Source of the DNA: Caballeronia sp. Lep1P3
Lineage (GTDB): Bacteria; Pseudomonadota; Gammaproteobacteria; Burkholderiales; Burkholderiaceae
NCBI RefSeq assembly: GCF_022879595.1
Contig: NZ_CP084265.1
Location: forward strand, 62,001 to 126,000
Direction of reading: 5' to 3'
Length of the DNA: 64,000 nt
The translations under genes and the position numbers were made by a program. This document shows, in pieces, positions 1-64,000 of the stretch. How positions within the stretch are numbered: the first letter of the stretch is position 1; every line of letters begins with the position of its first letter. The notes below the pieces were generated by a model, which saw only the letters and a program-made list of their open reading frames with translations, was not told the origin of the DNA and did no database searches.

Positions 1-1218
1 TATCTCGAAAGCATTCTCGCGAACCTCACGGCGGGCGTGTTCGTGTTCGACCGCCAGTTCCGCCTCGCCACCGCGAATCGCGGCGCGGAGCGCATCTTCC
101 GCCAGCCGTTCGGCGCGCTGCTCAGTCAGCCGCTCGATCAGATCGACGTCCTCGGCGAATTCGGCGCGACGGTGAAAAAGGCGTTCGCGGAGCGCGACGC
201 GGCGGCCATCGGCAGCGGTCGTCCGGCGGGCGATCGCGGGCACTGGCAGCAGCAGGTCGCCGTCACGGTGCCTGGCGAAAACGATCCGCTGACGCTTCTC
301 GTGCGCGGCACGCAACTTCTGAGCGCCACTGAAAGCGACACGGAAGACGCGGAGACGACCGGCTATGTCGTCGTCTTCGACGATATCTCGGACGTCATCT
401 CCGCGCAGCGTTCGGTTGCGTGGGGCGAAGTCGCGCGGCGGCTCGCGCACGAAATCAAGAATCCGCTTACGCCCATTCAGCTTTCCGCCGAGCGCCTGCA
501 AATGAAGCTCGCCGACAAGCTGGCTCCGCAGGACGCCGAAGTGCTCAAGCGCGCGTCGACCACCATCGTCAATCAGGTTCAGGCGATGAAGCACATGGTC
601 GACGATTTCCGCGAATACGCGCGCACGCCGCCCGCCGTGCTCGGCAATCTGCAACTGAACGATCTGGTCGCGGAAGTGCTGACGCTTTACGGCATAGAAG
701 AAGGCAAGAGCCCGATCAAGGTCGATCTCGCGAAGCTGCCCGTGATTCGCGGCGACGCGACGCAGATTCGCCAGGTCATTCACAACCTGCTGCAGAACGC
801 GCAGGACGCCGTCGCCGATGTCCCCGAGCCGCGCGTGGTGCTCGAAACGAGAACAGTAGAATATGGCGAGCCCGATGCCTCGGGTCATGCGCGCGTCGCG
901 GTTCGGCTGAGCGTATCGGACAACGGCGCGGGCTTTCCGGCGCGCATCCTGTCGCGTGCGTTCGAGCCTTACGTGACAACGAAGGCAAAGGGCACGGGTC
1001 TGGGACTTGCAACGGTGAAGAAGATCGTCGACGAGCATGGCGCGCGCATCGACATTCGCAACCGGTCTCGAACGGGCGATGTCGTGGAAGGCGCGCAAAT
1101 CTCGATTCTGTTTCTTCAACTCGCGCAAGCCACCGCCGCCGATGGCGCAACGCCTTCATCCGCAGCGGCCGCGAAACACGGAACGACAAAAGCAACAGTG
1201 CAGACAAGGGCAGCTTAA
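1..1218 (+). CDS. NtrY-like sensor histidine kinase (5' end outside window)
   Basis: The reading frame is open from base 1, so the N-terminal sensor and membrane segments lie upstream. What remains is a PAS-like segment (YLESILANLTAGVFVFDR onward), then a HisKA domain with the phospho-acceptor in RRLAHEIKNPLTPIQLSAER, an N-box (HNLLQNAQDAV), a G1 box (DNGAGFP) and a G2 box (GTGLGLATVKKI). The order PAS-HisKA-HATPase and the HEIKNPLTPIQLSAER box are typical of the NtrY family, which sense redox or nitrogen state. The stop is directly followed by the start of the response regulator, so the two form one translationally linked pair. The C-terminal Ala/Thr tail is low complexity. The exact signal is unknown. 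Confidence 0.9.
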   Translation, partial: YLESILANLTAGVFVFDRQFRLATANRGAERIFRQPFGALLSQPLDQIDVLGEFGATVKKAFAERDAAAIGSGRPAGDRGHWQQQVAVTVPGENDPLTLLVRGTQLLSATESDTEDAETTGYVVVFDDISDVISAQRSVAWGEVARRLAHEIKNPLTPIQLSAERLQMKLADKLAPQDAEVLKRASTTIVNQVQAMKHMVDDFREYARTPPAVLGNLQLNDLVAEVLTLYGIEEGKSPIKVDLAKLPVIRGDATQIRQVIHNLLQNAQDAVADVPEPRVVLETRTVEYGEPDASGHARVAVRLSVSDNGAGFPARILSRAFEPYVTTKAKGTGLGLATVKKIVDEHGARIDIRNRSRTGDVVEGAQISILFLQLAQATAADGATPSSAAAAKHGTTKATVQTRAA

Positions 1219-1935
1219 ATGGCAACCATCCTGGTGGTAGACGATGAAATGGGGATCCGGGAACTGCTCTCCGAGATCCTGAGCGACGAGGGACATGTGG
1301 TGGACGTGGCGGAGAACGCGCAGCATGCGCGCGAGTACCGCTTGCAGCAGACACCGGATCTCGTGCTGCTCGACATCTGGATGCCCGACACCGATGGCGT
1401 GACGCTTCTGAAGGAGTGGGCCGCGCAGGGCAAGCTGACGATGCCCGTCATCATGATGTCGGGGCACGCGACCATCGATACGGCGGTCGAGGCGACGAAG
1501 ATCGGCGCGCTCAATTTCCTCGAAAAGCCGATCGCGCTGCAAAAGCTCCTGAAGGCCGTCGAGCAGGGACTCGCGCACGGAACGGCTGCGCCGGCCATCG
1601 CGGCGGCGACGAAGCCGCCGGTGAACGCGGGCGCATCGGGCGTGGCGATCGCGGCGGCGCTGCCCACGGCATCGGCGCTCAATGCTTCGTCCACCGATGC
1701 GCACGCGAGCGGCGCGGCGCAGACTCAGGCAGGGCAGACGGCGTCGATCTCCTTCGACATTCCACTGCGCGATGCCCGCGATGCGTTCGAACGCGCGTAC
1801 TTCGAGTATCACCTGGCGCGCGAGAACGGCAGCATGACGCGCGTCGCGGAGAAGACGGGACTGGAGCGCACGCACTTGTACCGCAAGCTCAAGCAGCTTG
1901 GCGTCGATCTCGGAAAGAACAAGAGCGAAGTGTGA
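1219..1935 (+). CDS. Response regulator, receiver plus Fis-type HTH (NtrX-like, no AAA+ domain)
   Basis: This is a 238-residue protein. Residues 1-120 are a receiver domain with the acidic pair in VVDDE, the phosphorylatable Asp in LVLLDIWMPD and the Lys in FLEKP. Residues about 125-180 are an Ala/Gly-rich linker. Residues about 185-235 are a Fis/NtrC-type helix-turn-helix (ENGSMTRVAEKTGLERTHLY RKLK). NtrX and NtrC proteins carry a sigma-54 AAA+ ATPase between these parts; here it is absent, so the protein should act as a plain DNA-binding activator or repressor, as RegA/PrrA proteins do. It starts directly at the stop of the kinase gene. Target genes cannot be told from the window. Confidence 0.88.
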   Translation: MATILVVDDEMGIRELLSEILSDEGHVVDVAENAQHAREYRLQQTPDLVLLDIWMPDTDGVTLLKEWAAQGKLTMPVIMMSGHATIDTAVEATKIGALNFLEKPIALQKLLKAVEQGLAHGTAAPAIAAATKPPVNAGASGVAIAAALPTASALNASSTDAHASGAAQTQAGQTASISFDIPLRDARDAFERAYFEYHLARENGSMTRVAEKTGLERTHLYRKLKQLGVDLGKNKSEV

Positions 1936-1987
1936 ACTGCTCGGGTAGCCGGATTTGGACGAGATCGATAAAAATCCGGCTAAAGGC

Positions 1988-2016
1988 TTGAGCCGCGTGC
2001 ATGACTCTGCTATAGT
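1988..2016 (+). promoter_or_regulatory. Sigma-70 promoter of tRNA-Phe
   Basis: A -35 TTGAGC at 1988-1993 and a -10 TATAGT at 2011-2016 are separated by exactly 17 bases. The tRNA begins 14 bases after the -10, which suits a short leader that is trimmed. Confidence 0.8.
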
Positions 2017-2030
2017 TTCACCTCTTCGTT

Positions 2031-2106
2031 GGCCCGGTAGCTCAGTTGGTAGAGCAGCGGATTGAAAATCCGCGTGTCGATGGTTCGATTCCGTCCCAGG
2101 CCACCA
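2031..2106 (+). tRNA. tRNA-Phe (GAA)
   Basis: This 76-base cloverleaf has a D-arm GCTC/GAGC, an anticodon stem GCGGA/TCCGC with loop TTGAAAA (anticodon GAA), a T-arm with TTCGATT, and an encoded CCA end at 2104-2106. The acceptor stem GGCCCGG/CCAGGCC has one mismatch, C5 with A68, and the T stem has one G-U pair. All other stems pair. It is a single gene with its own promoter and terminator. Confidence 0.95.
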
Positions 2107-2114
2107 GAATGCAA

Positions 2115-2148
2115 GAAGCCCGAGAGTGTCATCACTCTCGGGCTTTTT
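2115..2148 (+). terminator. Rho-independent terminator after tRNA-Phe
   Basis: A perfect 12-bp stem (AGCCCGAGAGTG / CACTCTCGGGCT) with a TCAT loop is followed by TTTTCATTT. It ends the tRNA transcript 9 bases after the CCA. Confidence 0.9.
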
Positions 2149-2183
2149 CATTTCCGGCGAGCGGTTTGCGCTTCGCTTCGAGC

Positions 2184-2213
2184 AAAACGGGGCGTCGAAT
2201 GACGCCTCGTTTT
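2184..2213 (-). terminator. Terminator after hslVU (probably works in both directions)
   Basis: A 13-bp hairpin (AAAACGGGGCGTC / GACGCCTCGTTTT, one G-U pair) has loop GAAT and lies 22 bases past the hslU stop. Both arms carry four A or T at the outside, so either strand gives a short U tract. It separates the convergent tRNA and hslVU units. Confidence 0.6.
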
Positions 2214-2235
2214 CTCTTCTCCAGGCGGCTGCCGC

Positions 2236-3573
2236 TTAAAGCACGTAGCGCGACAAATCCTCGTCCTGCGCCACTTCGCCCAGCGCGCGGTCGACATACG
2301 CAGCGTCGATCTTCACCGGCTCGCCAGCGTGGTTGCCCGCCGCGAACGACACTTCTTCCAGCAGCTTTTCGATCACCGTATAAAGCCGCCGCGCGCCGAT
2401 GTTCTCCGTCTTCTCGTTCACCGAAAACGCGATTTCGGCGAGGCGGCGGATGCCGTCATCGGCGAAGTCGAGTTCCACGTCTTCGGTGGCGAGCAGCGCC
2501 TTGTACTGCTTGACGAGGCTCGCATCGGTCGAATTCAGGATCGATTCAAAGTCCTGCACGGAGAGCGAGTCCAGTTCCACGCGAATCGGAAAGCGCCCTT
2601 GCAGTTCGGGAATGAGGTCGCTCGGCTTCGCGAGATGGAACGCGCCGCTCGCGATGAACAGGATGTGATCCGTCTTGATCATCCCGTATTTCGTGTTGAT
2701 GGTCGTGCCTTCCACGAGCGGCAGCAGATCGCGCTGCACGCCCGCGCGCGACACTTCCGCGCCGCCCACTTCGCTGCGCGACGCGATCTTGTCGATCTCG
2801 TCCAGAAACACGATGCCGTTCTGCTCCACGTTCTGCACGGCCTTGCTCTTGACCTCTTCGTCGTTGAGCATCTTGCCGGCTTCTTCGTCCGTGAGCAGTT
2901 TCAGCGCTTCCTTCACTTTCACCTTGCGGCGCGTCTTCTTGCCGCCGCCGATGTTCGCGAACATCGAGCGAATCTGCTCGGTCATGTCTTCCATGCCCGG
3001 CGGCCCCATGATGTCCATGCCGGCTTGCGGCACCTCGACATCCAGCTCGATGTCCTTGTCGTCGAGCGCGCCTTCGCGCAGGCGCTTGCGGAAAGTCTGA
3101 CGCGTCGCGTTGTTGCTGTCGTCCTGCGTGTCGGCCGCGCCGAAACCGACCGGGCGCGCGCTCGGCAGCAGAATGTCGAGGATGCGGTCTTCCGCGCGGT
3201 CCTCGGCTTTGGTGCGCACTTTCTTCATCTCGGCTTCGCGCGTCTGCTTGACCGAGATTTCGATCAGATCGCGCACGATGCTGTCCACATCGCGGCCCAC
3301 GTAGCCCACTTCCGTGAACTTCGTCGCTTCGATTTTGATGAACGGCGCGTCCGCGAGCTTGGCAAGCCGACGCGCGATTTCCGTCTTGCCGACGCCAGTC
3401 GGCCCGATCATCAGAATGTTCTTCGGCGTGATTTCCTGGCGCAGCGGCTCGGCCACTTGCTGACGGCGCCAGCGGTTGCGCAGCGCGACCGCAACGGCCT
3501 TCTTCGCGCGGCCCTGTCCGATGATGTGCTTGTCGAGTTCGGAGACGATTTCTGAGGGAGTCATGGTGGTCAT
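2236..3573 (-). CDS. hslU: HslU, ATPase subunit of the HslUV (ClpYQ) protease
   Basis: The 445-residue AAA+ unfoldase forms a hexamer that feeds proteins to the HslV peptidase in the cytoplasm. Visible motifs are Walker [16 protein letters not shown] (near residue 57), the pore loop GYVG in [13 protein letters not shown], Walker [13 protein letters not shown], and sensor-region residues in [16 protein letters not shown]. The C-terminus ends in DLSRYVL, the tail that inserts into HslV. An intermediate (I) domain of usual size lies between residues about 110 and 240. Length matches the family (443-447). It starts 12 bases after hslV and is co-transcribed with it. Confidence 0.98.
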
Positions 3574-3585
3574 CGCCGGTTTCCT

Positions 3586-4122
3586 TTATTCGATCGTCTC
3601 GATGACGCGATTGTGGTTGGTGTAGATGCACATGTCGCCGGCGATGGCCAGCGCCTTTTCGACGATGTCGCGCGGCGAAAGCTCGGTGTTTTCCGCGAGC
3701 GCCTGCGCAGCGGCTTGCGCATACGCGCCGCCCGAGCCGATGGCGCAAATGCCGTTTTCGGGATCGAGCACGTCGCCGTTGCCGGTGATGACGAGCGTGG
3801 CGTGCGCGTCGGCGGCGATCAGCATCGCTTCGAGCCGGCGCAGCATGCGGTCGGTGCGCCAGTCCTTCGCGAGTTCAACGGCCGCGCGCGTCAGATTGCC
3901 CTGATGCTTTTCCAGCTTCGCCTCGAAGCGGTCGAGCAGCGAGAACGCGTCGGCGGTGCCGCCGGCGAATCCGACCAGCACCTTGCCGCCATAGATGCGG
4001 CGCACTTTCTTCGCGCCGCCCTTCATGACGATGTTGCCGAGCGTCACCTGACCATCGCCGCCTAACGCGACTTTGCCGCCGCGTCGCACGGAGACGATGG
4101 TCGTGCCGTGAAATTGTTCCAT
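3586..4122 (-). CDS. hslV: HslV, peptidase subunit of the HslUV protease
   Basis: This 178-residue proteasome-beta-type threonine peptidase works with HslU to degrade misfolded and regulatory proteins. The N-terminus [14 protein letters not shown] shows the catalytic Thr that becomes residue 1 after removal of the propeptide up to the Gly. The family GDGQVTLG and the Gly-rich [11 protein letters not shown] segments are present, and the length is usual. The gene is first in a two-gene operon with hslU. A possible stress-type promoter lies about 170 bases upstream. Confidence 0.98.
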
Positions 4123-4287
4123 GTGCGTTCCTTAACGAGACCAGAGAGCGCGCGCGGCGTCGAAAGCGACAAGCCGCGCGCAGTCGAGAATTCGATGGGA
4201 TGCACGGCGCGGGGTTCCGGGCAGTGAAACTGCTCCGAACGATGGCGCCGCGCGCGCGCCTTCGCGTTGCGCGGGCGCGTCGGGATC

Positions 4288-4314
4288 ATTTTAGGGCGGG
4301 GCGTGGTTTATCAA
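4288..4314 (-). promoter_or_regulatory. Possible hslVU promoter
   Basis: On the minus strand, CTTGATA is followed after 15 bases by TAAAAT (-35 TTGATA at 4309-4314, -10 at 4288-4293). The CTTGA core and the C-rich spacer (CCACGCCCCGCCC) recall sigma-32 promoters, which is what hslVU usually has, but the -10 fits sigma-70 as well and the match is partial. Confidence 0.35.
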
Positions 4315-4350
4315 GTGCGCGCGCCGCATGAGCGCGATTTCGTCGGCACA

Positions 4351-4382
4351 AACAAAAAGGCACACGATCGACGTGTGCCTTT
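4351..4382 (-). terminator. Rho-independent terminator of dksA
   Basis: Read on the minus strand, an 11-base arm AAAGGCACACG pairs with CGTGTGCCTTT around a 5-base loop and runs into TTTTTGTTTG. It lies about 90 bases past the dksA stop. Confidence 0.8.
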
Positions 4383-4470
4383 CTATGGCGATTCCCCGGC
4401 TTGCAGCTTTTCGCGGCGGCGCGATTCCCGTTGCGGGCGGTCCCGCGACGTTCCCGGCGCGGCGCGCGCT

Positions 4471-4887
4471 TCAGTCGCCGAAGAGCTTCTGGCGCAGTTC
4501 GCGGCGCTCTTGCGCTTCGAGCGACAGCGTGGCGGTCGGGCGCGCGAGCAGGCGCGGAATGCCGATCGGCTCGCCGGTTTCCTCGCACCAGCCGTAGTCG
4601 CCCGACTCGATGCGCGCGAGCGACTGCTGCACCTTCTTCAGGAGCTTGCGCTCGCGATCGCGCGTGCGCAGTTCCAGTGCATGCTCTTCCTCGATGGTCG
4701 CGCGGTCCGCCGGGTCCGGCACGATCACCGTCTCCCGCAGATTCTCCGTCGTCTGGCCGGCATTCTTGAGAATGTCCGCTTGCAACTGCTCGAGCCGGTT
4801 CTTGAAGAAGGCGAGTTGTTCCTCGTTCATGTAGTCCTTCTCGCTCATCTTCAGGATTTCGGCTTCGGTCAAGAGTTTCGTTGTCAT
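4471..4887 (-). CDS. dksA: DksA, RNA polymerase-binding transcription factor
   Basis: The 138-residue protein binds in the RNA polymerase secondary channel and, with ppGpp, retunes rRNA and amino-acid promoters. The coiled-coil tip with its paired acids is seen in VPDPADRATIEEEHALELRT. The C-terminal globular region (DYGWCEETGEPIGIPRLLARP then LSLEAQERRE) keeps the zinc-finger fold sequence but has one Cys where the E. coli protein has four (CxxC...CxxC). It therefore resembles the zinc-independent DksA2 type. A candidate promoter sits about 310 bases upstream, which would give a long 5' leader. Confidence 0.95.
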   Translation of the reverse strand: MTTKLLTEAEILKMSEKDYMNEEQLAFFKNRLEQLQADILKNAGQTTENLRETVIVPDPADRATIEEEHALELRTRDRERKLLKKVQQSLARIESGDYGWCEETGEPIGIPRLLARPTATLSLEAQERRELRQKLFGD

Positions 4888-5194
4888 CTGCTTGCTTCTT
4901 CAATGTAGGGCGATGTCTTCGCAACGCCCGCACTTGCGTTACCCGCATGCATGCAGCGTTTTGGCATCACGCGACACTCGATGCGGGACCGAACTCCTCT
5001 GGAAACCGATATTGGATGTTCCTCCGAAAACGAGGCATTTGCATGGCCCTTTCCGGTCCGCGGCGCGCTGTCTTTCTTGGCCCTCCCCGGCCAGCCGAGA
5101 CATCGTCCGACGGGACATCCCTTCTCCTGACATCCGACGGCAAAACGCCCGAAGACACGCGCCGAACGGATCTGCCCTTCTCCAGTGGGGCTGT

Positions 5195-5223
5195 ATTGTA
5201 ACTGAACCGCAATTTCCGACTAA
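5195..5223 (-). promoter_or_regulatory. Possible dksA promoter with a long leader
   Basis: On the minus strand TTAGTC (5218-5223), 17 bases, then TACAAT (5195-5200). The -10 is good, the -35 weak. Between it and dksA lie about 300 bases without a convincing gene, so a long untranslated leader is implied. The region 4888-5190 otherwise shows nothing I recognise. Confidence 0.4.
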
Positions 5224-5336
5224 ACCTACGGAAAACCCTGTCAAAAACTGTCGGAATTTCCAAAAATATAACGCCTGAACGTACAAAAAGCGATGTCGAT
5301 TCGTGGGCGCGATTACACATCGGAAACGAAAGTCAC

Positions 5337-5372
5337 ACGAAAAACGCCGCACGCGAAATTCGCGGCGGCGTT
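5337..5372 (-). terminator. Terminator after the COG0523 GTPase gene
   Basis: On the minus strand AACGCCGC pairs with GCGGCGTT around an AT-containing loop and is followed by TTTCGTGTG. It lies about 80 bases after the stop of the upstream minus-strand gene. Confidence 0.6.
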
Positions 5373-5454
5373 GCGTCGTGATTCGTGTTATTCGGGCTGC
5401 ACGTGCCGTCGCGCCCGCGCGGCATCGCAGTCGTAGCGAAATGCGTGCCGCGCC

Positions 5455-6522
5455 TTACTTCACGAGACAGGCGTCGAGGCCGTCGGTAATCAGGTCCTTC
5501 GGTAATTCGATACCGATGAACACCATCTTGCTGTTCTTCTTTTCGACCGGCATCCACTTGCTCGCGAGGTCGCTGCCCATCATCTGATGCACGCCCTGGA
5601 ACACGACTTTGCGATCGACGCCCTTCATATAAAGCACGCCCTTGTAGCGCAAGAGCCGCTCGCCATAAATCTGCAGAATGCCGCCCAGAAAGTCTTCGAG
5701 GCGATTCGGGTCGAACGGCTTCTCGCTGCGATACACGAACGACTTGATCTTGTCGTCGTGATGCGCGTGATGATGATGGTGATGTTCGTGATCGTGGCTG
5801 TGATCGTGACCGCACGTCGAATGATCGTGGTCATGGTCATGCGCGTGGTCATGCGCGTGGTCATGCTCGTCTTCCGCGAGGAAATCCGGATCGATTTCCA
5901 GCTTCGAATTCAGATTGAAGCCGCGCAGGTCGAAGATTTCCTTGATGTCCGCTTCGCCGAAATTGACCGTGCGGATCGCCGCGCGCGGGTTCATGTGCAG
6001 CAGGCGATGCTTGAGCGCCTCGAGCGCATCGGCGTCGACAAGATCGGATTTCGTGATGAACAGGCGATCCGCGAAACCGACCTGACGCTGCACGACTTCG
6101 TGCTGGTCGAGCTGCGCGTTGGCGTGCTTGGCATCGACGAGCGTGATGATCGCGTCGAGCAGGAATTCGTCGGCGACCGTGTTATCCATGAAGAACGTCT
6201 GCGCGACCGGACCCGGATTCGCAAGCCCGGTGGTTTCGATCACCACGCGGTCGAAGTCGAGCGTGCCGGCCTTCTTGCGGTTCGCGAGGTCTTCCAGCGC
6301 GCGCGCGAGATCGCCGCGAATCGTGCAGCAGATGCAGCCGTTGCTCATCTGGATGATCTGCTCGTTCGTCTCCTGCACGAGAATCTCGTTGTCGATGTTC
6401 TCTTCGCCGAACTCGTTCTCGATCACGGCGATCTTCATGCCGTGCTTTTCGTTCAGGATGCGCTTGAGCAGCGTGGTTTTGCCGCTGCCCAGAAAGCCGG
6501 TCAGGATGGTTACGGGGATCAT
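5455..6522 (-). CDS. COG0523 (CobW/ZigA-like) GTPase metallochaperone with His-rich loop
   Basis: The 355-residue P-loop GTPase is predicted to deliver metal, most likely zinc, to client proteins. It shows Walker A (GFLGSGKTTLLKRIL), the metal-binding CxCC in NGCICCTIRGDL, the ETTGLANPGP switch, and the guanine-specific TKSD. Between residues about 225 and 260 is a very His/Asp-rich loop (many HD and HH pairs) that precedes the C-terminal CobW_C domain. The start is placed at MIPVTILTG because upstream in-frame sequence has no family similarity. The gene follows rlmI by 122 bases on the same strand. I saw no clear Zur box upstream. Confidence 0.9.
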   Translation of the reverse strand: MIPVTILTGFLGSGKTTLLKRILNEKHGMKIAVIENEFGEENIDNEILVQETNEQIIQMSNGCICCTIRGDLARALEDLANRKKAGTLDFDRVVIETTGLANPGPVAQTFFMDNTVADEFLLDAIITLVDAKHANAQLDQHEVVQRQVGFADRLFITKSDLVDADALEALKHRLLHMNPRAAIRTVNFGEADIKEIFDLRGFNLNSKLEIDPDFLAEDEHDHAHDHAHDHDHDHSTCGHDHSHDHEHHHHHHAHHDDKIKSFVYRSEKPFDPNRLEDFLGGILQIYGERLLRYKGVLYMKGVDRKVVFQGVHQMMGSDLASKWMPVEKKNSKMVFIGIELPKDLITDGLDACLVK

Positions 6523-6644
6523 GTCGCCAGAGTCCTTGTCAATGTTCGGGAGATGCGCGGGCCGCTGCATCGAATCGACTATTGAAACATATTTGCGAAG
6601 CAGACGCCGTTGCGGGCCGCGTGTCGCGCGTAGTTTGAGACGGC

Positions 6645-7844
6645 TTACGCGATTTGCAACAGCAGGCCCTTGAGGTACTCGCCTTCCGGAAACGCGGTGA
6701 GCAGTGGATGATCGACGCCCGCGCCGAGCCGCTTGAGAATGCGCGCATCGACGCGGGCATCGGCGGCTGCGCCCGCGACAATCTTCTGAAACAGGTCCGC
6801 ATCGATCGCGCCCGAACACGAATATGTGAAAAGCAGGCCGCCCGGACGCAGCAGCTTGAAGCCGCTCAGGTTGATGTCCTTGTACGCGCGCGCGGCGCGG
6901 TCCACGGTTTCGCGCGACGGCGCGAACTTCGGCGGATCCAGCACGATCAGGTCGAAGCGCTGGCCGTCGTCATACAGACGGCGAAGCGTCTTGAACGCGT
7001 CGGCGTCGAGCCATTCGGCCTTCTGCGCGTCGAAACCGTTCGCCTTCACGTTCTCGCGCGCGAGCGCGAGCGCCTCGCCCGACGAATCCACCGAAACCAC
7101 GCGCGCCGCGCCGCCCTTGAGCGCCGCGAGCGAAAAGCCGCCCGTGTAGCAGAAGCAGTTCAGCACCTCGCGGCCTTGCGCGTTCTGCGCGACGAACGCG
7201 CGGTTGTCGCGCTGGTCGACGTAAAAGCCGGTCTTGTGGCCGTGCCGCACATCGACGTGATACCGCACGCCGCTTTCGTCGACGATAAACGTCTCGGGCG
7301 GCGGATCGCCCGCCAGCACGCCGGTCGTCTGCTCCAGCCCTTCCTTCTGGCGAATCGACACGTCCGAGCGTTCATACACGTTCGGGCAGCCAGTCGCGGC
7401 GACAAGCGCATCGACGATCGCGGGCTTCCACGCTTCGACGCCTGTCGCCATGAACTGACAGACGAGCTGCGCGTGTGCGCCATCGTCGGCGACGTAGTAA
7501 TCGACGATCAAACCCGGCAGACCGTCCGCCTCGCCGAATATGAGCCGCGTCGCGCCGGTGTCGCGAACCATCGTCTGCCGATGCGCGACCGCGCGCTGCA
7601 CGCGTCGCTTGAAAAAGGCGTGATCGACGGGCTCGGCTTCGTCGAAGGTCCAGACGCGCGCGCGAATCTGCGAATGCGGGCTGTACGACGCGCGCGCGAG
7701 AAAGCGGCCGTCGGCGGCGCGCACCGTGACCGTCGCGCCGGACGCGGGATTGCCGTCGATGCGCGCGATGGCGTTCGCATAAATCCACGGGTGACGGCGA
7801 ACGAGCGATCTGTCCTTCGCCGGTTTGAGGGTGATGGTGTTCAT
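6645..7844 (-). CDS. rlmI: RlmI-type class I SAM-dependent 23S rRNA cytosine methyltransferase
   Basis: The 399-residue protein has an N-terminal PUA domain (DRSLVRRHPWIYANAI, residues about 8-75), a linker beta domain, and a Rossmann methyltransferase. SAM motif I is NCFCYTGGFSLAALKGGA and the catalytic region is IVLDPPKFAPSRE. RlmI methylates C1962 of 23S rRNA in E. coli. A Cys is present just before the C-terminus in FTYSCSGAID, as expected for an m5C enzyme. It lies 33 bases downstream of xerC on the same strand. Confidence 0.88.
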   Translation of the reverse strand: MNTITLKPAKDRSLVRRHPWIYANAIARIDGNPASGATVTVRAADGRFLARASYSPHSQIRARVWTFDEAEPVDHAFFKRRVQRAVAHRQTMVRDTGATRLIFGEADGLPGLIVDYYVADDGAHAQLVCQFMATGVEAWKPAIVDALVAATGCPNVYERSDVSIRQKEGLEQTTGVLAGDPPPETFIVDESGVRYHVDVRHGHKTGFYVDQRDNRAFVAQNAQGREVLNCFCYTGGFSLAALKGGAARVVSVDSSGEALALARENVKANGFDAQKAEWLDADAFKTLRRLYDDGQRFDLIVLDPPKFAPSRETVDRAARAYKDINLSGFKLLRPGGLLFTYSCSGAIDADLFQKIVAGAAADARVDARILKRLGAGVDHPLLTAFPEGEYLKGLLLQIA

Positions 7845-7877
7845 TGCGGTTGTCGGAGCGGCGCGCGGCGCCGCGTG

Positions 7878-8789
7878 TTAGTCGCGCTTTTTCGCGCGCG
7901 GATGCGCCGAGTCGTAGACGCGAGCGAGATGCTGAAAATCGAGCGACGTATAGATCTGCGTCGCGGTGATGCTCGCATGGCCGAGCAGTTCCTGCACCGC
8001 GCGCAGGTCGCCGCTCGACTGCAGGACGTGCGTGGCGAACGAGTGCCGCAGTACGTGCGGATGCACGTTCGCCGGAATGCCGGCCATGAGCGCCATGCGC
8101 TTGACGCGCTCGCGCACGACGCCCGGCGACATGCGGTTGCCGCGCACGGAGAGAAAGAGCGCGTGCGGGTCGAGCTTGACGAACTGCGCGCGCACGTCGA
8201 TCCAGGCGCGCAGCGCATCGATTGCCTTGCGGCCGACCGGCACGCGGCGAACGCGCTTGCCTTTGCCGAGCACGGTAACTTCGGCGCTGTCGAGGTCGAG
8301 CCAACTGATGGAGCTTTCGACGTGGCGAACGTCGAGGCTCACGAGTTCCGACAGCCGCAAGCCCGACGAGTAGAACAGCTCCAGAATCGCGTGATCGCGC
8401 AGCGCCTCGGGCGAGCCGGACTGCGGCGCGTCCATGAGCGTCATGGCGTCGTCGACGGAAAGCGCCTTCGGCAGCGTTCTCTCGCGCTTGGGCGCGCGCA
8501 CGGTCGCGACGGGATTCGCGGGCATGTCGACGCGCTCCGCCAGCCATCGATAAAACGCGCGCCACGCCGACAGCCGATGCGCGATGGAGCGCGGCGACAA
8601 GCCCGCCGCATGCGCGCGCACGACGGCGCCGCGGATGTCGGTGGCAGTCAGCGTTTCCAGCGCGCGGCCCTTGGCGAGCGCGCGCAGTTCGCCGAGTTCG
8701 TAGGTGTAGCCGCGCAACGTGTGCTCGGACAGACGCCGTTCGTGTTCCAGCATCGCGAGATAGGTGACGATGTGATCGGCGGCGTTCAT
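7878..8789 (-). CDS. xerC: XerC tyrosine recombinase
   Basis: At 303 residues this is the standard size of XerC, which with XerD resolves chromosome dimers at dif. The N-terminal SAM-like core-binding domain covers residues 1-90. The catalytic domain shows Arg in SSGLRLSELVSL, Lys in VLGKGKRVR, the box HVLRHSFATH, the HxxR-associated LLGHASITATQIY and the nucleophile Tyr in IYTSLDFQHL. The start is at MNAADHIVTY because the upstream in-frame sequence overlaps the DUF484 gene. The order dapF-DUF484-xerC is the same as in many gammaproteobacteria and supports XerC rather than a phage integrase. Confidence 0.95.
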   Translation of the reverse strand: MNAADHIVTYLAMLEHERRLSEHTLRGYTYELGELRALAKGRALETLTATDIRGAVVRAHAAGLSPRSIAHRLSAWRAFYRWLAERVDMPANPVATVRAPKRERTLPKALSVDDAMTLMDAPQSGSPEALRDHAILELFYSSGLRLSELVSLDVRHVESSISWLDLDSAEVTVLGKGKRVRRVPVGRKAIDALRAWIDVRAQFVKLDPHALFLSVRGNRMSPGVVRERVKRMALMAGIPANVHPHVLRHSFATHVLQSSGDLRAVQELLGHASITATQIYTSLDFQHLARVYDSAHPRAKKRD

Positions 8790-8809
8790 GTCTTTTGGGC
8801 TGAGTCGGC

Positions 8810-9526
8810 TCAGTTCGGCAGCAGGCGGCTCAACGCGGCGCTCGCGAGAACGCCGATTTGCGCGAGAAAGTCCGTCGCCATGCCGTCGTGGAAGCGGCGC
8901 GCATCGGGCGATCCCATCACGAGCAGACCGAACGGCGGCGCATCCGGTCCCGCTTGCGGGTCGCGCAACGCGACGAGCGCGATCGACTGGACGCCGCGCT
9001 CCGCCGATGCGCTGTCGTGCGCGCCGCTCGTCGCCGAGGCCGAATTCGGCGCGCCGAGCCACTGCGCCGCGGCAAAGCCGCTGTTCGCGCCGCAATACGG
9101 CGCGTCGAGACTGCCCGCGAAGATGCGCACTTCCTCGCCGACGTGACGCGCGAAATCCGCCTGGCGATACGATTCATCGACGTCCCACATGCGCAGCGCG
9201 GCGTGCGGCACGTCGAAGACTTCGCACAGGCCGCGGCTGATGGTCGACGGCAGCGCGTAGGGATCGCGCTGGCCGATCACGCGCACGGTCCAGCGGTTGA
9301 ACTTCGCAGAGATGCTGTCGTTTTCGTGACCGTAGCGCAGGAGCTCGGCGAGACGGCGTTCGAGCTGCTTGTTCTTGTCGCGCAGCATTTCCATCTGGCG
9401 TTCCTGCAGCGAGACGGCGGCCTTGCCGTGCGGATTCGAAAGCCGGATGGTGCCGAGCAGTTCGGCGTGCTCGACGAAGAAATCGGGGTTGTCGAGCAGA
9501 TAGTCGGCGACTTCGCGTGGATTCAT
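8810..9526 (-). CDS. DUF484 family protein (YigA-like)
   Basis: The 238-residue soluble protein belongs to the DUF484 family, found between dapF and xerC in many proteobacteria. The N-terminus (MNPREVADYLLDNPDFFVEH) is the family signature, followed by a coiled-coil region (QERQMEMLRDKNKQLERRLAELL) and a GAF-like C-terminal domain. Its function is not established; the constant place beside xerC suggests a link with chromosome segregation or recombination, which is an inference. Gaps to its neighbours are 33 and 20 bases. Confidence 0.9.
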   Translation of the reverse strand: MNPREVADYLLDNPDFFVEHAELLGTIRLSNPHGKAAVSLQERQMEMLRDKNKQLERRLAELLRYGHENDSISAKFNRWTVRVIGQRDPYALPSTISRGLCEVFDVPHAALRMWDVDESYRQADFARHVGEEVRIFAGSLDAPYCGANSGFAAAQWLGAPNSASATSGAHDSASAERGVQSIALVALRDPQAGPDAPPFGLLVMGSPDARRFHDGMATDFLAQIGVLASAALSRLLPN

Positions 9527-9559
9527 GTTTGCCTGATACGTTGTGATGCGAGGTCCGGC

Positions 9560-10432
9560 TCAGCCGATGTCCGAAAGTTCGATTTCGCCTTCGAAGACCG
9601 TCGCGGCGGGGCCGGCCATGAAGAGCGCGGCGCATTCGTCGCGCGCGCCGTCCCAGCCGATCGTGAGCGTGCCGCCGTGCGTTTGGACGCGAACCGGCGA
9701 ATCCAGCAGGCCGCGCCGGATGCCCGCCGCCACCGCCGCGCACGCGCCCGTGCCGCACGCGAGCGTTTCGCCCGCGCCGCGCTCATAGACGCGCAGTTTC
9801 ACCGAATGACGATCGACGATCTGCATGAAGCCCGCGTTGACGCGCGCCGGAAAGCGCGCATGGCGTTCGATCAGCGGCCCTTCGGCCAGCACGGGATACG
9901 CGCTCACGTCTTCGACGATTTGAACCGCGTGCGGATTGCCCATCGAGACGACGGAAATCCAGCGCGTGCCACCAGCCACGTCGAGCGGCCAGAGCGTGTC
10001 GTTGCCTTCGCTTCGGCCTTCGAGACCGCTCGCATCGAACGGCACGTGCGGCGGGTCGAACACCGGCGTGCTCATGTCGACGCTCACTTCGCCGTCAGCC
10101 TGCATGGTCAGCGTGATGACGCCTTTTTGCACCTGCACGCGCACCGTGGACGCGTCCGTCAGCCCGCGATCGCGCACGAACTTCACGAAGCAGCGCGCGC
10201 CGTTGCCGCAATGTTCGACTTCGCCGCCATCGCAATTGAAGATGCGGTATTTGAAATCGACGCCATCCACGGTCGGCTTTTCGACGAGCAGCAACTGGTC
10301 CGCGCCCACGCCGAAATGACGGTCCGCGAGCGCGCGCACCTGCGCCGCAGTCAGATGGAGCGCCTGCGTGTAGCCGTCGAGCACGACGAAGTCGTTGCCC
10401 GCGCCCTGCATCTTGGTGAACTTGAGTTTCAT
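9560..10432 (-). CDS. dapF: DapF, diaminopimelate epimerase
   Basis: The 290-residue enzyme converts LL- to meso-diaminopimelate for lysine and peptidoglycan synthesis. The two catalytic cysteines are visible in [20 protein letters not shown] and [15 protein letters not shown], which sit in the mirror-image halves of the enzyme. The N-terminus [20 protein letters not shown] is typical and fixes the start. It lies 50 bases after the acyltransferase gene and in one operon with DUF484 and xerC. Confidence 0.97.
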
Positions 10433-10482
10433 GGCCGCTATTGTATGTGAGCCCCGACGCGACGTTTCGCGCCGCTTGCGGC

Positions 10483-11367
10483 TCAGTAGAAACTCGCCTC
10501 GCCCGGCGGCCGCGTCTTGAAGCGCTTGTGAACCCAGTAATACTGTTCCGGGATGCGCGGAATCTGCTCTTCGAGGAAGGCGTTCATGCGGCGCGCGTCG
10601 GCCTCGTCGTCGCCGGTCGGGTAGTTGTCCCACGGCTCGAAAATCTTCAGCCGATAACCCTTGTAGTTCGGCAGCACTTCGCCGATGAATGGCACCACTT
10701 GCGCCTTGCCCGTCTTCGCGAGCCGGCCGACGGCCGTCAGCGTGCATGTCTGGATGCCGAAGAAGGGCACGAAGGTCGAATTGCGCATGCCGTAGTCCAT
10801 GTCGGCGCCGAGCATCACGGGCTTGCGGTCGCGCAGCCAGCGCAGCACGACGCGTGCGCTGTCCGCGCGGCTCGCCATGTCCGCGCCGAAGCGCGCGCGC
10901 TGCGTTTTCGCGACTTCCTCGATCTGCGGATTCGAAAACGGCTGATAAAGCGATCCGCACTGCCGATGCAGCGAGTAATTGAGAAAGATCGATCCCGCCT
11001 CGATGCCGACGAAGTGGAAGCCGAGAAAGAGCGTCGGCGGAAGATTCGGGTCGGTGAGATCGACGGCGCTGTCCAATTGGATCAGCTTTTCGAGCTTCTT
11101 CGCCGAGCCGAACCATTGCACGCTGCGCTCGACATAACTGCGGATCGCGTGCCGGAAGTGCTTCTGCGCGACGTCTTCGCGGCGCTCGGGCGACCACTCG
11201 GGGAAACAGAGCTTTAGATTCGTATGAACGATGCGCTTTCGGCGGCTCGGAATCTGATAGAGCAGCCAGCCGAGGCCATCGCCGAAACGCGCGGTGATGC
11301 CATATGGAATGACGGCCAGAAATTTGAGAAAGCCGATGGCGAATGCAATCCCGATACGCCCTAACAC
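10483..11367 (-). CDS. lpxL: Lipid A biosynthesis acyltransferase (LpxL/HtrB family)
   Basis: The 294-residue inner-membrane enzyme adds a secondary acyl chain to lipid A. An N-terminal hydrophobic anchor ([19 protein letters not shown]) precedes the acyltransferase domain with the HxxxxE motif in [15 protein letters not shown] and the downstream [18 protein letters not shown] block. I choose the GTG at 11367 because GGAG lies 7 bases before it on the minus strand and the 44 residues upstream have no family similarity. The gene diverges from metK and leads the lpxL-dapF-DUF484-xerC run. Which acyl position it serves cannot be told. Confidence 0.88.
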
Positions 11368-11444
11368 GATGTGCTCCAGCGAACAGAAAGGCGGCCGCTG
11401 CGAGCGGAATATTGGCGCGGGACGAATGGCTGCAAGCGTTCGGC

Positions 11445-11473
11445 TCTTTGATACAAGGGAAAACCGGTATAAT
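11445..11473 (+). promoter_or_regulatory. metK promoter
   Basis: A perfect -10 TATAAT at 11468-11473 has a weak -35 (TCTTTG at 11445-11450, 17-base spacing; TTGATA at 11448-11453 is the better hexamer but only 14 bases away). Transcription would start near 11480, giving a leader of about 160 bases that holds CTTCGCC/GGCGAAG and GATGCATGCATC palindromes. Confidence 0.65.
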
Positions 11474-11639
11474 AAAACCTTCGCCGAGTTAATGGACAAC
11501 TTGCGGGGCGAAGCCGGCTAGAAGCTCGATGCATGCATCGGCTGCGTGCCGGAAAAGGACATCCGCTAAAGCGTCGCCGCTTCAGACTCCCACGAAGTCG
11601 GCTACGTGAATTTCAACCGTACTCAAAGGAGTCTGAAGC

Positions 11640-12827
<1,188 letters not shown>

Positions 12828-12850
12828 CCTGCGGCGATTCGGCAGCAGCG

Positions 12851-12883
12851 AAACGGCAGGCCTTGCGCCTGCCGTTTTTTTTT
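12851..12883 (+). terminator. Rho-independent terminator of metK
   Basis: Stem ACGGCAGG / CCTGCCGT with a short loop is followed by nine T. It lies 24 bases after the metK stop. Confidence 0.92.
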
Positions 12884-12929
12884 CGCCATCCGCGCCGGGC
12901 GCGTGCGACAGAAGCGCCGGAAAAAAGCC

Positions 12930-12990
12930 AAAAAAAAGCCCGCCTAGTTGGCGGGCTGAATCCATATCAGGAGGAGACATGGAGGAGACA
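12930..12990 (-). ncRNA. Candidate small RNA with two anti-Shine-Dalgarno motifs
   Basis: On the minus strand a promoter (12997-13025) is followed by about 61 bases with no long frame. CTCCTCC occurs twice. The first copy is at the 5' end; the second lies in the 13-base loop of a small hairpin (stem TCCAT/ATGGA, 12961-12983). The RNA ends in a strong terminator: AGCCCGCC/GGCGGGCT with a 5-base loop and eight U (12930-12957). Exposed CUCCUCC can pair with ribosome-binding sites, as in known anti-SD sRNAs of alpha- and betaproteobacteria. I did not match it to a named family. The only competing reading is a 55-codon frame on the other strand. Confidence 0.6.
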
Positions 12991-12996
12991 GTTCCA

Positions 12997-13025
12997 ATCA
13001 TACACAGCGGGTTGATGCGACGCAA
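12997..13025 (-). promoter_or_regulatory. Promoter of the candidate sRNA
   Basis: On the minus strand TTGCGT (13020-13025), exactly 17 bases, then TATGAT (12997-13002). A start near 12990 puts the first CTCCTCC at the very 5' end of the RNA. Confidence 0.6.
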
Positions 13026-13200
13026 TAGAATTTTTAGTAAAAACCCCTATGGCGTCGAAGTGTGGCATCTGCGCGTCACTTTTTGTCGCAAGCGCGGATG
13101 CAACGCGGGTCAGCCGGCCAATGACAGCGCAAGAAACGGCGCGTAACCTCGTGGACGCGGCTCTACAGTCGATGCGTACCCCAAAGCCGCCGAGGTCATC

Positions 13201-14307
13201 ATGAATTGCCCGTCCAGCATCGTCTTCCACGATTCCCTCAACCGTCGCTACGAATCCGACGAAAGCCGCTGGCAGGCTGTCGCCGGCCGCGACGCGGGCG
13301 CCGATGGCGCCTTCTTCTTCGCCGTCCGCACGACCGGCGTGTTCTGCCGTCCGTCGTGCGCGTCGCGGGCACCGCGTCGCGAGAACGTGACGTTTTTCGC
13401 GACGACCGACGAAGCCGCCGCCGCCGGTTATCGCCCGTGCAAGCGCTGCCAGCCGACGAGCCTGCCGCGCGAACTCGCGATCGTCGAGCGCGCCTGCAAG
13501 GTCCTCGACGCCGATCCGCATGAGCGCATGACGCTCGCGCAACTGAGCGATGCCGTCCACGTCAGCCCGTTTCATCTGCAAAGAGTTTTTTCGCGGATCG
13601 TCGGCGTTTCGCCGCGTCAGTATCAGGCCGCCCGGCGCGCGGACGTCCTTCGCGATGCCTTGCAGCGCGGCCACGACGTGACACGCGCGACACACGACGC
13701 CGGCTTCGGCTCGCCATCGCGGATGTACGAGGCCGCGCCCGCCGATCTGGGCATGACGCCGTCCGCGTATCGTCGCAAGGGCGCGGGGCTGACGGTGCGC
13801 TTCGCCACGGCCGCCACGCCGCTCGGCGCGGCGCTCGTGGCGGCGACGGACAAGGGCGTCTGCAAGATCGCGTTCGGCGACGACGCCGCAACGCTCGTCG
13901 ATCAACTCGCGGCGGATTTCTCGCAGGCGGAACGCGTCGAAGACGGCGCGCGGATGGAGCCGTTCATCGCGCGGATTCGCGCTTATCTGCAAGGCACGCG
14001 GGAACAGCTCGACTTGCCGCTCGACATCGGCGCGACCGCGTTTCAGCGCCGCGTGTGGGACGCGCTGCGGCGGATTCCCTACGGTCAGACGCGCAGCTAT
14101 ACGGAGATCGCCGCGTCGGTCGGGACGCCGGGCGCGGTGCGGGCGGTGGCGAATGCGTGCGGGTCGAATCCGGTCGCGCTGGCGATTCCGTGTCATCGCG
14201 TGATCGGCAAGGACGGCGCGATTGCCGGCTATCGCTGGGGCGTGTCGCGCAAGGAAGCGCTGCTGGACTCGGAGCGCGCGCGCAGCGAGACGGGTGACGC
14301 GGCGTGA
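13201..14307 (+). CDS. ada: Ada, methylated-DNA repair protein and transcriptional activator
   Basis: The 368-residue fusion has an N-terminal zinc domain with the phosphotriester acceptor Cys in GVFCRPSCASR and zinc ligands in CKRCQP. An AraC-type HTH follows (LSDAVHVSPFHLQRVFSRIVG), then the O6-methylguanine methyltransferase with active Cys in NPVALAIPCHRVIG. Ada removes alkyl groups onto its own cysteines and, when methylated, activates repair genes including its own. Length is close to the E. coli protein (354). All three catalytic or binding cysteine sites are intact. It is followed by a non-coding tandem repeat. Confidence 0.96.
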   Translation: MNCPSSIVFHDSLNRRYESDESRWQAVAGRDAGADGAFFFAVRTTGVFCRPSCASRAPRRENVTFFATTDEAAAAGYRPCKRCQPTSLPRELAIVERACKVLDADPHERMTLAQLSDAVHVSPFHLQRVFSRIVGVSPRQYQAARRADVLRDALQRGHDVTRATHDAGFGSPSRMYEAAPADLGMTPSAYRRKGAGLTVRFATAATPLGAALVAATDKGVCKIAFGDDAATLVDQLAADFSQAERVEDGARMEPFIARIRAYLQGTREQLDLPLDIGATAFQRRVWDALRRIPYGQTRSYTEIAASVGTPGAVRAVANACGSNPVALAIPCHRVIGKDGAIAGYRWGVSRKEALLDSERARSETGDAA

Positions 14308-14426
14308 GCGTAGGGCGCATCGCGGAAACGCTCGGCGTCGGATAGGCGCGCGGGCGTCGTTTTGTGTGCGAGGGCGACTCGTGCGCCTTGCTGAACGAGG
14401 ATGTCATTCATGCCCCGGTCGCTCCT

Positions 14427-14835
14427 GCGTTGGACCAGCGTGTCCAGCCCGCCTACGACGCGCGCTAGACCGGCAGCGCCGTCCTGATCGCGAATCGCCA
14501 GCGGTCGGACCGATGCCCGCATCCTTTCTGCGCCCGAAGAGCGCGTCCAACGCGCCTGTGAACCGCCCAGACCAACAGCGCCACCCAAGCACTGCGTAAG
14601 CGCCGTCCTGATCGCGAATCGCCAGCGGTCGGACCGATGCCCGCATCCTTTCTGCGCCCAAAAAGCGCGTCCAACGCGTCTGTGAGCCGCCCAGACCGAC
14701 AGCGCTATCCAAGCACTGCGTAAGCACCGTCCTGATCGCGAATCGCCAGCGGCCGGACCGACGCCAGCATTCTTTCTGGACCCGAAGAGCGCGTCCAACG
14801 CGTCTGTGAGCCGCCCAGACCAACGGCGCCACCCA
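14427..14835. repeat. Tandem repeat, three copies of about 124 bp plus a degenerate fourth
   Basis: Units begin at 14478, 14602 and 14726, each with ...CGTCCTGATCGCGAATCG; the third breaks off near 14835. A more diverged half unit precedes them (14427-14477). Copies differ at few positions. The period is 124, not a multiple of three, so long minus-strand frames through the array shift frame between units and are unlikely to be translated. Each unit contains the short palindrome TCGGACCGA. The rest of the 14308-15042 gap, up to gshA, shows no gene. Confidence 0.9.
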
Positions 14836-15042
14836 ACCACCGCCCACTCCCGAAACGCCCGCCCTCACCCCAACGCACACACCCCATTTCGCGCCCCCAA
14901 ACACCCCGCCCGACGCGTCGCAAAACGCGCAAATCCTTGCCTGGCTTCGCCTCAAGCACGCGCCACACCGAGATGTTAAAGTGCCCGCTACCCGAAAAAA
15001 TGACCGGGCGTGAGTTGCTCGCGCTCTTCGCATAACGCTTCA

Positions 15043-16662
15043 ATGGCAAACGAAAATCCCGCTCACCCCGCAGCCCGCGCCTATCGGCGCAGGCTTGCCG
15101 CGCTCGCGTCCGGCCCGCACGCCGACGCGTTGCGCCAAGGCTTGCGCGGCATCGAAAAAGAAAGCCTGCGCGTGAGCCCGGACGGCAAGCTCGCGATGAC
15201 GCCGCATCCGCGGTCATTCGGATCGGCGCTGACGCATCCGCTTATCACAACGGACTACTCCGAAGCGCTCATCGAACTCATCACGCCGACCGAAGCCGAC
15301 CCCGCGCGCGCGCTCGAACGGCTCGACGCGATTCATCGTTTCGCTTACGCGCATCTCGGCGACGAGTTGCTGTGGAACAACTCGATGCCCAACGCGCTGC
15401 CGCCCGACGACGAGATTCCGCTCGGGCTTTACGGCACGTCGAACATCGGCAAGCTGAAGCACGTCTATCGCAGCGGGCTTTCGCTGCGCTATGGCCGCAC
15501 GATGCAATGCATCGCGGGCATCCATTACAACTATTCGCTCGACGAGACCGTGTGGCGCGCGTGGCAGTCGCTCGATCCCGGCAGCGCGCTGTCGGCGCAG
15601 GACTTCCGCTCGGAGCGTTACTTCGCGCTGATCCGCAACTTCCGCCGCACGAGCTGGCTTCTGATGTATCTGTTCGGGGCGTCGCCGGCGCTCAACAAGC
15701 GTTTCGTCGACGGCAAGCCGCATCAGCTCGAAACGTTCGACGCCGACACGCTTTATCTGCCGCACGCCACGAGCCTGCGCATGAGCGATCTCGGCTACAC
15801 GAACAATCCCGCGCAGGCCGACCTGCTGCCGAGCTATGACAATCTCGACGCCTATCTCGACGTGCTCGCCAAAGCCGTGAGCCAGCCGTATGCGCCTTAC
15901 GAAGCCATCGGCACGCAGCGCGACGGCGAGTGGGTGCAGATCAACACCAACGTGCTGCAGATCGAAAACGAGTTCTATTCGACCATCCGCCCGAAGCGCG
16001 TCACGCGTTCCGGCGAGCGGCCGCTGCATGCGCTCGCCGAGCGCGGCGTGCAGTACATCGAAGTGCGCTGCCTCGACATCGATCCGTTCGCGCCCGCCGG
16101 ACTCGCGCTCGAAACCGCGCGCTTTCTGGACGCGTATCTGCTGTACTGCGCGCTGGAAGACAGCCCGCTTTTGCCGCGCGAGGCGAGCGTCGAAGCCAAC
16201 GACAACTTCAGCGCAATCGCAAAAGAAGGTCGCAAGCCGAATCTCATGCTTCAGCGCGATGGCGCGCCCGTGCCGATGCAGCAATGGGCCAACGAACTGT
16301 TCGAAGCCATCGAGCCGGTCGCGGCCACGCTCGACGCGCTCTGCGGCAACGACGACCACACGCGCACGCTCGCCGCGCTTCGCCCGCGCCTGGCGGACGC
16401 GTCGCTAACGCCGTCGGCGCGCGTGCTCCAGACGATGCGCGACAAGCAGCAATCGTTCGACGCATTCGCGCTGGACCTGAGCCGCCAGCACGCGCAATAT
16501 TTCCGCGACCGTCCGCTGCCGCCCGACGAAGCGCGCGAAATGGAAGCGCTCGCGGCGAAATCGTGGGCCGATCAGGTCGCCATCGAGCGTGCGGACACCG
16601 AACCGTTCGACGCCTTCGTCGCCGAGTATCGCGACTACAAGCTGACGCGCGTCGGCGCTTGA
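15043..16662 (+). CDS. gshA: GshA, glutamate-cysteine ligase
   Basis: This 539-residue enzyme makes gamma-glutamylcysteine, the first step of glutathione synthesis. It belongs to the E. coli-type family, seen in GIEKESLRVSPDG, TDYSEALIELITP, SLRYGRTMQCIAGIHYNYS and the block VQYIEVRCLDIDPFAP. The start is taken at MANENPAH, since the 11 in-frame residues before it are unlike the family. Length is near the family norm (518-540). A second, different ligase-like gene (ybdK) lies at 40.5 kb. Confidence 0.95.
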   Translation: MANENPAHPAARAYRRRLAALASGPHADALRQGLRGIEKESLRVSPDGKLAMTPHPRSFGSALTHPLITTDYSEALIELITPTEADPARALERLDAIHRFAYAHLGDELLWNNSMPNALPPDDEIPLGLYGTSNIGKLKHVYRSGLSLRYGRTMQCIAGIHYNYSLDETVWRAWQSLDPGSALSAQDFRSERYFALIRNFRRTSWLLMYLFGASPALNKRFVDGKPHQLETFDADTLYLPHATSLRMSDLGYTNNPAQADLLPSYDNLDAYLDVLAKAVSQPYAPYEAIGTQRDGEWVQINTNVLQIENEFYSTIRPKRVTRSGERPLHALAERGVQYIEVRCLDIDPFAPAGLALETARFLDAYLLYCALEDSPLLPREASVEANDNFSAIAKEGRKPNLMLQRDGAPVPMQQWANELFEAIEPVAATLDALCGNDDHTRTLAALRPRLADASLTPSARVLQTMRDKQQSFDAFALDLSRQHAQYFRDRPLPPDEAREMEALAAKSWADQVAIERADTEPFDAFVAEYRDYKLTRVGA

Positions 16663-16803
16663 CACGGCGGCACGGCAAAATGTTCCGGCGCTCGTGTCGT
16701 ATCGCCGGCAAGAAATACGCGTTTTGCAACAGAGGGCAACGCGCAGAACATGGCCAGTTGCGGCCGGTCGAACATCGGCGTTTTATCGACTAACGGGGAT
16801 GCG

Positions 16804-17343
16804 ATGAACTATCGACTCATCGGCGCGGCTGCGTCGCTCGCATTGATCGCAGGCTGCGCGACGGAAACGCAGGTCAGCAGCCAGGTGATGGAACAAGCCA
16901 CCGCGCCGCTCACCTGCATGAGCAAGCTCGAATGCGACGCGTGGTGGGCGCGCGCGCAGGTGTGGGTCACGAACCATTCCGAGTACAAGCTGCAGGCCAT
17001 CACCGATTCGATCATCCAGACGAGCGGCCCGTCGAGCGGCAAGCGCGCGCTCGCCTATCAGATCACGAAGACGCCGAGCAACGAAGGCACCGCGACGATC
17101 GGCTTCGCGGCGCACTGCGACAGTCCGCTCGGCTGCGAACCGAATCCGTGGCAGGCGGGCGCGGACTTCAAGCAGTTCGTGCGCAACGGCTCGTCGCGGC
17201 CGGTGAGCGCGACGCCGCAAGCGGTGCAGTCGCCCGCGCCTGTTCAGCCACAAGCGCAGCCACAGCCGCAGCCGCCGCAGGCCATTCCGCTCAATCTCGA
17301 CAGCCAGCCGGCGCAGTCCGTCACGCCGCTCGATCCGCAATGA
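16804..17343 (+). CDS. Hypothetical lipoprotein
   Basis: The 179-residue protein begins with a lipoprotein signal peptide (MNYRLIGAAASLALIAGC, lipobox LIAGC), so it should be anchored in an outer or inner membrane leaflet facing the periplasm. The mature part has a conserved-looking middle with four Cys (CMSKLEC, HCDSPLGCEP) and the stretch WWARAQVWVTNHSEYKLQAI, then a Pro/Gln-rich tail. I do not recognise a named family. A GGGG ribosome site precedes the ATG at 16804. It converges with emrB, 10 bases apart. Confidence 0.75.
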   Translation: MNYRLIGAAASLALIAGCATETQVSSQVMEQATAPLTCMSKLECDAWWARAQVWVTNHSEYKLQAITDSIIQTSGPSSGKRALAYQITKTPSNEGTATIGFAAHCDSPLGCEPNPWQAGADFKQFVRNGSSRPVSATPQAVQSPAPVQPQAQPQPQPPQAIPLNLDSQPAQSVTPLDPQ

Positions 17344-17353
17344 CGCGCGTGCG

Positions 17354-18916
17354 TCAGTGACCCATCGAGGCCGACGCGCCCTTTTTCGGACGCGTCAGCC
17401 ACACCATCGCGGCAAGCACGAGAAACGCATAGAACGAAATGCGGAAGAAGTCGTTCGTCGACATCATGTACGCCTGCGCCGCCACGACGCGCTCCATCTG
17501 CGCGCTCAGCGCCTGCCCGGACAGGCCCAGACTGGAAAGCAGGTCCGAGTAAGCGGTCGTGCCTTGCGAATAAGCGGTCACGGATTCGGTGAGTACCGCG
17601 TGATGCCGGATCATGTCGTTTTCCCAGAACGTCGTGCTGACCGCCGTGCCGATCGCGCCGGATAGCGTGCGCAGAAAGTTCGACAACCCCGCCGCGCCCG
17701 CGAGCCGGTCGTCGGAGACGCTGGATAGCGTGATCGTCGTCATCGGCACGAAAAAGCACGCGACGCCGATGCCCTGAATCAGCCGCGGATACACGATCTG
17801 GTGAAACGGCGTATCGAGCGTGAACGTCGAGTTCCAGTAGGACACGAACGCGAACACGATGAACGCGAAGCTCGCGACCACGCGCAAGTTCATGCGATGC
17901 ATGTTCTGCCCGATCATCGGCGAGAGCACGAGCGCGAGAATGCCGACGGGCGCCGTCGCGAGCCCGGCGAGCCACGGTGTGTAGCCGAGCACGGTCTGCA
18001 ACCACAGCGGCAGCACCACGACCGACCCGAAGAACGCGAGAAAGCCGAGCGACGTGATGAGCACGCCCATCGCGAAATTGCGGTCGCGGAAAAGCGAGAG
18101 GTCGATGACCGGCTCCTTCTCCGTGATTTCCCACGCGAACATGAACGCGAGCGAAATGGCCGCGACGATCGCGAGCGTCACGATGAAGGTGGAGCTGAAC
18201 CAGTCGCGGTCCTTTCCGAGGTCGAGCATCATCTGGAGGCTCGACACGCCGATCACGAGCAGCGTGAGGCCGACGCCATCGATGCGCTGCTTCGTGGTCT
18301 TCGTCTCGTGGCCGCGCAGGACGAAGTACGCGATGGCCGCGGACAGCACGCCAATCGGCACGTTGATATAGAAAATCCACGGCCACGTGTAGTTATCGGT
18401 GATGTAGCCGCCCATCACCGGGCCGAAGATCGGCGCGACGATGACGGTCATCGCCCAGAGACCAAGCGCGAGCCCGCGCTTTTCCGGCGGATAGCTGCGC
18501 ATGAGGATGGTTTGTGACAGCGGAACCATCGGACCGGAAACGAGGCCTTGCAACAGCCGGAACGCGATCAGCGACTCGAAGTTGTGCGCGAAGCCGCAAA
18601 GCGCCGATGCGACCGAAAACAGCAGCACGGAAATAGTGAAAAGTTTTACCTCGCCGACGCGCCGCGCGAGCCAGCCGGTCAACGGCACCGCAATCGCCGA
18701 CGCCACCGAATACGACGAAATGACCCATGTGCCTTCGCTCGTCGCGACGCCGAGACTGCCGGAAATCGTCGGCACGGCGACGTTGGCAATCGACGTGTCC
18801 AACACTTCCATGAAAGTGCCGAGCGCGAGGCCCATCGTCAGGAGGGCGAGAACGCCGCCCACGAGCGGAGTCGGGGCGGGCGGGGCAGCGTGTTCGGTGG
18901 TCGCGGTCGTCGACAT
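17354..18916 (-). CDS. emrB: EmrB-type MFS drug efflux pump (DHA2 family)
   Basis: This 520-residue transporter has about 14 membrane segments. DHA2 motifs are seen in LDTSIANVAVPTISGSLG (segment 1), the loop GWLARRVGEVKLF, and motif C in APIFGPVMGGYI. EmrB exports hydrophobic drugs with a periplasmic adaptor (EmrA) and an outer-membrane factor. It lies 98 bases downstream of marR on the same strand, while an outer-membrane factor diverges on the other side. No adaptor gene is present in the cluster. The substrate is unknown. Confidence 0.9.
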   Translation of the reverse strand: MSTTATTEHAAPPAPTPLVGGVLALLTMGLALGTFMEVLDTSIANVAVPTISGSLGVATSEGTWVISSYSVASAIAVPLTGWLARRVGEVKLFTISVLLFSVASALCGFAHNFESLIAFRLLQGLVSGPMVPLSQTILMRSYPPEKRGLALGLWAMTVIVAPIFGPVMGGYITDNYTWPWIFYINVPIGVLSAAIAYFVLRGHETKTTKQRIDGVGLTLLVIGVSSLQMMLDLGKDRDWFSSTFIVTLAIVAAISLAFMFAWEITEKEPVIDLSLFRDRNFAMGVLITSLGFLAFFGSVVVLPLWLQTVLGYTPWLAGLATAPVGILALVLSPMIGQNMHRMNLRVVASFAFIVFAFVSYWNSTFTLDTPFHQIVYPRLIQGIGVACFFVPMTTITLSSVSDDRLAGAAGLSNFLRTLSGAIGTAVSTTFWENDMIRHHAVLTESVTAYSQGTTAYSDLLSSLGLSGQALSAQMERVVAAQAYMMSTNDFFRISFYAFLVLAAMVWLTRPKKGASASMGH

Positions 18917-19014
18917 TGTTATTATGCTCCAGCGCTTTGATTTGAGTGTCGCGGCATTCTCTGCCCAGACAGTGAAATGAGCAACCGATGCCGGCATGCA
19001 GTCGGTCGTTCGTG

Positions 19015-19506
19015 CTATTCGATGTCGTCGAGACCGCAGCCCGCGACAGCGTCCATCGGCGAATTGCCGACGATGCGCGCGAGCATCGCGATCAGCAGAT
19101 CGAGTTCGGCGCGGCTGAATCCGTGCAATTGGTCGTTCAGCACCGCCGCGCCGATGGCCGGCAGCCGCGCGGCGGCGTCGTGCCCGCGCTCGGTCAGCCG
19201 AAGCTCCACGATGCGCCGGTCCGCGTCGCTGCGCGTTCGCGTAACGAAGCCTTTCTTCTCGAGCCGGTCGAGCATGCGCGTCATCGAGCCGCTGTCATAC
19301 GACATCTCCCGCGACAGCTCGAGCGGCGTGCGCGCGCGCCCCGACGCCAGCGACAGAATCACGCCGATTTGCTGCGACGTCAGATCCAGCGGCTTGAGCG
19401 CCTGGTCCGTGCGCGCGACGAGCACGTTGCGCGCCTTCGCGAGGTGGTAGCCCAGACTCGTTTCGAGCCGGATCGTGGCGGGGTCGTAGAGCGGTTCGCT
19501 GTCCAT
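19015..19506 (-). CDS. MarR family transcriptional regulator of the efflux cluster
   Basis: The 163-residue winged-helix protein has the MarR fold: recognition region in TPLELSREMSYDSGSMTRMLDRLEKKGFV and the wing RTRSDADRRIVELRLTERG. The start MDSEPLYDP is preferred over upstream in-frame codons because those would overlap the operator and promoter. It probably represses itself, emrB and the divergent genes through the palindrome at 19582-19608, and is released by a small ligand. The emrB gene follows in the same operon. Confidence 0.9.
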   Translation of the reverse strand: MDSEPLYDPATIRLETSLGYHLAKARNVLVARTDQALKPLDLTSQQIGVILSLASGRARTPLELSREMSYDSGSMTRMLDRLEKKGFVTRTRSDADRRIVELRLTERGHDAAARLPAIGAAVLNDQLHGFSRAELDLLIAMLARIVGNSPMDAVAGCGLDDIE

Positions 19507-19564
19507 TCGGTTTGGCGTCGGCGCGGCGTGCCGCGAAACAACATTTCCACAAAAAGCAATCGGC

Positions 19565-19608
19565 AGTATCTTGAAAACTGCTTGCATAGTCAATATTATT
19601 CTATGCAA
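19565..19608. promoter_or_regulatory. Shared MarR-type operator overlapped by two face-to-face promoters
   Basis: A perfect inverted repeat TTGCATAG-N11-CTATGCAA lies at 19582-19608. On the plus strand TTGAAA (19571-19576), 17 bases, TATTAT (19594-19599) reads toward the efflux outer-membrane genes. On the minus strand TTGACT (19588-19593), 17 bases, AGTATC complement GATACT (19565-19570) reads into marR-emrB. A dimer on the palindrome would cover both promoters. Confidence 0.8.
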
Positions 19609-19690
19609 CGAGTTATGCGCACGACGCGCCGCCCGAGACCATGTTTTAACGCCAGCCGCGTCGTCGAGACGACGCCCCAAGGACCCACCG

Positions 19691-19972
19691 ATGACCCGCT
19701 TCGCCCGCACCGCCCGCCGACGCTTCGGCCACGTCAGAAGCACGATTGCCAACGCCTCCCGTCACTTCGTTCCGTCGAAGCTGACTTCGTGGAAGCTCGC
19801 GTTGTATTTGATCGTGTTCCTGCTGCCGGGCGGCTCGTTCGCGGTGCTGGCGATGGGCTGGTTCGAAAACCGGCAAAAGCGGCAAAAGCGCAAAGGCGCG
19901 GCGCCCGCCAAGCAGGAGAGCGCCTCTGCGCGCGGTCTGCTGCCCGCGCCCTGTTCGTCCACCGGCCGCTGA
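19691..19972 (+). CDS. Small hypothetical membrane protein
   Basis: This 93-residue frame has a basic N-terminus, one hydrophobic segment (LALYLIVFLLPGGSFAVLAM, residues about 38-57) and a very basic cytoplasmic-looking stretch after it. AAGGA stands 8 bases before the ATG. It is the first frame after the plus-strand promoter of the efflux cluster and precedes the outer-membrane factor by about 240 bases. I do not recognise a family; it might be a small partner of the pump or chance. Confidence 0.5.
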   Translation: MTRFARTARRRFGHVRSTIANASRHFVPSKLTSWKLALYLIVFLLPGGSFAVLAMGWFENRQKRQKRKGAAPAKQESASARGLLPAPCSSTGR

Positions 19973-20215
19973 GTCGCGTCATCGCCGGCCTGCGCGGGCG
20001 ATCATCCCGAAGTAACGCGCCGTAACCGATTCCCGCCGCCGCGTAACACCCGCCTTACGGTCGAGCCGTTACCCTAACGTCTGCCCGACGCCCGCGCCGA
20101 AGCGCCGATGCCGCTCACTCAACCACGCGGGCGTTCCGTTACTATCTCGGCTGACCGCGTTCGCCACGCCGTACCTACCGCACGAACCGCCGCCGACAGG
20201 ATTCCCGACAAGCAG

Positions 20216-21772
20216 ATGCCGTACCGTCCCGCCGCTTTTCCCACGCCCGTTATTCGCGGCGCTTCCCGCACAGCGCGCCGTCTGAGCGCCATCGCGATTG
20301 CCGCAGCGTGCGCGCTGTCCGTCGCGGGCTGCGCGGTCGGCCCGAACTACCAGCGTCCGTCCACGCCAGTGCCGGCCGCCTACAAAGAAGCGCCGGAAGG
20401 CTGGAAGGTGGCGCAGCCCGCCGACCAGTTCGATCGCGGCGACTGGTGGACGATCTACGCGGACACGCGCCTGAACGATCTGGAGACGCGTCTGAACGCA
20501 TCCAACCAGAGCATCGCGCAGTATGCGGCGGCGTACCGGCAGGCGCGCGCGCTCGTCGGCGAGGCACGGGCGTCGTATTTCCCGACCATCGGCGCGTCGG
20601 CTTCCGCATCGCGTGCCGGCTCCGGCGCAAGCAGCCGCACGACGACTACCGCATTCACCAACCGCAGCACGGTCAGCAACGACTTCAACGTGGCGCTCGA
20701 CGCGACGTGGGAGCCAGACCTGTGGGGCAGCATCGGCCGGACGGTGAACGCGCAGAAGGCCGGGCAGCAGGGCGCCGCAGCCGATCTCGCCAACGCGCGT
20801 CTTTCCGCGCAGGCGACACTCGCGCAAGACTACTTCCAGCTTCGCTCGCTCGACGCGCAGCAAAAGCTGCTGGATGAAACCGTCGCCGCTTATCAGCAAT
20901 CGCTGAAGCTCACGCAGAATCAGTACGCGCAAGGCATCGTCGCGCGTTCGGACGTGATTCAGGCGCAGACGCAGTTGCAGTCGGCGCAGGCCACCGCCAT
21001 CGACAACGGCGTCGCGCGCGCGCAGTACGAACACGCGATTGCGGTGCTGATCGGCGAGCCGGCGTCGACGTTCTCGATTCCCGCGATTCCGCTCGACGCC
21101 ACGCCGCCGACCGTGCCCGCCGCGATGCCGTCGGCGATTCTGGAGCGGCGTCCGGATGTCGCTTCGGCCGAGCGCAAGGCGGCGGCGGCGAACGAGCAGA
21201 TCGGCATCGAGATCGCGGCGTACTTTCCGTCGCTGACGCTGTCGGCGCAGGGCGGCTTCGAGAGTTCGGTGCTGTCGCAATTGCTGCGCGCGCCGTCGCG
21301 TTTCTGGACGCTCGGCCCCGATCTCGCCGCGACGCTCTTCGACGGCGGTCTGCGCGCCGCCCGCACGGAGGCCGCGCGCGCCGTATACGACCAGAGCGTC
21401 GCGACGTATCGGCAGACGGTGCTGACCGCGTTCCAGGACGTCGAAGACAATCTGGCCTCGCAGCGCATTCTGGAGCAGGAGATCGTCGTGCAGCAGCAGG
21501 CGGTCGAATCCGCGCAGCAGGCGCTCGCGATCATCAACAATCAGTACAAGGCGGGAACAGTTGCGTTCATCAACGTGCTGACCGCGCAGACGACCGCGTT
21601 CACCGCGCAGCAAAAGCTCGCGAATATCGCGGGGCAGCGGATGGTGTCGTCGGTCGGGCTGGTGAAGGCGCTGGGCGGCGGCTGGGATGCCGCGCAGATG
21701 GATCGCGAGGCGGGCGGCGTTCAAGCGCCGGCTGCGGCTTCGTCGACCGGAACGGCGGCGGCCGGCGGCTGA
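20216..21772 (+). CDS. Outer-membrane efflux factor, NodT/OprM-type lipoprotein
   Basis: The protein is an OMF channel that would connect an inner-membrane pump and its adaptor to the outside. After a signal peptide ending in the lipobox SVAGC, it begins with the typical CAVGPNYQRPSTPVPAAYKE. Two OEP repeats follow, with ARLSAQATLAQDYFQLRSLD and the second-half equivalent YDQSVATYRQTVLTAFQDVEDNLA. I place the start at 20216 (MPYRPAAF, about 518 residues); an upstream ATG at 20108 would give a 36-residue longer N-terminus. It is probably expressed from the operator-controlled promoter at 19.6 kb. Confidence 0.9.
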   Translation: MPYRPAAFPTPVIRGASRTARRLSAIAIAAACALSVAGCAVGPNYQRPSTPVPAAYKEAPEGWKVAQPADQFDRGDWWTIYADTRLNDLETRLNASNQSIAQYAAAYRQARALVGEARASYFPTIGASASASRAGSGASSRTTTTAFTNRSTVSNDFNVALDATWEPDLWGSIGRTVNAQKAGQQGAAADLANARLSAQATLAQDYFQLRSLDAQQKLLDETVAAYQQSLKLTQNQYAQGIVARSDVIQAQTQLQSAQATAIDNGVARAQYEHAIAVLIGEPASTFSIPAIPLDATPPTVPAAMPSAILERRPDVASAERKAAAANEQIGIEIAAYFPSLTLSAQGGFESSVLSQLLRAPSRFWTLGPDLAATLFDGGLRAARTEAARAVYDQSVATYRQTVLTAFQDVEDNLASQRILEQEIVVQQQAVESAQQALAIINNQYKAGTVAFINVLTAQTTAFTAQQKLANIAGQRMVSSVGLVKALGGGWDAAQMDREAGGVQAPAAASSTGTAAAGG

Positions 21773-21787
21773 CCGAGCCGCCGCCTC

Positions 21788-22567
21788 TCACCGCGCGAAC
21801 GTCAGCGCGACGGTATCCGGGTCGGTATGCCGCCCGAGCAGGTTCAGCAGACCCGCGAGATTCTCGCGCTGCTCCGGGTCCGCCTTCGCGGTCCCTTCGA
21901 ACGTGGTCGCTTCCTGGGAGACCACGCCATTGCCCGTCAAAATCAGCGGACCTTTGCTCGTCGAAAGATCGATGGTCGCGGACGGCCCCTGCGCCTGCAA
22001 CGCGACGCGATACGAACCGAGTGGCTTCACGCGCGACACGCGGGACGCCATGTCGTCGAGCGTGACGACGAACTGACCGTAGGCGTTTCGTCCGAGCACG
22101 CGCATTTCGGTCCACGAAAGCCGCACCGTGCCATCGAAGTTGAGCGTGTTGAAGGGCGCGCCGAGACCGGCGAGCAGCGTCGCGGGCACCGCAATCGCGC
22201 CCGGCGAAAGCGTCGCGCCGCGCCGCGTCGCATCGACGATCACGGCGTCCGGCATGGCTTCGGTCTGACGCATCGTCATGTGCAGGCGGCCCGTGAAGAG
22301 CGGCCAGAACGACGTCGTCCACTCGATGCGCCCCGGCAACAGCGTCGCGCCGGAGGGATCGCTGCCGGCGGCGAGCGTCAATGTCGCCGAGCCGTTCCAC
22401 AGCGAGCCGGAAGGCTCGGCGAGATCGACGTGGCCGCCGGTCGCCTTCGCGAACTGCGGCGTGATCCACGCGGCGGGCAGCATCACGAGAAGCGTTCCCG
22501 CGACCGATAGCACCGCCACGACAAGCCCCGGCAGCGCGAGCCGGAGTCGGCGAGTCCAATAGCTCAT
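21788..22567 (-). CDS. gspN: GspN, type II secretion system protein N
   Basis: The 259-residue protein has one N-terminal membrane anchor (LALPGLVVAVLSVAGTLLVML) and a periplasmic domain of the T2SSN family (GSLWNGSATLTL, LPGRIEWTTSFWPLFTGRL). It is an accessory part of the secretion machine. Start and the gspM stop overlap by four bases (ATGA). It is the last gene of the operon and converges with the efflux outer-membrane gene, 15 bases apart. Confidence 0.9.
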   Translation of the reverse strand: MSYWTRRLRLALPGLVVAVLSVAGTLLVMLPAAWITPQFAKATGGHVDLAEPSGSLWNGSATLTLAAGSDPSGATLLPGRIEWTTSFWPLFTGRLHMTMRQTEAMPDAVIVDATRRGATLSPGAIAVPATLLAGLGAPFNTLNFDGTVRLSWTEMRVLGRNAYGQFVVTLDDMASRVSRVKPLGSYRVALQAQGPSATIDLSTSKGPLILTGNGVVSQEATTFEGTAKADPEQRENLAGLLNLLGRHTDPDTVALTFAR

Positions 22568-23067
22568 TTCACCCCGGCCGGTTGCAGCGATGCCGTCAGA
22601 TCGACCTGACCGTCCGGCTTCAGCGCCGTGACGTGCGCCTCGGACACCTGCACCTTGAACTGCTTGCGCGCGTCGTCGAGCCACATCGTCCAGTTCGGAA
22701 AGGACGCGTTCTTCAACTGAATCTGCACGGCCGCGCCGATCACCTGAATCTGCGTCGGCTGCATGCCGTTGTCCGCGAGCGACTTCGCGAGCGCATCGCG
22801 CAACGCGCCGCCCGTCGGCGTCGCGCCTTCGGCGCTTCCGGCAAGCGAGCGCGCTTCCATCGCCTGCGCGTTCATCGTCGCGAGCTGGCGCTGCATCGTC
22901 GGCAAGGTCTCGCGCAGGCGCGCGCGGCCTTCGTAGGCGGGCGCCCACAGCACGAGATAAACGAGCGCGATGCCGAGCAGCAGGCCGCCCCACATCAGCA
23001 GCGTCTTTTCGCGCGGCGTGCGCGCTTCCCAGAACTCGGAAAGCGTTGATGCGATCTGCGCTTTCAT
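22564..23067 (-). CDS. gspM: GspM, type II secretion system inner-membrane protein M
   Basis: This 167-residue protein has a short cytoplasmic N-terminus (SEFWEARTPREKTLLMWGG), one membrane segment (LLLGIALVYLVLWAPAYEG) and a periplasmic ferredoxin-like domain. It binds GspL in the assembly platform. ATGA overlaps link it to gspL before and gspN after. Confidence 0.92.
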   Translation of the reverse strand: MKAQIASTLSEFWEARTPREKTLLMWGGLLLGIALVYLVLWAPAYEGRARLRETLPTMQRQLATMNAQAMEARSLAGSAEGATPTGGALRDALAKSLADNGMQPTQIQVIGAAVQIQLKNASFPNWTMWLDDARKQFKVQVSEAHVTALKPDGQVDLTASLQPAGVK

Positions 23068-24428
23068 CGGCCGCTCCTGATCGTCCATTTGCCCGTGTTG
23101 GTGTCGATGGCGCCGTTCAGTCCGTTCGCCGCGAGGCGCTTGGCGAGATCGGGATCGACCTTGGTTTCCGGCTTGAAAGTGACTTCGAGACGACGGTCGC
23201 GATAGTCCAGTCCGGCGATGCCGTTCACCGGCACCGGACCGAGCGAGCGCGCGAGGCCGTCGGCCAGCGAAAGAAAGTCCGACGGCGACAGCTCGCCCGA
23301 CGCCACGCGCAGACGTTCGAGATTGCGCGCCATCTGGTCGGGCGCGTCGAGGACGGCCGTCGTCTTCGGGAACGCGTTGAGCAGCAGTTCGGTCATCTGC
23401 GCATTGTTGGCGTCGCGCAGGCGTGCGAGCTGAAGCCATTGCACGTTGATCCCGATAATCGAGACGATCACCGACGCCGCCACGAGCGCGATCGGCACAC
23501 GCAGACGGCGCATCGTCGCGCGGTCGAGCCGCCACGGTTGCGCGGCGAATTCGAACTGGCAGAGGTCGAAACGGCTCGCGAGCGCGTTGCGCGCGAGGGC
23601 TTCGAACGGAAGCGGCTCGGCGAACGCGACCGCCGCGTCTTTGCGCGATGCCGCGAGGCGCGGTTCGTCGCCCGGAAGATCGACGAGCGAGTAAAGCGCG
23701 AGCGGTTGATCGCCCGCGAGCGCTTCGAGCGTCGGCGCGATGGAATCGGCGGGCAGGGCGAGGCCTTCGCCCAAGGCCGCGCGTTCGCCGCGCGCAATCG
23801 CGATTTCGAAGCGCGCGCCGTTCGCGGCGGCGAGCGTCGGGGCCGGCGCCGCCGCCTCGAGCCCGCCGATGAGCGCGGGCGCCGTCGACACGACATGGCC
23901 GAGCAATCCCGCGATGAACGGCGCGGGCGGCGCTTCGGTCGCTTCTGCGGCTTCCTGCGCTTCAGCGGCTTCAGGCGCTCCGATGACGGGAACCGGCAGG
24001 CAGCGCATCGCTGGCACCGCCTTCAGATTGCGATGTCCCGCGCTCACGAACGCATCGCAGACGAAGCGGAACCATCCGCGATCGATCACCGCGACCACGC
24101 GCCGTCCATCGCCGAGCGCAATCGGATCGACGGCGATGTGACACGTCTGCGGGTCCTGGATCAACTGGTCCTCGACGACGTTCGGCAGCGCCTGGCGCAG
24201 CCTCGGCCCTTTTAGCGGCGGCAGTGCGGCGGCGAGCAGCAGCGCATCGCGGGCCGCGACGATCAGCACGGTCGCGTTGGCGCGCGGCAGAAGCCCGAGC
24301 GCGGCGCGGCCGGTGCGCTGCGTCTCGCCGCGCTTGTCGAGCAGCAGGAACGGCAGATCCGGCAGATGCCACTCCTGCGAGCGCACCGCGGGATCGCGCG
24401 GCGGTAGTAGAACGATCAGTGTGCTCAA
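23064..24428 (-). CDS. gspL: GspL, type II secretion system assembly-platform protein L
   Basis: The 454-residue protein couples the GspE ATPase to the inner-membrane platform. The cytoplasmic actin-like part covers residues about 1-320 and contains an Ala/Glu/Pro-rich insertion (near residue 170). A membrane segment (VPIALVAASVIVSIIGINVQ) and a periplasmic domain follow. I choose the TTG at 24428 (LSTLIVLLPPRD) because AAAGGAAG stands before it and the frame upstream has no ATG near. It overlaps gspM by four bases. Confidence 0.88.
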   Translation of the reverse strand: MSTLIVLLPPRDPAVRSQEWHLPDLPFLLLDKRGETQRTGRAALGLLPRANATVLIVAARDALLLAAALPPLKGPRLRQALPNVVEDQLIQDPQTCHIAVDPIALGDGRRVVAVIDRGWFRFVCDAFVSAGHRNLKAVPAMRCLPVPVIGAPEAAEAQEAAEATEAPPAPFIAGLLGHVVSTAPALIGGLEAAAPAPTLAAANGARFEIAIARGERAALGEGLALPADSIAPTLEALAGDQPLALYSLVDLPGDEPRLAASRKDAAVAFAEPLPFEALARNALASRFDLCQFEFAAQPWRLDRATMRRLRVPIALVAASVIVSIIGINVQWLQLARLRDANNAQMTELLLNAFPKTTAVLDAPDQMARNLERLRVASGELSPSDFLSLADGLARSLGPVPVNGIAGLDYRDRRLEVTFKPETKVDPDLAKRLAANGLNGAIDTNTGKWTIRSGR

Positions 24429-24459
24429 AGGCCACTTCCTTTTGTCAGTGACATCGTCG

Positions 24460-25575
24460 TCAGAGCGCGTCGCGCGTATAGACGATGCGCGTGGTATGCG
24501 TCGTCGGATCGCGATAGACGAGCGTCGTGCGCTCGAGTTGCGCGCGCTCATGCTCGACGCGTCCGTGAATTACGAAATAGCGCGTCGTGACGTCGAGTTC
24601 GCTCGTATCGATCGACGTCGAGCGCACGCCCGCGCCGGTGAGCGCGAGTTGCACGTTGCCGGCGTCGTGGAAGAACACCGTCTCGCGCCGCGCCACGAAC
24701 GCCTGCGCCTGCGAAAGACTCATGCCCGGCACGACGGCCGCGACCACTTCGGCGGGCGCGGTGTTCATGTTGACGGCGGTCGTCGTCGGCAGGACGGTCA
24801 CGAACGGGCGCAGCTTCGCGACGGCTTCCGCCGAAAAACCCGGCACGTCGAGCAGCGAGTCCACGCTGATCATCTGCAGCGGCGCGACCGGCGCGTCGTT
24901 ATCGGCGTCTTTCAGGCCGGGATCATCGGTGAAATTGCCGCCGCCCGCGCCGCCGCCGCCCTGCGCGATGGCCGCCATCGTCTCTTCCGGCGTCGTGGCG
25001 AGACTCGCGCCGTTGCCCGTCTGCGTCTGGAAACGCGTCGCGGAGCGCGAGAGGCCGGCGCGCATCTGCAAGGCGACCGTCTTCGCGAGCGCTCCGTTCA
25101 GGCCGAGCATCGTCAGAAGCCGCTGGAACGCCTGAATCTGCTCGACGTTGATCGTCAGCACGCCGGGCGTCGGCGTCGCGACCAGATTGCGCAGGTTGAA
25201 CTTCGCCTGTGCGTCCTCGATCGAGCCGGACAAATACGTCGATGCGCCTTCCTGCGCGCGCACCTCGCCGATCTGCCCGAGGAAATCGGAGAGCTTCGTC
25301 TTCGCGATCGGCACGCCCCACACGCCGCCGAGATACGTGACGGTCGGCGACGTATCGGCTTCGGAACGCAAAATGAGGCGCGTCCAGTCGAGCGCGCTGC
25401 GCGAAATCCATTGCGCCTGCGCGAGCAGCCGCTGGTTCTCGATGCGTCGCACTTGCACCTGCTGGCGCCACAGCATGCCCGACACGAGAATCGCGGACAA
25501 CGCGACCACCATGAGCGCGCTGATGATCGCGACGCCGCGTTGCCTCACGCTTCCGCCCGATGCACGCATCTTCAT
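24460..25575 (-). CDS. gspK: GspK, minor pseudopilin
   Basis: The 371-residue protein has a prepilin-like leader and hydrophobic helix (GSVRQRGVAIISALMVVALSA) cut by the prepilin peptidase, then a large alpha-helical globular domain with helix-hairpin-helix-like segments (NMNTAPAEVVAAVVPGMSLSQ). GspK caps the pseudopilus tip with GspI and GspJ. A Gly-rich stretch (QGGGGAGGGNF) lies in the middle. The start overlaps the gspJ stop (ATGA). Confidence 0.92.
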   Translation of the reverse strand: MKMRASGGSVRQRGVAIISALMVVALSAILVSGMLWRQQVQVRRIENQRLLAQAQWISRSALDWTRLILRSEADTSPTVTYLGGVWGVPIAKTKLSDFLGQIGEVRAQEGASTYLSGSIEDAQAKFNLRNLVATPTPGVLTINVEQIQAFQRLLTMLGLNGALAKTVALQMRAGLSRSATRFQTQTGNGASLATTPEETMAAIAQGGGGAGGGNFTDDPGLKDADNDAPVAPLQMISVDSLLDVPGFSAEAVAKLRPFVTVLPTTTAVNMNTAPAEVVAAVVPGMSLSQAQAFVARRETVFFHDAGNVQLALTGAGVRSTSIDTSELDVTTRYFVIHGRVEHERAQLERTTLVYRDPTTHTTRIVYTRDAL

Positions 25576-26255
25576 TCTCCGACGAGAAACACGCGCGTGA
25601 TCGGCACGCGCAGGTTCTGCGCGCCGACCGCCACCTGAATGCCCGACACGGCGCGCGCGAGCGGCGCGTTGCCGAGCTGCGGCACCTTCAGGTTGTTGTC
25701 GTTCTGGTTGATTTGCGTGAACACGTCGGCCATGCGCGTCGTCCAGCCTTTCTGCGGAATATAGACACGCGTCGCCAGCGAGCCGACGCCGCCCATCAAC
25801 GGCACGGCGCTCCAGCCATCGGCGGCATCGCCCGATGACAGCGCGCGCCGCACTTCGCCGACATTGTCGAGCGGCGGCGACGCGTATCGCACGATGCGCC
25901 CGTTCGACAGCCGATAGCGCACGACCTGCAGGCGCGGCGCCGTCGCGGGGGCGAACACACCGCGCACGATCTGCAGCGAGCCGTTGCCGAGCGATACGGC
26001 CGGCTGGCCGGCTTCGTCGTCGGTGGCGGCCTGGCGCGCGTCGATGCGCATCTGGTCGAACAATTGCGCGACCACGCGTTCGTCTTCCATCGCGTTCGTG
26101 ATGGTCGCGCGGCCACGGATGATCTGATCGAGGCCGCGCCACGACAGCACGGCGATGACCGCGAGAATCGCGATGGCGATCAGCATTTCCAGCAGCGTGA
26201 AACCGCGCTGCCGCCGCGCCGCGCGCCGGGCCTCAGAGCGAGCGACTGGTTTCAT
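25572..26255 (-). CDS. gspJ: GspJ, minor pseudopilin
   Basis: The 227-residue pseudopilin shows the cleavage and methylation site in RQRGFTLLEMLIAIAILAVI, with Glu five residues after the cut, as needed for assembly. The remaining part fits GspJ (WRGLDQIIRGRATITNAMEDE). It forms the tip complex with GspI and GspK. It overlaps gspI by 23 bases. Confidence 0.93.
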   Translation of the reverse strand: MKPVARSEARRAARRQRGFTLLEMLIAIAILAVIAVLSWRGLDQIIRGRATITNAMEDERVVAQLFDQMRIDARQAATDDEAGQPAVSLGNGSLQIVRGVFAPATAPRLQVVRYRLSNGRIVRYASPPLDNVGEVRRALSSGDAADGWSAVPLMGGVGSLATRVYIPQKGWTTRMADVFTQINQNDNNLKVPQLGNAPLARAVSGIQVAVGAQNLRVPITRVFLVGE

Positions 26256-26628
26256 TCGCCACCACCGTGACCATTTGCGCGAGATACCCGGTGCGGCCGG
26301 GCATCGTCACGAACATCTCGACGCGCCGGAAAATCGGGTTCGGCGTAGCGGAGACGCGCTCCGTGCAGACGAGCTTCAGGTTGCCCTGCGAGCAGTCGAA
26401 CGTGCGCGAGCCGATGTCCGGAAAGAGGTGCGCGAGACGGATCTGCGCGAGTTCGTTGTCCGCGCTCCAGCCCGCAAGCAGGCGGCGATGCAGGTCCGCT
26501 TCGCTCGTCGCCATCGACCCGACCGCGCGCAGCGACGCGGCGAGCGCGACCGCGATGATCGCCAGCGCGACGAGCACCTCGATCATCGTGAAGCCGCTTT
26601 GTGCGAGTCGTGTAACTTGCGCGCGCAT
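26233..26628 (-). CDS. gspI: GspI, minor pseudopilin
   Basis: This 131-residue pseudopilin has the leader and helix LAQSGFTMIEVLVALAIIAV and the GspI-type segment GWSADNELAQIRLAHLFPD. It is the seed of the tip complex of the pseudopilus. Its start codon shares one base with the gspH stop (TGATG). Confidence 0.93.
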   Translation of the reverse strand: MRAQVTRLAQSGFTMIEVLVALAIIAVALAASLRAVGSMATSEADLHRRLLAGWSADNELAQIRLAHLFPDIGSRTFDCSQGNLKLVCTERVSATPNPIFRRVEMFVTMPGRTGYLAQMVTVVANETSRSL

Positions 26629-27107
26629 CACCTGACCTCGAAGCGGCCATTGCCGCCGCCGATGATCGTCGCGCGCCCGGCCGCCGAGACGAGCGTGATT
26701 TCCATCGGCGTGTCGATGGCTTCGGTGCCGAACACGAGCCGGCTCACCGTCTTGTCGGAATCGAGAAAGTGGATCGAGACGCCCGTCACGCCGCCTTCCC
26801 AGCGGCGCGCGCGCAAGAGATCGTCGCGCAGCGGACGCCAGCCGTCCTCCGTGCGGATGTCGAAGCGAAAGCCGCCGTCGACTGGCTGCCACGCGATCGG
26901 CCGCGCGCGCACCTGCGCTTCGTCGCCCGCGGATTCGAAGAGCAGCGCGAGCCGCTGCGCTTCCTCGTTCAGATCGGTGCGCGGATTGCGCGTGAGTTGC
27001 AGCGACGCAAGCGACACGAGCAGGCCCGCGATCACCAGCACGACGAGCATTTCGAGCAGCGTGAAACCCGCATTCCGACGCGCCGCGCTGTGCCTGCCGT
27101 GCTTCAT
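26628..27107 (-). CDS. gspH: GspH, minor pseudopilin
   Basis: The 159-residue pseudopilin has the prepilin site RRNAGFTLLEMLVVLVIAGL. The C-terminal beta region shows RPIAWQPVDGGFRF and FGTEAIDTPMEITLVS, as in GspH. It is a minor component near the pseudopilus tip. It begins 15 bases after gspG. Confidence 0.93.
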   Translation of the reverse strand: MKHGRHSAARRNAGFTLLEMLVVLVIAGLLVSLASLQLTRNPRTDLNEEAQRLALLFESAGDEAQVRARPIAWQPVDGGFRFDIRTEDGWRPLRDDLLRARRWEGGVTGVSIHFLDSDKTVSRLVFGTEAIDTPMEITLVSAAGRATIIGGGNGRFEVR

Positions 27108-27122
27108 TGCTTCCCTTTCCTT

Positions 27123-27587
27123 TTATTGCCACGAGCCGACGTCGGCATCGTTGCCGTCGCCGCCCGCCTTGTTGTCCGCGCCGTAGCTGAACACGTCGAC
27201 TTCGCCGTGCACGCCCGGATTCAGATATTGATACTGCCCGCCCCACGGATCGGCCGGCAGGCGCTCCAGATAGCCGCCGTCCTTCCAGTTGTTCGGCACC
27301 GGTTCCGTCGTCGGCTTTTCGATGAGCGCGCGCAGACCTTGCTCCTGCGTCGGATAGCGGCCGTTGTCGAGCCGATAGAGTTTCATCGCCTGCATGATGG
27401 TGCCGATGTCCTGCTTGGCGGCCACGCGGCGCGCCTCGTCCGGACGGCTCATGATCTTCGGCACGATCAGCGCGGCGAGAATGCCGAGAATCGCGATCAC
27501 GACCATGATTTCGATGAGCGTGAAGCCCCGTTGACGGCGCGCGTGGGCCTTGGTGATTTCCATGCGGCGTTGCGTCCACATTTGCAT
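27123..27587 (-). CDS. gspG: GspG, major pseudopilin
   Basis: The 154-residue major subunit of the pseudopilus has the prepilin site RRQRGFTLIEIMVVIAILGI and the hallmark C-terminal block YPTQEQGLRALIEKP then PWGGQYQYLNPG, with the calcium-binding end GGDGNDADVGSW. The first ATG at 27587 is chosen because GAGG stands 9 bases before it; the ATG at 27563 is possible. A 142-base gap upstream separates it from gspC and may hold a second promoter, since the major pilin is needed in excess. Confidence 0.96.
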   Translation of the reverse strand: MQMWTQRRMEITKAHARRQRGFTLIEIMVVIAILGILAALIVPKIMSRPDEARRVAAKQDIGTIMQAMKLYRLDNGRYPTQEQGLRALIEKPTTEPVPNNWKDGGYLERLPADPWGGQYQYLNPGVHGEVDVFSYGADNKAGGDGNDADVGSWQ

Positions 27588-27729
27588 GACTACTTACCTC
27601 AGTGTTGATTTGGGCTTGAGCCCGCTATTGATTGAAGAACATGCGGCTTTCAGAACACCCGGGCCGCCGGGCATTCTATCGACCCGCTTTCATCGCGTCG
27701 TGACCGCAGTCAACGCGCGGCCGCGCGGT

Positions 27730-28143
27730 TCAACGGACGTAAATGGTCGGTCCCGGCGGCACCGGCGGCAGGAAGACTTCCGACTTCACGCCGTTGCGCT
27801 CGATGACGATCGACCGCGCACGCACCTCCGAGAGCTTCACGCCCTGCGTGAGCGGGCTGCCGAGCGACACCGCGCGCGCCGGCTCGCCGCCGTAGCTGAC
27901 GATGGCCGCCGCGCCGCCCTGCAGCGCGAGAATGCCGAACAGATGGACGTCCGAGTTCGCCTGGCGATCGAGCTGCCCGCCGAAGATCGTCGCGGCCTGT
28001 TCGACCGACGGCGTGCGCGTCGCGGCGGCGGCGGGCGAGGGCGCCGTCTGGCGCGATGTCAGCGTGACGGCCCAGTACGTCACCGTCACGCAGAAGAGCG
28101 CGAGGGCGGCAAGCGTGAGCAGGCGGGTTTGCAGGACGTTCAT
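27730..28143 (-). CDS. gspC: GspC, short type II secretion clamp protein without PDZ domain
   Basis: The 137-residue protein has one membrane segment (LLTLAALALFCVTVTYWAVTL), a linker and the homology region that contacts the GspD secretin (LFGILALQGGAAAIVSYGGEPARAVSLG). Classic GspC proteins are nearly twice as long and end in a PDZ or coiled-coil domain; here the sequence stops right after the homology region (VPPGPTIYVR). It lies between gspF and gspG, with one base of overlap with gspF. Confidence 0.85.
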   Translation of the reverse strand: MNVLQTRLLTLAALALFCVTVTYWAVTLTSRQTAPSPAAAATRTPSVEQAATIFGGQLDRQANSDVHLFGILALQGGAAAIVSYGGEPARAVSLGSPLTQGVKLSEVRARSIVIERNGVKSEVFLPPVPPGPTIYVR

Positions 28144-29360
28144 TACTGCACCAGGTTATTCAGTTCGATGATCGGCAGCATCACCGCGAGCACGATCACG
28201 AGCACGATGCCGCCCATCGCGAGAATCAGCAGCGGCTCGAGCAGGCTCGTCAGGAACATCGTGCGGCGCTCGAGTTCGCGCGCTTCGCCTTCGGAGGCGC
28301 GGTCGAGCATCGTCGTGACGTCGCCTGTCGCTTCGCCCGAGCGGATCAGGTGAACCAGCACGGGGGGGAACGTCTTCGTGTTGCCGAGCGCGCGCGAGAG
28401 CGCCGAGCCTTCGCGCACGCGCACGATGGCGTCGTCGACGTTGTGGCGCATCGCGGTGTTCGAGAGCGTTTCGCCCGCCGCCTGCAGCGCGCGCAGGATC
28501 GGCACGCCGGCGGCGGTCAGAATCGCGAGCGTGCTGGCGAAGCGCACGGTGTTATAGCCGCGCACCAGCTTGCCGATGAGCGGCGCCGTCAGAAGCCAGC
28601 GGTCGAACGCCATGCGCGGTCCGGGCCGCGACAGAATGCGCCGCACGATCCACGCGATCACCGTGACGCCGAGCAGCACCGCCCACCAGTAACTGCGCAC
28701 GAAGGCGGAGAGCGCCATCATCATCACGGTGAGGAAGGGCAGCGCCTGTTTTGTGCTCGCAAACACGTTCACCACTTGCGGCACGACATAGCTCAGCAGA
28801 AACGTGACGATGCCGAACGCGATGATCGTCACGATGCCCGGATACGTGAACGCGAGAATGATCTTCTGCTTCAGCGCATTGCGCTGCTCGATGTAATCCG
28901 CGAGACGCGACAGCACCAGCCCGAGCTTGCCGGTGTGCTCGCCCGCCGCGACGAGCGCGCGATAAATCTCCGGAAAGTCCTTCGGATGCTGCGCGAGCGC
29001 ATTGGCGAACGAATGCCCGCCGAGCACTTCCGCGCGGATCGCGGCCATCAGTTCGCGGATGTAATCGCGCTCGGATTGCTCCGTCAGCACCGCGAGCGTT
29101 TCGCCGAGCGGCAGGCCCGCGATCAGCAGACTCGCAAGCTGGCGCGTGAGAATGGCCTGTTCGCGCTGCGACAAGCGACGCCCGAGCGAGAGCCGCTGCT
29201 GCCGTTCGCCGCGCGTGCGCGTGCCCGCCGCCTCGACGACGAGCGGCGTCAGCCCTTGCGTGCGCAAGTGGCTGCGCGCGGCGCGGGCGCTGTCGGCGTC
29301 GAGCACGCCGGTCTGCGTCTTGCCCGCCTGATCGATGGCTTCGAAGCGAAAAGCCGGCAT
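28143..29360 (-). CDS. gspF: GspF, type II secretion inner-membrane platform protein
   Basis: The 405-residue polytopic protein has two copies of the T2SSF domain and three membrane segments. Visible are SQREQAILTRQLASLLIAGL, the first segment (IILAFTYPGIVTIIAFGIVT), the second domain LTAAGVPILRALQAAGETL and the last segment LLILAMGGIVLVIVLAVMLP. It lies 4 bases downstream of gspE and forms the base on which pseudopilins are assembled. Confidence 0.95.
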   Translation of the reverse strand: MPAFRFEAIDQAGKTQTGVLDADSARAARSHLRTQGLTPLVVEAAGTRTRGERQQRLSLGRRLSQREQAILTRQLASLLIAGLPLGETLAVLTEQSERDYIRELMAAIRAEVLGGHSFANALAQHPKDFPEIYRALVAAGEHTGKLGLVLSRLADYIEQRNALKQKIILAFTYPGIVTIIAFGIVTFLLSYVVPQVVNVFASTKQALPFLTVMMMALSAFVRSYWWAVLLGVTVIAWIVRRILSRPGPRMAFDRWLLTAPLIGKLVRGYNTVRFASTLAILTAAGVPILRALQAAGETLSNTAMRHNVDDAIVRVREGSALSRALGNTKTFPPVLVHLIRSGEATGDVTTMLDRASEGEARELERRTMFLTSLLEPLLILAMGGIVLVIVLAVMLPIIELNNLVQ

Positions 29361-29364
29361 ACGC

Positions 29365-30885
29365 TTAGTCTCCGCCTGTCACGCGCAGCACTTCTTCGAG
29401 CGATGTCACGCCCGCGTTCAGCCAGCGGTTGCCGTCCTCGCGCAGCGTGCGCATGCCGTGCGCGCGGCCCGCCGCGAGAATCTCGGCGTCGGCGGCGTTG
29501 CGATGGATCAGCGGACGGATGGCGTCGTCGATCAGAAGCAATTCGTACACGCCGCGGCGCCCCACGTAACCCGACTGGCCGCATCGGTCGCAGCCGACCG
29601 GATGCCAGTGCTTCGCGCCGTTTTTTTCCTCGCGCTCTTCCTTGCATACCGGGCACAACTGGCGCACGAGTCGCTGCGCGAGCACGCCGAGCAGCGACGA
29701 CGCCAGCAGATACGGCTCCACGCCCATGTCCGTGAGACGCGTGACGGCGGAGGCCGCGTCGTTCGTGTGCAGCGTCGCGAGCACGAGGTGGCCGGTGAGC
29801 GACGCCTGCACCGCGATCTGCGCGGTTTCGAGGTCGCGGATTTCACCGATCATGATGATGTCCGGGTCCTGACGAAGAATCGAGCGCAGCGCGCGCGCGA
29901 ACGTCATGCCGATGCGCTCGTTCACCTGCGTCTGCCCGATGCCGGACAGGTCGTATTCGATCGGGTCTTCCACCGTCATGATGTTGGTGGTCGTCGTTTC
30001 GAGGCGCGACATCGACGCGTAGAGCGTGGTCGTCTTGCCGGAGCCGGTCGGGCCGGTCACGAGCACGATGCCGTGCGGCCGGCCGATCAGCTTGTCGAAC
30101 TGGACGAGCGTGTCGCGCGCCATGCCGAGCGTTTCGAGGTTGAGGCGCTGCGCGTCCTTTTCCAGAAGACGCAGCACCGCGCGCTCGCCGTGACCGGTCG
30201 GCAGCGTCGAAACGCGCACATCGACGGGACGCCCGCCGACGCGCAACGTGATGCGACCGTCCTGCGGCAAACGTTTTTCGGCGATATCGAGCTGCGCCAT
30301 GATCTTGATACGCGAGATCAGCGCGCCGTGCAGCGCCTTTTTCGGGCGCACGACATCTCGCAGCGTGCCATCGACGCGAAACCGCACGACGGACGCGTTC
30401 TCGAACGGCTCGATGTGAATATCCGACGCCTGCTCGCGCGCCGCCTGCGTCAAGAGCGCGTTGATCATGCGGATGATCGGCGCGTCGTCTTCCGATTCCA
30501 GCAGGTCTTCCACTTCGGGGATGTCCTGCATGAGCCGCGACAGATCGACTTCGCCTTCCACTTCGCCGACTACCTGCGCGGCGCTGCCGTCGTTACGCGC
30601 GTAGGCGGAATTGATGGCGGCGGCGAGTTCGTCGGCGGCCTTGCGCACGATCGACAGCGCGCCGAAATTGCGCGCGACTTCCGCGAGCGCGGCGTCGCTT
30701 GTGCGCTCGCTGATCCACACTTCGATGCCGTCCGCATGCTGATGCGCGAGCAGAATCTGCCCGGTGCGCGCGAAGCCGTAAGGCACGAGCCGCGCGGCGA
30801 GCGGCGATGCGGCCGTGGCCGCGCCGCTCTCGGCGTCATACGCGGTGGCCTTCGTGCTTCCGGCTGCGGCGTTCACCGTGCTCAC
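29365..30885 (-). CDS. gspE: GspE, type II secretion ATPase
   Basis: The 506-residue hexameric ATPase powers pseudopilus assembly. It has an N-terminal T2SSE_N domain, Walker A (VTGPTGSGKTTTLYASMS), the Asp box (IMTVEDPIEY), Walker B (DPDIIMIGEIRDLETA), the His box (TGHLVLATLHTNDA), and a four-Cys zinc element (CPVCK...CDRCG). All catalytic motifs are intact. It overlaps gspD by four bases. Confidence 0.97.
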   Translation of the reverse strand: MSTVNAAAGSTKATAYDAESGAATAASPLAARLVPYGFARTGQILLAHQHADGIEVWISERTSDAALAEVARNFGALSIVRKAADELAAAINSAYARNDGSAAQVVGEVEGEVDLSRLMQDIPEVEDLLESEDDAPIIRMINALLTQAAREQASDIHIEPFENASVVRFRVDGTLRDVVRPKKALHGALISRIKIMAQLDIAEKRLPQDGRITLRVGGRPVDVRVSTLPTGHGERAVLRLLEKDAQRLNLETLGMARDTLVQFDKLIGRPHGIVLVTGPTGSGKTTTLYASMSRLETTTTNIMTVEDPIEYDLSGIGQTQVNERIGMTFARALRSILRQDPDIIMIGEIRDLETAQIAVQASLTGHLVLATLHTNDAASAVTRLTDMGVEPYLLASSLLGVLAQRLVRQLCPVCKEEREEKNGAKHWHPVGCDRCGQSGYVGRRGVYELLLIDDAIRPLIHRNAADAEILAAGRAHGMRTLREDGNRWLNAGVTSLEEVLRVTGGD

Positions 30886-33368
30886 GGTCGTGCTCCTGTC
30901 GGACTGGCGTCGAGCGGCGCGGCGCTAGGCGCATTGTTCGGCACCGCGTAATTTCTCGTCGCGGCGTTGCCCGGATACGCGTTCGTCGCGGCGTTGCTGG
31001 GCATCGCGTTGGTCGCGGCATTGCCAGGCATCGCGTTGGTCGCGCCGTTCGCGGGCGGCGGACTGACGCTTTGCGGCGCCTGCTGATACGGCTGCGGCGC
31101 GGGGCCCGCGTTCGGGTCCTGCGGCAGCGTCGTGCTCGGCACGCCGCGCGTCAGATTGTTCCAGTCGAGCAGATTCTGGGCCGGCGGGCCGCCGCCTTCG
31201 CTCGGACCGAGCGGCTTCGGCGGCATCACCGGCACGTTCTGATCCTTGATGAGGCGGTTGTCCGTCGTCGAGCCGTATTGCTGCTGACGCAGATAGTCGT
31301 AGCGCGTATTGGCGATCTGCGTGGCGGTCGCCTGATCGCGCACGATCACCGGACGCAGGAACACCATCAAGTTCGTTTTCGTGCGCGTCTTGCTCTCGCT
31401 GCGGAACAGGCTGCCGATGAACGGAATGTCGCCGAGCAGCGGAATCTTGCTGTTGTTGTTGTTGTACTGATCCTGCATCAGGCCGCCGAGCACGACGATT
31501 TCGCCGTCGTCGGCCAGAATGGTCGACTGCACCGAGCGCGTATTGATGGTCACGCCGCCCGGATCGGCCTTGGTCGTCGCATCGACGCTCGAATCTTCCT
31601 GATAAATCTGCATCTTGAGCACGCCGCCGTCGGTGATCTGCGGCTTCACGTGCAGCGTCACGCCGACGTCGCGCCGGTCGAACGTGTTGAACGCGGTCAC
31701 GGACGTGGCGGCGTTCGCGGTCGGCGTGGCGTAGGAGCCCGTTACCACCGGCACGTTCTGGCCGACGACGATCTTCGCTTCCTCGTTGTCGAGCGTGATG
31801 AGGTTAGGCGTGGACAGAATGTTCGCATCGGCCGATGTCGACAGCGCCTGCAACAGACCGCCAAGGCCGAACAGATTGCCGAAGCGGTGCAGCAGGCCGA
31901 TGTTCAGGCCGTTGGCGAGCAGGCCGCTCGTGGACGTCACGGACGACGGATTCTGCGCGATCGCGTTGCCTTGCAAGGTCAGGTCGAAGATGTTCGTGTT
32001 GCCCGAACCGAAGCTCGAGCTGCCGTACACCGCGTTGTTGCCGCCGTTCGAGAGCAGCAAACCTTGCCACTGGATGCCGAGATTTGCGCCCGTCGTCGCC
32101 GAAAGTTCGACGATCAGCGCTTCGATATAAACCTGCGCGCGGCGCGCGTCGAGCTGGTCGATGACCGAGCGCAGGTTGCGGTAGACCGGGTCCGCCGCGG
32201 TGATGATGAGCGAGTTCGTCGCCGAATCCGCCTGAATCATCCCGCCGCCGCTCGTGTCGTTGCCGGTGTCGTTGTCCTTGTTCGACGAGAAGCCGGTGTC
32301 GCGGTTGCCGCCCGAGCCGGACATCGGATTATTGCCGCTGCCCGAACTGCTGCTGCCGAGGCCGCCGGGCAAGGGCGGCACGCCGGACTGACCCGTGGAC
32401 ATCGACGAATTCCCGAGCCCGCCGCCGTTCTGCCCGAACGAGTTCGACGAATTCGAATTCGAGCTGCTGGACGAATTGTCCGAGCCGCCGCCGCCTTTGC
32501 CGAGCATCGCGCGCAGCGTCTTGGCAAGACGCGTCGCGTCGGCGTTGCGCAGCGGCACGACGTGCATGTTGCCCGGCTCGGACGTCGGCGCATCGAGCTT
32601 TTTCGCCAGCGCCTTCGCAGCGGCGAGGCGCGTGGCGCTGGAGGCGCGGAACATCAGCGAGTTGGTGCGCGCGTCGGGCGTCACCGTGACTTTCAGCGTC
32701 GCGTCCGTGCTGCCGATGCTGCCGGGATCGAGCAGCTTGTTCATCTGGTCGGCGACGTCGTTCGCGTTCGCGTTCTTGAGCTGCAGGATATCGACTTCGC
32801 GGCCCGCCGCCGTGTCGATGCCCGCGATGATGCCCGCGATGCGCCGCACGTTGTCGGCGTAATCGGTCACGACGAGCGTGTTGTTCGCGGGATAGGCGGC
32901 GATCGTGTTGTTCGGCGAGATGAGCGGGCGCAGCACCGGCAGGATGTTGTTCGCCGACTCGTTGCGCAGCGCGAACACCTGCGTGATGACCTGATCGCCG
33001 CGCGCCGCCGGCGCGTTGCCGACATACGTCGGCACGCCTTGCAGCTTGGCGTCGGCCTCGGGCACGACTTTCAGGACGCCGTGATCCTGCACGAGCGAGA
33101 AGCCCTGCATGCGCAGCGACGCCTGCAGCGTCTTGAGCGCCTGTTCCTCGGGAACCGGATTCTCGGAGACGAGGTTGAGCTGCCCCTTCACGCGGGGATC
33201 GACGATGATGGTTTTGCCGGTGGCCGCACCGATCGCCTTCGCGACCTGGTCGATATCGGCGTTGACGAAGTTCAACGTCACTTGCGCGTGCGCGGCTTGC
33301 GCGACGATGAGTCCCGCCGCCAGCAGTGCCGTCGCGGTACGACGCAGTGCCATAGGTTGTCTTTTCAT
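30882..33368 (-). CDS. gspD: GspD, type II secretion secretin
   Basis: The 828-residue outer-membrane secretin carries a signal peptide (MKRQPMALRRTATALLAAG... ending near AAHA). N0 to N3 domains follow, with a Ser/Asn/Gly-rich insertion (residues about 295-370). The secretin core has VPVVTGSYATP and PLLGDIPFIGSLFRSES. The C-terminus beyond the S domain carries a 10-residue repeat (NAATNAMPG/S type, 30948-31049). It is the first gene of a twelve-gene operon D-E-F-C-G-H-I-J-K-L-M-N. No pilotin gene is seen beside it. Confidence 0.96.
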   Translation of the reverse strand: MKRQPMALRRTATALLAAGLIVAQAAHAQVTLNFVNADIDQVAKAIGAATGKTIIVDPRVKGQLNLVSENPVPEEQALKTLQASLRMQGFSLVQDHGVLKVVPEADAKLQGVPTYVGNAPAARGDQVITQVFALRNESANNILPVLRPLISPNNTIAAYPANNTLVVTDYADNVRRIAGIIAGIDTAAGREVDILQLKNANANDVADQMNKLLDPGSIGSTDATLKVTVTPDARTNSLMFRASSATRLAAAKALAKKLDAPTSEPGNMHVVPLRNADATRLAKTLRAMLGKGGGGSDNSSSSSNSNSSNSFGQNGGGLGNSSMSTGQSGVPPLPGGLGSSSSGSGNNPMSGSGGNRDTGFSSNKDNDTGNDTSGGGMIQADSATNSLIITAADPVYRNLRSVIDQLDARRAQVYIEALIVELSATTGANLGIQWQGLLLSNGGNNAVYGSSSFGSGNTNIFDLTLQGNAIAQNPSSVTSTSGLLANGLNIGLLHRFGNLFGLGGLLQALSTSADANILSTPNLITLDNEEAKIVVGQNVPVVTGSYATPTANAATSVTAFNTFDRRDVGVTLHVKPQITDGGVLKMQIYQEDSSVDATTKADPGGVTINTRSVQSTILADDGEIVVLGGLMQDQYNNNNSKIPLLGDIPFIGSLFRSESKTRTKTNLMVFLRPVIVRDQATATQIANTRYDYLRQQQYGSTTDNRLIKDQNVPVMPPKPLGPSEGGGPPAQNLLDWNNLTRGVPSTTLPQDPNAGPAPQPYQQAPQSVSPPPANGATNAMPGNAATNAMPSNAATNAYPGNAATRNYAVPNNAPSAAPLDASPTGARP

Positions 33369-33954
33369 GGATGTGATGTCTGAGCCGGGACTACGAAAAA
33401 CCGGCTAAGGCAGCACCGTTCGTCAATCCGAGGGCGCTGCCAACCGAAGTACAGGCGCGCGTGCGCCTGGCTACGATTATTTATAAAAATGTGACGATAG
33501 CAGCTTCGTGTAACGAATTCGTACAAAGTCGTCCGACACAGATTGCCAAAAGCGGCTGCCTGCCAAAATGATTCCCACGCCCTCAAGCTTTCAGAAAACC
33601 TGCCGATAAACCGCTTGTGGCGGCCTCCAACGGACGAGCCGATGCACGCGGGAGCCGAATTGTACCTTGACTAGAATACTTTATTATTCATACGTTTAAG
33701 AATCCTCCGATAGTTCGCGGAGGTTTTCCGTTGGTCCAATTCGCGCTCTCTCCTCGACGTATGTCGGATAGCCAACTTATGGCCCGAAACGTCAGCCGGT
33801 ATGATACGGGCGGTTCCGCTTGCGCGGCGCCCGCGCGATGGGTGGGTTTTCCCGATGCCGGCAGCAGCGAGACCCTTGATTTTTCTGGCGCGGGCGCCAT
33901 TCGCCGCGCCGCCCGGCATGACGTTCCGCGCGCGCGGATGGAGTAGAAACAAAG
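33369..33954. other. Intergenic region upstream of gspD (no gene seen)
   Basis: This 586-base gap must hold the gsp operon promoter (minus strand). It includes AT-rich sequence at about 33475-33500 (TATTTATAAAAATG). A 6-bp hairpin CCTCCG/CGGAGG followed by TTTT lies at 33704-33727 on the plus strand and could end an unseen plus-strand transcript. A TTGACT at 33667 has no good -10. I could not call a promoter with confidence and saw no convincing frame. Confidence 0.5.
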
Positions 33955-34401
33955 ATGAAGAGATTCCTGCGAATACTTGCGATGAGTTGCGGCACGATGC
34001 TCGCCGCCGCGTCCGCACACGCCGACTGCTTCGACGAAGCAGCGAAGTATCAAAAGGTCAATCCGCTCATTTTGCGCGCCATCGCCTGGCAGGAATCGCA
34101 TAACAAGCCCGACGCCATCAACAAGAACGCCAACGGCTCGACCGATTACGGGCTGATGCAGATCAATTCCATCCATCTGAACACGCTGTCGCAGTACGGC
34201 ATTTCGAGCGGCACGCTGATGGAGCCGTGCAAGAGCGTGTACGTCGCCGCATGGCATCTGCGGCAGAAAATGAACAAATATGGCAATTCGTGGCAGGCCG
34301 TCGGTGCTTACCATTCCGAAACGCCTGCGCTGCGCGACAAGTACTCGGCGCAGATCATCGACATCCTGCGGCGCTGGAAGCTGGTGCAAGCGACGAAGTA
34401 A
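33955..34401 (+). CDS. Periplasmic lytic transglycosylase (VirB1/IpgF-like)
   Basis: This 148-residue protein has a signal peptide (MKRFLRILAMSCGTMLAAASAHA). A single SLT (lysozyme-like) domain follows with catalytic Glu in AIAWQESHNKP and the motif STDYGLMQINS. Such small enzymes cut peptidoglycan to make room for secretion machines or pili. Its place beside the gsp operon suggests, but does not prove, a role in inserting the type II secretin. Two Cys pairs (DCF, PCK) may form a disulfide. Confidence 0.88.
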   Translation: MKRFLRILAMSCGTMLAAASAHADCFDEAAKYQKVNPLILRAIAWQESHNKPDAINKNANGSTDYGLMQINSIHLNTLSQYGISSGTLMEPCKSVYVAAWHLRQKMNKYGNSWQAVGAYHSETPALRDKYSAQIIDILRRWKLVQATK

Positions 34402-34527
34402 ATCCCCGCTTTCGAATGCAGCGCGACCCGCGCGGCGCGCGTGCGGCATTTCATGCAGAATCGTTGCTTCGAGCCAGCGCACCGCCCGGTATCGCGGTGC
34501 CCGCGCCACTTCCACTGACCGCTCGCA

Positions 34528-35712
34528 ATGAACCAATCGTCACTGCCAGTCACCGTGCTTTCGGGTTTCACCGGCGCCGGTAAATCCACGCTTGCCGACG
34601 CGCTGCGTGCCGATGCTCATGGCGCGCGCATCGGCGTGATCCGGTGCGGCGCGGACCACGATGCGTTGCAGGCGCTCGAACAGCACGTCGCGGAACTGGC
34701 GCGGGAGACGCGCTTCGACGCAATCGTGATCGAAGCGGCGGCTACGGCGAATCCGATGGACATCGCCGAGCATCTCGCGCTCGACGACGAAGAAAGCACC
34801 GCGCATCTCGATACGTTCGTGACCGTCGTGGATGCGGCGCGCTTCATGAGCGACTACGCGTCGGCGGATTCGCTCGCGGATCGCGGCATCGTCGTCGATG
34901 ACGAAACGGGCGACGAAGACAGGACGGTCGTTGAAACGCTGATCGAGCAGATCGAATTTTGCGATGTCATCGTCATCAACAAGACCGATCTCGTCGGCGA
35001 GAGCGACGTGGACCGGCTCGCGGACATTCTTCGCGCACTCAATCCGCGCGCCGTGCAGTTGCGAGCGCGGTTCGGCGTGGTGCCGCCCGCCGAAGTGCTG
35101 AACACCGGCCGCTTCGATCTCGACGCGACTGCAAGCGCTGCCGGCTGGCTCGCGATTCTCAACGACGAAGAGGCAACCGCGCGCGCCGACGATGCGTCGG
35201 GCGTCGGCCACTTCGTCTATCGGGCGCGGCGCCCGTTTCATCCGCAGCGGTTGTGGAACGTGTTGCATCAGGAATGGCCGGGCGTGTTGCGTGCCAAGGG
35301 CTTTTTTTGGCTGGCGACGCGCAGCGTCGTCGGCGGCTCGCTCTCGCAGGCGGGCGGCACGCTGCGGCATGGTCCGGCGGGCGTGTGGTGGGCGGCGCAA
35401 GACCGCAGCGAATGGCCGACCGACGATCCCGAACTGGAAGCGGAAATCGTCGCGGAATGGTTCGGCGATGCCGACGACAACAGCGTCGGCGATCGGCGGC
35501 AGGAATTGGTGCTCATCGGCACGCGTCTGGACACGGACGCGTGGCGCGTCAAGTTCGATGCCTGCCTTCTTACCGACGAAGAATGGTCGCTCGGCGCGGA
35601 GAACTCGCATCGATTCGACGATCCGTTTCCCGCCTGGGACGTCGAGGACCACGACCACGACCAAGATCACGACCACGGACCCGATTGCGGCTGCGAAACG
35701 CATTCGCATTGA
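34528..35712 (+). CDS. COG0523 GTPase-like protein lacking the CxCC metal motif
   Basis: The 394-residue protein has a CobW-type P-loop (LSGFTGAGKSTLADALRA), a guanine motif (VIVINKTDLVG), the CobW_C region (HFVYRARRPFHPQRLWNVL, GVWWAAQDRSEWP) and a metal-binding-looking tail (HDHDQDHDHGPDCGCETHSH). Compared with the family, and with the protein at 5.5-6.5 kb, a segment of about 30 residues after the first beta-alpha unit is missing; it would contain the CxCC site. The ETTG switch reads EAAATANP. GTPase activity may persist, but metal transfer by the usual site seems excluded. It stands alone with a terminator after it. Confidence 0.85.
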   Translation: MNQSSLPVTVLSGFTGAGKSTLADALRADAHGARIGVIRCGADHDALQALEQHVAELARETRFDAIVIEAAATANPMDIAEHLALDDEESTAHLDTFVTVVDAARFMSDYASADSLADRGIVVDDETGDEDRTVVETLIEQIEFCDVIVINKTDLVGESDVDRLADILRALNPRAVQLRARFGVVPPAEVLNTGRFDLDATASAAGWLAILNDEEATARADDASGVGHFVYRARRPFHPQRLWNVLHQEWPGVLRAKGFFWLATRSVVGGSLSQAGGTLRHGPAGVWWAAQDRSEWPTDDPELEAEIVAEWFGDADDNSVGDRRQELVLIGTRLDTDAWRVKFDACLLTDEEWSLGAENSHRFDDPFPAWDVEDHDHDQDHDHGPDCGCETHSH

Positions 35713-35732
35713 AAACCGTCCGACCCGCAGCC

Positions 35733-35762
35733 GAAAAAAAACCCGCCGATGGCGGGTTTATC
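35733..35762. terminator. Bidirectional terminator between the COG0523 gene and hupB
   Basis: A 9-bp stem AAACCCGCC/GGCGGGTTT has a GAT loop. The minus strand runs into eight T (strong, serving hupB); the plus strand has TTTAT. Confidence 0.8.
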
Positions 35763-35904
35763 TGCGTCTTGGTCTCCGGCTTATCTCCGCCCATGCGGAA
35801 GAACCTGAGGAACAGGCGGCAAGCACGCGGTAAATGGCCGGCAATCAGTCAGCAAGCATGACAGCCGACGGCTTCTGCCCGCGCGCGCCACGAATCGCGA
35901 CGAC

Positions 35905-36183
35905 TTAGCGCTTGTTCACTGCGTCCTTGAATGCCTTGCCAGCCGTGAACTTGACGGTCTTGGCGGCCGGAATCTTGATGGATTCGCCGGTCTTGGGATT
36001 GCGGCCGGTGCGCGCTGCGCGCTTGCCCGAACCGAAGCTGCCGAAACCGATCAACTGCACTGCGTCACCTTTCGAGACAGCCTTCTTGATGACTTCGAGC
36101 AACGTGTCCAGCGTTTCGCCGGTTTGAGCTTTGCTGGCGCCAGTCTGAGCGGCTACGGCGTCGATCAATTCCTGTTTGTTCAT
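35905..36183 (-). CDS. hupB: HU family DNA-binding protein (HU-beta)
   Basis: The 92-residue nucleoid protein bends DNA as a dimer. It has the family start [20 protein letters not shown], the signature [20 protein letters not shown] and the Pro-tipped beta arm ([16 protein letters not shown]). HU also helps open replication origins, and a candidate origin lies about 2.3 kb away. The 430-base gap between its start and mnmC holds no convincing gene. Confidence 0.96.
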
Positions 36184-36613
36184 TAAGGTTCCTTTATCGG
36201 TTTAGGTTGACACGAACAGCGCGAACGCGCCGATTATACGTGCGCAAGCCGTCCAGTCGAGTAGCGGCGGCCTTCTGGCAGGGCCGCCCGGCGATTTGGC
36301 GCGCTTTCGCGCCACGCCGTCGGCGTTGCCTCGCATGGAAGCCCTCGGGCCGCCTCAAATCGAGGCGCTTCGTATGATAGCGCAGCGCAAACCCATACAG
36401 GACAAGGGTTTCAAAGATTTACCCTTATGTAACCGGGGGTTGCGAGGGGCGCCACGACGCCAGACGGACAAATCCGTCTCATGCCGCGCGAGCCGGTCGC
36501 AAACAATGGGCTTCCGTTGGTTTTTGCCAACGCTGTCGATCGTTCCGAGCCTTGTCTGGATTGGGTTTGGCGGCGTTACAGTGCGAATCCGCATCATCAT
36601 CCACATCCGACGC

Positions 36614-38452
36614 ATGACCGAATCATCGCTTTCCCGCGAGCCGCTTTCCTCGCTTCTGGCGCCTCACGATCTGCCCGCGCGCTGGAAAGATCGGCGCGTC
36701 TTCACCTTCGTCGATACGCACGCCCGCTTCGACAGCCACGGCAGCGTGCTTGCGGCCTGGCGCGCCTGGCGTAACGACGCCGCGCGCTGCGAGCGTCTGC
36801 ATCTCGTCGCGGTCGCGCCGCCGGATGCGCTCGCCGCACCGCAGCACGCCGACGAGGACGACCCGATCGCGCAGGAACTCGCCCGCGCGTGGCCGATGCC
36901 GGTCCCGGGCGTGCATCGTCTCGAATTCGAAGCGGGGCGCGTGGTGCTGACGCTTGCCATCGGCGAACCCGGCGACATGCTCGCGAAGCTGTGGCTGCGC
37001 GCCGATGCGTTCCACGTCGATGCCTCCGCCTGTCACGATTTCCGCAAGCTCTGCAAGACGCTCGCGCGCTTCGCCGGCGATGGCGCGACGCTCGACGTCA
37101 CCGCAATCGCAAAAGAATCGACATGCGCCGATTGGCTGCGCGCGCTCGCGTCATCGGGATTCGAATGCAATGCCACGCGCGACGGCATCGCGGGCCGATT
37201 CGCTCCGCGCTGGCGCGTGCGCCGCCACGAACCGCCCGCGGCGTGCGTCGCGGCGACGCGCGAAGCCATCGTGATCGGCGCGGGACTTGCGGGCTGCGCG
37301 GTGACTTCGCGGCTCGCGTCGCGCGGCTGGCGCGTCACGCTCATCGAGCGCCACGCGTCGCACGCGCGCGATGCATCGGGCAATCCGGCGGGCGTGTTTC
37401 ATCCGATCGTCTGGCGCGACGACAGCGTCGCCGCCCGCCTCACGCGCGCGGGCTTCCTCGACGCGCTGCGCCGATGGCACGCGCTCGAAATCGCCGGACA
37501 CGATCTGCATCGCAGCCGCGCGGGACTGCTGCAGATCGCGGACACGCCCGAAGACGCCGACGCGCTCGCCGCCGCCATCGCGCGCTTCTCGTATCCGCGC
37601 GACTACGTGACGGCGATGACGCGCGCCGAAGCGTCGGATGTCGCGGGCGTCGACGTGGCGCGCGGCGGCTGGTTCTTTCCTCGCGGCGGCGCCATTTCGC
37701 CCGCCGCCGTGTGCGCGGCGCAACTGGCGTTGGCGGGCGAGGCGCTCATCGCGCGCATGAATGCCGATGTCGCGCGCATCGCGTTCGATGGCCGGGACTG
37801 GCACGCGATCGATGCCGGCGGCGAAACCATTGCGCGCGCGCCCGTCGTCGTGCTCGCCAATGCGCACGATGCGGCGCGTCTCGCCGATCTCCACGGCGAA
37901 CCGACGCGCGGCGTGCGCGGCCAGCTCTCGATCGTGGACGCGAGCGCGCTCGACGCGCTGCGCGTGCCCGTCATCGGCGAAGGTTACGCGGTGCCGCTCG
38001 GCGCGCGGCGCACGCTCGTCGGCGCCACGTACGACATCGACGATGCGGACGCGTCCGTTCGCGAGTCCGGTCATGCGGAGAACGTGGAGCGCGTCGGCCG
38101 GATGCTGCCGGGACTCGGGCGCGCGCTCGCTTCTGCGGGGCGCGTGGCGTTTCGCTGCGTGACGAGCGATCGCATGCCGATGATCGGCCAATTGGCGGAC
38201 GAAGCCGCCGCGCGGCGCGACGCGCATCGGCTGTCCGGCGCGTGGCCGCTCGATTTGCCGCGTATGCCGGGCTTGTATGGCGCATTCGCGTTCGGTTCGC
38301 GCGGACTCGTCTGGGCGACGCTCGCGGCGGAGCTGATTGCGTCGCAGATCGAAGGCGAGCCGTGGCCGATCGAGCGCGAACTGGCCGAAGCCATCGATCC
38401 GGCGCGTTTCTTCTTGCGAGCGCTACGTCACGGAGAAATCGGCGCGGCGTAG
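36614..38452 (+). CDS. mnmC: MnmC-like tRNA modification enzyme, oxidase half intact, methyltransferase half degenerate
   Basis: The 612-residue protein matches MnmC, which finishes mnm5s2U34 in tRNA. The C-terminal FAD oxidase (residues about 215-600) is complete: AIVIGAGLAGCAVTSRLASR, GNPAGVFHP, and MPGLYGAFAFGSRGLVWATL. The N-terminal methyltransferase domain is shortened by about 50 residues at its start. Where the SAM loop GFGTGxNF belongs it reads THARFDSHGSVL, and where the DGFxPxxNPxxW signature belongs it reads DASACHDFRKL. Upstream in-frame sequence gives no missing N-terminus. The oxidase step should remain, but methylation by this protein looks lost. Nothing suggests a frameshift. 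Confidence 0.88.
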   Translation: MTESSLSREPLSSLLAPHDLPARWKDRRVFTFVDTHARFDSHGSVLAAWRAWRNDAARCERLHLVAVAPPDALAAPQHADEDDPIAQELARAWPMPVPGVHRLEFEAGRVVLTLAIGEPGDMLAKLWLRADAFHVDASACHDFRKLCKTLARFAGDGATLDVTAIAKESTCADWLRALASSGFECNATRDGIAGRFAPRWRVRRHEPPAACVAATREAIVIGAGLAGCAVTSRLASRGWRVTLIERHASHARDASGNPAGVFHPIVWRDDSVAARLTRAGFLDALRRWHALEIAGHDLHRSRAGLLQIADTPEDADALAAAIARFSYPRDYVTAMTRAEASDVAGVDVARGGWFFPRGGAISPAAVCAAQLALAGEALIARMNADVARIAFDGRDWHAIDAGGETIARAPVVVLANAHDAARLADLHGEPTRGVRGQLSIVDASALDALRVPVIGEGYAVPLGARRTLVGATYDIDDADASVRESGHAENVERVGRMLPGLGRALASAGRVAFRCVTSDRMPMIGQLADEAAARRDAHRLSGAWPLDLPRMPGLYGAFAFGSRGLVWATLAAELIASQIEGEPWPIERELAEAIDPARFFLRALRHGEIGAA

Positions 38453-38465
38453 TTATTCTCGGAAA

Positions 38466-38720
38466 TCTGTGGATAAGGCGGCGGATTCGGTCAGGAAGAG
38501 GTGTGCATTCGTTGTGCACGTAAACGGGACAACTGGCGCGTGTGGCTCGGACGGCCAAAAGTTGTTCCGGGTTAACGGCGCGGCGCGAACATGTTTACCG
38601 CGGGCTTCTCGGGTTTACAAATACTTGAAGTCAAAGGAAAAACACCTGTTATCCACAGATGGGGCGGCAGCTTGTTAACTACTACTACGTATATATACGG
38701 TAAACCTGTAAACCCCTGAA
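38466..38720. other. Candidate replication origin: inverted DnaA boxes, DnaA-trio-like and AT-rich tract
   Basis: Perfect DnaA boxes lie at 38468-38476 (TGTGGATAA) and 38649-38657 (TTATCCACA). After the second comes a GC-rich spacer (GGGGCGGCAG), then CTACTACTA (38679-38687) and TATATATA (38690-38697). GTAAAC or GTTTAC occurs five times (38520, 38593, 38613, 38700, 38708). No gene is seen between 38453 and 39256. To the left most genes read minus, to the right most read plus. dnaA and parAB are not in the window, so this is a proposal only. Confidence 0.5.
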
Positions 38721-39256
38721 GACGACGCCATCGGGAGGGCGAGTCCGAGCTTCGCGCCGATTGTCCTTTCCGGTGCGTTGCAAACCTTCGGTCGCTTATA
38801 CTTCATACGAATCATGAGCTTGCGGTCGTCTGTCCGGGCGTGGAGGTATGGCACAATCGCGCTTCTTCCTGCGTCGCGCCGTTCGCACCGCGCGCGCATC
38901 AATGGAACGGCGCTTGCAAGGCGACAGTCCGATCATCACGTCGCAACGTCGTTCACTGTTTCCGGCCAGCCTTCAGGTGAGCGCCGCGTTGCACCGCTTC
39001 CCAGCACCGATCGCATTGGCAATCGCAACAGGAATAGGACAAGCAGGCGCGACCGAACGGATCCGGGCGCGTCGTCCAATTCGTGCACGGCCGGTTCCGT
39101 GACGCCGTGTTCGTTCGATTTCGCTTTGCCCTGATGAACCTGCGCTCGTGACGGCAACGGGCCGGGCGCATGCGCGCCGCCTCGAGCGCGAGCGCTGCGC
39201 CGGTCACGCAACCGGACGTGCCCCTCTGCTGCAGCAACGAAGGAGAAGCCCATAAG

Positions 39257-40459
39257 ATGAACTCGGCATTTTCATTTCTGCCCGCCTGGCCACTGCAAAC
39301 CGACGCCATCCTGTGGGCGGGTCTCGCGCTCGTCACGGCCGGTCTCGCCGGAGAACTGCTGTGGCGCGCATGGCGGCTGCCGCGCATTACCGGCTATGCC
39401 GTGATCGGGCTGATCGCGGGCAATGCGGGGCTCGGCGTGATCGATTCGAGCGCGGCCGGCCTGTCGCGTCCGCTGCTCGATGTCGCGCTCGGGTTGCTGC
39501 TTTTCGAACTGGGCGGCCGGCTCGATCTGCGCTGGATCCGCCGAAATCCGTATCTGATACTTTCCAGCATCGCGGAAGCGACGCTCACCTTCGGTCTCGT
39601 CCTCATTGCGTTGATGCTGCTGCACGTACCGACGATGCCTTCCGTCGTGATCGCGGCCATCGCGATGGCGACCTCGCCCGCGATGGTCATTCAGCTGAAA
39701 ACCGAACTGCGCGCGGAAGGCCAGGTCACGCAGCGTCTGCTTACGCTCACGGCGCTCAACAGCATGTACGCGGTGATCGTCGAAAAGCTGGCGGCGGGCG
39801 TGCTGCATCAGGAAATCTACGGCAACGCGTTCGCGACGATCCTTCAGCCGCTCTATCTGCTGATCGGCTCGCTCGTGCTGGCGTTCTTGCTCGCGCGCGC
39901 ATGCAGTCTTCTTTATCGTCGCCTGAATGCGAACGATGAGCATTCCTTCGTGGCGCTTTTCGGGCTGGTTCTGCTCGCCATCGCGATTGCGCACATCTTC
40001 AAGCTCTCGACGATTCTCGCGCTGCTCGCGGCGGGCATCATCGTGAAGAACGCCGACGAGCGGCCGCAGCTCTGGCCCTCGCATTTCGGCTCGGCCGGCT
40101 GGCTTCTCACGGTGATTCTCTTCGCGCTCACGCTGACGTCGTTCGAGTGGCGCGACATCGCGCTCGGCGGGCTCGCGGCGCTCGGGCTGATCGTCGCGCG
40201 CTTCGTCGGCAAACTCGTCGGCGTGCTGATCTTCGCGAAACCGAGCGGGCTCGAATGGAAGCAGGGCGCGGCGCTCGGCGTCGCGCTCACGCCGATGTCC
40301 GCGCTCGCGTATCTCCTCGTCGACGATATGTACGTGCTTTATCCCGACTACGACCCGACCCTGCGCGCGATCATCATGTGCTCGATCGTGCTGCTGCAGA
40401 TCGTGACGCCGTTCCTGGTGTACCGTAGTTTGTCGGCGGTGGGCGAACGGCGCGAATGA
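39257..40459 (+). CDS. CPA2-type cation/proton antiporter (Kef-like membrane domain)
   Basis: The 400-residue protein has about 12 hydrophobic segments. It shows the Na+/H+ exchanger fold with RLPRITGYAVIGLIAGN near the N-terminus, LLFELGGRLDLRWIRRNP, ATSPAMVIQLKTELRAEGQ and LALTPMSALAYLL-like sequence near the end. No RCK/TrkA-N domain follows, so it is the transporter part alone. It would exchange K+ or Na+ for protons in the inner membrane. GAAGGAGAAG stands before the ATG. ybdK follows 35 bases later. Confidence 0.85.
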   Translation: MNSAFSFLPAWPLQTDAILWAGLALVTAGLAGELLWRAWRLPRITGYAVIGLIAGNAGLGVIDSSAAGLSRPLLDVALGLLLFELGGRLDLRWIRRNPYLILSSIAEATLTFGLVLIALMLLHVPTMPSVVIAAIAMATSPAMVIQLKTELRAEGQVTQRLLTLTALNSMYAVIVEKLAAGVLHQEIYGNAFATILQPLYLLIGSLVLAFLLARACSLLYRRLNANDEHSFVALFGLVLLAIAIAHIFKLSTILALLAAGIIVKNADERPQLWPSHFGSAGWLLTVILFALTLTSFEWRDIALGGLAALGLIVARFVGKLVGVLIFAKPSGLEWKQGAALGVALTPMSALAYLLVDDMYVLYPDYDPTLRAIIMCSIVLLQIVTPFLVYRSLSAVGERRE

Positions 40460-40494
40460 GCGCGCCGCTCCCGTATTGACCATCAAGAGGCGTC

Positions 40495-41610
40495 ATGGCA
40501 CTAGAACCTTTCATCAACTCCGAACCGTTCACCTTCGGCGTGGAACTGGAGATCCAGGTCGTCAATACGCACGACTACGATCTGACCAAGGCCGCGTCGG
40601 ACCTCATGCGTCTCATCAAGGACGAGAAGATTCCCGGCAACATCACGCCGGAAATCACCGAGAGCATGATCGAACTGTCGACGGGCATCTGCACGACGCA
40701 CGACCAGGCGCTCACCGATCTGCGCAAGATTCGCGATACGCTCGTCGCCGCGGCGGATCAACTGAACGTCGGGCTCGCGGGCGGCGGCACGCATGCGTTC
40801 CAGCAGTGGAGCGACCGGCAGATCTACGACGCGCCGCGCTTTCAGTACATCTCCGAGCTGTACGGCTATCTCGCCAAACAGTTCACCGTGTTCGGGCAGC
40901 ACGTGCATATCGGCTGTCCCGATCCGAACAGCGCGCTCTTTCTGCTGCACTCGATGTCGCGCTACATCCCGCATTTCATCGCACTGTCGGCTTCGTCGCC
41001 GTACATTCAGGGCGTCGATACGGGCTTCCATTCGGCGCGTCTGAATTCGGTATTCGCGTTTCCGCTGTCGGGGCGCGCGCCGTTCGTGCTGACGTGGGAC
41101 AGCTTCGAGGAGTACTTCTCGAAGATGGTCCATACGGGCGTGGTCAACAGCATGAAGGACTTCTACTGGGACATCCGTCCGAAGCCCGGCTTCGGCACCA
41201 TCGAAGTCCGCGTGATGGATACGCCGCTTTCCGTCGATCGCGCGGCGGCCATTGCGTGCTACATCCAGACGCTCTCGCGTTATCTGGTGCTCGACAAACC
41301 GCTCACGCCGCAGGAAGACGACTACCTCGTCTACACGTTCAACCGCTTCGAGGCGTGCCGCTTCGGGATGGAAGGCACATGCATTCATCCGCAGACGGGC
41401 GAGCGCCGCACGATTGCCGAAGACATTCTCGCGACGCTCGATGTCCTCGCGCCCCACGCGGAAGCGCTCGGCTCGCAAGCGGCGCTCGCGCAGATCGCCG
41501 ACATCGCGCGCGGCGGCATCAACGATGCAACGTGGCTGCGCGGCGTATTCGACAAGGAAAGATCGCTGCATGAAGCCGTGCGGCAGCAGTGCTTACAGTG
41601 GCGTGCTTAA
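40495..41610 (+). CDS. YbdK family carboxylate-amine ligase (glutamate-cysteine ligase 2)
   Basis: The 371-residue enzyme belongs to the GCS2 family. Signatures are [20 protein letters not shown] at the N-terminus, [19 protein letters not shown], the metal and substrate region [11 protein letters not shown], and [20 protein letters not shown]. coli YbdK shows only weak gamma-glutamylcysteine ligase activity, so the true substrate is not settled. It is distinct in sequence from gshA at 15 kb. A terminator lies about 80 bases after its stop. Confidence 0.92.
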
Positions 41611-41689
41611 CGAATGCTTAAGCCGCGTTGAAGTCTCACTGAGGTCTCACTCTAAAACGACTTCTTAAGATCACCGCAGTGTTCGACGA

Positions 41690-41732
41690 CCGAAGCCGCT
41701 TCGAAGCAATTCGAGGCGGCTTTCTCTTTGGG
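41690..41732 (+). terminator. Probable terminator of ybdK
   Basis: AAGCCGC pairs with GCGGCTT around an inner hairpin (TTCGAA...TTCGA) and is followed by TCTCTTT. The U tract is interrupted. Confidence 0.55.
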
Positions 41733-42001
41733 TCTGTATGAAATGCGTGCATGCAGCGCGGAATAAAACACGCGGGCGAACGTTTGACGGGAAACGAATG
41801 CAGCGTATCTCAAGGTTTCCGATTGACGTCCGTATACCAACGTAGTGGCGCTCGCTTCGTTCAAGGGTTGCTGTGGAGAACGCAGAAATTTTTGGTAATC
41901 AGTGCACCTTCGGCAAGCAGCAAGCGCTCAAAAGCACAGTGTTCCAGGCAGCGTGAAGCCCTGGCAGGCATCGCGAATGCGAAGACAACGAAATACGGCG
42001 C

Positions 42002-42036
42002 TTTTCCACGGGTTATCCACAGTTTTGCGTGGATAA
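42002..42036. promoter_or_regulatory. Second DnaA-box cluster
   Basis: TTTTCCACG at 42002, TTATCCACA at 42013-42021 and the reverse box ending in GTGGATAA at 42029-42036 lie within 35 bases, then AT-rich AATTAAGG. TTATCCAC-N8-GTGGATAA is a perfect inverted repeat. The gap 41733-42342 otherwise shows no gene I trust. Confidence 0.6.
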
Positions 42037-42342
42037 TTAAGGTGTACGTTTCGTCTCAGTCGCTTAGAATGGCGACTTTGCAGACGGAAGCGTTTGTAGT
42101 CGGCGAAAAACGAGCGCCACAGCAGCAGATAACAAGGCGCAGGATGAAGAGGGTTGCAATGTCCCCATTCAGGCAAAGCGAATTGGCTTGGTACGCCTGA
42201 ATTTTGAGACGGCGGGGACCACGCTCCGGGAGACATCCCCAACAACGGACCACGTGAATCGGGGCGGCTTTCGGGACGAGGTGTTCGCGCTTCTGGCGAA
42301 CGGGCCGTCGAAACCCATAAAGCGGAAAACAAGCGAAAGATC

Positions 42343-42987
42343 ATGAGTGAAGGCGTTTACGGAGAGCAGGCGACGGGGCGGGTGACCCACGGCCTGCTGC
42401 GGCTGAGCACGGCGATGCGCAGCCAGGCATGGGAATGGGCGGAGGGCGCGGGGCTCACGCCGACCCAGGGTGAAATTCTCGTGCTGCTGATGCAGCGCAA
42501 GGGGCCGATGCGCCTCGGCGAGATCGCGCGTGAAACGGCGTTGACCGCGGCGACCACGAGCGATGCCGTCAGCACGCTCGAAGGCAAGGGCCTCGTCGAG
42601 AAGCGCCGCGCTATCGACGATGGCCGCGCGCTGGCTGTGCGCCTGACCGCACGCGGCCGCACGGCGGCGAAAAAAGCGCTGCAATGGCCGGACTTTCTCT
42701 CGAAGGCGGTCGGCACGCTGCGCGAAGACGAGCAGGCGACGTTCTATCGCACGCTGCTCAAGACCATTCGCCAGCTCGAAGCGCAGCAGCAGATTCCGGC
42801 GCATCGCATGTGCCTTTCGTGCACGCACTTCGAGGTCAGCAAGAACCCGAAGAAGGTGCCGCATCACTGCGCGCTGCTGCAGATCGACATGGCGGATACC
42901 GACCTGCGTCTCGACTGTTCGGTATACGAAGAAGGCGATCTCAACGAGCAGAAGAAAAGCTGGAAGATCTTCGCGCAGATCGGCTGA
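42343..42987 (+). CDS. MarR family regulator with a cysteine-containing C-terminal extension
   Basis: The 214-residue protein has a MarR winged-helix domain over residues about 15-145 (GLTPTQGEILVLLMQRKGPM, TLEGKGLVEKRRAIDDGRAL). A C-terminal tail of about 60 residues follows with four Cys in the order CLSC, HHCALL, LDCSV. This could hold an iron-sulfur cluster or zinc and so sense redox or metal, which is an inference. The neighbours give no clear target. It follows a 730-base gap that contains DnaA boxes. Confidence 0.85.
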   Translation: MSEGVYGEQATGRVTHGLLRLSTAMRSQAWEWAEGAGLTPTQGEILVLLMQRKGPMRLGEIARETALTAATTSDAVSTLEGKGLVEKRRAIDDGRALAVRLTARGRTAAKKALQWPDFLSKAVGTLREDEQATFYRTLLKTIRQLEAQQQIPAHRMCLSCTHFEVSKNPKKVPHHCALLQIDMADTDLRLDCSVYEEGDLNEQKKSWKIFAQIG

Positions 42988-43153
42988 GCGGCACCTGCGC
43001 TGACCTGCGATGACTCGCACGGATCGGCGGCATTCCAGGCTGTAACGCGGCGGCGAGTCGGTTAGACTGTGCCCGTCGCGCCTCACCGCGAGGCGCGGCG
43101 CGTCACACGTTTGCCGTCCCGAGCCACGCGCAGTCGTCCACGGAAAGCCGCCG

Positions 43154-43870
43154 ATGAAACACGAAGCCCTGGCGATTCGCCACGTCAATTTCGAAGATCT
43201 GGGCAGTCTCGAACTCGTTCTCGGCGACCGCGGTCATTTCGTGCGTTATCTCGACGTCGGACGCGGCCGGATCGATGCGCCGAATCCGCTCGATCCCTCG
43301 TTGCTCGTCGTGCTCGGCGGACCCATCGGCGCTTACGACGACGCGCAATACCCGCATCTCACGCCGCTTTTGTCGATGCTCGACAAGCGCATCGCGGCGG
43401 GACTTCCCACCATCGGCATCTGTCTCGGCGCTCAACTGATCGCCCGCTCGCTCGGCGCGCGCGTGTATTCGTCCGAGCGGCTGGAACTTGGCTGGTCGCC
43501 GCTCGCGTTGACGGAAGCGGGGCGCGCGTCGCCGCTGCATCATCTCGAAACCGTGCCCGTATTCCACTGGCATGGCGATACCTTCGACTTGCCCGAAGGC
43601 GCGAACCTGCTGGCCTCCACCGACGCATGCGCGCATCAGGCGTTTTCGTGGGGCGAGCATGTGCTCGCGCTGCAATGCCATGCCGAGGTACTGACCGACC
43701 GCTTCGAGAACTGGCTCGTCACGTATCCCGGCGACATCGCGAAGAGCGGCACGACCGCCGCCGCGTTGCGCGAGGCGACCGCGCGACACGGTTCCGCGCT
43801 CGAAGAAGCCGCTCGCGCCATGTTCGACGAATGGCTCGACCGTTTCCCGGACGCGTCGCGGCGAGGCTGA
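43154..43870 (+). CDS. Class I glutamine amidotransferase-like protein
   Basis: The 238-residue protein is a free-standing GATase1 domain. The nucleophile Cys is in TIGICLGAQLIARSLG and the catalytic His-Glu in LALQCHAEVL; VLGGPIGAYDDAQYP forms the oxyanion region. Such proteins resemble the amidotransferase part of GMP synthase, but many act as gamma-glutamyl peptidases or have unknown partners. It is preceded by a MarR gene at 166 bases and followed by an oxidoreductase. Confidence 0.85.
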   Translation: MKHEALAIRHVNFEDLGSLELVLGDRGHFVRYLDVGRGRIDAPNPLDPSLLVVLGGPIGAYDDAQYPHLTPLLSMLDKRIAAGLPTIGICLGAQLIARSLGARVYSSERLELGWSPLALTEAGRASPLHHLETVPVFHWHGDTFDLPEGANLLASTDACAHQAFSWGEHVLALQCHAEVLTDRFENWLVTYPGDIAKSGTTAAALREATARHGSALEEAARAMFDEWLDRFPDASRRG

Positions 43871-43938
43871 CGCGCGCTGCACGAAGAAAATCGAGGTGCT
43901 ATCCTCGTTCGCTTCTTTCTTCGCGACAGGCTTGAGAC

Positions 43939-45051
43939 ATGAGCGCGCTGTTCACTCCGGCAACCCTGCGCAGTCTGCAGATTCCCAACCGCATTCTCGT
44001 TTCACCGATGTGCCAGTACTCCGCCGAGCGAGGCGAAGCGACCGCGTGGCACATGATCCATCTCGGAAGCCTTGCGCTGTCCGGCGCGGGCATGCTGTTC
44101 ATCGAGGCGACGGCTGTCGAGCCCGACGGACGCATCACGCCGGGCGATCTCGGCCTCTGGGACGACGTCACCGAAGCGGCGCTGCGCCCGGTGCTCGCCG
44201 CCATTCGCCAGTATTCGAACATCGCGGTGACCATGCAGCTCGCGCATGCCGGCCGCAAGGCATCGAGCCAGAAACCGTGGGAAGGCGGGCAGCTCATCTC
44301 CGTCGCGGATGGCGGCTGGATGACACATGCGCCATCGGCTGTCGCGCACAAGCCCGACGAAACGCCGCCGCTCGCGCTCGATACCGCCGGCCTCTTGCGC
44401 GTGAAGGAAGCGTTCGCGGCGTCCGCGAGACGCGCGGCGCGGCTCGGCATCGACGCGCTCGAAGTCCACGCGGCCCACGGCTATTTGCTGCACCAGTTCC
44501 TTTCGCCGCTCGCCAATCGCCGCACCGACGAATACGGCGGCTCGCGCGAGAACCGCATGCGCTATCCGCTCGAAATCTTCGACGCCGTGCGCGCCGCGTT
44601 TCCCGCCGATAAGCCGGTCGGCGTGCGTGTATCCGCGACGGACTGGGTCGAAGGCGGATGGGACATCGAGGACACGATCGCGTTTGCGTCGGAGTTGAAG
44701 AAGCGCGGCGTCGACTGGATCGACGTATCGTCGGGCGGCGTCTCCCCGCAGCAGAAGATTCCGCTCGAACCCGGCTACCAGGTGCCGTTCGCGAAAGCCG
44801 TCAAGGAAGCGACCGGCGTGACCACCGTCGCGGTCGGCCTCATCACGGACGCGAAGCATGCGGAAGAGATCGTCGGGAGCGGCACGGCCGACTTCGTCGC
44901 GATGGCGCGCGCCATGCTCTACGATCCACGCTGGCCGTGGCACGCGGCCGCCGAGCTGGGCGCGACCGTGAGCGCGCCGCCGCAATACTGGCGCTCGCAG
45001 CCGCGCGAGCAGAAGCATCTGTTCGGCGACATTTCGTTCGGACAACGTTGA
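43939..45051 (+). CDS. Old yellow enzyme family NADH:flavin oxidoreductase (YqjM-like)
   Basis: This 370-residue FMN enzyme reduces activated C=C bonds. The YqjM-type features are the Cys in LVSPMCQYSAERGEA that tunes FMN, MQLAHAGRKASS, EVHAAHGYLLHQFLSP and NRRTDEYGGSRENRMRYP. The TIM-barrel end GGVSPQQKIPLEPGYQ and GSGTADFVAMARAML is complete. Natural substrate unknown; such enzymes often answer electrophile stress. A strong terminator follows. Confidence 0.94.
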   Translation: MSALFTPATLRSLQIPNRILVSPMCQYSAERGEATAWHMIHLGSLALSGAGMLFIEATAVEPDGRITPGDLGLWDDVTEAALRPVLAAIRQYSNIAVTMQLAHAGRKASSQKPWEGGQLISVADGGWMTHAPSAVAHKPDETPPLALDTAGLLRVKEAFAASARRAARLGIDALEVHAAHGYLLHQFLSPLANRRTDEYGGSRENRMRYPLEIFDAVRAAFPADKPVGVRVSATDWVEGGWDIEDTIAFASELKKRGVDWIDVSSGGVSPQQKIPLEPGYQVPFAKAVKEATGVTTVAVGLITDAKHAEEIVGSGTADFVAMARAMLYDPRWPWHAAAELGATVSAPPQYWRSQPREQKHLFGDISFGQR

Positions 45052-45107
45052 TGCAATCCGGTTGAGCCGAAAGCGGGCGCGAGTGTACGATACCGTCCTC
45101 ACCGTCG

Positions 45108-45141
45108 AACGCGGCGCCTTCGAGGCCGCCGCGTTTTTTTT
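45108..45141 (+). terminator. Terminator after the old yellow enzyme gene
   Basis: AACGCGGCG pairs with CGCCGCGTT and is followed by eight T in all. It lies about 57 bases after the stop. Confidence 0.88.
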
Positions 45142-45204
45142 ATCGCGCCGCGCCTGAAACGGGCGCGAAGGCATCCACCGATTCGTTAATCAAGGATTCG
45201 TTCG

Positions 45205-45657
45205 ATGAGTTCACGCAGGGTCACCGTTCGCCGCTCGGGCGTGCATGGCAAGGGCGTGTTCGCCGTGAAGCCGATTGCCGCCGGCGAGCAGGTGATGGAG
45301 TACAAGGGCGAGCGCATTTCGTGGAAGGAAGCGCTGCGCCGCCATCCGCACAACCCGGACGAGCCGAATCACACGTTCTACTTTGCGCTCGACGACGGCC
45401 GTGTGATCGACGGCAAGATCGACGGCAACAGCGCGAAGTACATCAATCATTCGTGCGCGCCGAACTGCGAGGCCGAGGAAGTGGAAGGCCGCGTGTTCAT
45501 TCATGCGCTGCGCGACATCGAGGCGGACGAAGAACTGAATTACGACTACGGCCTCGTGATCGAAGGGCGCATCACGAAGAAGCTGAAGAAGGAATACGAG
45601 TGTCGCTGCGGCGCGAAGAAGTGCCGCGGCACGATGCTCGCGCTCAAGAAGAAGTAA
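45205..45657 (+). CDS. SET-domain protein, putative protein-lysine methyltransferase
   Basis: The 150-residue protein is a bare SET domain with a post-SET tail. Visible are RRSGVHGKGVFAVKPIAAGE, the active-site motif AKYINHSCAPNCEAE, the catalytic Tyr region EELNYDYGLV, and a cysteine tail (YECRCGAKKCRGTM) that in eukaryotic enzymes binds zinc with the Cys of NHSCxPNC. Free-standing bacterial SET proteins exist, but their targets are mostly unknown; HU and other basic proteins are candidates by inference. Its last 14 bases overlap the convergent kinase gene. Confidence 0.92.
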   Translation: MSSRRVTVRRSGVHGKGVFAVKPIAAGEQVMEYKGERISWKEALRRHPHNPDEPNHTFYFALDDGRVIDGKIDGNSAKYINHSCAPNCEAEEVEGRVFIHALRDIEADEELNYDYGLVIEGRITKKLKKEYECRCGAKKCRGTMLALKKK

Positions 45658-47152
45658 GCGGCTTCAGCGGCATCCGCACGATGAAGCGCGCGCCGCCTTC
45701 GGGCGCGTCCTCGTAATGCACGGTGCCGCCGTGCAGCACGACGATGTCGTGCACGATCGCCAGCCCGAGACCCGCGCCGCCTTCGACGCTCTGCCCGTCG
45801 CCGCGAAAGAAGCGCTTGAAGAGGTCGGGCTGCTGCTCCGGCGGAACGCCCGGGCCATTGTCCTCGATCACCACTTCGCCGAAGCGCACGCCGTGCGGAT
45901 CGCGCCAGTCGCCGATGGTCAGCGTGATGCGCGCGCCCTCATAGCGCGACGGCGGCACGTACTTGAGCGCATTGTCGATGAGATTGGCGATCACTTCGCG
46001 CACGAGCACGACGTTGCCGCGCGCGATCATCGGATGCTCGTTATCCGGATCGTCCGTGCGCTGAAAGCCGAGATCGACGCGCGCCGCCAGCGCGCGCGGC
46101 ACCCATTCGGCGCCGGTTTCGAACGCGAGTGTGGCGAGGTCGTAATCCGTGAAGCGCGCCGCCTGCTCGCCCGGTTCGGCGCGCGCAAGCGACAGCAATT
46201 GATTCGACAGCCGCACCGCGCGATCCGCCGATGCGCGCAGTTCCTTCACCGCCTCGACGGACTTCGCCGGATCGCGCGAACTGAGCGCCTGCTCCGCGTG
46301 CAGCTTCACGGCGGTGAGCGGCGTGCGCAACTGATGCGCGGCATCGGCGATGAACTTGCGCTGCGCATCGAGCGCCGTCTGCAGGCGCACGAGAAGGGCG
46401 TTCATCGCGCTCGTGAGCGGACGGATTTCGCTCGGCACATGCGTTTCGTCGACGCGTTCCAGCGAGACGTGCGTCTGGCGATTGAGCGCGTCGGCGAGAT
46501 CGGTGAGCGGATTCAATTGCTGATTGACGACGCGCCACACGATGACCCAGCCGGCCAGCAGCAGGAGCAGCAGCGGCATCATGATCGCGATCAGGAACTC
46601 CACCGCGATCCGGTACCGTGATCCCACGCGCTGCGCCACTTCCACGACGATGGGATTGCCGCGCGGCTGCGGCACGCGTACTTGCGCGGCGCGCATGCTG
46701 GTGCCCTGAAACTGCGTCTCGAAGACGTAGGCGTAGTGGATGCGCCGCACCGAGGTGCCGGTGAGCGGCAGGTCGGGATCGCCCGCGATTTCCTCGTCGC
46801 CGGTGCTGATGCGGTAGACGAGCTGCTCGACGGGATCGGAAAACATCGCCTGGGCGAGCGGCGGCACGGTCACGGGCGCTTCGACGCCCGCGAGCTGAAT
46901 CTGCTTGGAAATGGCCGTGGCGAGGTCCGCGAGCGAGCGGTCCACGACGTGCTGCGTGTATTGCCACGCGAGCCAGTAAGCCATGAGGCCGCTCATCAGC
47001 GCGAGCAGCGACAGCGGCGCGGCGAGACGGCGCAACAACGTGCGCCGCAGGCTCGGAGGCGCGGAATCGCCAGGCGGCTGCGATCGCGCAAGATCGAGCC
47101 AGTCTTCGCGGGCGAAACGCTGGTCGCCCGCGCGCCGGGTGGGAAGTCGCAA
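45644..47152 (-). CDS. Two-component sensor histidine kinase (TctE/QseC-like)
   Basis: This 502-residue inner-membrane kinase has two membrane segments (about residues 45-65 and 185-205) enclosing a TctE-type periplasmic sensor. A HAMP linker and HisKA follow with His in FIADAAHQLRTPLTAVKLHA, then N-box (VIANLIDNALKY), G1 (VIEDNGPGVPPE) and G2 (GGAGLGLAIVHDI). The start is the TTG at 47152, for which no good ribosome site is seen, so the true start is uncertain. It lies 26 bases after its regulator gene. The signal is unknown; tricarboxylates are typical for the family. Confidence 0.9.
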   Translation of the reverse strand: MRLPTRRAGDQRFAREDWLDLARSQPPGDSAPPSLRRTLLRRLAAPLSLLALMSGLMAYWLAWQYTQHVVDRSLADLATAISKQIQLAGVEAPVTVPPLAQAMFSDPVEQLVYRISTGDEEIAGDPDLPLTGTSVRRIHYAYVFETQFQGTSMRAAQVRVPQPRGNPIVVEVAQRVGSRYRIAVEFLIAIMMPLLLLLLAGWVIVWRVVNQQLNPLTDLADALNRQTHVSLERVDETHVPSEIRPLTSAMNALLVRLQTALDAQRKFIADAAHQLRTPLTAVKLHAEQALSSRDPAKSVEAVKELRASADRAVRLSNQLLSLARAEPGEQAARFTDYDLATLAFETGAEWVPRALAARVDLGFQRTDDPDNEHPMIARGNVVLVREVIANLIDNALKYVPPSRYEGARITLTIGDWRDPHGVRFGEVVIEDNGPGVPPEQQPDLFKRFFRGDGQSVEGGAGLGLAIVHDIVVLHGGTVHYEDAPEGGARFIVRMPLKPLTSS

Positions 47153-47178
47153 AGCGTTCTAGGCGTAAGCGGCCGCAA

Positions 47179-47865
47179 TCACGCCGCCTGCCGGATCTCC
47201 TGAAGCAGATAGCCGAAGCCGCGTACCGTGACGATCTCCACACGCGTGTTTTCGAGCTTCTTGCGCACGCGATGCACGTAGACCTCGATGGCCGTATCGC
47301 CGAGATCGCCGCCGAAGTGCGTCAGATGATCCTGCAACTGCGCCTTGCTGACGACGCGGCCATGACGCAGCAGCAGCATTTCGAGCACGGCGAATTCGCG
47401 CGGCGACAGTTCGAGCGGACGCTCGTCGTTGAAGATGCGGCGATCCACGCCCGACAGACGCAAGCCGCCGAGCGTCACTTCGGGGCGCGGGACGTCGCCG
47501 TGCGGACCGCTGCGGCGCATCACCGCGCGAATGCGCGCTTCGAGTTCCTGCGGCTCGAACGGCTTGAGCATGTAGTCGTCCGCGCCGCTGTTGAGCCCCT
47601 GCACGCGGTCGTGCAGTTCGTCGCGCGCGGTGAGGATGATGACCGGCGTGTGCCGGTTGCCCTGGCGAAAGCGCGAAAGCAGCGTCATGCCGTCGATACC
47701 CGGCAGGCCGAGATCCAGAATGACGAGTTCGTGGCGGTTCTGCGCGAGCGCCTGCTCGGCGAAAATGCCGTCGTGAACCATGTCGACGGTGAAACCGGAC
47801 TGCTCCAGGCTGCTTTGAATGCCGCGCGCGATGGGGCGGTCGTCTTCGATCAGAAGGATTCGCAT
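47179..47865 (-). CDS. OmpR-family response regulator partner
   Basis: The 228-residue protein has a receiver domain (LLIEDDRPIARGIQ, Asp in VILDLGLPGIDG, Lys in MLKPFEP) and an OmpR/PhoB winged helix (LELSPREFAVLEMLLLRHGR, VYVHRVRKKLE, VRGFGYLL). It is the first gene of the two-gene operon with the kinase. The ATG at 47865 is chosen since residues upstream of MRILLIEDD are not family sequence. Confidence 0.94.
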   Translation of the reverse strand: MRILLIEDDRPIARGIQSSLEQSGFTVDMVHDGIFAEQALAQNRHELVILDLGLPGIDGMTLLSRFRQGNRHTPVIILTARDELHDRVQGLNSGADDYMLKPFEPQELEARIRAVMRRSGPHGDVPRPEVTLGGLRLSGVDRRIFNDERPLELSPREFAVLEMLLLRHGRVVSKAQLQDHLTHFGGDLGDTAIEVYVHRVRKKLENTRVEIVTVRGFGYLLQEIRQAA

Positions 47866-48502
47866 GAAGTCGCTCAATACAATGGGTTGAGCCCGAACCG
47901 GCGACCAGGCCGGTGAGATGCGCGACGCGGCGGGGGCGGGTTCGAGCGGATCAAAACCGTTACTGCTCATGCGGCGCCGCTCGACTATCACGAAGGTTGC
48001 AAGCGGCCGACACCGAATGTCTTTCAGCCCGAAAACGGGAAACGGGAAACGAGAAACGGGCGCGCTGTCCAGCGATGGATGGCCGATGCGCCGCTGCTCG
48101 AGATCAGTTTGTGACCGGTTTTCGCAACGATCCGGGCCTTGTGCGCTGCTGATTGTACAGCGTGAATCCCAGGCGCCCATTGACGGCGGGCAGTTCGTCC
48201 CGCGCGTCGCGCGCCGAGTTTACGGAAGGTTTAAAAACCGCCTTTGCCACTGAAAGATAACCGGCGTCGCGGCTTACGTTCAGGTTTTTTTCGGCTTGCA
48301 CGCCGGCCGGAACGTGCGTTTGAACGCGTAACGTGCCGCTTTCGCGGGTGTCATCGTTCGTAATACGGGCGTTACCTTGTTGGGTGGCGTAAGCGAAATC
48401 GAAACAACGCGCGAAACGCCGCGTCTGTGCGTGTTTTCGGCGGCCCACGCGCCCGCGTGCGATAAAGTCGCATTCCGACTCACGCTCGCGCCTATTCGCC
48501 TC
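47866..48502. other. Intergenic region between the two-component pair and the Lrp gene
   Basis: This 637-base gap between divergent genes shows no gene I can support. A short direct repeat of GAAACGG units lies at 48031-48060. The region should hold the promoters of both neighbours, which I could not place. Confidence 0.5.
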
Positions 48503-49006
48503 ATGCTGGAACTCGATCATTTCGACCTCGCGCTTCTCGACGTGCTGCAGCGCTTCGGCCGCGCCACGCATCAGCAACTCGGCGAGAAGGTGCCGCTTTC
48601 GCCGTCGCAGATCGGGCGGCGCCTGCAGCGTCTCGAGGCGGTCGGCGTGATCGAAGGCTATCGCGTCGTGCTGCGCCCGGAGAAGCTCGGCCTCGGCGTG
48701 ACGGCGTTCACGAGCCTCAAACTCAAGCATCACGGCGATTCCGTCATCGAGCAGTTTCAGCAGCAGATCGAAACGCTGCCGGAAGTGCTCGAATGCCACG
48801 CGACCGTCGGCGACGCGGATTACCTGCTGCGCATCGTCGCGCCCGATCTGAGCGCGCTGTCGGCCTTCGTCATGAAGAAGCTGATGCGCGTGCCGGGCGT
48901 CGACAGCGTGCGCTCGAACATCGTGCTCACGACGTTCAAGCGCAACGGTCCGTTACCGCTTGCTCATCTCGCGGATGATGCCTCGGGATTGAGCAAATCG
49001 ACGTAG
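48503..49006 (+). CDS. Lrp/AsnC family transcriptional regulator
   Basis: The 167-residue protein has an N-terminal helix-turn-helix (FDLALLDVLQRFGRATHQQL, PLSPSQIGRRLQRLEAVGVI) and a C-terminal RAM/AsnC ligand domain (VTAFTSLKLKHHGDSVIEQF, CHATVGDADYLLRIVAPDL). It probably forms octamers that sense an amino acid. The start at 48503 matches the usual N-terminus. Its last 43 bases overlap the convergent CYTH gene. Confidence 0.92.
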   Translation: MLELDHFDLALLDVLQRFGRATHQQLGEKVPLSPSQIGRRLQRLEAVGVIEGYRVVLRPEKLGLGVTAFTSLKLKHHGDSVIEQFQQQIETLPEVLECHATVGDADYLLRIVAPDLSALSAFVMKKLMRVPGVDSVRSNIVLTTFKRNGPLPLAHLADDASGLSKST

Positions 49007-49494
49007 GCGAGCGGCACGAGATCCGCCTGCGCGACGCCGAGCCGCGCGAACATCGCGTGCGCTTCCTGCTCGCCGCCCGCTTCGTCGTCGTCCTGGCCGA
49101 GCACCACTTCCAGTTCCACGAAATCGCCGAGGCCGTCCACGCGATCCAGGTGAATGCGCGTGCGCCCGACGAGAAACACATGCCGCTCCTTCGAGACGAT
49201 GCCGCGCGTCGTCAGCGCCTGGGCGAGCAGCGCGTGCATCGCTTCGGGGTTCGTCACCGGGCTGCGCGTGTAGTACGAGACTTTGGGACCGTCGCGGTCG
49301 TCGCGCTGATAGAAGATGAGTTCGGAAGGCGTGCCGTCGTCGAACTGGCGCAGCTTGAGGCGGCCGGTCGGCACGTCGTAGAAGAAATCCTGTTGCCGGA
49401 AAACGAGGGGCGCATCGGGCGCGAGCGCGGCTGCGCGCTCGCGCAGTGTGTCGAAGTGATGCGCGCGTGCCTTGATTTCGATGTTGCGTGCCAT
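48964..49494 (-). CDS. CYTH-domain protein (class IV adenylate cyclase/thiamine triphosphatase-like)
   Basis: This 176-residue protein has the CYTH signature ExExK in modified form at the N-terminus (RNIEIKARAHHF). Strands of the triphosphate tunnel follow (FFYDVPTGRLKLRQFDDG, VSYYTRSPVTNP, IHLDRVDGLGDFVELEVVLG). Such enzymes act on triphosphates: they may form cAMP, split ThTP or cut polyphosphate, and the sequence does not say which. It converges on the Lrp gene. Confidence 0.85.
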   Translation of the reverse strand: MARNIEIKARAHHFDTLRERAAALAPDAPLVFRQQDFFYDVPTGRLKLRQFDDGTPSELIFYQRDDRDGPKVSYYTRSPVTNPEAMHALLAQALTTRGIVSKERHVFLVGRTRIHLDRVDGLGDFVELEVVLGQDDDEAGGEQEAHAMFARLGVAQADLVPLAYVDLLNPEASSAR

Positions 49495-49567
49495 GAACGA
49501 GGTCTCCGGTTGTCCATCGGTGTGTGGGCGCAGCAGCGAGACTAGCAAACATATCGTGAACGTTGGG

Positions 49568-50470
49568 TTACACGGACCACTGCGCATCGATGAGGCGCAG
49601 CGCCGCGGCGATCCCCGGTTCATGGCGACGCTCGGCGAGCGCGACGAACGAGAGCTGCGTCGGCACCGTGACGCCTTCGACGATCGTGAGCGCGTGCGCG
49701 TGCGCTTCCGTCAGCGCGATGGAATCGCGCGCGAGCGAAAGGCCGACGCCCGATTTCACGAGATCGAGCATCGACGGCTCCTGATCGACTTCCGCGACGA
49801 TCATCGGCATCGCGCCCGCATCGCGAAAGACGCGCGACAACAGCCGGTTATGCGCGGATTCGGGCGGCGTCCAGATCCACGGCAGCCGCGCGAGCGCGGA
49901 CCAGCTGCGCTTGCCCTTGTTGACGCGGTTGTGCCAGCCGGCGGGCGCGAGCACGCGATACGAGAACGGCGTGAGCCGCACGGCGTGAAAACGCTCGCCA
50001 TCACGCGTGCCGTCGGTGGCGGGGTCGCCAATGTAATAGCCGACATCGAGATCGCGCGCGCGCACGCGTTCGAGCACCCAGCCCGACATGCCGTGCCGCA
50101 GCGCCGTCTCGATGCGCGGATACGTCTCGACGAACTGCCGCAGGAAACCGCCGAGCCGGAGAAATTCGGGATCGAGAATCGTGCCGATGCGCAGTGTCCC
50201 GCTGACCTCTTGCCGCAACGCAGCAGCGGCGCGCCGGACTTCGGCGGCGGCGGCAAGCGCCCGCTCCGCGTGGGGAAGGAGCGCTTCGCCGTCTCGCGTG
50301 AGCAGCAGTCCGTGCGACGTTCGCGTGAAGAGAACCACGCCGAGCATTTCCTGCAAGTTCTTGATCTGCAGACTGACGGCGGGCTGTGTGAGATGCAAAT
50401 GCGCCGCCGCGCGCGTGAGATTTCCTTCGCGGGCGACGGTGAGAAACGCGCGGAGCAGGGTGTAGTCCAT
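49568..50470 (-). CDS. LysR family transcriptional regulator
   Basis: The 300-residue regulator has the HTH in FLTVAREGNLTRAAAHLHLT QPAVSLQIKNLQ and a periplasmic-binding-like effector domain. It is divergent from the GMC oxidoreductase gene, 128 bases apart, and so probably controls it. ATAT-rich sequence near 50490-50510 (ATATC-N10-ATATC) could be its binding site. The inducer is unknown. Confidence 0.92.
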   Translation of the reverse strand: MDYTLLRAFLTVAREGNLTRAAAHLHLTQPAVSLQIKNLQEMLGVVLFTRTSHGLLLTRDGEALLPHAERALAAAAEVRRAAAALRQEVSGTLRIGTILDPEFLRLGGFLRQFVETYPRIETALRHGMSGWVLERVRARDLDVGYYIGDPATDGTRDGERFHAVRLTPFSYRVLAPAGWHNRVNKGKRSWSALARLPWIWTPPESAHNRLLSRVFRDAGAMPMIVAEVDQEPSMLDLVKSGVGLSLARDSIALTEAHAHALTIVEGVTVPTQLSFVALAERRHEPGIAAALRLIDAQWSV

Positions 50471-50598
50471 CGGCTGATATTAGCGCGACTTATATCGCTC
50501 TTGAACATATCTCATTGGATGCGCGAACGCCGGGCGCAGTACGCTTGGCTCCACGACTCAGCCGCAAGGAAAAGACGGCAACACAAGGAGACGACACC

Positions 50599-52275
50599 AT
50601 GAAGCAGACCGCCCGCAAAGAAGAAGGCGAATTCGACTACATCATCGTAGGCGCGGGCACGGCCGGCTGCGTGCTGGCCAACCGCCTGACGCAGGACCCC
50701 GACGTGTCCGTCCTGCTGCTGGAAGCGGGCGGCAAGGACGACTACCACTGGATCCACATTCCGGTGGGCTACCTGTACTGCATCGGCAATCCGCGAACGG
50801 ACTGGCTCTACAAGACCCAATCCGAACCGGGCCTGAACGGGCGATCGCTGTCGTATCCGCGTGGCCGCGTGCTCGGCGGATGTTCGTCGATCAACGGCAT
50901 GATCTACATGCGCGGCCAGCGCGAAGACTACGACGAGTGGGCGCACATCGTCGGTGATTCGAACTGGTCGTGGGACTCCGTGCTGCCCATTTTCAAGCGC
51001 AGCGAGGACCACCACGCCGGTGCGAACGACTGGCACGGAACCGGCGGCGAATGGCGCGTCGAAAAGCAGCGCCTGAAATGGAAGATTCTCGAGACGTTCG
51101 CGCAAGCCGCGCAGCAATCCGGCATCCCGGCTACCGACGACTTCAATCGCGGCGATAACACCGGCGTCGGCTATTTCGATGTGAACCAGCGCGGCGGCAT
51201 CCGCTGGAACGCGGCGAAAGCCTTCCTGCGCGAAGCGATGAAACGCCCGAATCTCACGACGATCACCGGTGCGCATACGCAGCGGCTCGTGTTCGAGAGC
51301 ACGCGTTGCGTGGGCGTCGAGTATCGCGGCGGCGATGTCGGCTACATCGCGAAGGCGCGCTGCGAAGTGCTGCTCAGCGCGGGCGCGGTGAACTCGCCGC
51401 AGATACTCGAGCTATCGGGCATCGGCAACGGCGCGCGCTTGCAGCGGCTCGGGATCGATGTCGTGCGCGATCTGCGCGGCGTCGGCGAAAATCTGCAGGA
51501 CCACTTGCAATTGCGCATGGCGTACAAGGTGAACGGCGCGCGCACGCTCAACACGTTGTCCGCGCGCTGGTGGGGCAAGCTCTTCATCGGCATGCAATAC
51601 GCGCTCATGCGAAGCGGCCCGATGTCGATGGCGCCATCGCAACTCGGCGCGTTCGCGAAGTCCAATCCCGACGATGCATCGATCAGGCGGCCCGATGTCG
51701 AATATCACGTTCAGCCGCTTTCGCTCGAACGCTTCGGCGAGCCGCTGCATCCGTTCAATGCATTCACGGCGTCCGTGTGCAATCTGCGGCCCACGTCGCG
51801 CGGCAGCGTGCATATCGCATCGCCGGATGCGCATGCCGCGCCGCTCATCGCGCCGAACTATCTTTCCACCGAGCGCGACCGCGAAGTGGCCGTGAACTCG
51901 CTGCGTCTCACGCGGCGCATCGTGAGCGCGCCCGCGTTGTCGCGTCATGCGCCCGAAGAGATTCTGCCGGGCATCCAGTACCAGACCGAAGACGAACTCG
52001 TGCAGGCGGCGGGCAATGTCGGCACGACGATCTTTCATCCGGTCGGCACATGCCGCATGGGCATCGACAACGATCCCGCCGCGGTCGTCGACAGCCGCTT
52101 GCGCGTGATCGGCGTGCAAGGCTTGCGCGTGGTCGATGCATCGGTGATGCCGGTCATCACATCGGGCAACACGAACTCGCCGACCGTGATGATCGCGGAG
52201 CGCGCGAGCGACATGATCCGCCAGGACCGCCGTGCCCGACACACGCAGGAACGGCTCGCCACGGCATTCGCATGA
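50599..52275 (+). CDS. GMC family FAD-dependent oxidoreductase (choline/alcohol dehydrogenase type)
   Basis: This 558-residue FAD enzyme oxidises an alcohol. It shows DYIIVGAGTAGCVLANRL (FAD), YPRGRVLGGCSSINGMIYMR (GMC signature 1), GAVNSPQILELSGIG (signature 2), and the catalytic His and Asn regions FHPVGTCRMG and TSGNTNSPTVMIAER. AAGGAG stands before the ATG at 50599. The nearby LysR gene and the HAAT transporter downstream suggest uptake and oxidation of one compound, but the substrate is not known. Confidence 0.93.
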   Translation: MKQTARKEEGEFDYIIVGAGTAGCVLANRLTQDPDVSVLLLEAGGKDDYHWIHIPVGYLYCIGNPRTDWLYKTQSEPGLNGRSLSYPRGRVLGGCSSINGMIYMRGQREDYDEWAHIVGDSNWSWDSVLPIFKRSEDHHAGANDWHGTGGEWRVEKQRLKWKILETFAQAAQQSGIPATDDFNRGDNTGVGYFDVNQRGGIRWNAAKAFLREAMKRPNLTTITGAHTQRLVFESTRCVGVEYRGGDVGYIAKARCEVLLSAGAVNSPQILELSGIGNGARLQRLGIDVVRDLRGVGENLQDHLQLRMAYKVNGARTLNTLSARWWGKLFIGMQYALMRSGPMSMAPSQLGAFAKSNPDDASIRRPDVEYHVQPLSLERFGEPLHPFNAFTASVCNLRPTSRGSVHIASPDAHAAPLIAPNYLSTERDREVAVNSLRLTRRIVSAPALSRHAPEEILPGIQYQTEDELVQAAGNVGTTIFHPVGTCRMGIDNDPAAVVDSRLRVIGVQGLRVVDASVMPVITSGNTNSPTVMIAERASDMIRQDRRARHTQERLATAFA

Positions 52276-52400
52276 ACCACGCGCGTGGCATGCATATGAC
52301 GACGCCGCGCATCAGCACGGGCTTTTGCGCGAGCACGCGCCATGCCCTGCATGCCTGGCACCGAAGGCCGCATCTAACGCCGCGTGAGTAAGTGCAAATC

Positions 52401-52424
52401 CCAATGATTGCGCTGCATCATTGG
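52401..52424. promoter_or_regulatory. Perfect inverted repeat upstream of the first liv-type operon
   Basis: CCAATGAT-N8-ATCATTGG. No T tract follows, so it is more likely an operator than a terminator of the GMC gene. It lies about 180 bases before the ATPase gene. Confidence 0.5.
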
Positions 52425-52467
52425 CGAGACAATGGCCCCGGATAAACGTGATGCTCGGCTTACCTCG

Positions 52468-52490
52468 TGCATGTCTCGATACGACATGCA
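52468..52490. promoter_or_regulatory. Second perfect inverted repeat upstream of the first liv-type operon
   Basis: TGCATGTC-N7-GACATGCA, extendable by one base to GTGCATGTC/GACATGCAA with a mismatch. It differs in sequence from the repeat at 52401, so two regulators may act here. Nothing else is seen in 52276-52606. Confidence 0.5.
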
Positions 52491-52606
52491 ACAGGCGTAC
52501 AAAGCGAAGCAGCGTCCGGCGGAAGACACCGTTCGGATGCGCGCGGACAGAAAAATAAAGCGCAGGCGACACATCGTTCGGCGCCTCACTTCGCATGGAA
52601 GGGGAC

Positions 52607-53386
52607 ATGATTCTCGGCGACACCATTCTGGAAACGCGAGGGCTCACGAAAGAATTCAAAGGCTTCACGGCCGTGAATGGCGTGAATCTGCGCGTGCGCC
52701 GCGGCTCGATCCACGCGCTGATCGGACCGAACGGCGCGGGCAAGACGACCTGCTTCAACCTGCTCACCAAGTTCCTCGAGCCGACTGCCGGCCAGATCGT
52801 TTTCAACGGCACCGACATCACACGCGAGCGCCCGGCGCATATCGCGCGGCGCGGCATCATCCGGTCGTTTCAGATTTCCGCTGTCTTTCCGCACCTGAGC
52901 GTGCTTCAGAACGTGCGCATCGGGCTGCAAAGGCAGCTTGGAACATCGTTCCACTTCTGGCGCAGCGAACGTTCGCTCGCTGCGCTCAACGACCGCGCGA
53001 TGGACCTGCTCACGCAAGTCGGCCTCACCGATTTCGCCGATACGAAGACCGTCGAGCTGTCTTACGGACGCAAGCGCGCGCTCGAAATCGCGACGACGCT
53101 TTCGATGGAACCCGAACTCATGCTGCTCGACGAACCGACGCAAGGCATGGGACACGAAGACGTCGATCGCGTGACGGCGCTCATCAAGAAGGTGTCGGCG
53201 GGACGCACGATCCTCATGGTCGAGCACAACATGAACGTGATCGCGGGCATCTCCGACACCATCACCGTGCTTCAACGCGGCGAAGTGCTCGCGGAAGGCA
53301 GCTACGCGGAAGTGTCGAAGAATCCGCTCGTGATGGAAGCCTACATGGGCAGCGCCGATGCGGCGCTCACCGGAGCGCACGCATGA
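52607..53386 (+). CDS. HAAT-family ABC transporter ATPase, LivG type
   Basis: The 259-residue ATPase has Walker A ([16 protein letters not shown]), a Q-loop (IIRSFQISAVFPHLSV), the signature region (VELSYGRKRALEIATTL, reading LSYGR instead of LSGGQ), Walker B (LMLLDEPTQGM) and the switch His (MVEHNM). The ATG at 52607 follows GGAAGGGGAC; an ATG at 52595 is less likely. It is the first gene of a five-gene transporter operon and overlaps the next gene by four bases. Confidence 0.93.
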   Translation: MILGDTILETRGLTKEFKGFTAVNGVNLRVRRGSIHALIGPNGAGKTTCFNLLTKFLEPTAGQIVFNGTDITRERPAHIARRGIIRSFQISAVFPHLSVLQNVRIGLQRQLGTSFHFWRSERSLAALNDRAMDLLTQVGLTDFADTKTVELSYGRKRALEIATTLSMEPELMLLDEPTQGMGHEDVDRVTALIKKVSAGRTILMVEHNMNVIAGISDTITVLQRGEVLAEGSYAEVSKNPLVMEAYMGSADAALTGAHA

Positions 53387-54144
53387 GTACGATCGTGGAG
53401 GAGCGCCGCTCGCGCGAGGCGAACGGCGCGGCGGGCAATGTGCCCGCGCTCGAAATCGCGGGCCTGCAGGCGTGGTACGGCGAATCGCACATCCTGCATG
53501 GCGTGGACCTCAAGGTGAATCGCGGCGAAGTCGTCACGCTGCTCGGGCGCAACGGCGCGGGCCGCACCACGACGCTTCGCGCCATCATGGGCCTGACCGG
53601 GCGGCGCACCGGCTCGATCCGCGTCGGCGGACGCGAGACGATCGGGCTGCCGACGCACAAAATCGCGCATCACGGAGCGGGCTATTGTCCGGAGGAGCGC
53701 GGCATTTTTTCGAGCTTGTCGTGCAAGGAGAACCTGCTTCTTCCGCCGCTCATTGGCAATCCGAAAGAGGCGATGCCGCTCGACGAAATCTATTCCATGT
53801 TCCCGAACCTGAAGGAGCGCCGCGCGAGCCAGGGCACGCGTCTTTCGGGTGGCGAACAGCAGATGCTCGCCGTCGCGCGCATTCTGCGAACGGGCGCGAA
53901 CCTGCTTCTTCTCGATGAAATCTCCGAAGGGCTTGCGCCCGTCATCGTGCAGACACTCGCGCGCATGATTCTCATGCTCAAGTCGCGCGGCTATACCGTC
54001 GTGATGGTCGAACAGAATTTCCGGTTCGCGGCGCCGCTCGCGGACCGCTTCTACGTGATGGAACACGGGAATATCGTCGAGCATTTCGGCGCCGGGGAAC
54101 TCGACGCAAAGATGCCGGTGCTGCACGAACTGCTCGGCGTCTGA
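53383..54144 (+). CDS. HAAT-family ABC transporter ATPase, LivF type, with Arg for Lys in Walker A
   Basis: The 253-residue ATPase shows LLGRNGAGRTTTLRAIMG, where the Walker A lysine is Arg. Other motifs are intact: YCPEERGIFSSL, the signature LSGGEQQMLAVARIL, Walker B LLLLDEISEGLAP and the switch His equivalent read as Gln in VMVEQNF, as is normal for LivF. It pairs with the LivG-type subunit, whose own Walker A is intact. The start overlaps the previous stop (ATGA). Confidence 0.9.
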   Translation: MSTIVEERRSREANGAAGNVPALEIAGLQAWYGESHILHGVDLKVNRGEVVTLLGRNGAGRTTTLRAIMGLTGRRTGSIRVGGRETIGLPTHKIAHHGAGYCPEERGIFSSLSCKENLLLPPLIGNPKEAMPLDEIYSMFPNLKERRASQGTRLSGGEQQMLAVARILRTGANLLLLDEISEGLAPVIVQTLARMILMLKSRGYTVVMVEQNFRFAAPLADRFYVMEHGNIVEHFGAGELDAKMPVLHELLGV

Positions 54145-54224
54145 TCGCTCGCGAGCACGATCACAACGGCAGCACCAGTAAGACCAGCAGTGCGGCAACA
54201 ATCAAAAAACTCATGGAGACTGCA

Positions 54225-55445
54225 ATGAAAAAGAAGACCCTCGCGCGCCTCTCGACTCTTTGCTTTGCGGCTGCGGCGGCGAGTGTGACGCTCTTTGCAA
54301 GCGGCGCGCAGGCAGCCGACGGCAACAGCGTCAAAATCGGCTTCGTCACCGACTTCTCGGGGCTTTACGCGGACATCGACGGTCAGGGCGGCCTCGAAGC
54401 CATCCGCATGGCGATCGCGGACTTCGGCGGCAAGGTGAACGGCAAGCCGATCGAACTCGTGTATGCGGACCATCAGAACAAGGCGGACATCGCGGCCTCA
54501 CGCGCGCGCGAGTGGATCGACCGCGACGGCGTGAACGCGATCATCGGCGGCACGAATTCCGCGACGGCGCTTTCCACCGCGCAAGTCACGGCGGAGAAGA
54601 AGACGCCGTACATCAACATCGGCGCGGGCGCGGACAATCTCACGAACGAACAGTGCTCGCCGTACACCGTGCATTACGCCTATGACACGATGTCGCTCGC
54701 CAAGGGCACCGGTTCCGCGGTGACGAAGCAGGGCGGAAAGACGTGGTACTTCCTGACGGCGGATTACGCGTTCGGCAAGGCGCTGGAGAAGAACACGTCG
54801 GATGTCGTGAAGGCGAACGGCGGGCAAGTGCTCGGCGAGGTGCGTCATCCGCTGTCGGCGTCGGATTTCTCGTCGTTCCTGTTGCAGGCGCAGGGCTCGA
54901 AGGCGCAGGTGCTCGGTCTCGCGAACGCGGGCGGCGACACCGTCAACTCGATCAAGGCCGCGAAGGAATTCGGCATCACGAAATCGATGAAGATCGCCGC
55001 GCTGCTCATCTTCATCTCCGATATTCATTCGCTGGGACTGGAGACGACGCAAGGACTGGTCGCGACGGATAGCTGGTACTGGAACAAGGACGACAAGACG
55101 CGCGCGTGGGCGAAGCGTTACTTCGACAAGATGAAGAAGATGCCGGGCAGCCTCCAGGCGGCGGACTATTCGGCGGTCACGACGTATCTGAACGCCGTGA
55201 AGGCGGCAGGCACGACCGACAGCGACAAGGTCATGGCGCAGCTCAAGAAGGCGAAGATCGACGACTTCTACGCGAAAGGCTATATCCGCGAAGATGGCGC
55301 GATGATCCACGACATGTATCTGATGGAAGTGAAGAAGCCGTCCGAATCGAAGGAACCGTGGGACTACTACAAGATCACCGCGACGATTCCCGGCGATCAG
55401 GCGTTCGGCACGAAGGCGGAGTCGCGCTGCAAGCTCTGGAAGTAA
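54225..55445 (+). CDS. Periplasmic substrate-binding protein of the first HAAT transporter
   Basis: The 406-residue type I binding protein has a signal peptide ending in GAQAAD and starts VKIGFVTDFSGLYADIDGQG GLEAIRMAI. It fits the Leu/Ile/Val-binding superfamily, in a branch whose members bind amides, aromatic acids or urea-like ligands. GGAG stands before the ATG at 54225; the ATG at 54213 is possible. It lies inside the operon between ATPase and permease genes. Confidence 0.9.
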   Translation: MKKKTLARLSTLCFAAAAASVTLFASGAQAADGNSVKIGFVTDFSGLYADIDGQGGLEAIRMAIADFGGKVNGKPIELVYADHQNKADIAASRAREWIDRDGVNAIIGGTNSATALSTAQVTAEKKTPYINIGAGADNLTNEQCSPYTVHYAYDTMSLAKGTGSAVTKQGGKTWYFLTADYAFGKALEKNTSDVVKANGGQVLGEVRHPLSASDFSSFLLQAQGSKAQVLGLANAGGDTVNSIKAAKEFGITKSMKIAALLIFISDIHSLGLETTQGLVATDSWYWNKDDKTRAWAKRYFDKMKKMPGSLQAADYSAVTTYLNAVKAAGTTDSDKVMAQLKKAKIDDFYAKGYIREDGAMIHDMYLMEVKKPSESKEPWDYYKITATIPGDQAFGTKAESRCKLWK

Positions 55446-55524
55446 GTTCATCGGCGGTTGATGCCGCAAGCGGTTCTCAAGGGCCGCTTGCGGCAGTGCT
55501 TCGATCAAACCCACGGCAGGTTCA

Positions 55525-56409
55525 ATGGAAATTTTCGGCATACCGCTCGCCGCGATGATGAGCCAGTTGCTGCTCGGACTGGTGAACGGTTCGTTCTACG
55601 CGATCCTGAGTCTCGGGCTCGCGGTGATCTTCGGCTTGCTCAACGTCATCAACTTCGCGCACGGCGCGCTCTTCATGCTGGGCGCGATGCTCGCGTGGAT
55701 GGGCTACGCGTACTTCAACGTCCCGTATTGGGCGATGCTGCTCGTCGCGCCGATCATCGTCGGGTTGCTGGGCGTCGTCATCGAACGTTCGATGCTGCGC
55801 TGGCTCTACAAGCTCGATCATCTTTACGGCTTGCTGCTCACGTTCGGCCTGACGCTCGTGATCGAAGGCGTATTCCGCTCCATCTACGGTTCGTCCGGGC
55901 AGCCGTATGACGTGCCTTCGGTGCTTTCCGGCGCGACCAATCTCGGCTTCATGTTCCTGCCGAACTATCGCGCGTGGGTCGTGGTGGCCTCGCTCGTCGT
56001 GTGTTTCGCGACGTGGTTCGTCATCGAGAAGACGCGCATCGGCGCGTATCTGCGCGCGGGCACGGAGAACCCGAAGCTCGTCGAGGCGTTCGGCGTGAAC
56101 GTGCCGCTGATGATTACGCTCACCTACGGCTTCGGCGTCGCGCTCGCGGCGTTCGCGGGCGTGCTGGCCGCGCCGGTCATTCAGGTCTCGCCGCTCATGG
56201 GACAGTCGATGATCATCACCGTGTTCGCGGTCGTCGTGATCGGCGGCATGGGTTCGATCATGGGCTCGATTCTCACGGGCCTGCTGCTCGGCGTGATCGA
56301 GGGCTTTACGCGCGTGTTCTATCCGGAAGCGTCCGCGACGGTCGTCTTCGTCATCATGGCGCTCGTGCTGCTCGTGCGTCCGGCAGGACTCTTCGGCAAG
56401 GAAAGATGA
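55525..56409 (+). CDS. HAAT permease, LivH type (first cluster)
   Basis: This 294-residue inner-membrane protein has about eight membrane segments and the LivH motifs GLVNGSFYAILSLGLAVIFG, NVINFAHGALFMLGAM and AVVVIGGMGSIMGSILTGLL. It forms the channel with the LivM-type subunit, with which it overlaps by four bases. Confidence 0.93.
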   Translation: MEIFGIPLAAMMSQLLLGLVNGSFYAILSLGLAVIFGLLNVINFAHGALFMLGAMLAWMGYAYFNVPYWAMLLVAPIIVGLLGVVIERSMLRWLYKLDHLYGLLLTFGLTLVIEGVFRSIYGSSGQPYDVPSVLSGATNLGFMFLPNYRAWVVVASLVVCFATWFVIEKTRIGAYLRAGTENPKLVEAFGVNVPLMITLTYGFGVALAAFAGVLAAPVIQVSPLMGQSMIITVFAVVVIGGMGSIMGSILTGLLLGVIEGFTRVFYPEASATVVFVIMALVLLVRPAGLFGKER

Positions 56410-57380
56410 TGCAGAGAAAAGCGCTTTACGCCCTGTTGCTGATTGCGTTGATCGCCGCGCCGTTCGCGGGCGTGTATCCGGTTTTCATGATGAAGGTGCT
56501 GTGCTTCGCGCTCTTCGCGGCGGCGTTCAATCTGCTGATCGGCTATACGGGGCTGCTCTCGTTCGGACACTCGATGTTCCTCGCGAGCGCGGGCTATACC
56601 GCCGGTTACGCGATCCAGACGCTCGGCATGACGCCGGAACTGGGCGTGATCGCCGGCACCGCCGCTGCGACGCTGCTCGGCGTGGTGGTCGGTCTGCTGG
56701 CGATTCGCCGCCAGGGCATCTACTTTGCGATGGTCACGCTCGCGCTTGCGCAGATGGTCTATTTCGTGTTCCTGCAGGCGCCGTTCACGCACGGCGAGGA
56801 CGGTCTGCAAGGCGTGCCGCGCGGCAAGCTCTTCGGCGTCCTCGATCTCGGCAGCGACGTGACGCTCTACTACGTCGTGCTCGTGCTGATGTTGCTGGCG
56901 TTCGCGCTGATCGTGCGTATCGTGCACTCGCCGTTCGGACAAGTGCTGGTGGCCATCAAGGAGAACGAGCCGCGCGCGATCTCGCTCGGCTACGACACCG
57001 CGCGCTACAAGCTGCTCGCGTTCGTGCTGTCCGCCGGGCTCGCGGGTCTCGCGGGCGCGACCAAGACGCTTGTGCTCGGCTTCGAAACGCTCGGCGATGC
57101 CTACTGGACGATGTCCGGCCTCGTCGTGCTGATGACGCTCGTCGGCGGCATGAGCACGATGTTCGGGCCGCTGCTCGGTGCGGCGATCATCGTCGCGCTG
57201 GAGGACCGGCTCGGCGATATCGGCGGCGGCCTCGCGAATATGACGGGCCTCGCGTGGTTCAACTCGCTCGGCGAATCGGTGACGATCGTGACGGGGCTGA
57301 TCTTCATCGCGTGCGTGCTGGCGTTCAGGCGCGGAATCGTGGGCGAGATCGTCGCGCGCGTGAGGCCGTTGCAGGGATAG
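56406..57380 (+). CDS. HAAT permease, LivM type (first cluster)
   Basis: The 324-residue permease has the LivM motifs NLLIGYTGLLSFGHSMFLAS, RRQGIYFAMVTLALAQM and VLMTLVGGMSTMFGPLLGA. Two ATG codons stand side by side (56406 and 56409). It is the last gene of the first transporter operon; no terminator is obvious directly after it, and a candidate RNA gene with its own promoter follows. Confidence 0.93.
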   Translation: MMQRKALYALLLIALIAAPFAGVYPVFMMKVLCFALFAAAFNLLIGYTGLLSFGHSMFLASAGYTAGYAIQTLGMTPELGVIAGTAAATLLGVVVGLLAIRRQGIYFAMVTLALAQMVYFVFLQAPFTHGEDGLQGVPRGKLFGVLDLGSDVTLYYVVLVLMLLAFALIVRIVHSPFGQVLVAIKENEPRAISLGYDTARYKLLAFVLSAGLAGLAGATKTLVLGFETLGDAYWTMSGLVVLMTLVGGMSTMFGPLLGAAIIVALEDRLGDIGGGLANMTGLAWFNSLGESVTIVTGLIFIACVLAFRRGIVGEIVARVRPLQG

Positions 57381-57487
57381 CAAGTCGTTCGGAGCGCGAA
57401 GTAATGGAAGCTGCGGGACGCATGGATTAACGGCAAAAAACGCGCCCTATTAAGGTGCTTGTATGCACCACTAGGGTAAATGCTAGG

Positions 57488-57516
57488 TTGTAGTGAAATG
57501 ATGCCGCCATTAATAT
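57488..57516 (+). promoter_or_regulatory. Sigma-70 promoter between the two transporter clusters
   Basis: TTGTAG (57488-57493), 17 bases, TAATAT (57511-57516). Upstream, GGTGC-N6-GCACC (57454-57469) and CTAGGGTAAATGCTAGG form dyads that could bind a regulator. Confidence 0.6.
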
Positions 57517-57521
57517 GCGTC

Positions 57522-57625
57522 CTAGTTCTGATGCACCCAGATTTTTGAGGTGGAGAACGAGGAGACATGAGGCACAAAGTGCCCGATCGAAAGCGCTGTT
57601 GGATGAGTCCAACAGCGCTTTTTTA
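57522..57625 (+). ncRNA. Candidate small RNA or short leader transcript
   Basis: From the promoter at 57488-57516 about 100 bases run to a strong terminator (AAAGCGCTGTTGGA/TCCAACAGCGCTTT, loop TGAG, then TTTT, 57590-57624). A small hairpin GGCAC/GTGCC lies before it. The RNA also contains GAGGAGACATG and a 24-codon frame (57567-57641) that runs through the terminator, so it could instead encode a leader peptide. Next gene starts 230 bases later. Confidence 0.45.
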
Positions 57626-57851
57626 TTTTGCGCGACGATAATACGAATTGCATATTCAGCGGGCTTTGCGAAGCCGTTATGAATACGCGCTAAAGCGCTC
57701 GCGCATCGTCTTCAAAGTCCTTGCTGCGCCGCGCCCGCGTCCGCTAAACTGCATTTCCCGACCCGCTGGTCGGCGATTCCAGACAAGAAATCCACACGCT
57801 GTTCCAGGCATTCGCCTTTATTCGGACATTCGATTTACGGGGTGCAAATCA

Positions 57852-59018
57852 ATGAAGTGGGCATTACGCGCAAAGGCGGTCGCTATGGCTGTCGCGGGAT
57901 TATCAGCGGTTTTCAGCACACAGGTTTTTGCGGACGTGAAAATAGGCGTGACGGTATCAGCCACCGGTCCCGCTGCATCGCTCGGCATTCCGGAAAAGAA
58001 CACCATCGCGTTATTGCCCAAGGAAGTCGCGGGACAAAAGGTGCAATACATCGTCCTCGATGACGCCACCGATTCCACGCAGGCTGTCAAGAACGCGCGC
58101 AAGCTCACGAGCGAAGATCACGTCGATGCGCTGATCGGTTCCACCGTGGTCCCCAACTCTCTCGCGATGATCGACATCGCCGCCGAAACCAGCACGCCAA
58201 TGCTCTCGATGGCAGCCGCCGCGAGCATCGTCGAGCCGATGGATGCGAAGCGCGCGTGGGTCTTCAAGACGCCGCAGAACGACATCCTCATGGCCACGGC
58301 CATCGCGCAACACATGAGCAATCACGGCGTGAAGACCGTGGCGTTCATCGGCTTTTCGGATGCCTACGGCGAGAGCTGGTTCAAGGAGTTCTCGAAGGCG
58401 GCCGACCTCGCGAAGATACGCGTCGTCGCGAACGAACGCTTCGCGCGCAACGACGCGTCCGTCACCGGGCAAGTGCTGAAGGCGATGTCGCAGAACCCGG
58501 ACGCGGTGCTGATCGCCGGCGCGGGCACACCGGCCGCGCTGCCGCAGAAGACGCTCAAGGAGCGCGGCTACAAGGGCAAGCTCTATCAGACGCACGGCGT
58601 CGCCAATAACGACTTCCTGCGCGTGTGCGGCAAGGACTGCGAAGGCACGTTCCTTCCCGCCGGGCCGCTGCTCGTCGCCGAGCAGTTGCCGGACAGCAAT
58701 CCCGTCAAGCAGGCCGCGCTGACGTACAAGAAGGCGTATGAAGGCGCGTATGGCGCAGGCTCCGTGTCGACGTTCGGCGGTCACGCCTGGGACGCGGGTC
58801 TCATTCTTCAACGCGCCATTCCCATCGCTCTGAAGAAGGGGCAGCCCGGCACGCCCGCGTTCCGCGAGGCCTTGCGCGCGGCCATCGAAGACACGAAGAA
58901 CTTGCCCGCGTCGCACGGCATCTTCAACATGAGCGCGAACGATCACGCCGGTCTCGATCAGCGGGCGCGCGTGATGGTGGAGATCGTCGGCGGCAAATGG
59001 AAGCTCTCGGGCAACTGA
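57852..59018 (+). CDS. Periplasmic amino-acid-type binding protein (first of tandem pair)
   Basis: This 388-residue LivJ-type protein has a signal peptide (AMAVAGLSAVFSTQVFA) and the mature start DVKIGVTVSATGPAASLGIP EKNTIALLPKEV. A Cys pair (RVCGKDCEG) is likely a disulfide. It is closely similar over its whole length to the next gene and so comes from a tandem duplication. It has its own terminator, so the copy can be regulated apart from the transporter operon downstream. Confidence 0.92.
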   Translation: MKWALRAKAVAMAVAGLSAVFSTQVFADVKIGVTVSATGPAASLGIPEKNTIALLPKEVAGQKVQYIVLDDATDSTQAVKNARKLTSEDHVDALIGSTVVPNSLAMIDIAAETSTPMLSMAAAASIVEPMDAKRAWVFKTPQNDILMATAIAQHMSNHGVKTVAFIGFSDAYGESWFKEFSKAADLAKIRVVANERFARNDASVTGQVLKAMSQNPDAVLIAGAGTPAALPQKTLKERGYKGKLYQTHGVANNDFLRVCGKDCEGTFLPAGPLLVAEQLPDSNPVKQAALTYKKAYEGAYGAGSVSTFGGHAWDAGLILQRAIPIALKKGQPGTPAFREALRAAIEDTKNLPASHGIFNMSANDHAGLDQRARVMVEIVGGKWKLSGN

Positions 59019-59048
59019 TCGCCGATATGCGATTCCGCTAGAACATCG

Positions 59049-59078
59049 AGGCGCGTTTTATCGAACGCGCCTTTTTTT
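59049..59078 (+). terminator. Terminator between the two tandem binding-protein genes
   Basis: AGGCGCGTT pairs with AACGCGCCT around TTATCG and is followed by seven T. Confidence 0.9.
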
Positions 59079-59253
59079 CGCGTGCGAAAGGGGAGGGCGC
59101 CACGCGCCGCGCAGGGCCTGTCGCGCTCAGGGAAAACGAGGCTAGGCACGTAGTAGCGCGGTCAATAGATTGGGGCGGCAAATCAGCCGGGGAACCTCGA
59201 AGCAGCGCACCGCAGGCGTGCGCAAAAAACACAGACGCGTCTGGAGACGAGCA

Positions 59254-60426
59254 ATGAAAACAAAGAAAGCATGGGTGAAAAACGGCATCGCGCTGGCGGT
59301 CGCGGCGAGTGCCGCATTCGGCGCTGGCGCGGCGTTCGCGCAGGTGAAGATCGGCGTGACGCTCTCGGCGACGGGACCGGCCGCATCGCTCGGGATTCCC
59401 GAGAAAAACACCATCGCGCTATTGCCGAAGGAAGTGGCGGGCAAATCGGTCGAATACATCGTGCTCGATGACGGTTCCGATACGAGCCGCGCCGTGCAAA
59501 ACACGCGCAAGCTGATCGACGAGGATCACGTGGACGCGATCGTCGGCTCGACGGTCACGCCGAACTCGCTCGCGATGATCGATGCGGCCTCCAGCGCGAA
59601 GACGCCGATGATCTCGATGGCCGCGTCCGCCGCGATCATCGCGCCGATGGACGCGAAGAAAGCGTGGGTCTTCAAGACGCCGCAGAACGACGCGCTCATG
59701 GCCGACGCCATCGCGAGCTACATGGAGAAGCACGGCGTGAAGACGGTAGGCTTCATCGGCTTCGCGGATGCCTACGGCGACGGCTGGTACAACGTATTCA
59801 ACACGGCGGCGTCGGCGCACAAGCTGAAGATCGTCACGAACGAGCGCTATAACCGCACGGATACGTCCGTCACCGGCCAGGTGTTGAAGACGATGGGCGC
59901 GAACCCCGACGCGGTGTTGATTGCGGGCGCGGGCACGCCGTCCGCGCTGCCGGCGAAGGCGCTGAAGGAGCGCGGCTACAAGGGCAAGGTTTATCAGACG
60001 CACGGCGTGGCCAATAACGACTTCCTGCGCGTCTGCGGCAAGGATTGCGAAGGCGAGATTCTGCCCGCGGGTCCCGTGCTCGTGACCGATCAGCTTCCGG
60101 ACGGCAATCCGGTGAAGAAGTCGTCGGCGGCGTACAAGAACGCGTATGAGAAGGCCTACGGCGCGGGTTCGCTCTCGACCTTCGGCGGTCACGCGTGGGA
60201 CGCCGGCCAGATGCTCCAGCGCGCCATTCCCGAAGCGCTCAAGAAGGGGCAGCCCGGCACGCCAGAATTCCGCGAGGCGTTGCGCGCGGCGCTGGAAAAC
60301 CTCAAGGATCTGCCGGTCGCGCACGGCATCATGAACATGACGACGAGCGACCACAACGGCTTCGACGATCGCGCGCGCGTGATGGTGCAGATTGTCGACG
60401 GCAAGTGGAAGCTGCTGAACGACTGA
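59254..60426 (+). CDS. Periplasmic amino-acid-type binding protein (second of tandem pair)
   Basis: The 390-residue protein has a signal peptide ending in AAFA and the mature start QVKIGVTLSATGPAASLGIP. Most blocks match the preceding gene (KTPQNDALMADAIA, YKGKVYQTHGVANNDFLRVC, STFGGHAWDAGQMLQRAIP). CTGGAGACGAG precedes the ATG at 59254. It leads the second transporter operon. Two binding proteins sharing one transporter may widen substrate range, as LivJ and LivK do in E. coli. Confidence 0.92.
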   Translation: MKTKKAWVKNGIALAVAASAAFGAGAAFAQVKIGVTLSATGPAASLGIPEKNTIALLPKEVAGKSVEYIVLDDGSDTSRAVQNTRKLIDEDHVDAIVGSTVTPNSLAMIDAASSAKTPMISMAASAAIIAPMDAKKAWVFKTPQNDALMADAIASYMEKHGVKTVGFIGFADAYGDGWYNVFNTAASAHKLKIVTNERYNRTDTSVTGQVLKTMGANPDAVLIAGAGTPSALPAKALKERGYKGKVYQTHGVANNDFLRVCGKDCEGEILPAGPVLVTDQLPDGNPVKKSSAAYKNAYEKAYGAGSLSTFGGHAWDAGQMLQRAIPEALKKGQPGTPEFREALRAALENLKDLPVAHGIMNMTTSDHNGFDDRARVMVQIVDGKWKLLND

Positions 60427-60542
60427 GTGGCGCGTGGCGCGCGGATTCGTGCGCCCGCTCGCATCGCAATTTCAAGACAGGAAAGCGGCGTGCCGACGGT
60501 GCGCCGCTTTTTCACGTTTCAAAGAAGCTCTGAAGAGGAAGC

Positions 60543-61598
60543 ATGGACTTATCGATTGCCGCGATTCTCGCGCAAGACGGCATCACGACGGGCGCGATCT
60601 ACGCGTTGCTCGCGCTCGCGCTCGTGCTGGTGTTCTCCGTCACGCGCGTCATTTTCATTCCGCAGGGCGAGTTCGTCGCATACGGCGCGCTCACGCTCGC
60701 CGCGCTGCAAACGCAGAAGCTGCCCGCGACGTGCTTTCTGCTCATGGCGATGGGCGCCGGCTGCTTCATCGCCGAAGTGGCGGGCATCGTGCGCTATCCG
60801 GCGCGTTATCACCGCAAAGGGCGCTTGCTGAGTCTGCTCGCCGGCAAGTACTTGCTGTTTCCGGTCGCGGTGTGGGCGCTGACGCAGGCCGTGTTCGCGC
60901 AGCCGCTGCCGATGATCGCGCAGATTGCGCTGACGCTCTTGATCGTCGTGCCGATGGGACCGTTCGTCTATCGGCTGGCGTATGAGCCGATTGCGGAGGC
61001 AAGCACGCTGTTGCTGCTGATCGTCGCGGTTGCCGTGCATTTCGCGATGGTGGGGCTCGGCCTCGTGATGTTCGGCGCGGAAGGCTCGCGCACGACCGCG
61101 TTCTCCGACGCCAACTTCACGCTCGGCAGCGTGTCGATCTCGGGGCAAAGCCTGTGGGTCGTCGGGACGGCCGTCGTGCTGATCGTGGCGCTGTACTTCT
61201 ACTTCGACCGCTCGATCTCCGGCAAGGCGCTGCGTGCGACGTCGGTGAATCGGCTGGGCGCGCGGCTGGTGGGCATCGGCACGACGCAGGCCGGGCGGCT
61301 CGCGTTCACGCTGGCAGCCGGCCTCGGCGCGTTGTGCGGCGTGCTTGTCGCGCCGATCACGACCATTTATTACGATTCCGGTTTCCTGATCGGCCTGAAG
61401 GGGTTTGTCGGCGCGATCGTCGGCGGGCTGGTGAGCTATCCGCTGGCGGCGGCGGGATCGTTGCTCGTCGGCTTGCTCGAGTCGTATTCGTCGTTCTGGG
61501 CGAGCGCGTACAAGGAGGTGATCGTCTTCACGCTCATCATTCCGGTGCTGTTATGGCGGAGCCTCGCAAGCCCGCATTCGGACGAAGACGAGGAGTGA
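60543..61598 (+). CDS. HAAT permease, LivH type (second cluster)
   Basis: This 351-residue permease is longer than usual LivH (about 290-308). The N-terminal motif GITTGAIYALLALALVLVFS and FIPQGEFVAYGAL match LivH, and GLKGFVGAIVGGLVSYPLAA the C-terminal block. Extra sequence lies around residues 80-110 (VRYPARYHRKGRLLSLLAGK). It lies 4 bases before the fusion gene. Confidence 0.9.
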   Translation: MDLSIAAILAQDGITTGAIYALLALALVLVFSVTRVIFIPQGEFVAYGALTLAALQTQKLPATCFLLMAMGAGCFIAEVAGIVRYPARYHRKGRLLSLLAGKYLLFPVAVWALTQAVFAQPLPMIAQIALTLLIVVPMGPFVYRLAYEPIAEASTLLLLIVAVAVHFAMVGLGLVMFGAEGSRTTAFSDANFTLGSVSISGQSLWVVGTAVVLIVALYFYFDRSISGKALRATSVNRLGARLVGIGTTQAGRLAFTLAAGLGALCGVLVAPITTIYYDSGFLIGLKGFVGAIVGGLVSYPLAAAGSLLVGLLESYSSFWASAYKEVIVFTLIIPVLLWRSLASPHSDEDEE

Positions 61599-61602
61599 GC
61601 CG

Positions 61603-63387
61603 ATGACCTTCCTGCATCGATATCGTTTTTTCTGGCTGTTTCTCGTCGTCGTGTTCGCGCTGCCGGTGTTGCCTGGACCCGTCGCCGTGCCCGAGTACTG
61701 GATCACGCTGCTCAACTACATCGGGCTTTATTCCATCGTCGCGATCGGGCTGGTGCTGCTCACTGGCATTGGCGGCATGACGAGCTTCGGGCAAGCCGCG
61801 TTCGTCGGCGTGGGCGCCTATGCAACCGCATTTCTGACGACGCGCTATGGCGTGTCGCCGTGGCTCGCGCTGATCGCGGGCGTCGTGCTGACGGCGTTCG
61901 TCGCGCTGCTGCTCGGTCTCGTGACGATGCGCTTATCAGGCCACTTTCTCCCGCTCGGGACCATTGCGTGGGGGCTGTCGCTGTTCTATCTCTTCGGCAA
62001 CATGGAACTGCTCGGGAAGTACGACGGCATCAACGGGATTCCCGTGCTCAACCTGTTCGGCTGGCAACTCGAATCCGGGCGGAGCATTTACTACCTGATC
62101 TGGGTCGTCGTGCTGTTGGCCGTCGTGTCTGTTCAGAATTTGCTTAATAGTCGTCCCGGCCGGGCAATTCGCGCGCTGCGCGGCGGCGGCATCATGGCCG
62201 AAGCGATGGGCGTCAACACGGCATGGATGCGCGTGGTCATCTTCATCTACGCGGCGGTGCTGGCGGCTATTTCGGGCTTCCTTTACGCGCACCTGCAGCG
62301 CGCGGTGAACCCGACGCCGTTTGGCCTCAATCACGGCATCGAATTCCTGTTCATGGCGGTGGTAGGCGGGGTGTCGCACGTTTGGGGTGCGATCCTCGGC
62401 GCAACGATTCTCACCGTCCTTCAGGACTATCTACAGACGCTTTTGCCCAAGCTGATCGGCGCAAACGGCAATTTCGAAGTCATCGTTTTCGGCGTCGTGA
62501 TGGTGCTCTTGCTTCAGTACGCACGGCAGGGCGTCTGGCCGTTCGTCGCGCGCATCTTCCCGCGCGGGCCGCGCGCGCATGTTCCGGATCACGGCGAGGC
62601 GTTGCCGCAGCGCAGCAAACCGTCGGGCGGAGAGCCGTTGCTGATCGTAGATAGAGCGCGCAAGCAGTTCGGCGGTCTGGTGGCCGTCAACGACGTGAGT
62701 TTCGACGTGAAGGCCGGCGAAATCATCGGGCTTATCGGTCCTAACGGCGCGGGGAAATCGACGACGTTCAATCTCGTGACGGGCGTGCTGCAGGCGACGA
62801 GCGGCGCCATCACATTTCACGGTGAACGCATCGAGAAGCTCGGTTCGCGGCAAATCGTCAAACGGGGAATCGGGCGCACGTTTCAGCACGTCAGGATGCT
62901 GCCGGGCATGACCGTGCTGGAGAACGTTGCAATTGGCGCGCATCTGCGCGGCAGCACCGGCGTGTGGCGCAGCATCGCGCGGCTGAATGCGTCGGAGGAA
63001 GCGCGGTTGATGTCGGAAGCGGCGAAGCAGATTGCGCGCGTTGGGCTGGAGAAGCATCTGTATAGCGAGGCGGGGAGCCTGGCTCTCGGCCAACAGCGGA
63101 TTATGGAGATCGCGCGGGCGCTCTGCTGTGATCCGACGCTCTTGCTGCTCGACGAGCCGGCGGCGGGGCTTCGCTATCAGGAGAAGCAGCAACTCGCCGA
63201 CCTGCTGCGCAAGCTGCGCGCGGAAGGCATGAGCATCTTGCTCGTCGAGCACGACATGGATTTCGTGATGAATCTGACGGACCGGCTCGTCGTGATGGAA
63301 TTCGGGACGAAGATCGCTGAAGGCTTGCCCACGGACGTGCAGCAGAATCCCGCGGTTCTCGAAGCGTATCTCGGTGGAGCGGAATGA
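61603..63387 (+). CDS. Fused HAAT permease (LivM type) and ATPase (LivG type)
   Basis: The 594-residue protein joins two subunits. Residues 1-310 form a LivM permease ([59 protein letters not shown]). Residues about 340-594 form an ATPase with Walker A ([18 protein letters not shown]), Q-loop ([15 protein letters not shown]), signature ([22 protein letters not shown]), Walker B ([11 protein letters not shown]) and switch His (LVEHDMDF). A charged linker ([20 protein letters not shown]) joins them. No frameshift is needed. It overlaps the next gene by four bases. Confidence 0.94.
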
Positions 63388-64000
63388 TGGCGGAAGCGAT
63401 TTTGGAGGTAAGCGGCCTGTCCGTGCGATACGGAAAGGTCGAGGCGCTGCACGAGGGGAAGCTGCGCGTGGGAGCGGGGGAGATCGTCTCCGTCATCGGA
63501 CCGAACGGCGCGGGAAAGTCGACGCTGCTCAACGCGATCATGGGCGCGTTGCCACAGACGGGCCATGCGAAGGGCGTCGTGCGATACCTCGGCGAAGATG
63601 TGTCGGCGCTCGCCATCGAGCGACGAGTTTCGCTCGGGATGTGTCTGGTGCCCGAAAAGCGCGAGCTTTTTTCGACGATGCCGGTCGAGGACAATCTTGT
63701 GCTCGGTGCGTACCGGCGCAGGCGGGCAGGCGAGCGCGATTATCTGGACCAACTGGACCACGTTTTCCAACTTTTCCCGCGATTAAAGGAGCGGCGGAAG
63801 CAGGCGGCTGGAACGCTTTCGGGGGGCGAACGGCAGATGTTGGCCGTTGGACGCGCGCTCATGGGCAAACCGCAGTTACTCATGCTCGACGAGCCGAGCC
63901 TCGGCCTTGCACCTTTGATCGTGAAGGAGATTTTTCACATCATCAGCGCGCTGCGGCAGACAGGAGTCGCGACGCTGTTGATCGAGCAAAATGCCCGCGC
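63384..64000 (+). CDS. HAAT ATPase, LivF type (3' end outside window)
   Basis: The frame starts at ATG 63384, overlapping the fusion gene stop (ATGA), and is open to the window end (205 codons seen). It has Walker A ([18 protein letters not shown]), [20 protein letters not shown], the signature [18 protein letters not shown], Walker [14 protein letters not shown] and LIEQNA. Here the Walker lysine is normal, in contrast to the LivF-type protein of the first cluster. Confidence 0.93.

Follow-up and report, generated by a model that had tools for sequence, protein, structure and literature searches.

Where does the main chromosome of a Caballeronia-like bacterium start to replicate, when a candidate origin lies ~100 kb from dnaA? 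In bacteria, an origin usually sits beside that gene. The window, which is the whole stretch of 64,000 nucleotides analysed here (C1:62001–126000), comes from a six-contig, 6.18-Mb genome (G000) in which contig C1 measures 3,096,937 bp and has dnaA as its first gene. A sequence-only reading of the window had proposed a chromosomal origin between mnmC and an antiporter gene, away from dnaA, and this proposal is supported by the anatomy of the site, its conservation and the GC skew of relatives. On the sequence, conservation, relatives' skew, neighbouring genes and copy number observed here, we consider the locus, called site A (38467–38713, inside the mnmC–antiporter gap), to be the DnaA-dependent oriC of the main chromosome with a probability of roughly 0.88.

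Gene neighbourhood of site A

By its glutamate-cysteine ligase family 2 (GCS2) protein, the window is nearest among named loci to Burkholderia sp. 8Y (98% identical), with Caballeronia species next. The genes and other features are collected in Table 1. The antiporter gene is listed from an ATG at 39170, with the ATG at 39257 being the likelier start, and the distance from the mnmC stop at 38452 is 717 bp with the former start codon or 804 bp with the latter, in keeping with the gene-free gap of about 800 bases first described. The HU gene is indeed close by. That gidA and parAB had been noted as absent from the window is consistent with the gene order gidA-gidB-parA-parB (C1:126201–130669), which starts ~200 bp past the right edge. 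Exact parS matches occur twice in the genome, at C1 126165 and 127707, and both of these sites lie, together with the four genes, 25.5-30 kb to the right of site A. Among the neighbour genes scanned around site A, none belonged to a rep family. To the right of site A, a 40-nt block at 38859-38898 has a within-genus identity of 0.87, above most of the gap, and is possibly the antiporter promoter. Farther along the window, the Burkholderia sRNA ncS01 (RF02865) was found above gathering score at 57524-57624 (+).

Table 1. Features of the candidate origin and its surroundings (window positions unless a contig is named)
Feature	Position	Strand	Remarks
HU-family DNA-binding protein gene	35905..36183	-	PF00216
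mnmC	36296..38452	+	left neighbour; TIGR03197 above cut-off; full-length NF002480 535.1 bits, cut-off 540
Left DnaA box CTGTGGATAA	38467..38476	-	reads TTATCCACAG on -; methylation-type extension
GTWWAC hexamers (seven)	38520, 38571, 38593, 38613, 38674, 38700, 38708	+	span 38520..38713 (194 bp)
Right DnaA box TTATCCACAG	38649..38658	+	perfect; presumed platform of unwinding element
GC-rich spacer, 13 nt	38659..38671	+	length fixed, sequence variable (alignment)
TTGTTAAC	38672..38679	+	near-invariant; includes GTWWAC site
Three DnaA trios CTACTACTA	38679..38687	+	3'-GATGATGAT-5' on lower strand; CTA trios
AT-rich tail CGTATATATACGGTAAACCTGTAAAC	38688..38713	+	presumed duplex-opening site
Na+/H+ exchanger-family antiporter gene ("kefB" for short)	39257..40459	+	PF00999
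GCS2 gene ("gshA" for short)	40495..41610	+	PF04107; between sites A and B
Site B, mirror copy of module	41840..42036	-	boxes 41872 (1 mismatch), 42013 (perfect), 42028 (1 mismatch)
MarR-family regulator gene	42343..42987	+	right of site B; BCAL0003 of J2315 likewise called MarR
Copy C	G000:C1:260393-260456 (L002:1499-1562; L219 ~3395)	same as A	profile E 1.1e-13

Anatomy of site A

Two perfect, inverted DnaA boxes are present in the gap, as the sequence-only reading had it. The genome holds 18 perfect boxes, and these two, 181 bp apart, with a third 3.4 kb rightward, form the DnaA-box cluster looked for in an oriC. In relatives, the left box is one half of an inverted box pair; the partner half, TTATCCAC[G], is well conserved across a 75-sequence alignment and degenerate in the window (38453-38461). 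To the right, the order of box, GC-rich spacer, trios on one strand and AT-rich DNA was found where it had been described. The tail contains a TATATATA run at 38690-38697, and the AT-richness of 38674-38713, the putative duplex-opening region beside the box, is matched by ~0.1% of the 40-nt stretches taken at 5-nt steps along the window. An Rfam search of site A gave no match up to E 1.

The likeness of this arrangement to the unwinding element (BUS) of Bacillus subtilis, which had also been pointed out, stands in part. Box, GC-rich spacer, 3'-GAT-5' trios and AT-rich tract follow one another in the same order as described in the covered portion of the BUS paper (PMC8287927), and the three trios have the conserved middle A and the proper strand. 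The rule on spacing is broken, however, as site A has one clear box with 21 nt to the first trio, while the covered portion of the same paper gives a ceiling of 16 nt for the box-to-trio spacer in its search, so that site A would not be classed with the BUS on that count. Loss of a second box would account for this 21-nt spacer, as is suggested by a tandem-box relative of the same family (L301, in G122), which has the textbook order of tandem boxes followed by four CTA trios in the same register as A. Two further G122 matches and one G124 match have four trios with the second box weak or absent; the genera of the G122 type are, at a guess, Ralstonia- or Cupriavidus-like. By analogy, site A should work like the BUS. 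As far as it was covered, the main text of the BUS survey names neither Burkholderia nor Ralstonia (PMC8287927).

Of the seven GTWWAC hexamers at site A, five are the GTAAAC/GTTTAC copies noted before and two are additional GTTAAC copies. The window contains 12 such hexamers, 7 at site A and 5 elsewhere, a total no higher than chance; their clustering is non-random, since the largest 195-bp cluster held 3 in 300 Markov-1 sequences of equal composition. In B. cenocepacia origins, methylated CACAG has been reported at DnaA boxes and methylated GTWWAC between the boxes (PMC7364216, in part), and both window boxes read TTATCCACAG with GTWWAC between them, a fit to that pattern. By this analogy, the hexamers are better read as methylation sites than as the iterons that had been suggested.

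Conservation of site A in relatives

Conservation was assessed in 80 named loci and the window (81 in all) by searching to the left of the GCS2 gene, with an inverted pair accepted in the wanted spacing class at up to 2 mismatches in the pair. Inverted boxes were found in 75 of the 81 loci, the window included, with a spacing of 180 or 181 bp in 70 of those 75. The six loci lacking the pair were L076 (a short contig with the right box only), three Pandoraea loci (L140–L142), and L144 and L146 from other genera. Between mnmC and the antiporter gene, Caballeronia, Paraburkholderia, Trinickia, Burkholderia, Mycetohabitans and others share the boxes with their spacing, the trios and the AT tail, which bears out the conservation that the origin proposal had called for; A also occupies this position in L113, the named B. 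cenocepacia locus.

In the alignment, the right-hand element consists of GTTATCCACAG, a variable stretch of 13 nt and TTGTTAACTNYTAYTAYGTATACATAC, with TTGTTAA invariant in 39/39 aligned copies of A and B. A box-to-core distance of 23 is shared by 76/76 A copies and 44/46 B copies. Counting one copy per locus and allowing any third base in the first trio, the trio pattern NTN-YTA-YTA was found in 70 of the 76 loci possessing an A core. In a within-genus control of 9 sequences, identity per 40 nt was 0.62–0.81 in the module and 0.41–0.89 in the remaining gap, so that within the genus site A stands only moderately above the rest of the gap.

GC skew and gene strand around the putative origin

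Cumulative GC skew was calculated on fetched stretches (380–420 kb each in three relatives), not on whole replicons. In G010 (420 kb), the minimum lies at -130,000 relative to dnaA, with A at -126,795 and B at -129,926; in G109 (380 kb), it lies at 88,000, with A at 84,952 and dnaA at ~400; and in Burkholderia sp. 8Y (400 kb), it lies at 2,841,000, with A at 2,830,343 and dnaA at 2,944,634. In all three relatives fetched, the skew minimum falls at the orthologous site, 3.2 kb (G010), 3.0 kb (G109) and 10.7 kb (8Y) from A and 88-131 kb from dnaA. A minimum within about 5 kb of the site, as had been expected for the whole replicon, was seen in these fetched parts of G010 and G109; that of 8Y lay beyond this distance, as did the raw one of the window genome. 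Two-line fits break at -147,000 (G010), 70,000 (G109) and 2,810,000 (8Y), 15–20 kb from A. In both G010 and G109, the skew keeps its direction at dnaA, and the turn comes near A.

For the window genome, a stretch of -117 to +270 kb was fetched, and its raw minimum, at -67 kb, is away from A. Compared with 8Y, the dnaA-bearing stretch of this genome (~-80 to +75 kb) is made up of at least two pieces and runs opposite to the DNA on either side. When -80 to +70 kb was computationally turned back, the minimum moved to 90 kb, 10 kb from A (100.5 kb); the right boundary was set at 70 kb where the mapped one is ~75 kb, and the rearrangement amounts to more than one simple inversion. The rearranged dnaA segment probably accounts for the raw minimum lying away from A, and the GC skew of the window genome taken alone is misleading because this segment is rearranged relative to 8Y. 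In the same comparison, one synteny-block end at ~12897-12990 lies within ~100 bp of a Betaproteobacteria toxic sRNA (RF02278, 12930-12990) and another at 2031-2236 lies ~60-130 bp from a tRNA gene (2031-2103); both are possible recombination points of the dnaA segment.

Gene-strand bias flips at A from -0.54 to +0.41 in G010 and from -0.59 to +0.40 in G109, and is less sharp in 8Y (-0.94, then +0.02, -0.07 and +0.41). For the window itself, genes had been described as mostly minus on the left and mostly plus on the right. A crude open reading frame bias per 20 kb agrees with this on the right (+0.33/+0.94) and on the near left (-0.23), but not further left (+0.62, in largely rearranged DNA), nor for mnmC, which lies left of A on the plus strand.

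KOPS polarity was also considered as an origin indicator and was rejected, being sparse near site A and partly contrary among the matches listed. Among these, plus-strand KOPS occur at 24, 40 and 86 kb, all three on the side of A where they would not be expected and the last of them outside the rearranged segment, and a polarity switch at 1.53-1.56 Mb would suit a dnaA origin better than A.

A mirror copy and further copies of the module

Past the GCS2 gene, the minus strand repeats the module of A, so that A and this site B have the antiporter and GCS2 genes between them and their unwinding parts pointing towards one another. In the window, B has kept its box pair (42013, 42028) and the weak box at 41872, while its trio part, intact in many relatives, is degenerate. 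A simple-pattern tally of the 81 loci gave A and B in 42, A only in 33, B only in 4 and neither in 2, the count for B being a lower bound (at least 42/81) as the simple pattern undercounts B. When 8 of the 33 'A only' loci were searched again with a profile, B was found in 3 (L137 at 4e-14, L104 at 1e-5 and L091 at 2e-4). The three Pandoraea loci have B only, without A. Tandem module pairs to the left of the antiporter gene were seen at L306:3704-4265, in a single mnmC-side gap, and likewise at L143:7371-7940 in Robbsia andropogonis.

The profile was built from 39 A and B copies, with the window excluded, and run on whole genomes. In the window it matched 38648-38716 (E 2e-19) and did not detect site B at E up to 1. 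Matches were obtained in all 37 genomes of the same genus, G000 included (four in one, three in 24, two in 10 and one in 2), and in 124 of 150 genomes of the family, covering 15 of the 24 genera sampled (E up to 0.01, some weak); both of these runs used stricter filters under which weak matches were lost. Among 40 genomes of named relatives, 39 matched, 37 of them with two or more copies and seven with four. The 40/40 closed or nearly closed genomes that matched had been pre-selected as matching and give no rate; the copies share one contig in 30/30 closed or nearly closed genomes with several matches. Outside the family, 1 of 24 genomes from other families of the order matched, with two tandem copies. 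A pair of tandem origin-type modules, 391 bp apart and with very AT-rich tails, stands near an aspartate carbamoyltransferase gene at L231 (G042:C1:5138109 and 5138500, minus strand), a locus from another family of the order.

The window genome has two profile matches only, A and a copy C directly behind glmU–glmS, 160 kb from site A. Copy C is nearly intact, with the box TTATCCACC and a third trio CCA, and a third copy in G031 likewise stands behind glmS (L224). In five genomes of other genera, a copy D was found at a distance of 49–61 kb from A and on the opposite strand, with eutB (L294) as a neighbour and exaC near by (L297) where neighbours could be named. The trio pattern is broken in 6/76 A, 12/47 B, 6/12 third and 3/5 D copies, and GTTAAC is kept in 73/76, 44/47, 12/12 and 5/5, respectively. 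This retention of GTTAAC with often broken trios suggests that the extra copies may have kept DnaA binding or methylation and partly lost opening.

Other readings of the locus

In order to place the start of replication elsewhere, one could argue that it lies next to dnaA and that site A is only a DnaA-binding regulatory site. A perfect box ~0.2 kb before the C1 start (C1:3096722), if C1 is circular, a skew low at 3 kb in the fetched 1-160 kb, the local skew dip at dnaA in 8Y, and, among the matches listed, the three plus-strand KOPS and a polarity switch that would halve the circle from dnaA all go with this reading. Yet in the window genome the profile finds no match within 17-20 kb on either side of dnaA (L047, C1:1-20000; L066, the last 17 kb of C1), the skew of G010 and G109 turns near A and not at dnaA, and the rearrangement of the dnaA segment relative to 8Y can account for the skew as well as for two of the three KOPS, leaving a start beside dnaA quite improbable. 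It is likewise very unlikely that B is the real oriC and A an accessory copy. Pandoraea (L140-L142) has kept B with an intact core and has no A, and in G010 the skew minimum is nearer to B (0.1 kb) than to A (3.2 kb), a difference beyond the resolution of the skew. However, the trio part of B has been lost in the window, in 8Y and in most Burkholderia sensu stricto loci, where A is intact, and a perfect box is found at A in 70/76 loci versus 5/47 at B.

Reading the GTWWAC cluster as the iteron array of a plasmid-type origin finds some encouragement in seven hexamers within 194 bp, but is scarcely credible. The hexamers are dispersed, neither tandem nor long, and the tandem long iterons beside a rep gene that mark such origins are absent from site A; for the secondary replicons of B. 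cenocepacia, the reported iterons are 19-21-mers and stand in regions that also hold a repA-like gene (PMC4948915, in part). A BLAST search of 72,556 plasmid records with site A gave no match at E 1e-5, and the replicon of site A carries dnaA, gidA and parABS.

A different departure from a single oriC at A is that the main chromosome of this clade holds several start modules (A/B, C and D), of which more than one fires or has fired. Pointers to multiple starts are a second skew minimum in 8Y at 2,687,000, 4 kb from C (2,683,119), a shallow one in the window genome at 248,000, 12 kb from C, and the almost flat skew between D and A in G109. Against this, the strand profile has no gene-strand flip at C, which demoted the two-origin reading to a low-probability case; 8Y has a somewhat smaller dip also at dnaA, where the profile has no match; trios are broken more often in C and D than in A; and clear roof profiles are reported for all chromosomes profiled, Burkholderia and Cupriavidus strains included, in the covered part of PMC13342612. 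We regard multiple firing as doubtful, and take B, C and D most likely to be extra DnaA-binding loci that would titrate or modulate DnaA, or relic origins.

Relation to known origins

Published marker-frequency and methylation work on B. cenocepacia appears to concern the locus of site A. In that organism, chromosome 1 replicates in both directions from the predicted origin according to marker frequency in 10-kb bins, and the exact origin site was left open by the authors (PMC4948915, in part). These marker-frequency data agree with a start at site A. Strain J2315, of the same family, has a low-numbered MarR gene (BCAL0003) and GidA gene (BCAL0024), both of which have their counterparts near site A, from which we infer that nucleotide 1 of the J2315 record corresponds to the site A locus. 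Its chromosome 1 oriC resembles site A further in having boxes ending in CACAG with GTWWAC between them and dnaA far away by number (BCAL0423). In the portions of PMC4948915 and PMC7364216 covered, the accounts of this oriC differ from ours in being without trios, a mirror copy or dispersed copies.

Similar displacement is known in the family. In Cupriavidus metallidurans CH34, the skew transition is separated from dnaA by ~90 kb and has three perfect boxes within 213 nt, and there is also a single perfect box upstream of dnaA, as in the window genome if C1 is circular; trios and copies are not mentioned in the covered part of that account (PMC2864759). For Ralstonia pickettii 12D, two predicted origins 291 kb apart have been reported (PMC4403523, in part). 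The place of the origin is of a known kind, already implied for the family (PMC2864759, PMC4948915), and the new part is the multicopy, mirror-image layout of the ~250-bp module. In the literature searched, supplements aside, no description of trios, mirror copies or dispersed copies in Burkholderiaceae was found.

In bipartite origins, as in Helicobacter pylori and B. subtilis, the DnaA boxes form more than one cluster close to the origin, and in Escherichia coli the datA/DARS loci bind DnaA at a distance from it. The arrangement found here is like both in these respects. It differs from them in that several copies carry a whole unwinding core and that two are mirrored around kefB-gshA, not dnaA.

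Proposed initiation at site A and its implications

Taking site A as the oriC, initiation may be pictured as follows, with DnaA binding and duplex opening inferred, like the parts played by B, C and D. DnaA would bind both inverted boxes, which are 181 bp apart, and a DnaA-ATP filament would extend from the right box (38649) over the 21-nt spacer to the lower-strand trios at 38679-38687. The AT-rich tail right of the trios would be opened by this filament, and the helicase would be loaded there. Re-initiation would probably be tuned by methylation, both at GTWWAC and at the CACAG with which the boxes end, and new origins would be segregated by the ParABS system beside gidA, 25 kb rightward. 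B, C (in the window genome) and D (in other genera) share the unwinding core.

In total, a 74-nt unwinding element is proposed as the start of a large bacterial chromosome; the profile detects it in 124/150 genomes and 15/24 family genera sampled, and two to four copies are kept in most genomes (35/37 in the genus and 37/40 among named relatives). If the reading with several firing modules were true, DnaA would initiate replication of this bacterial chromosome at more than one site. The extra modules raise the question of whether they are DnaA sinks or switches, and whether the chromosome may start from more than one place.
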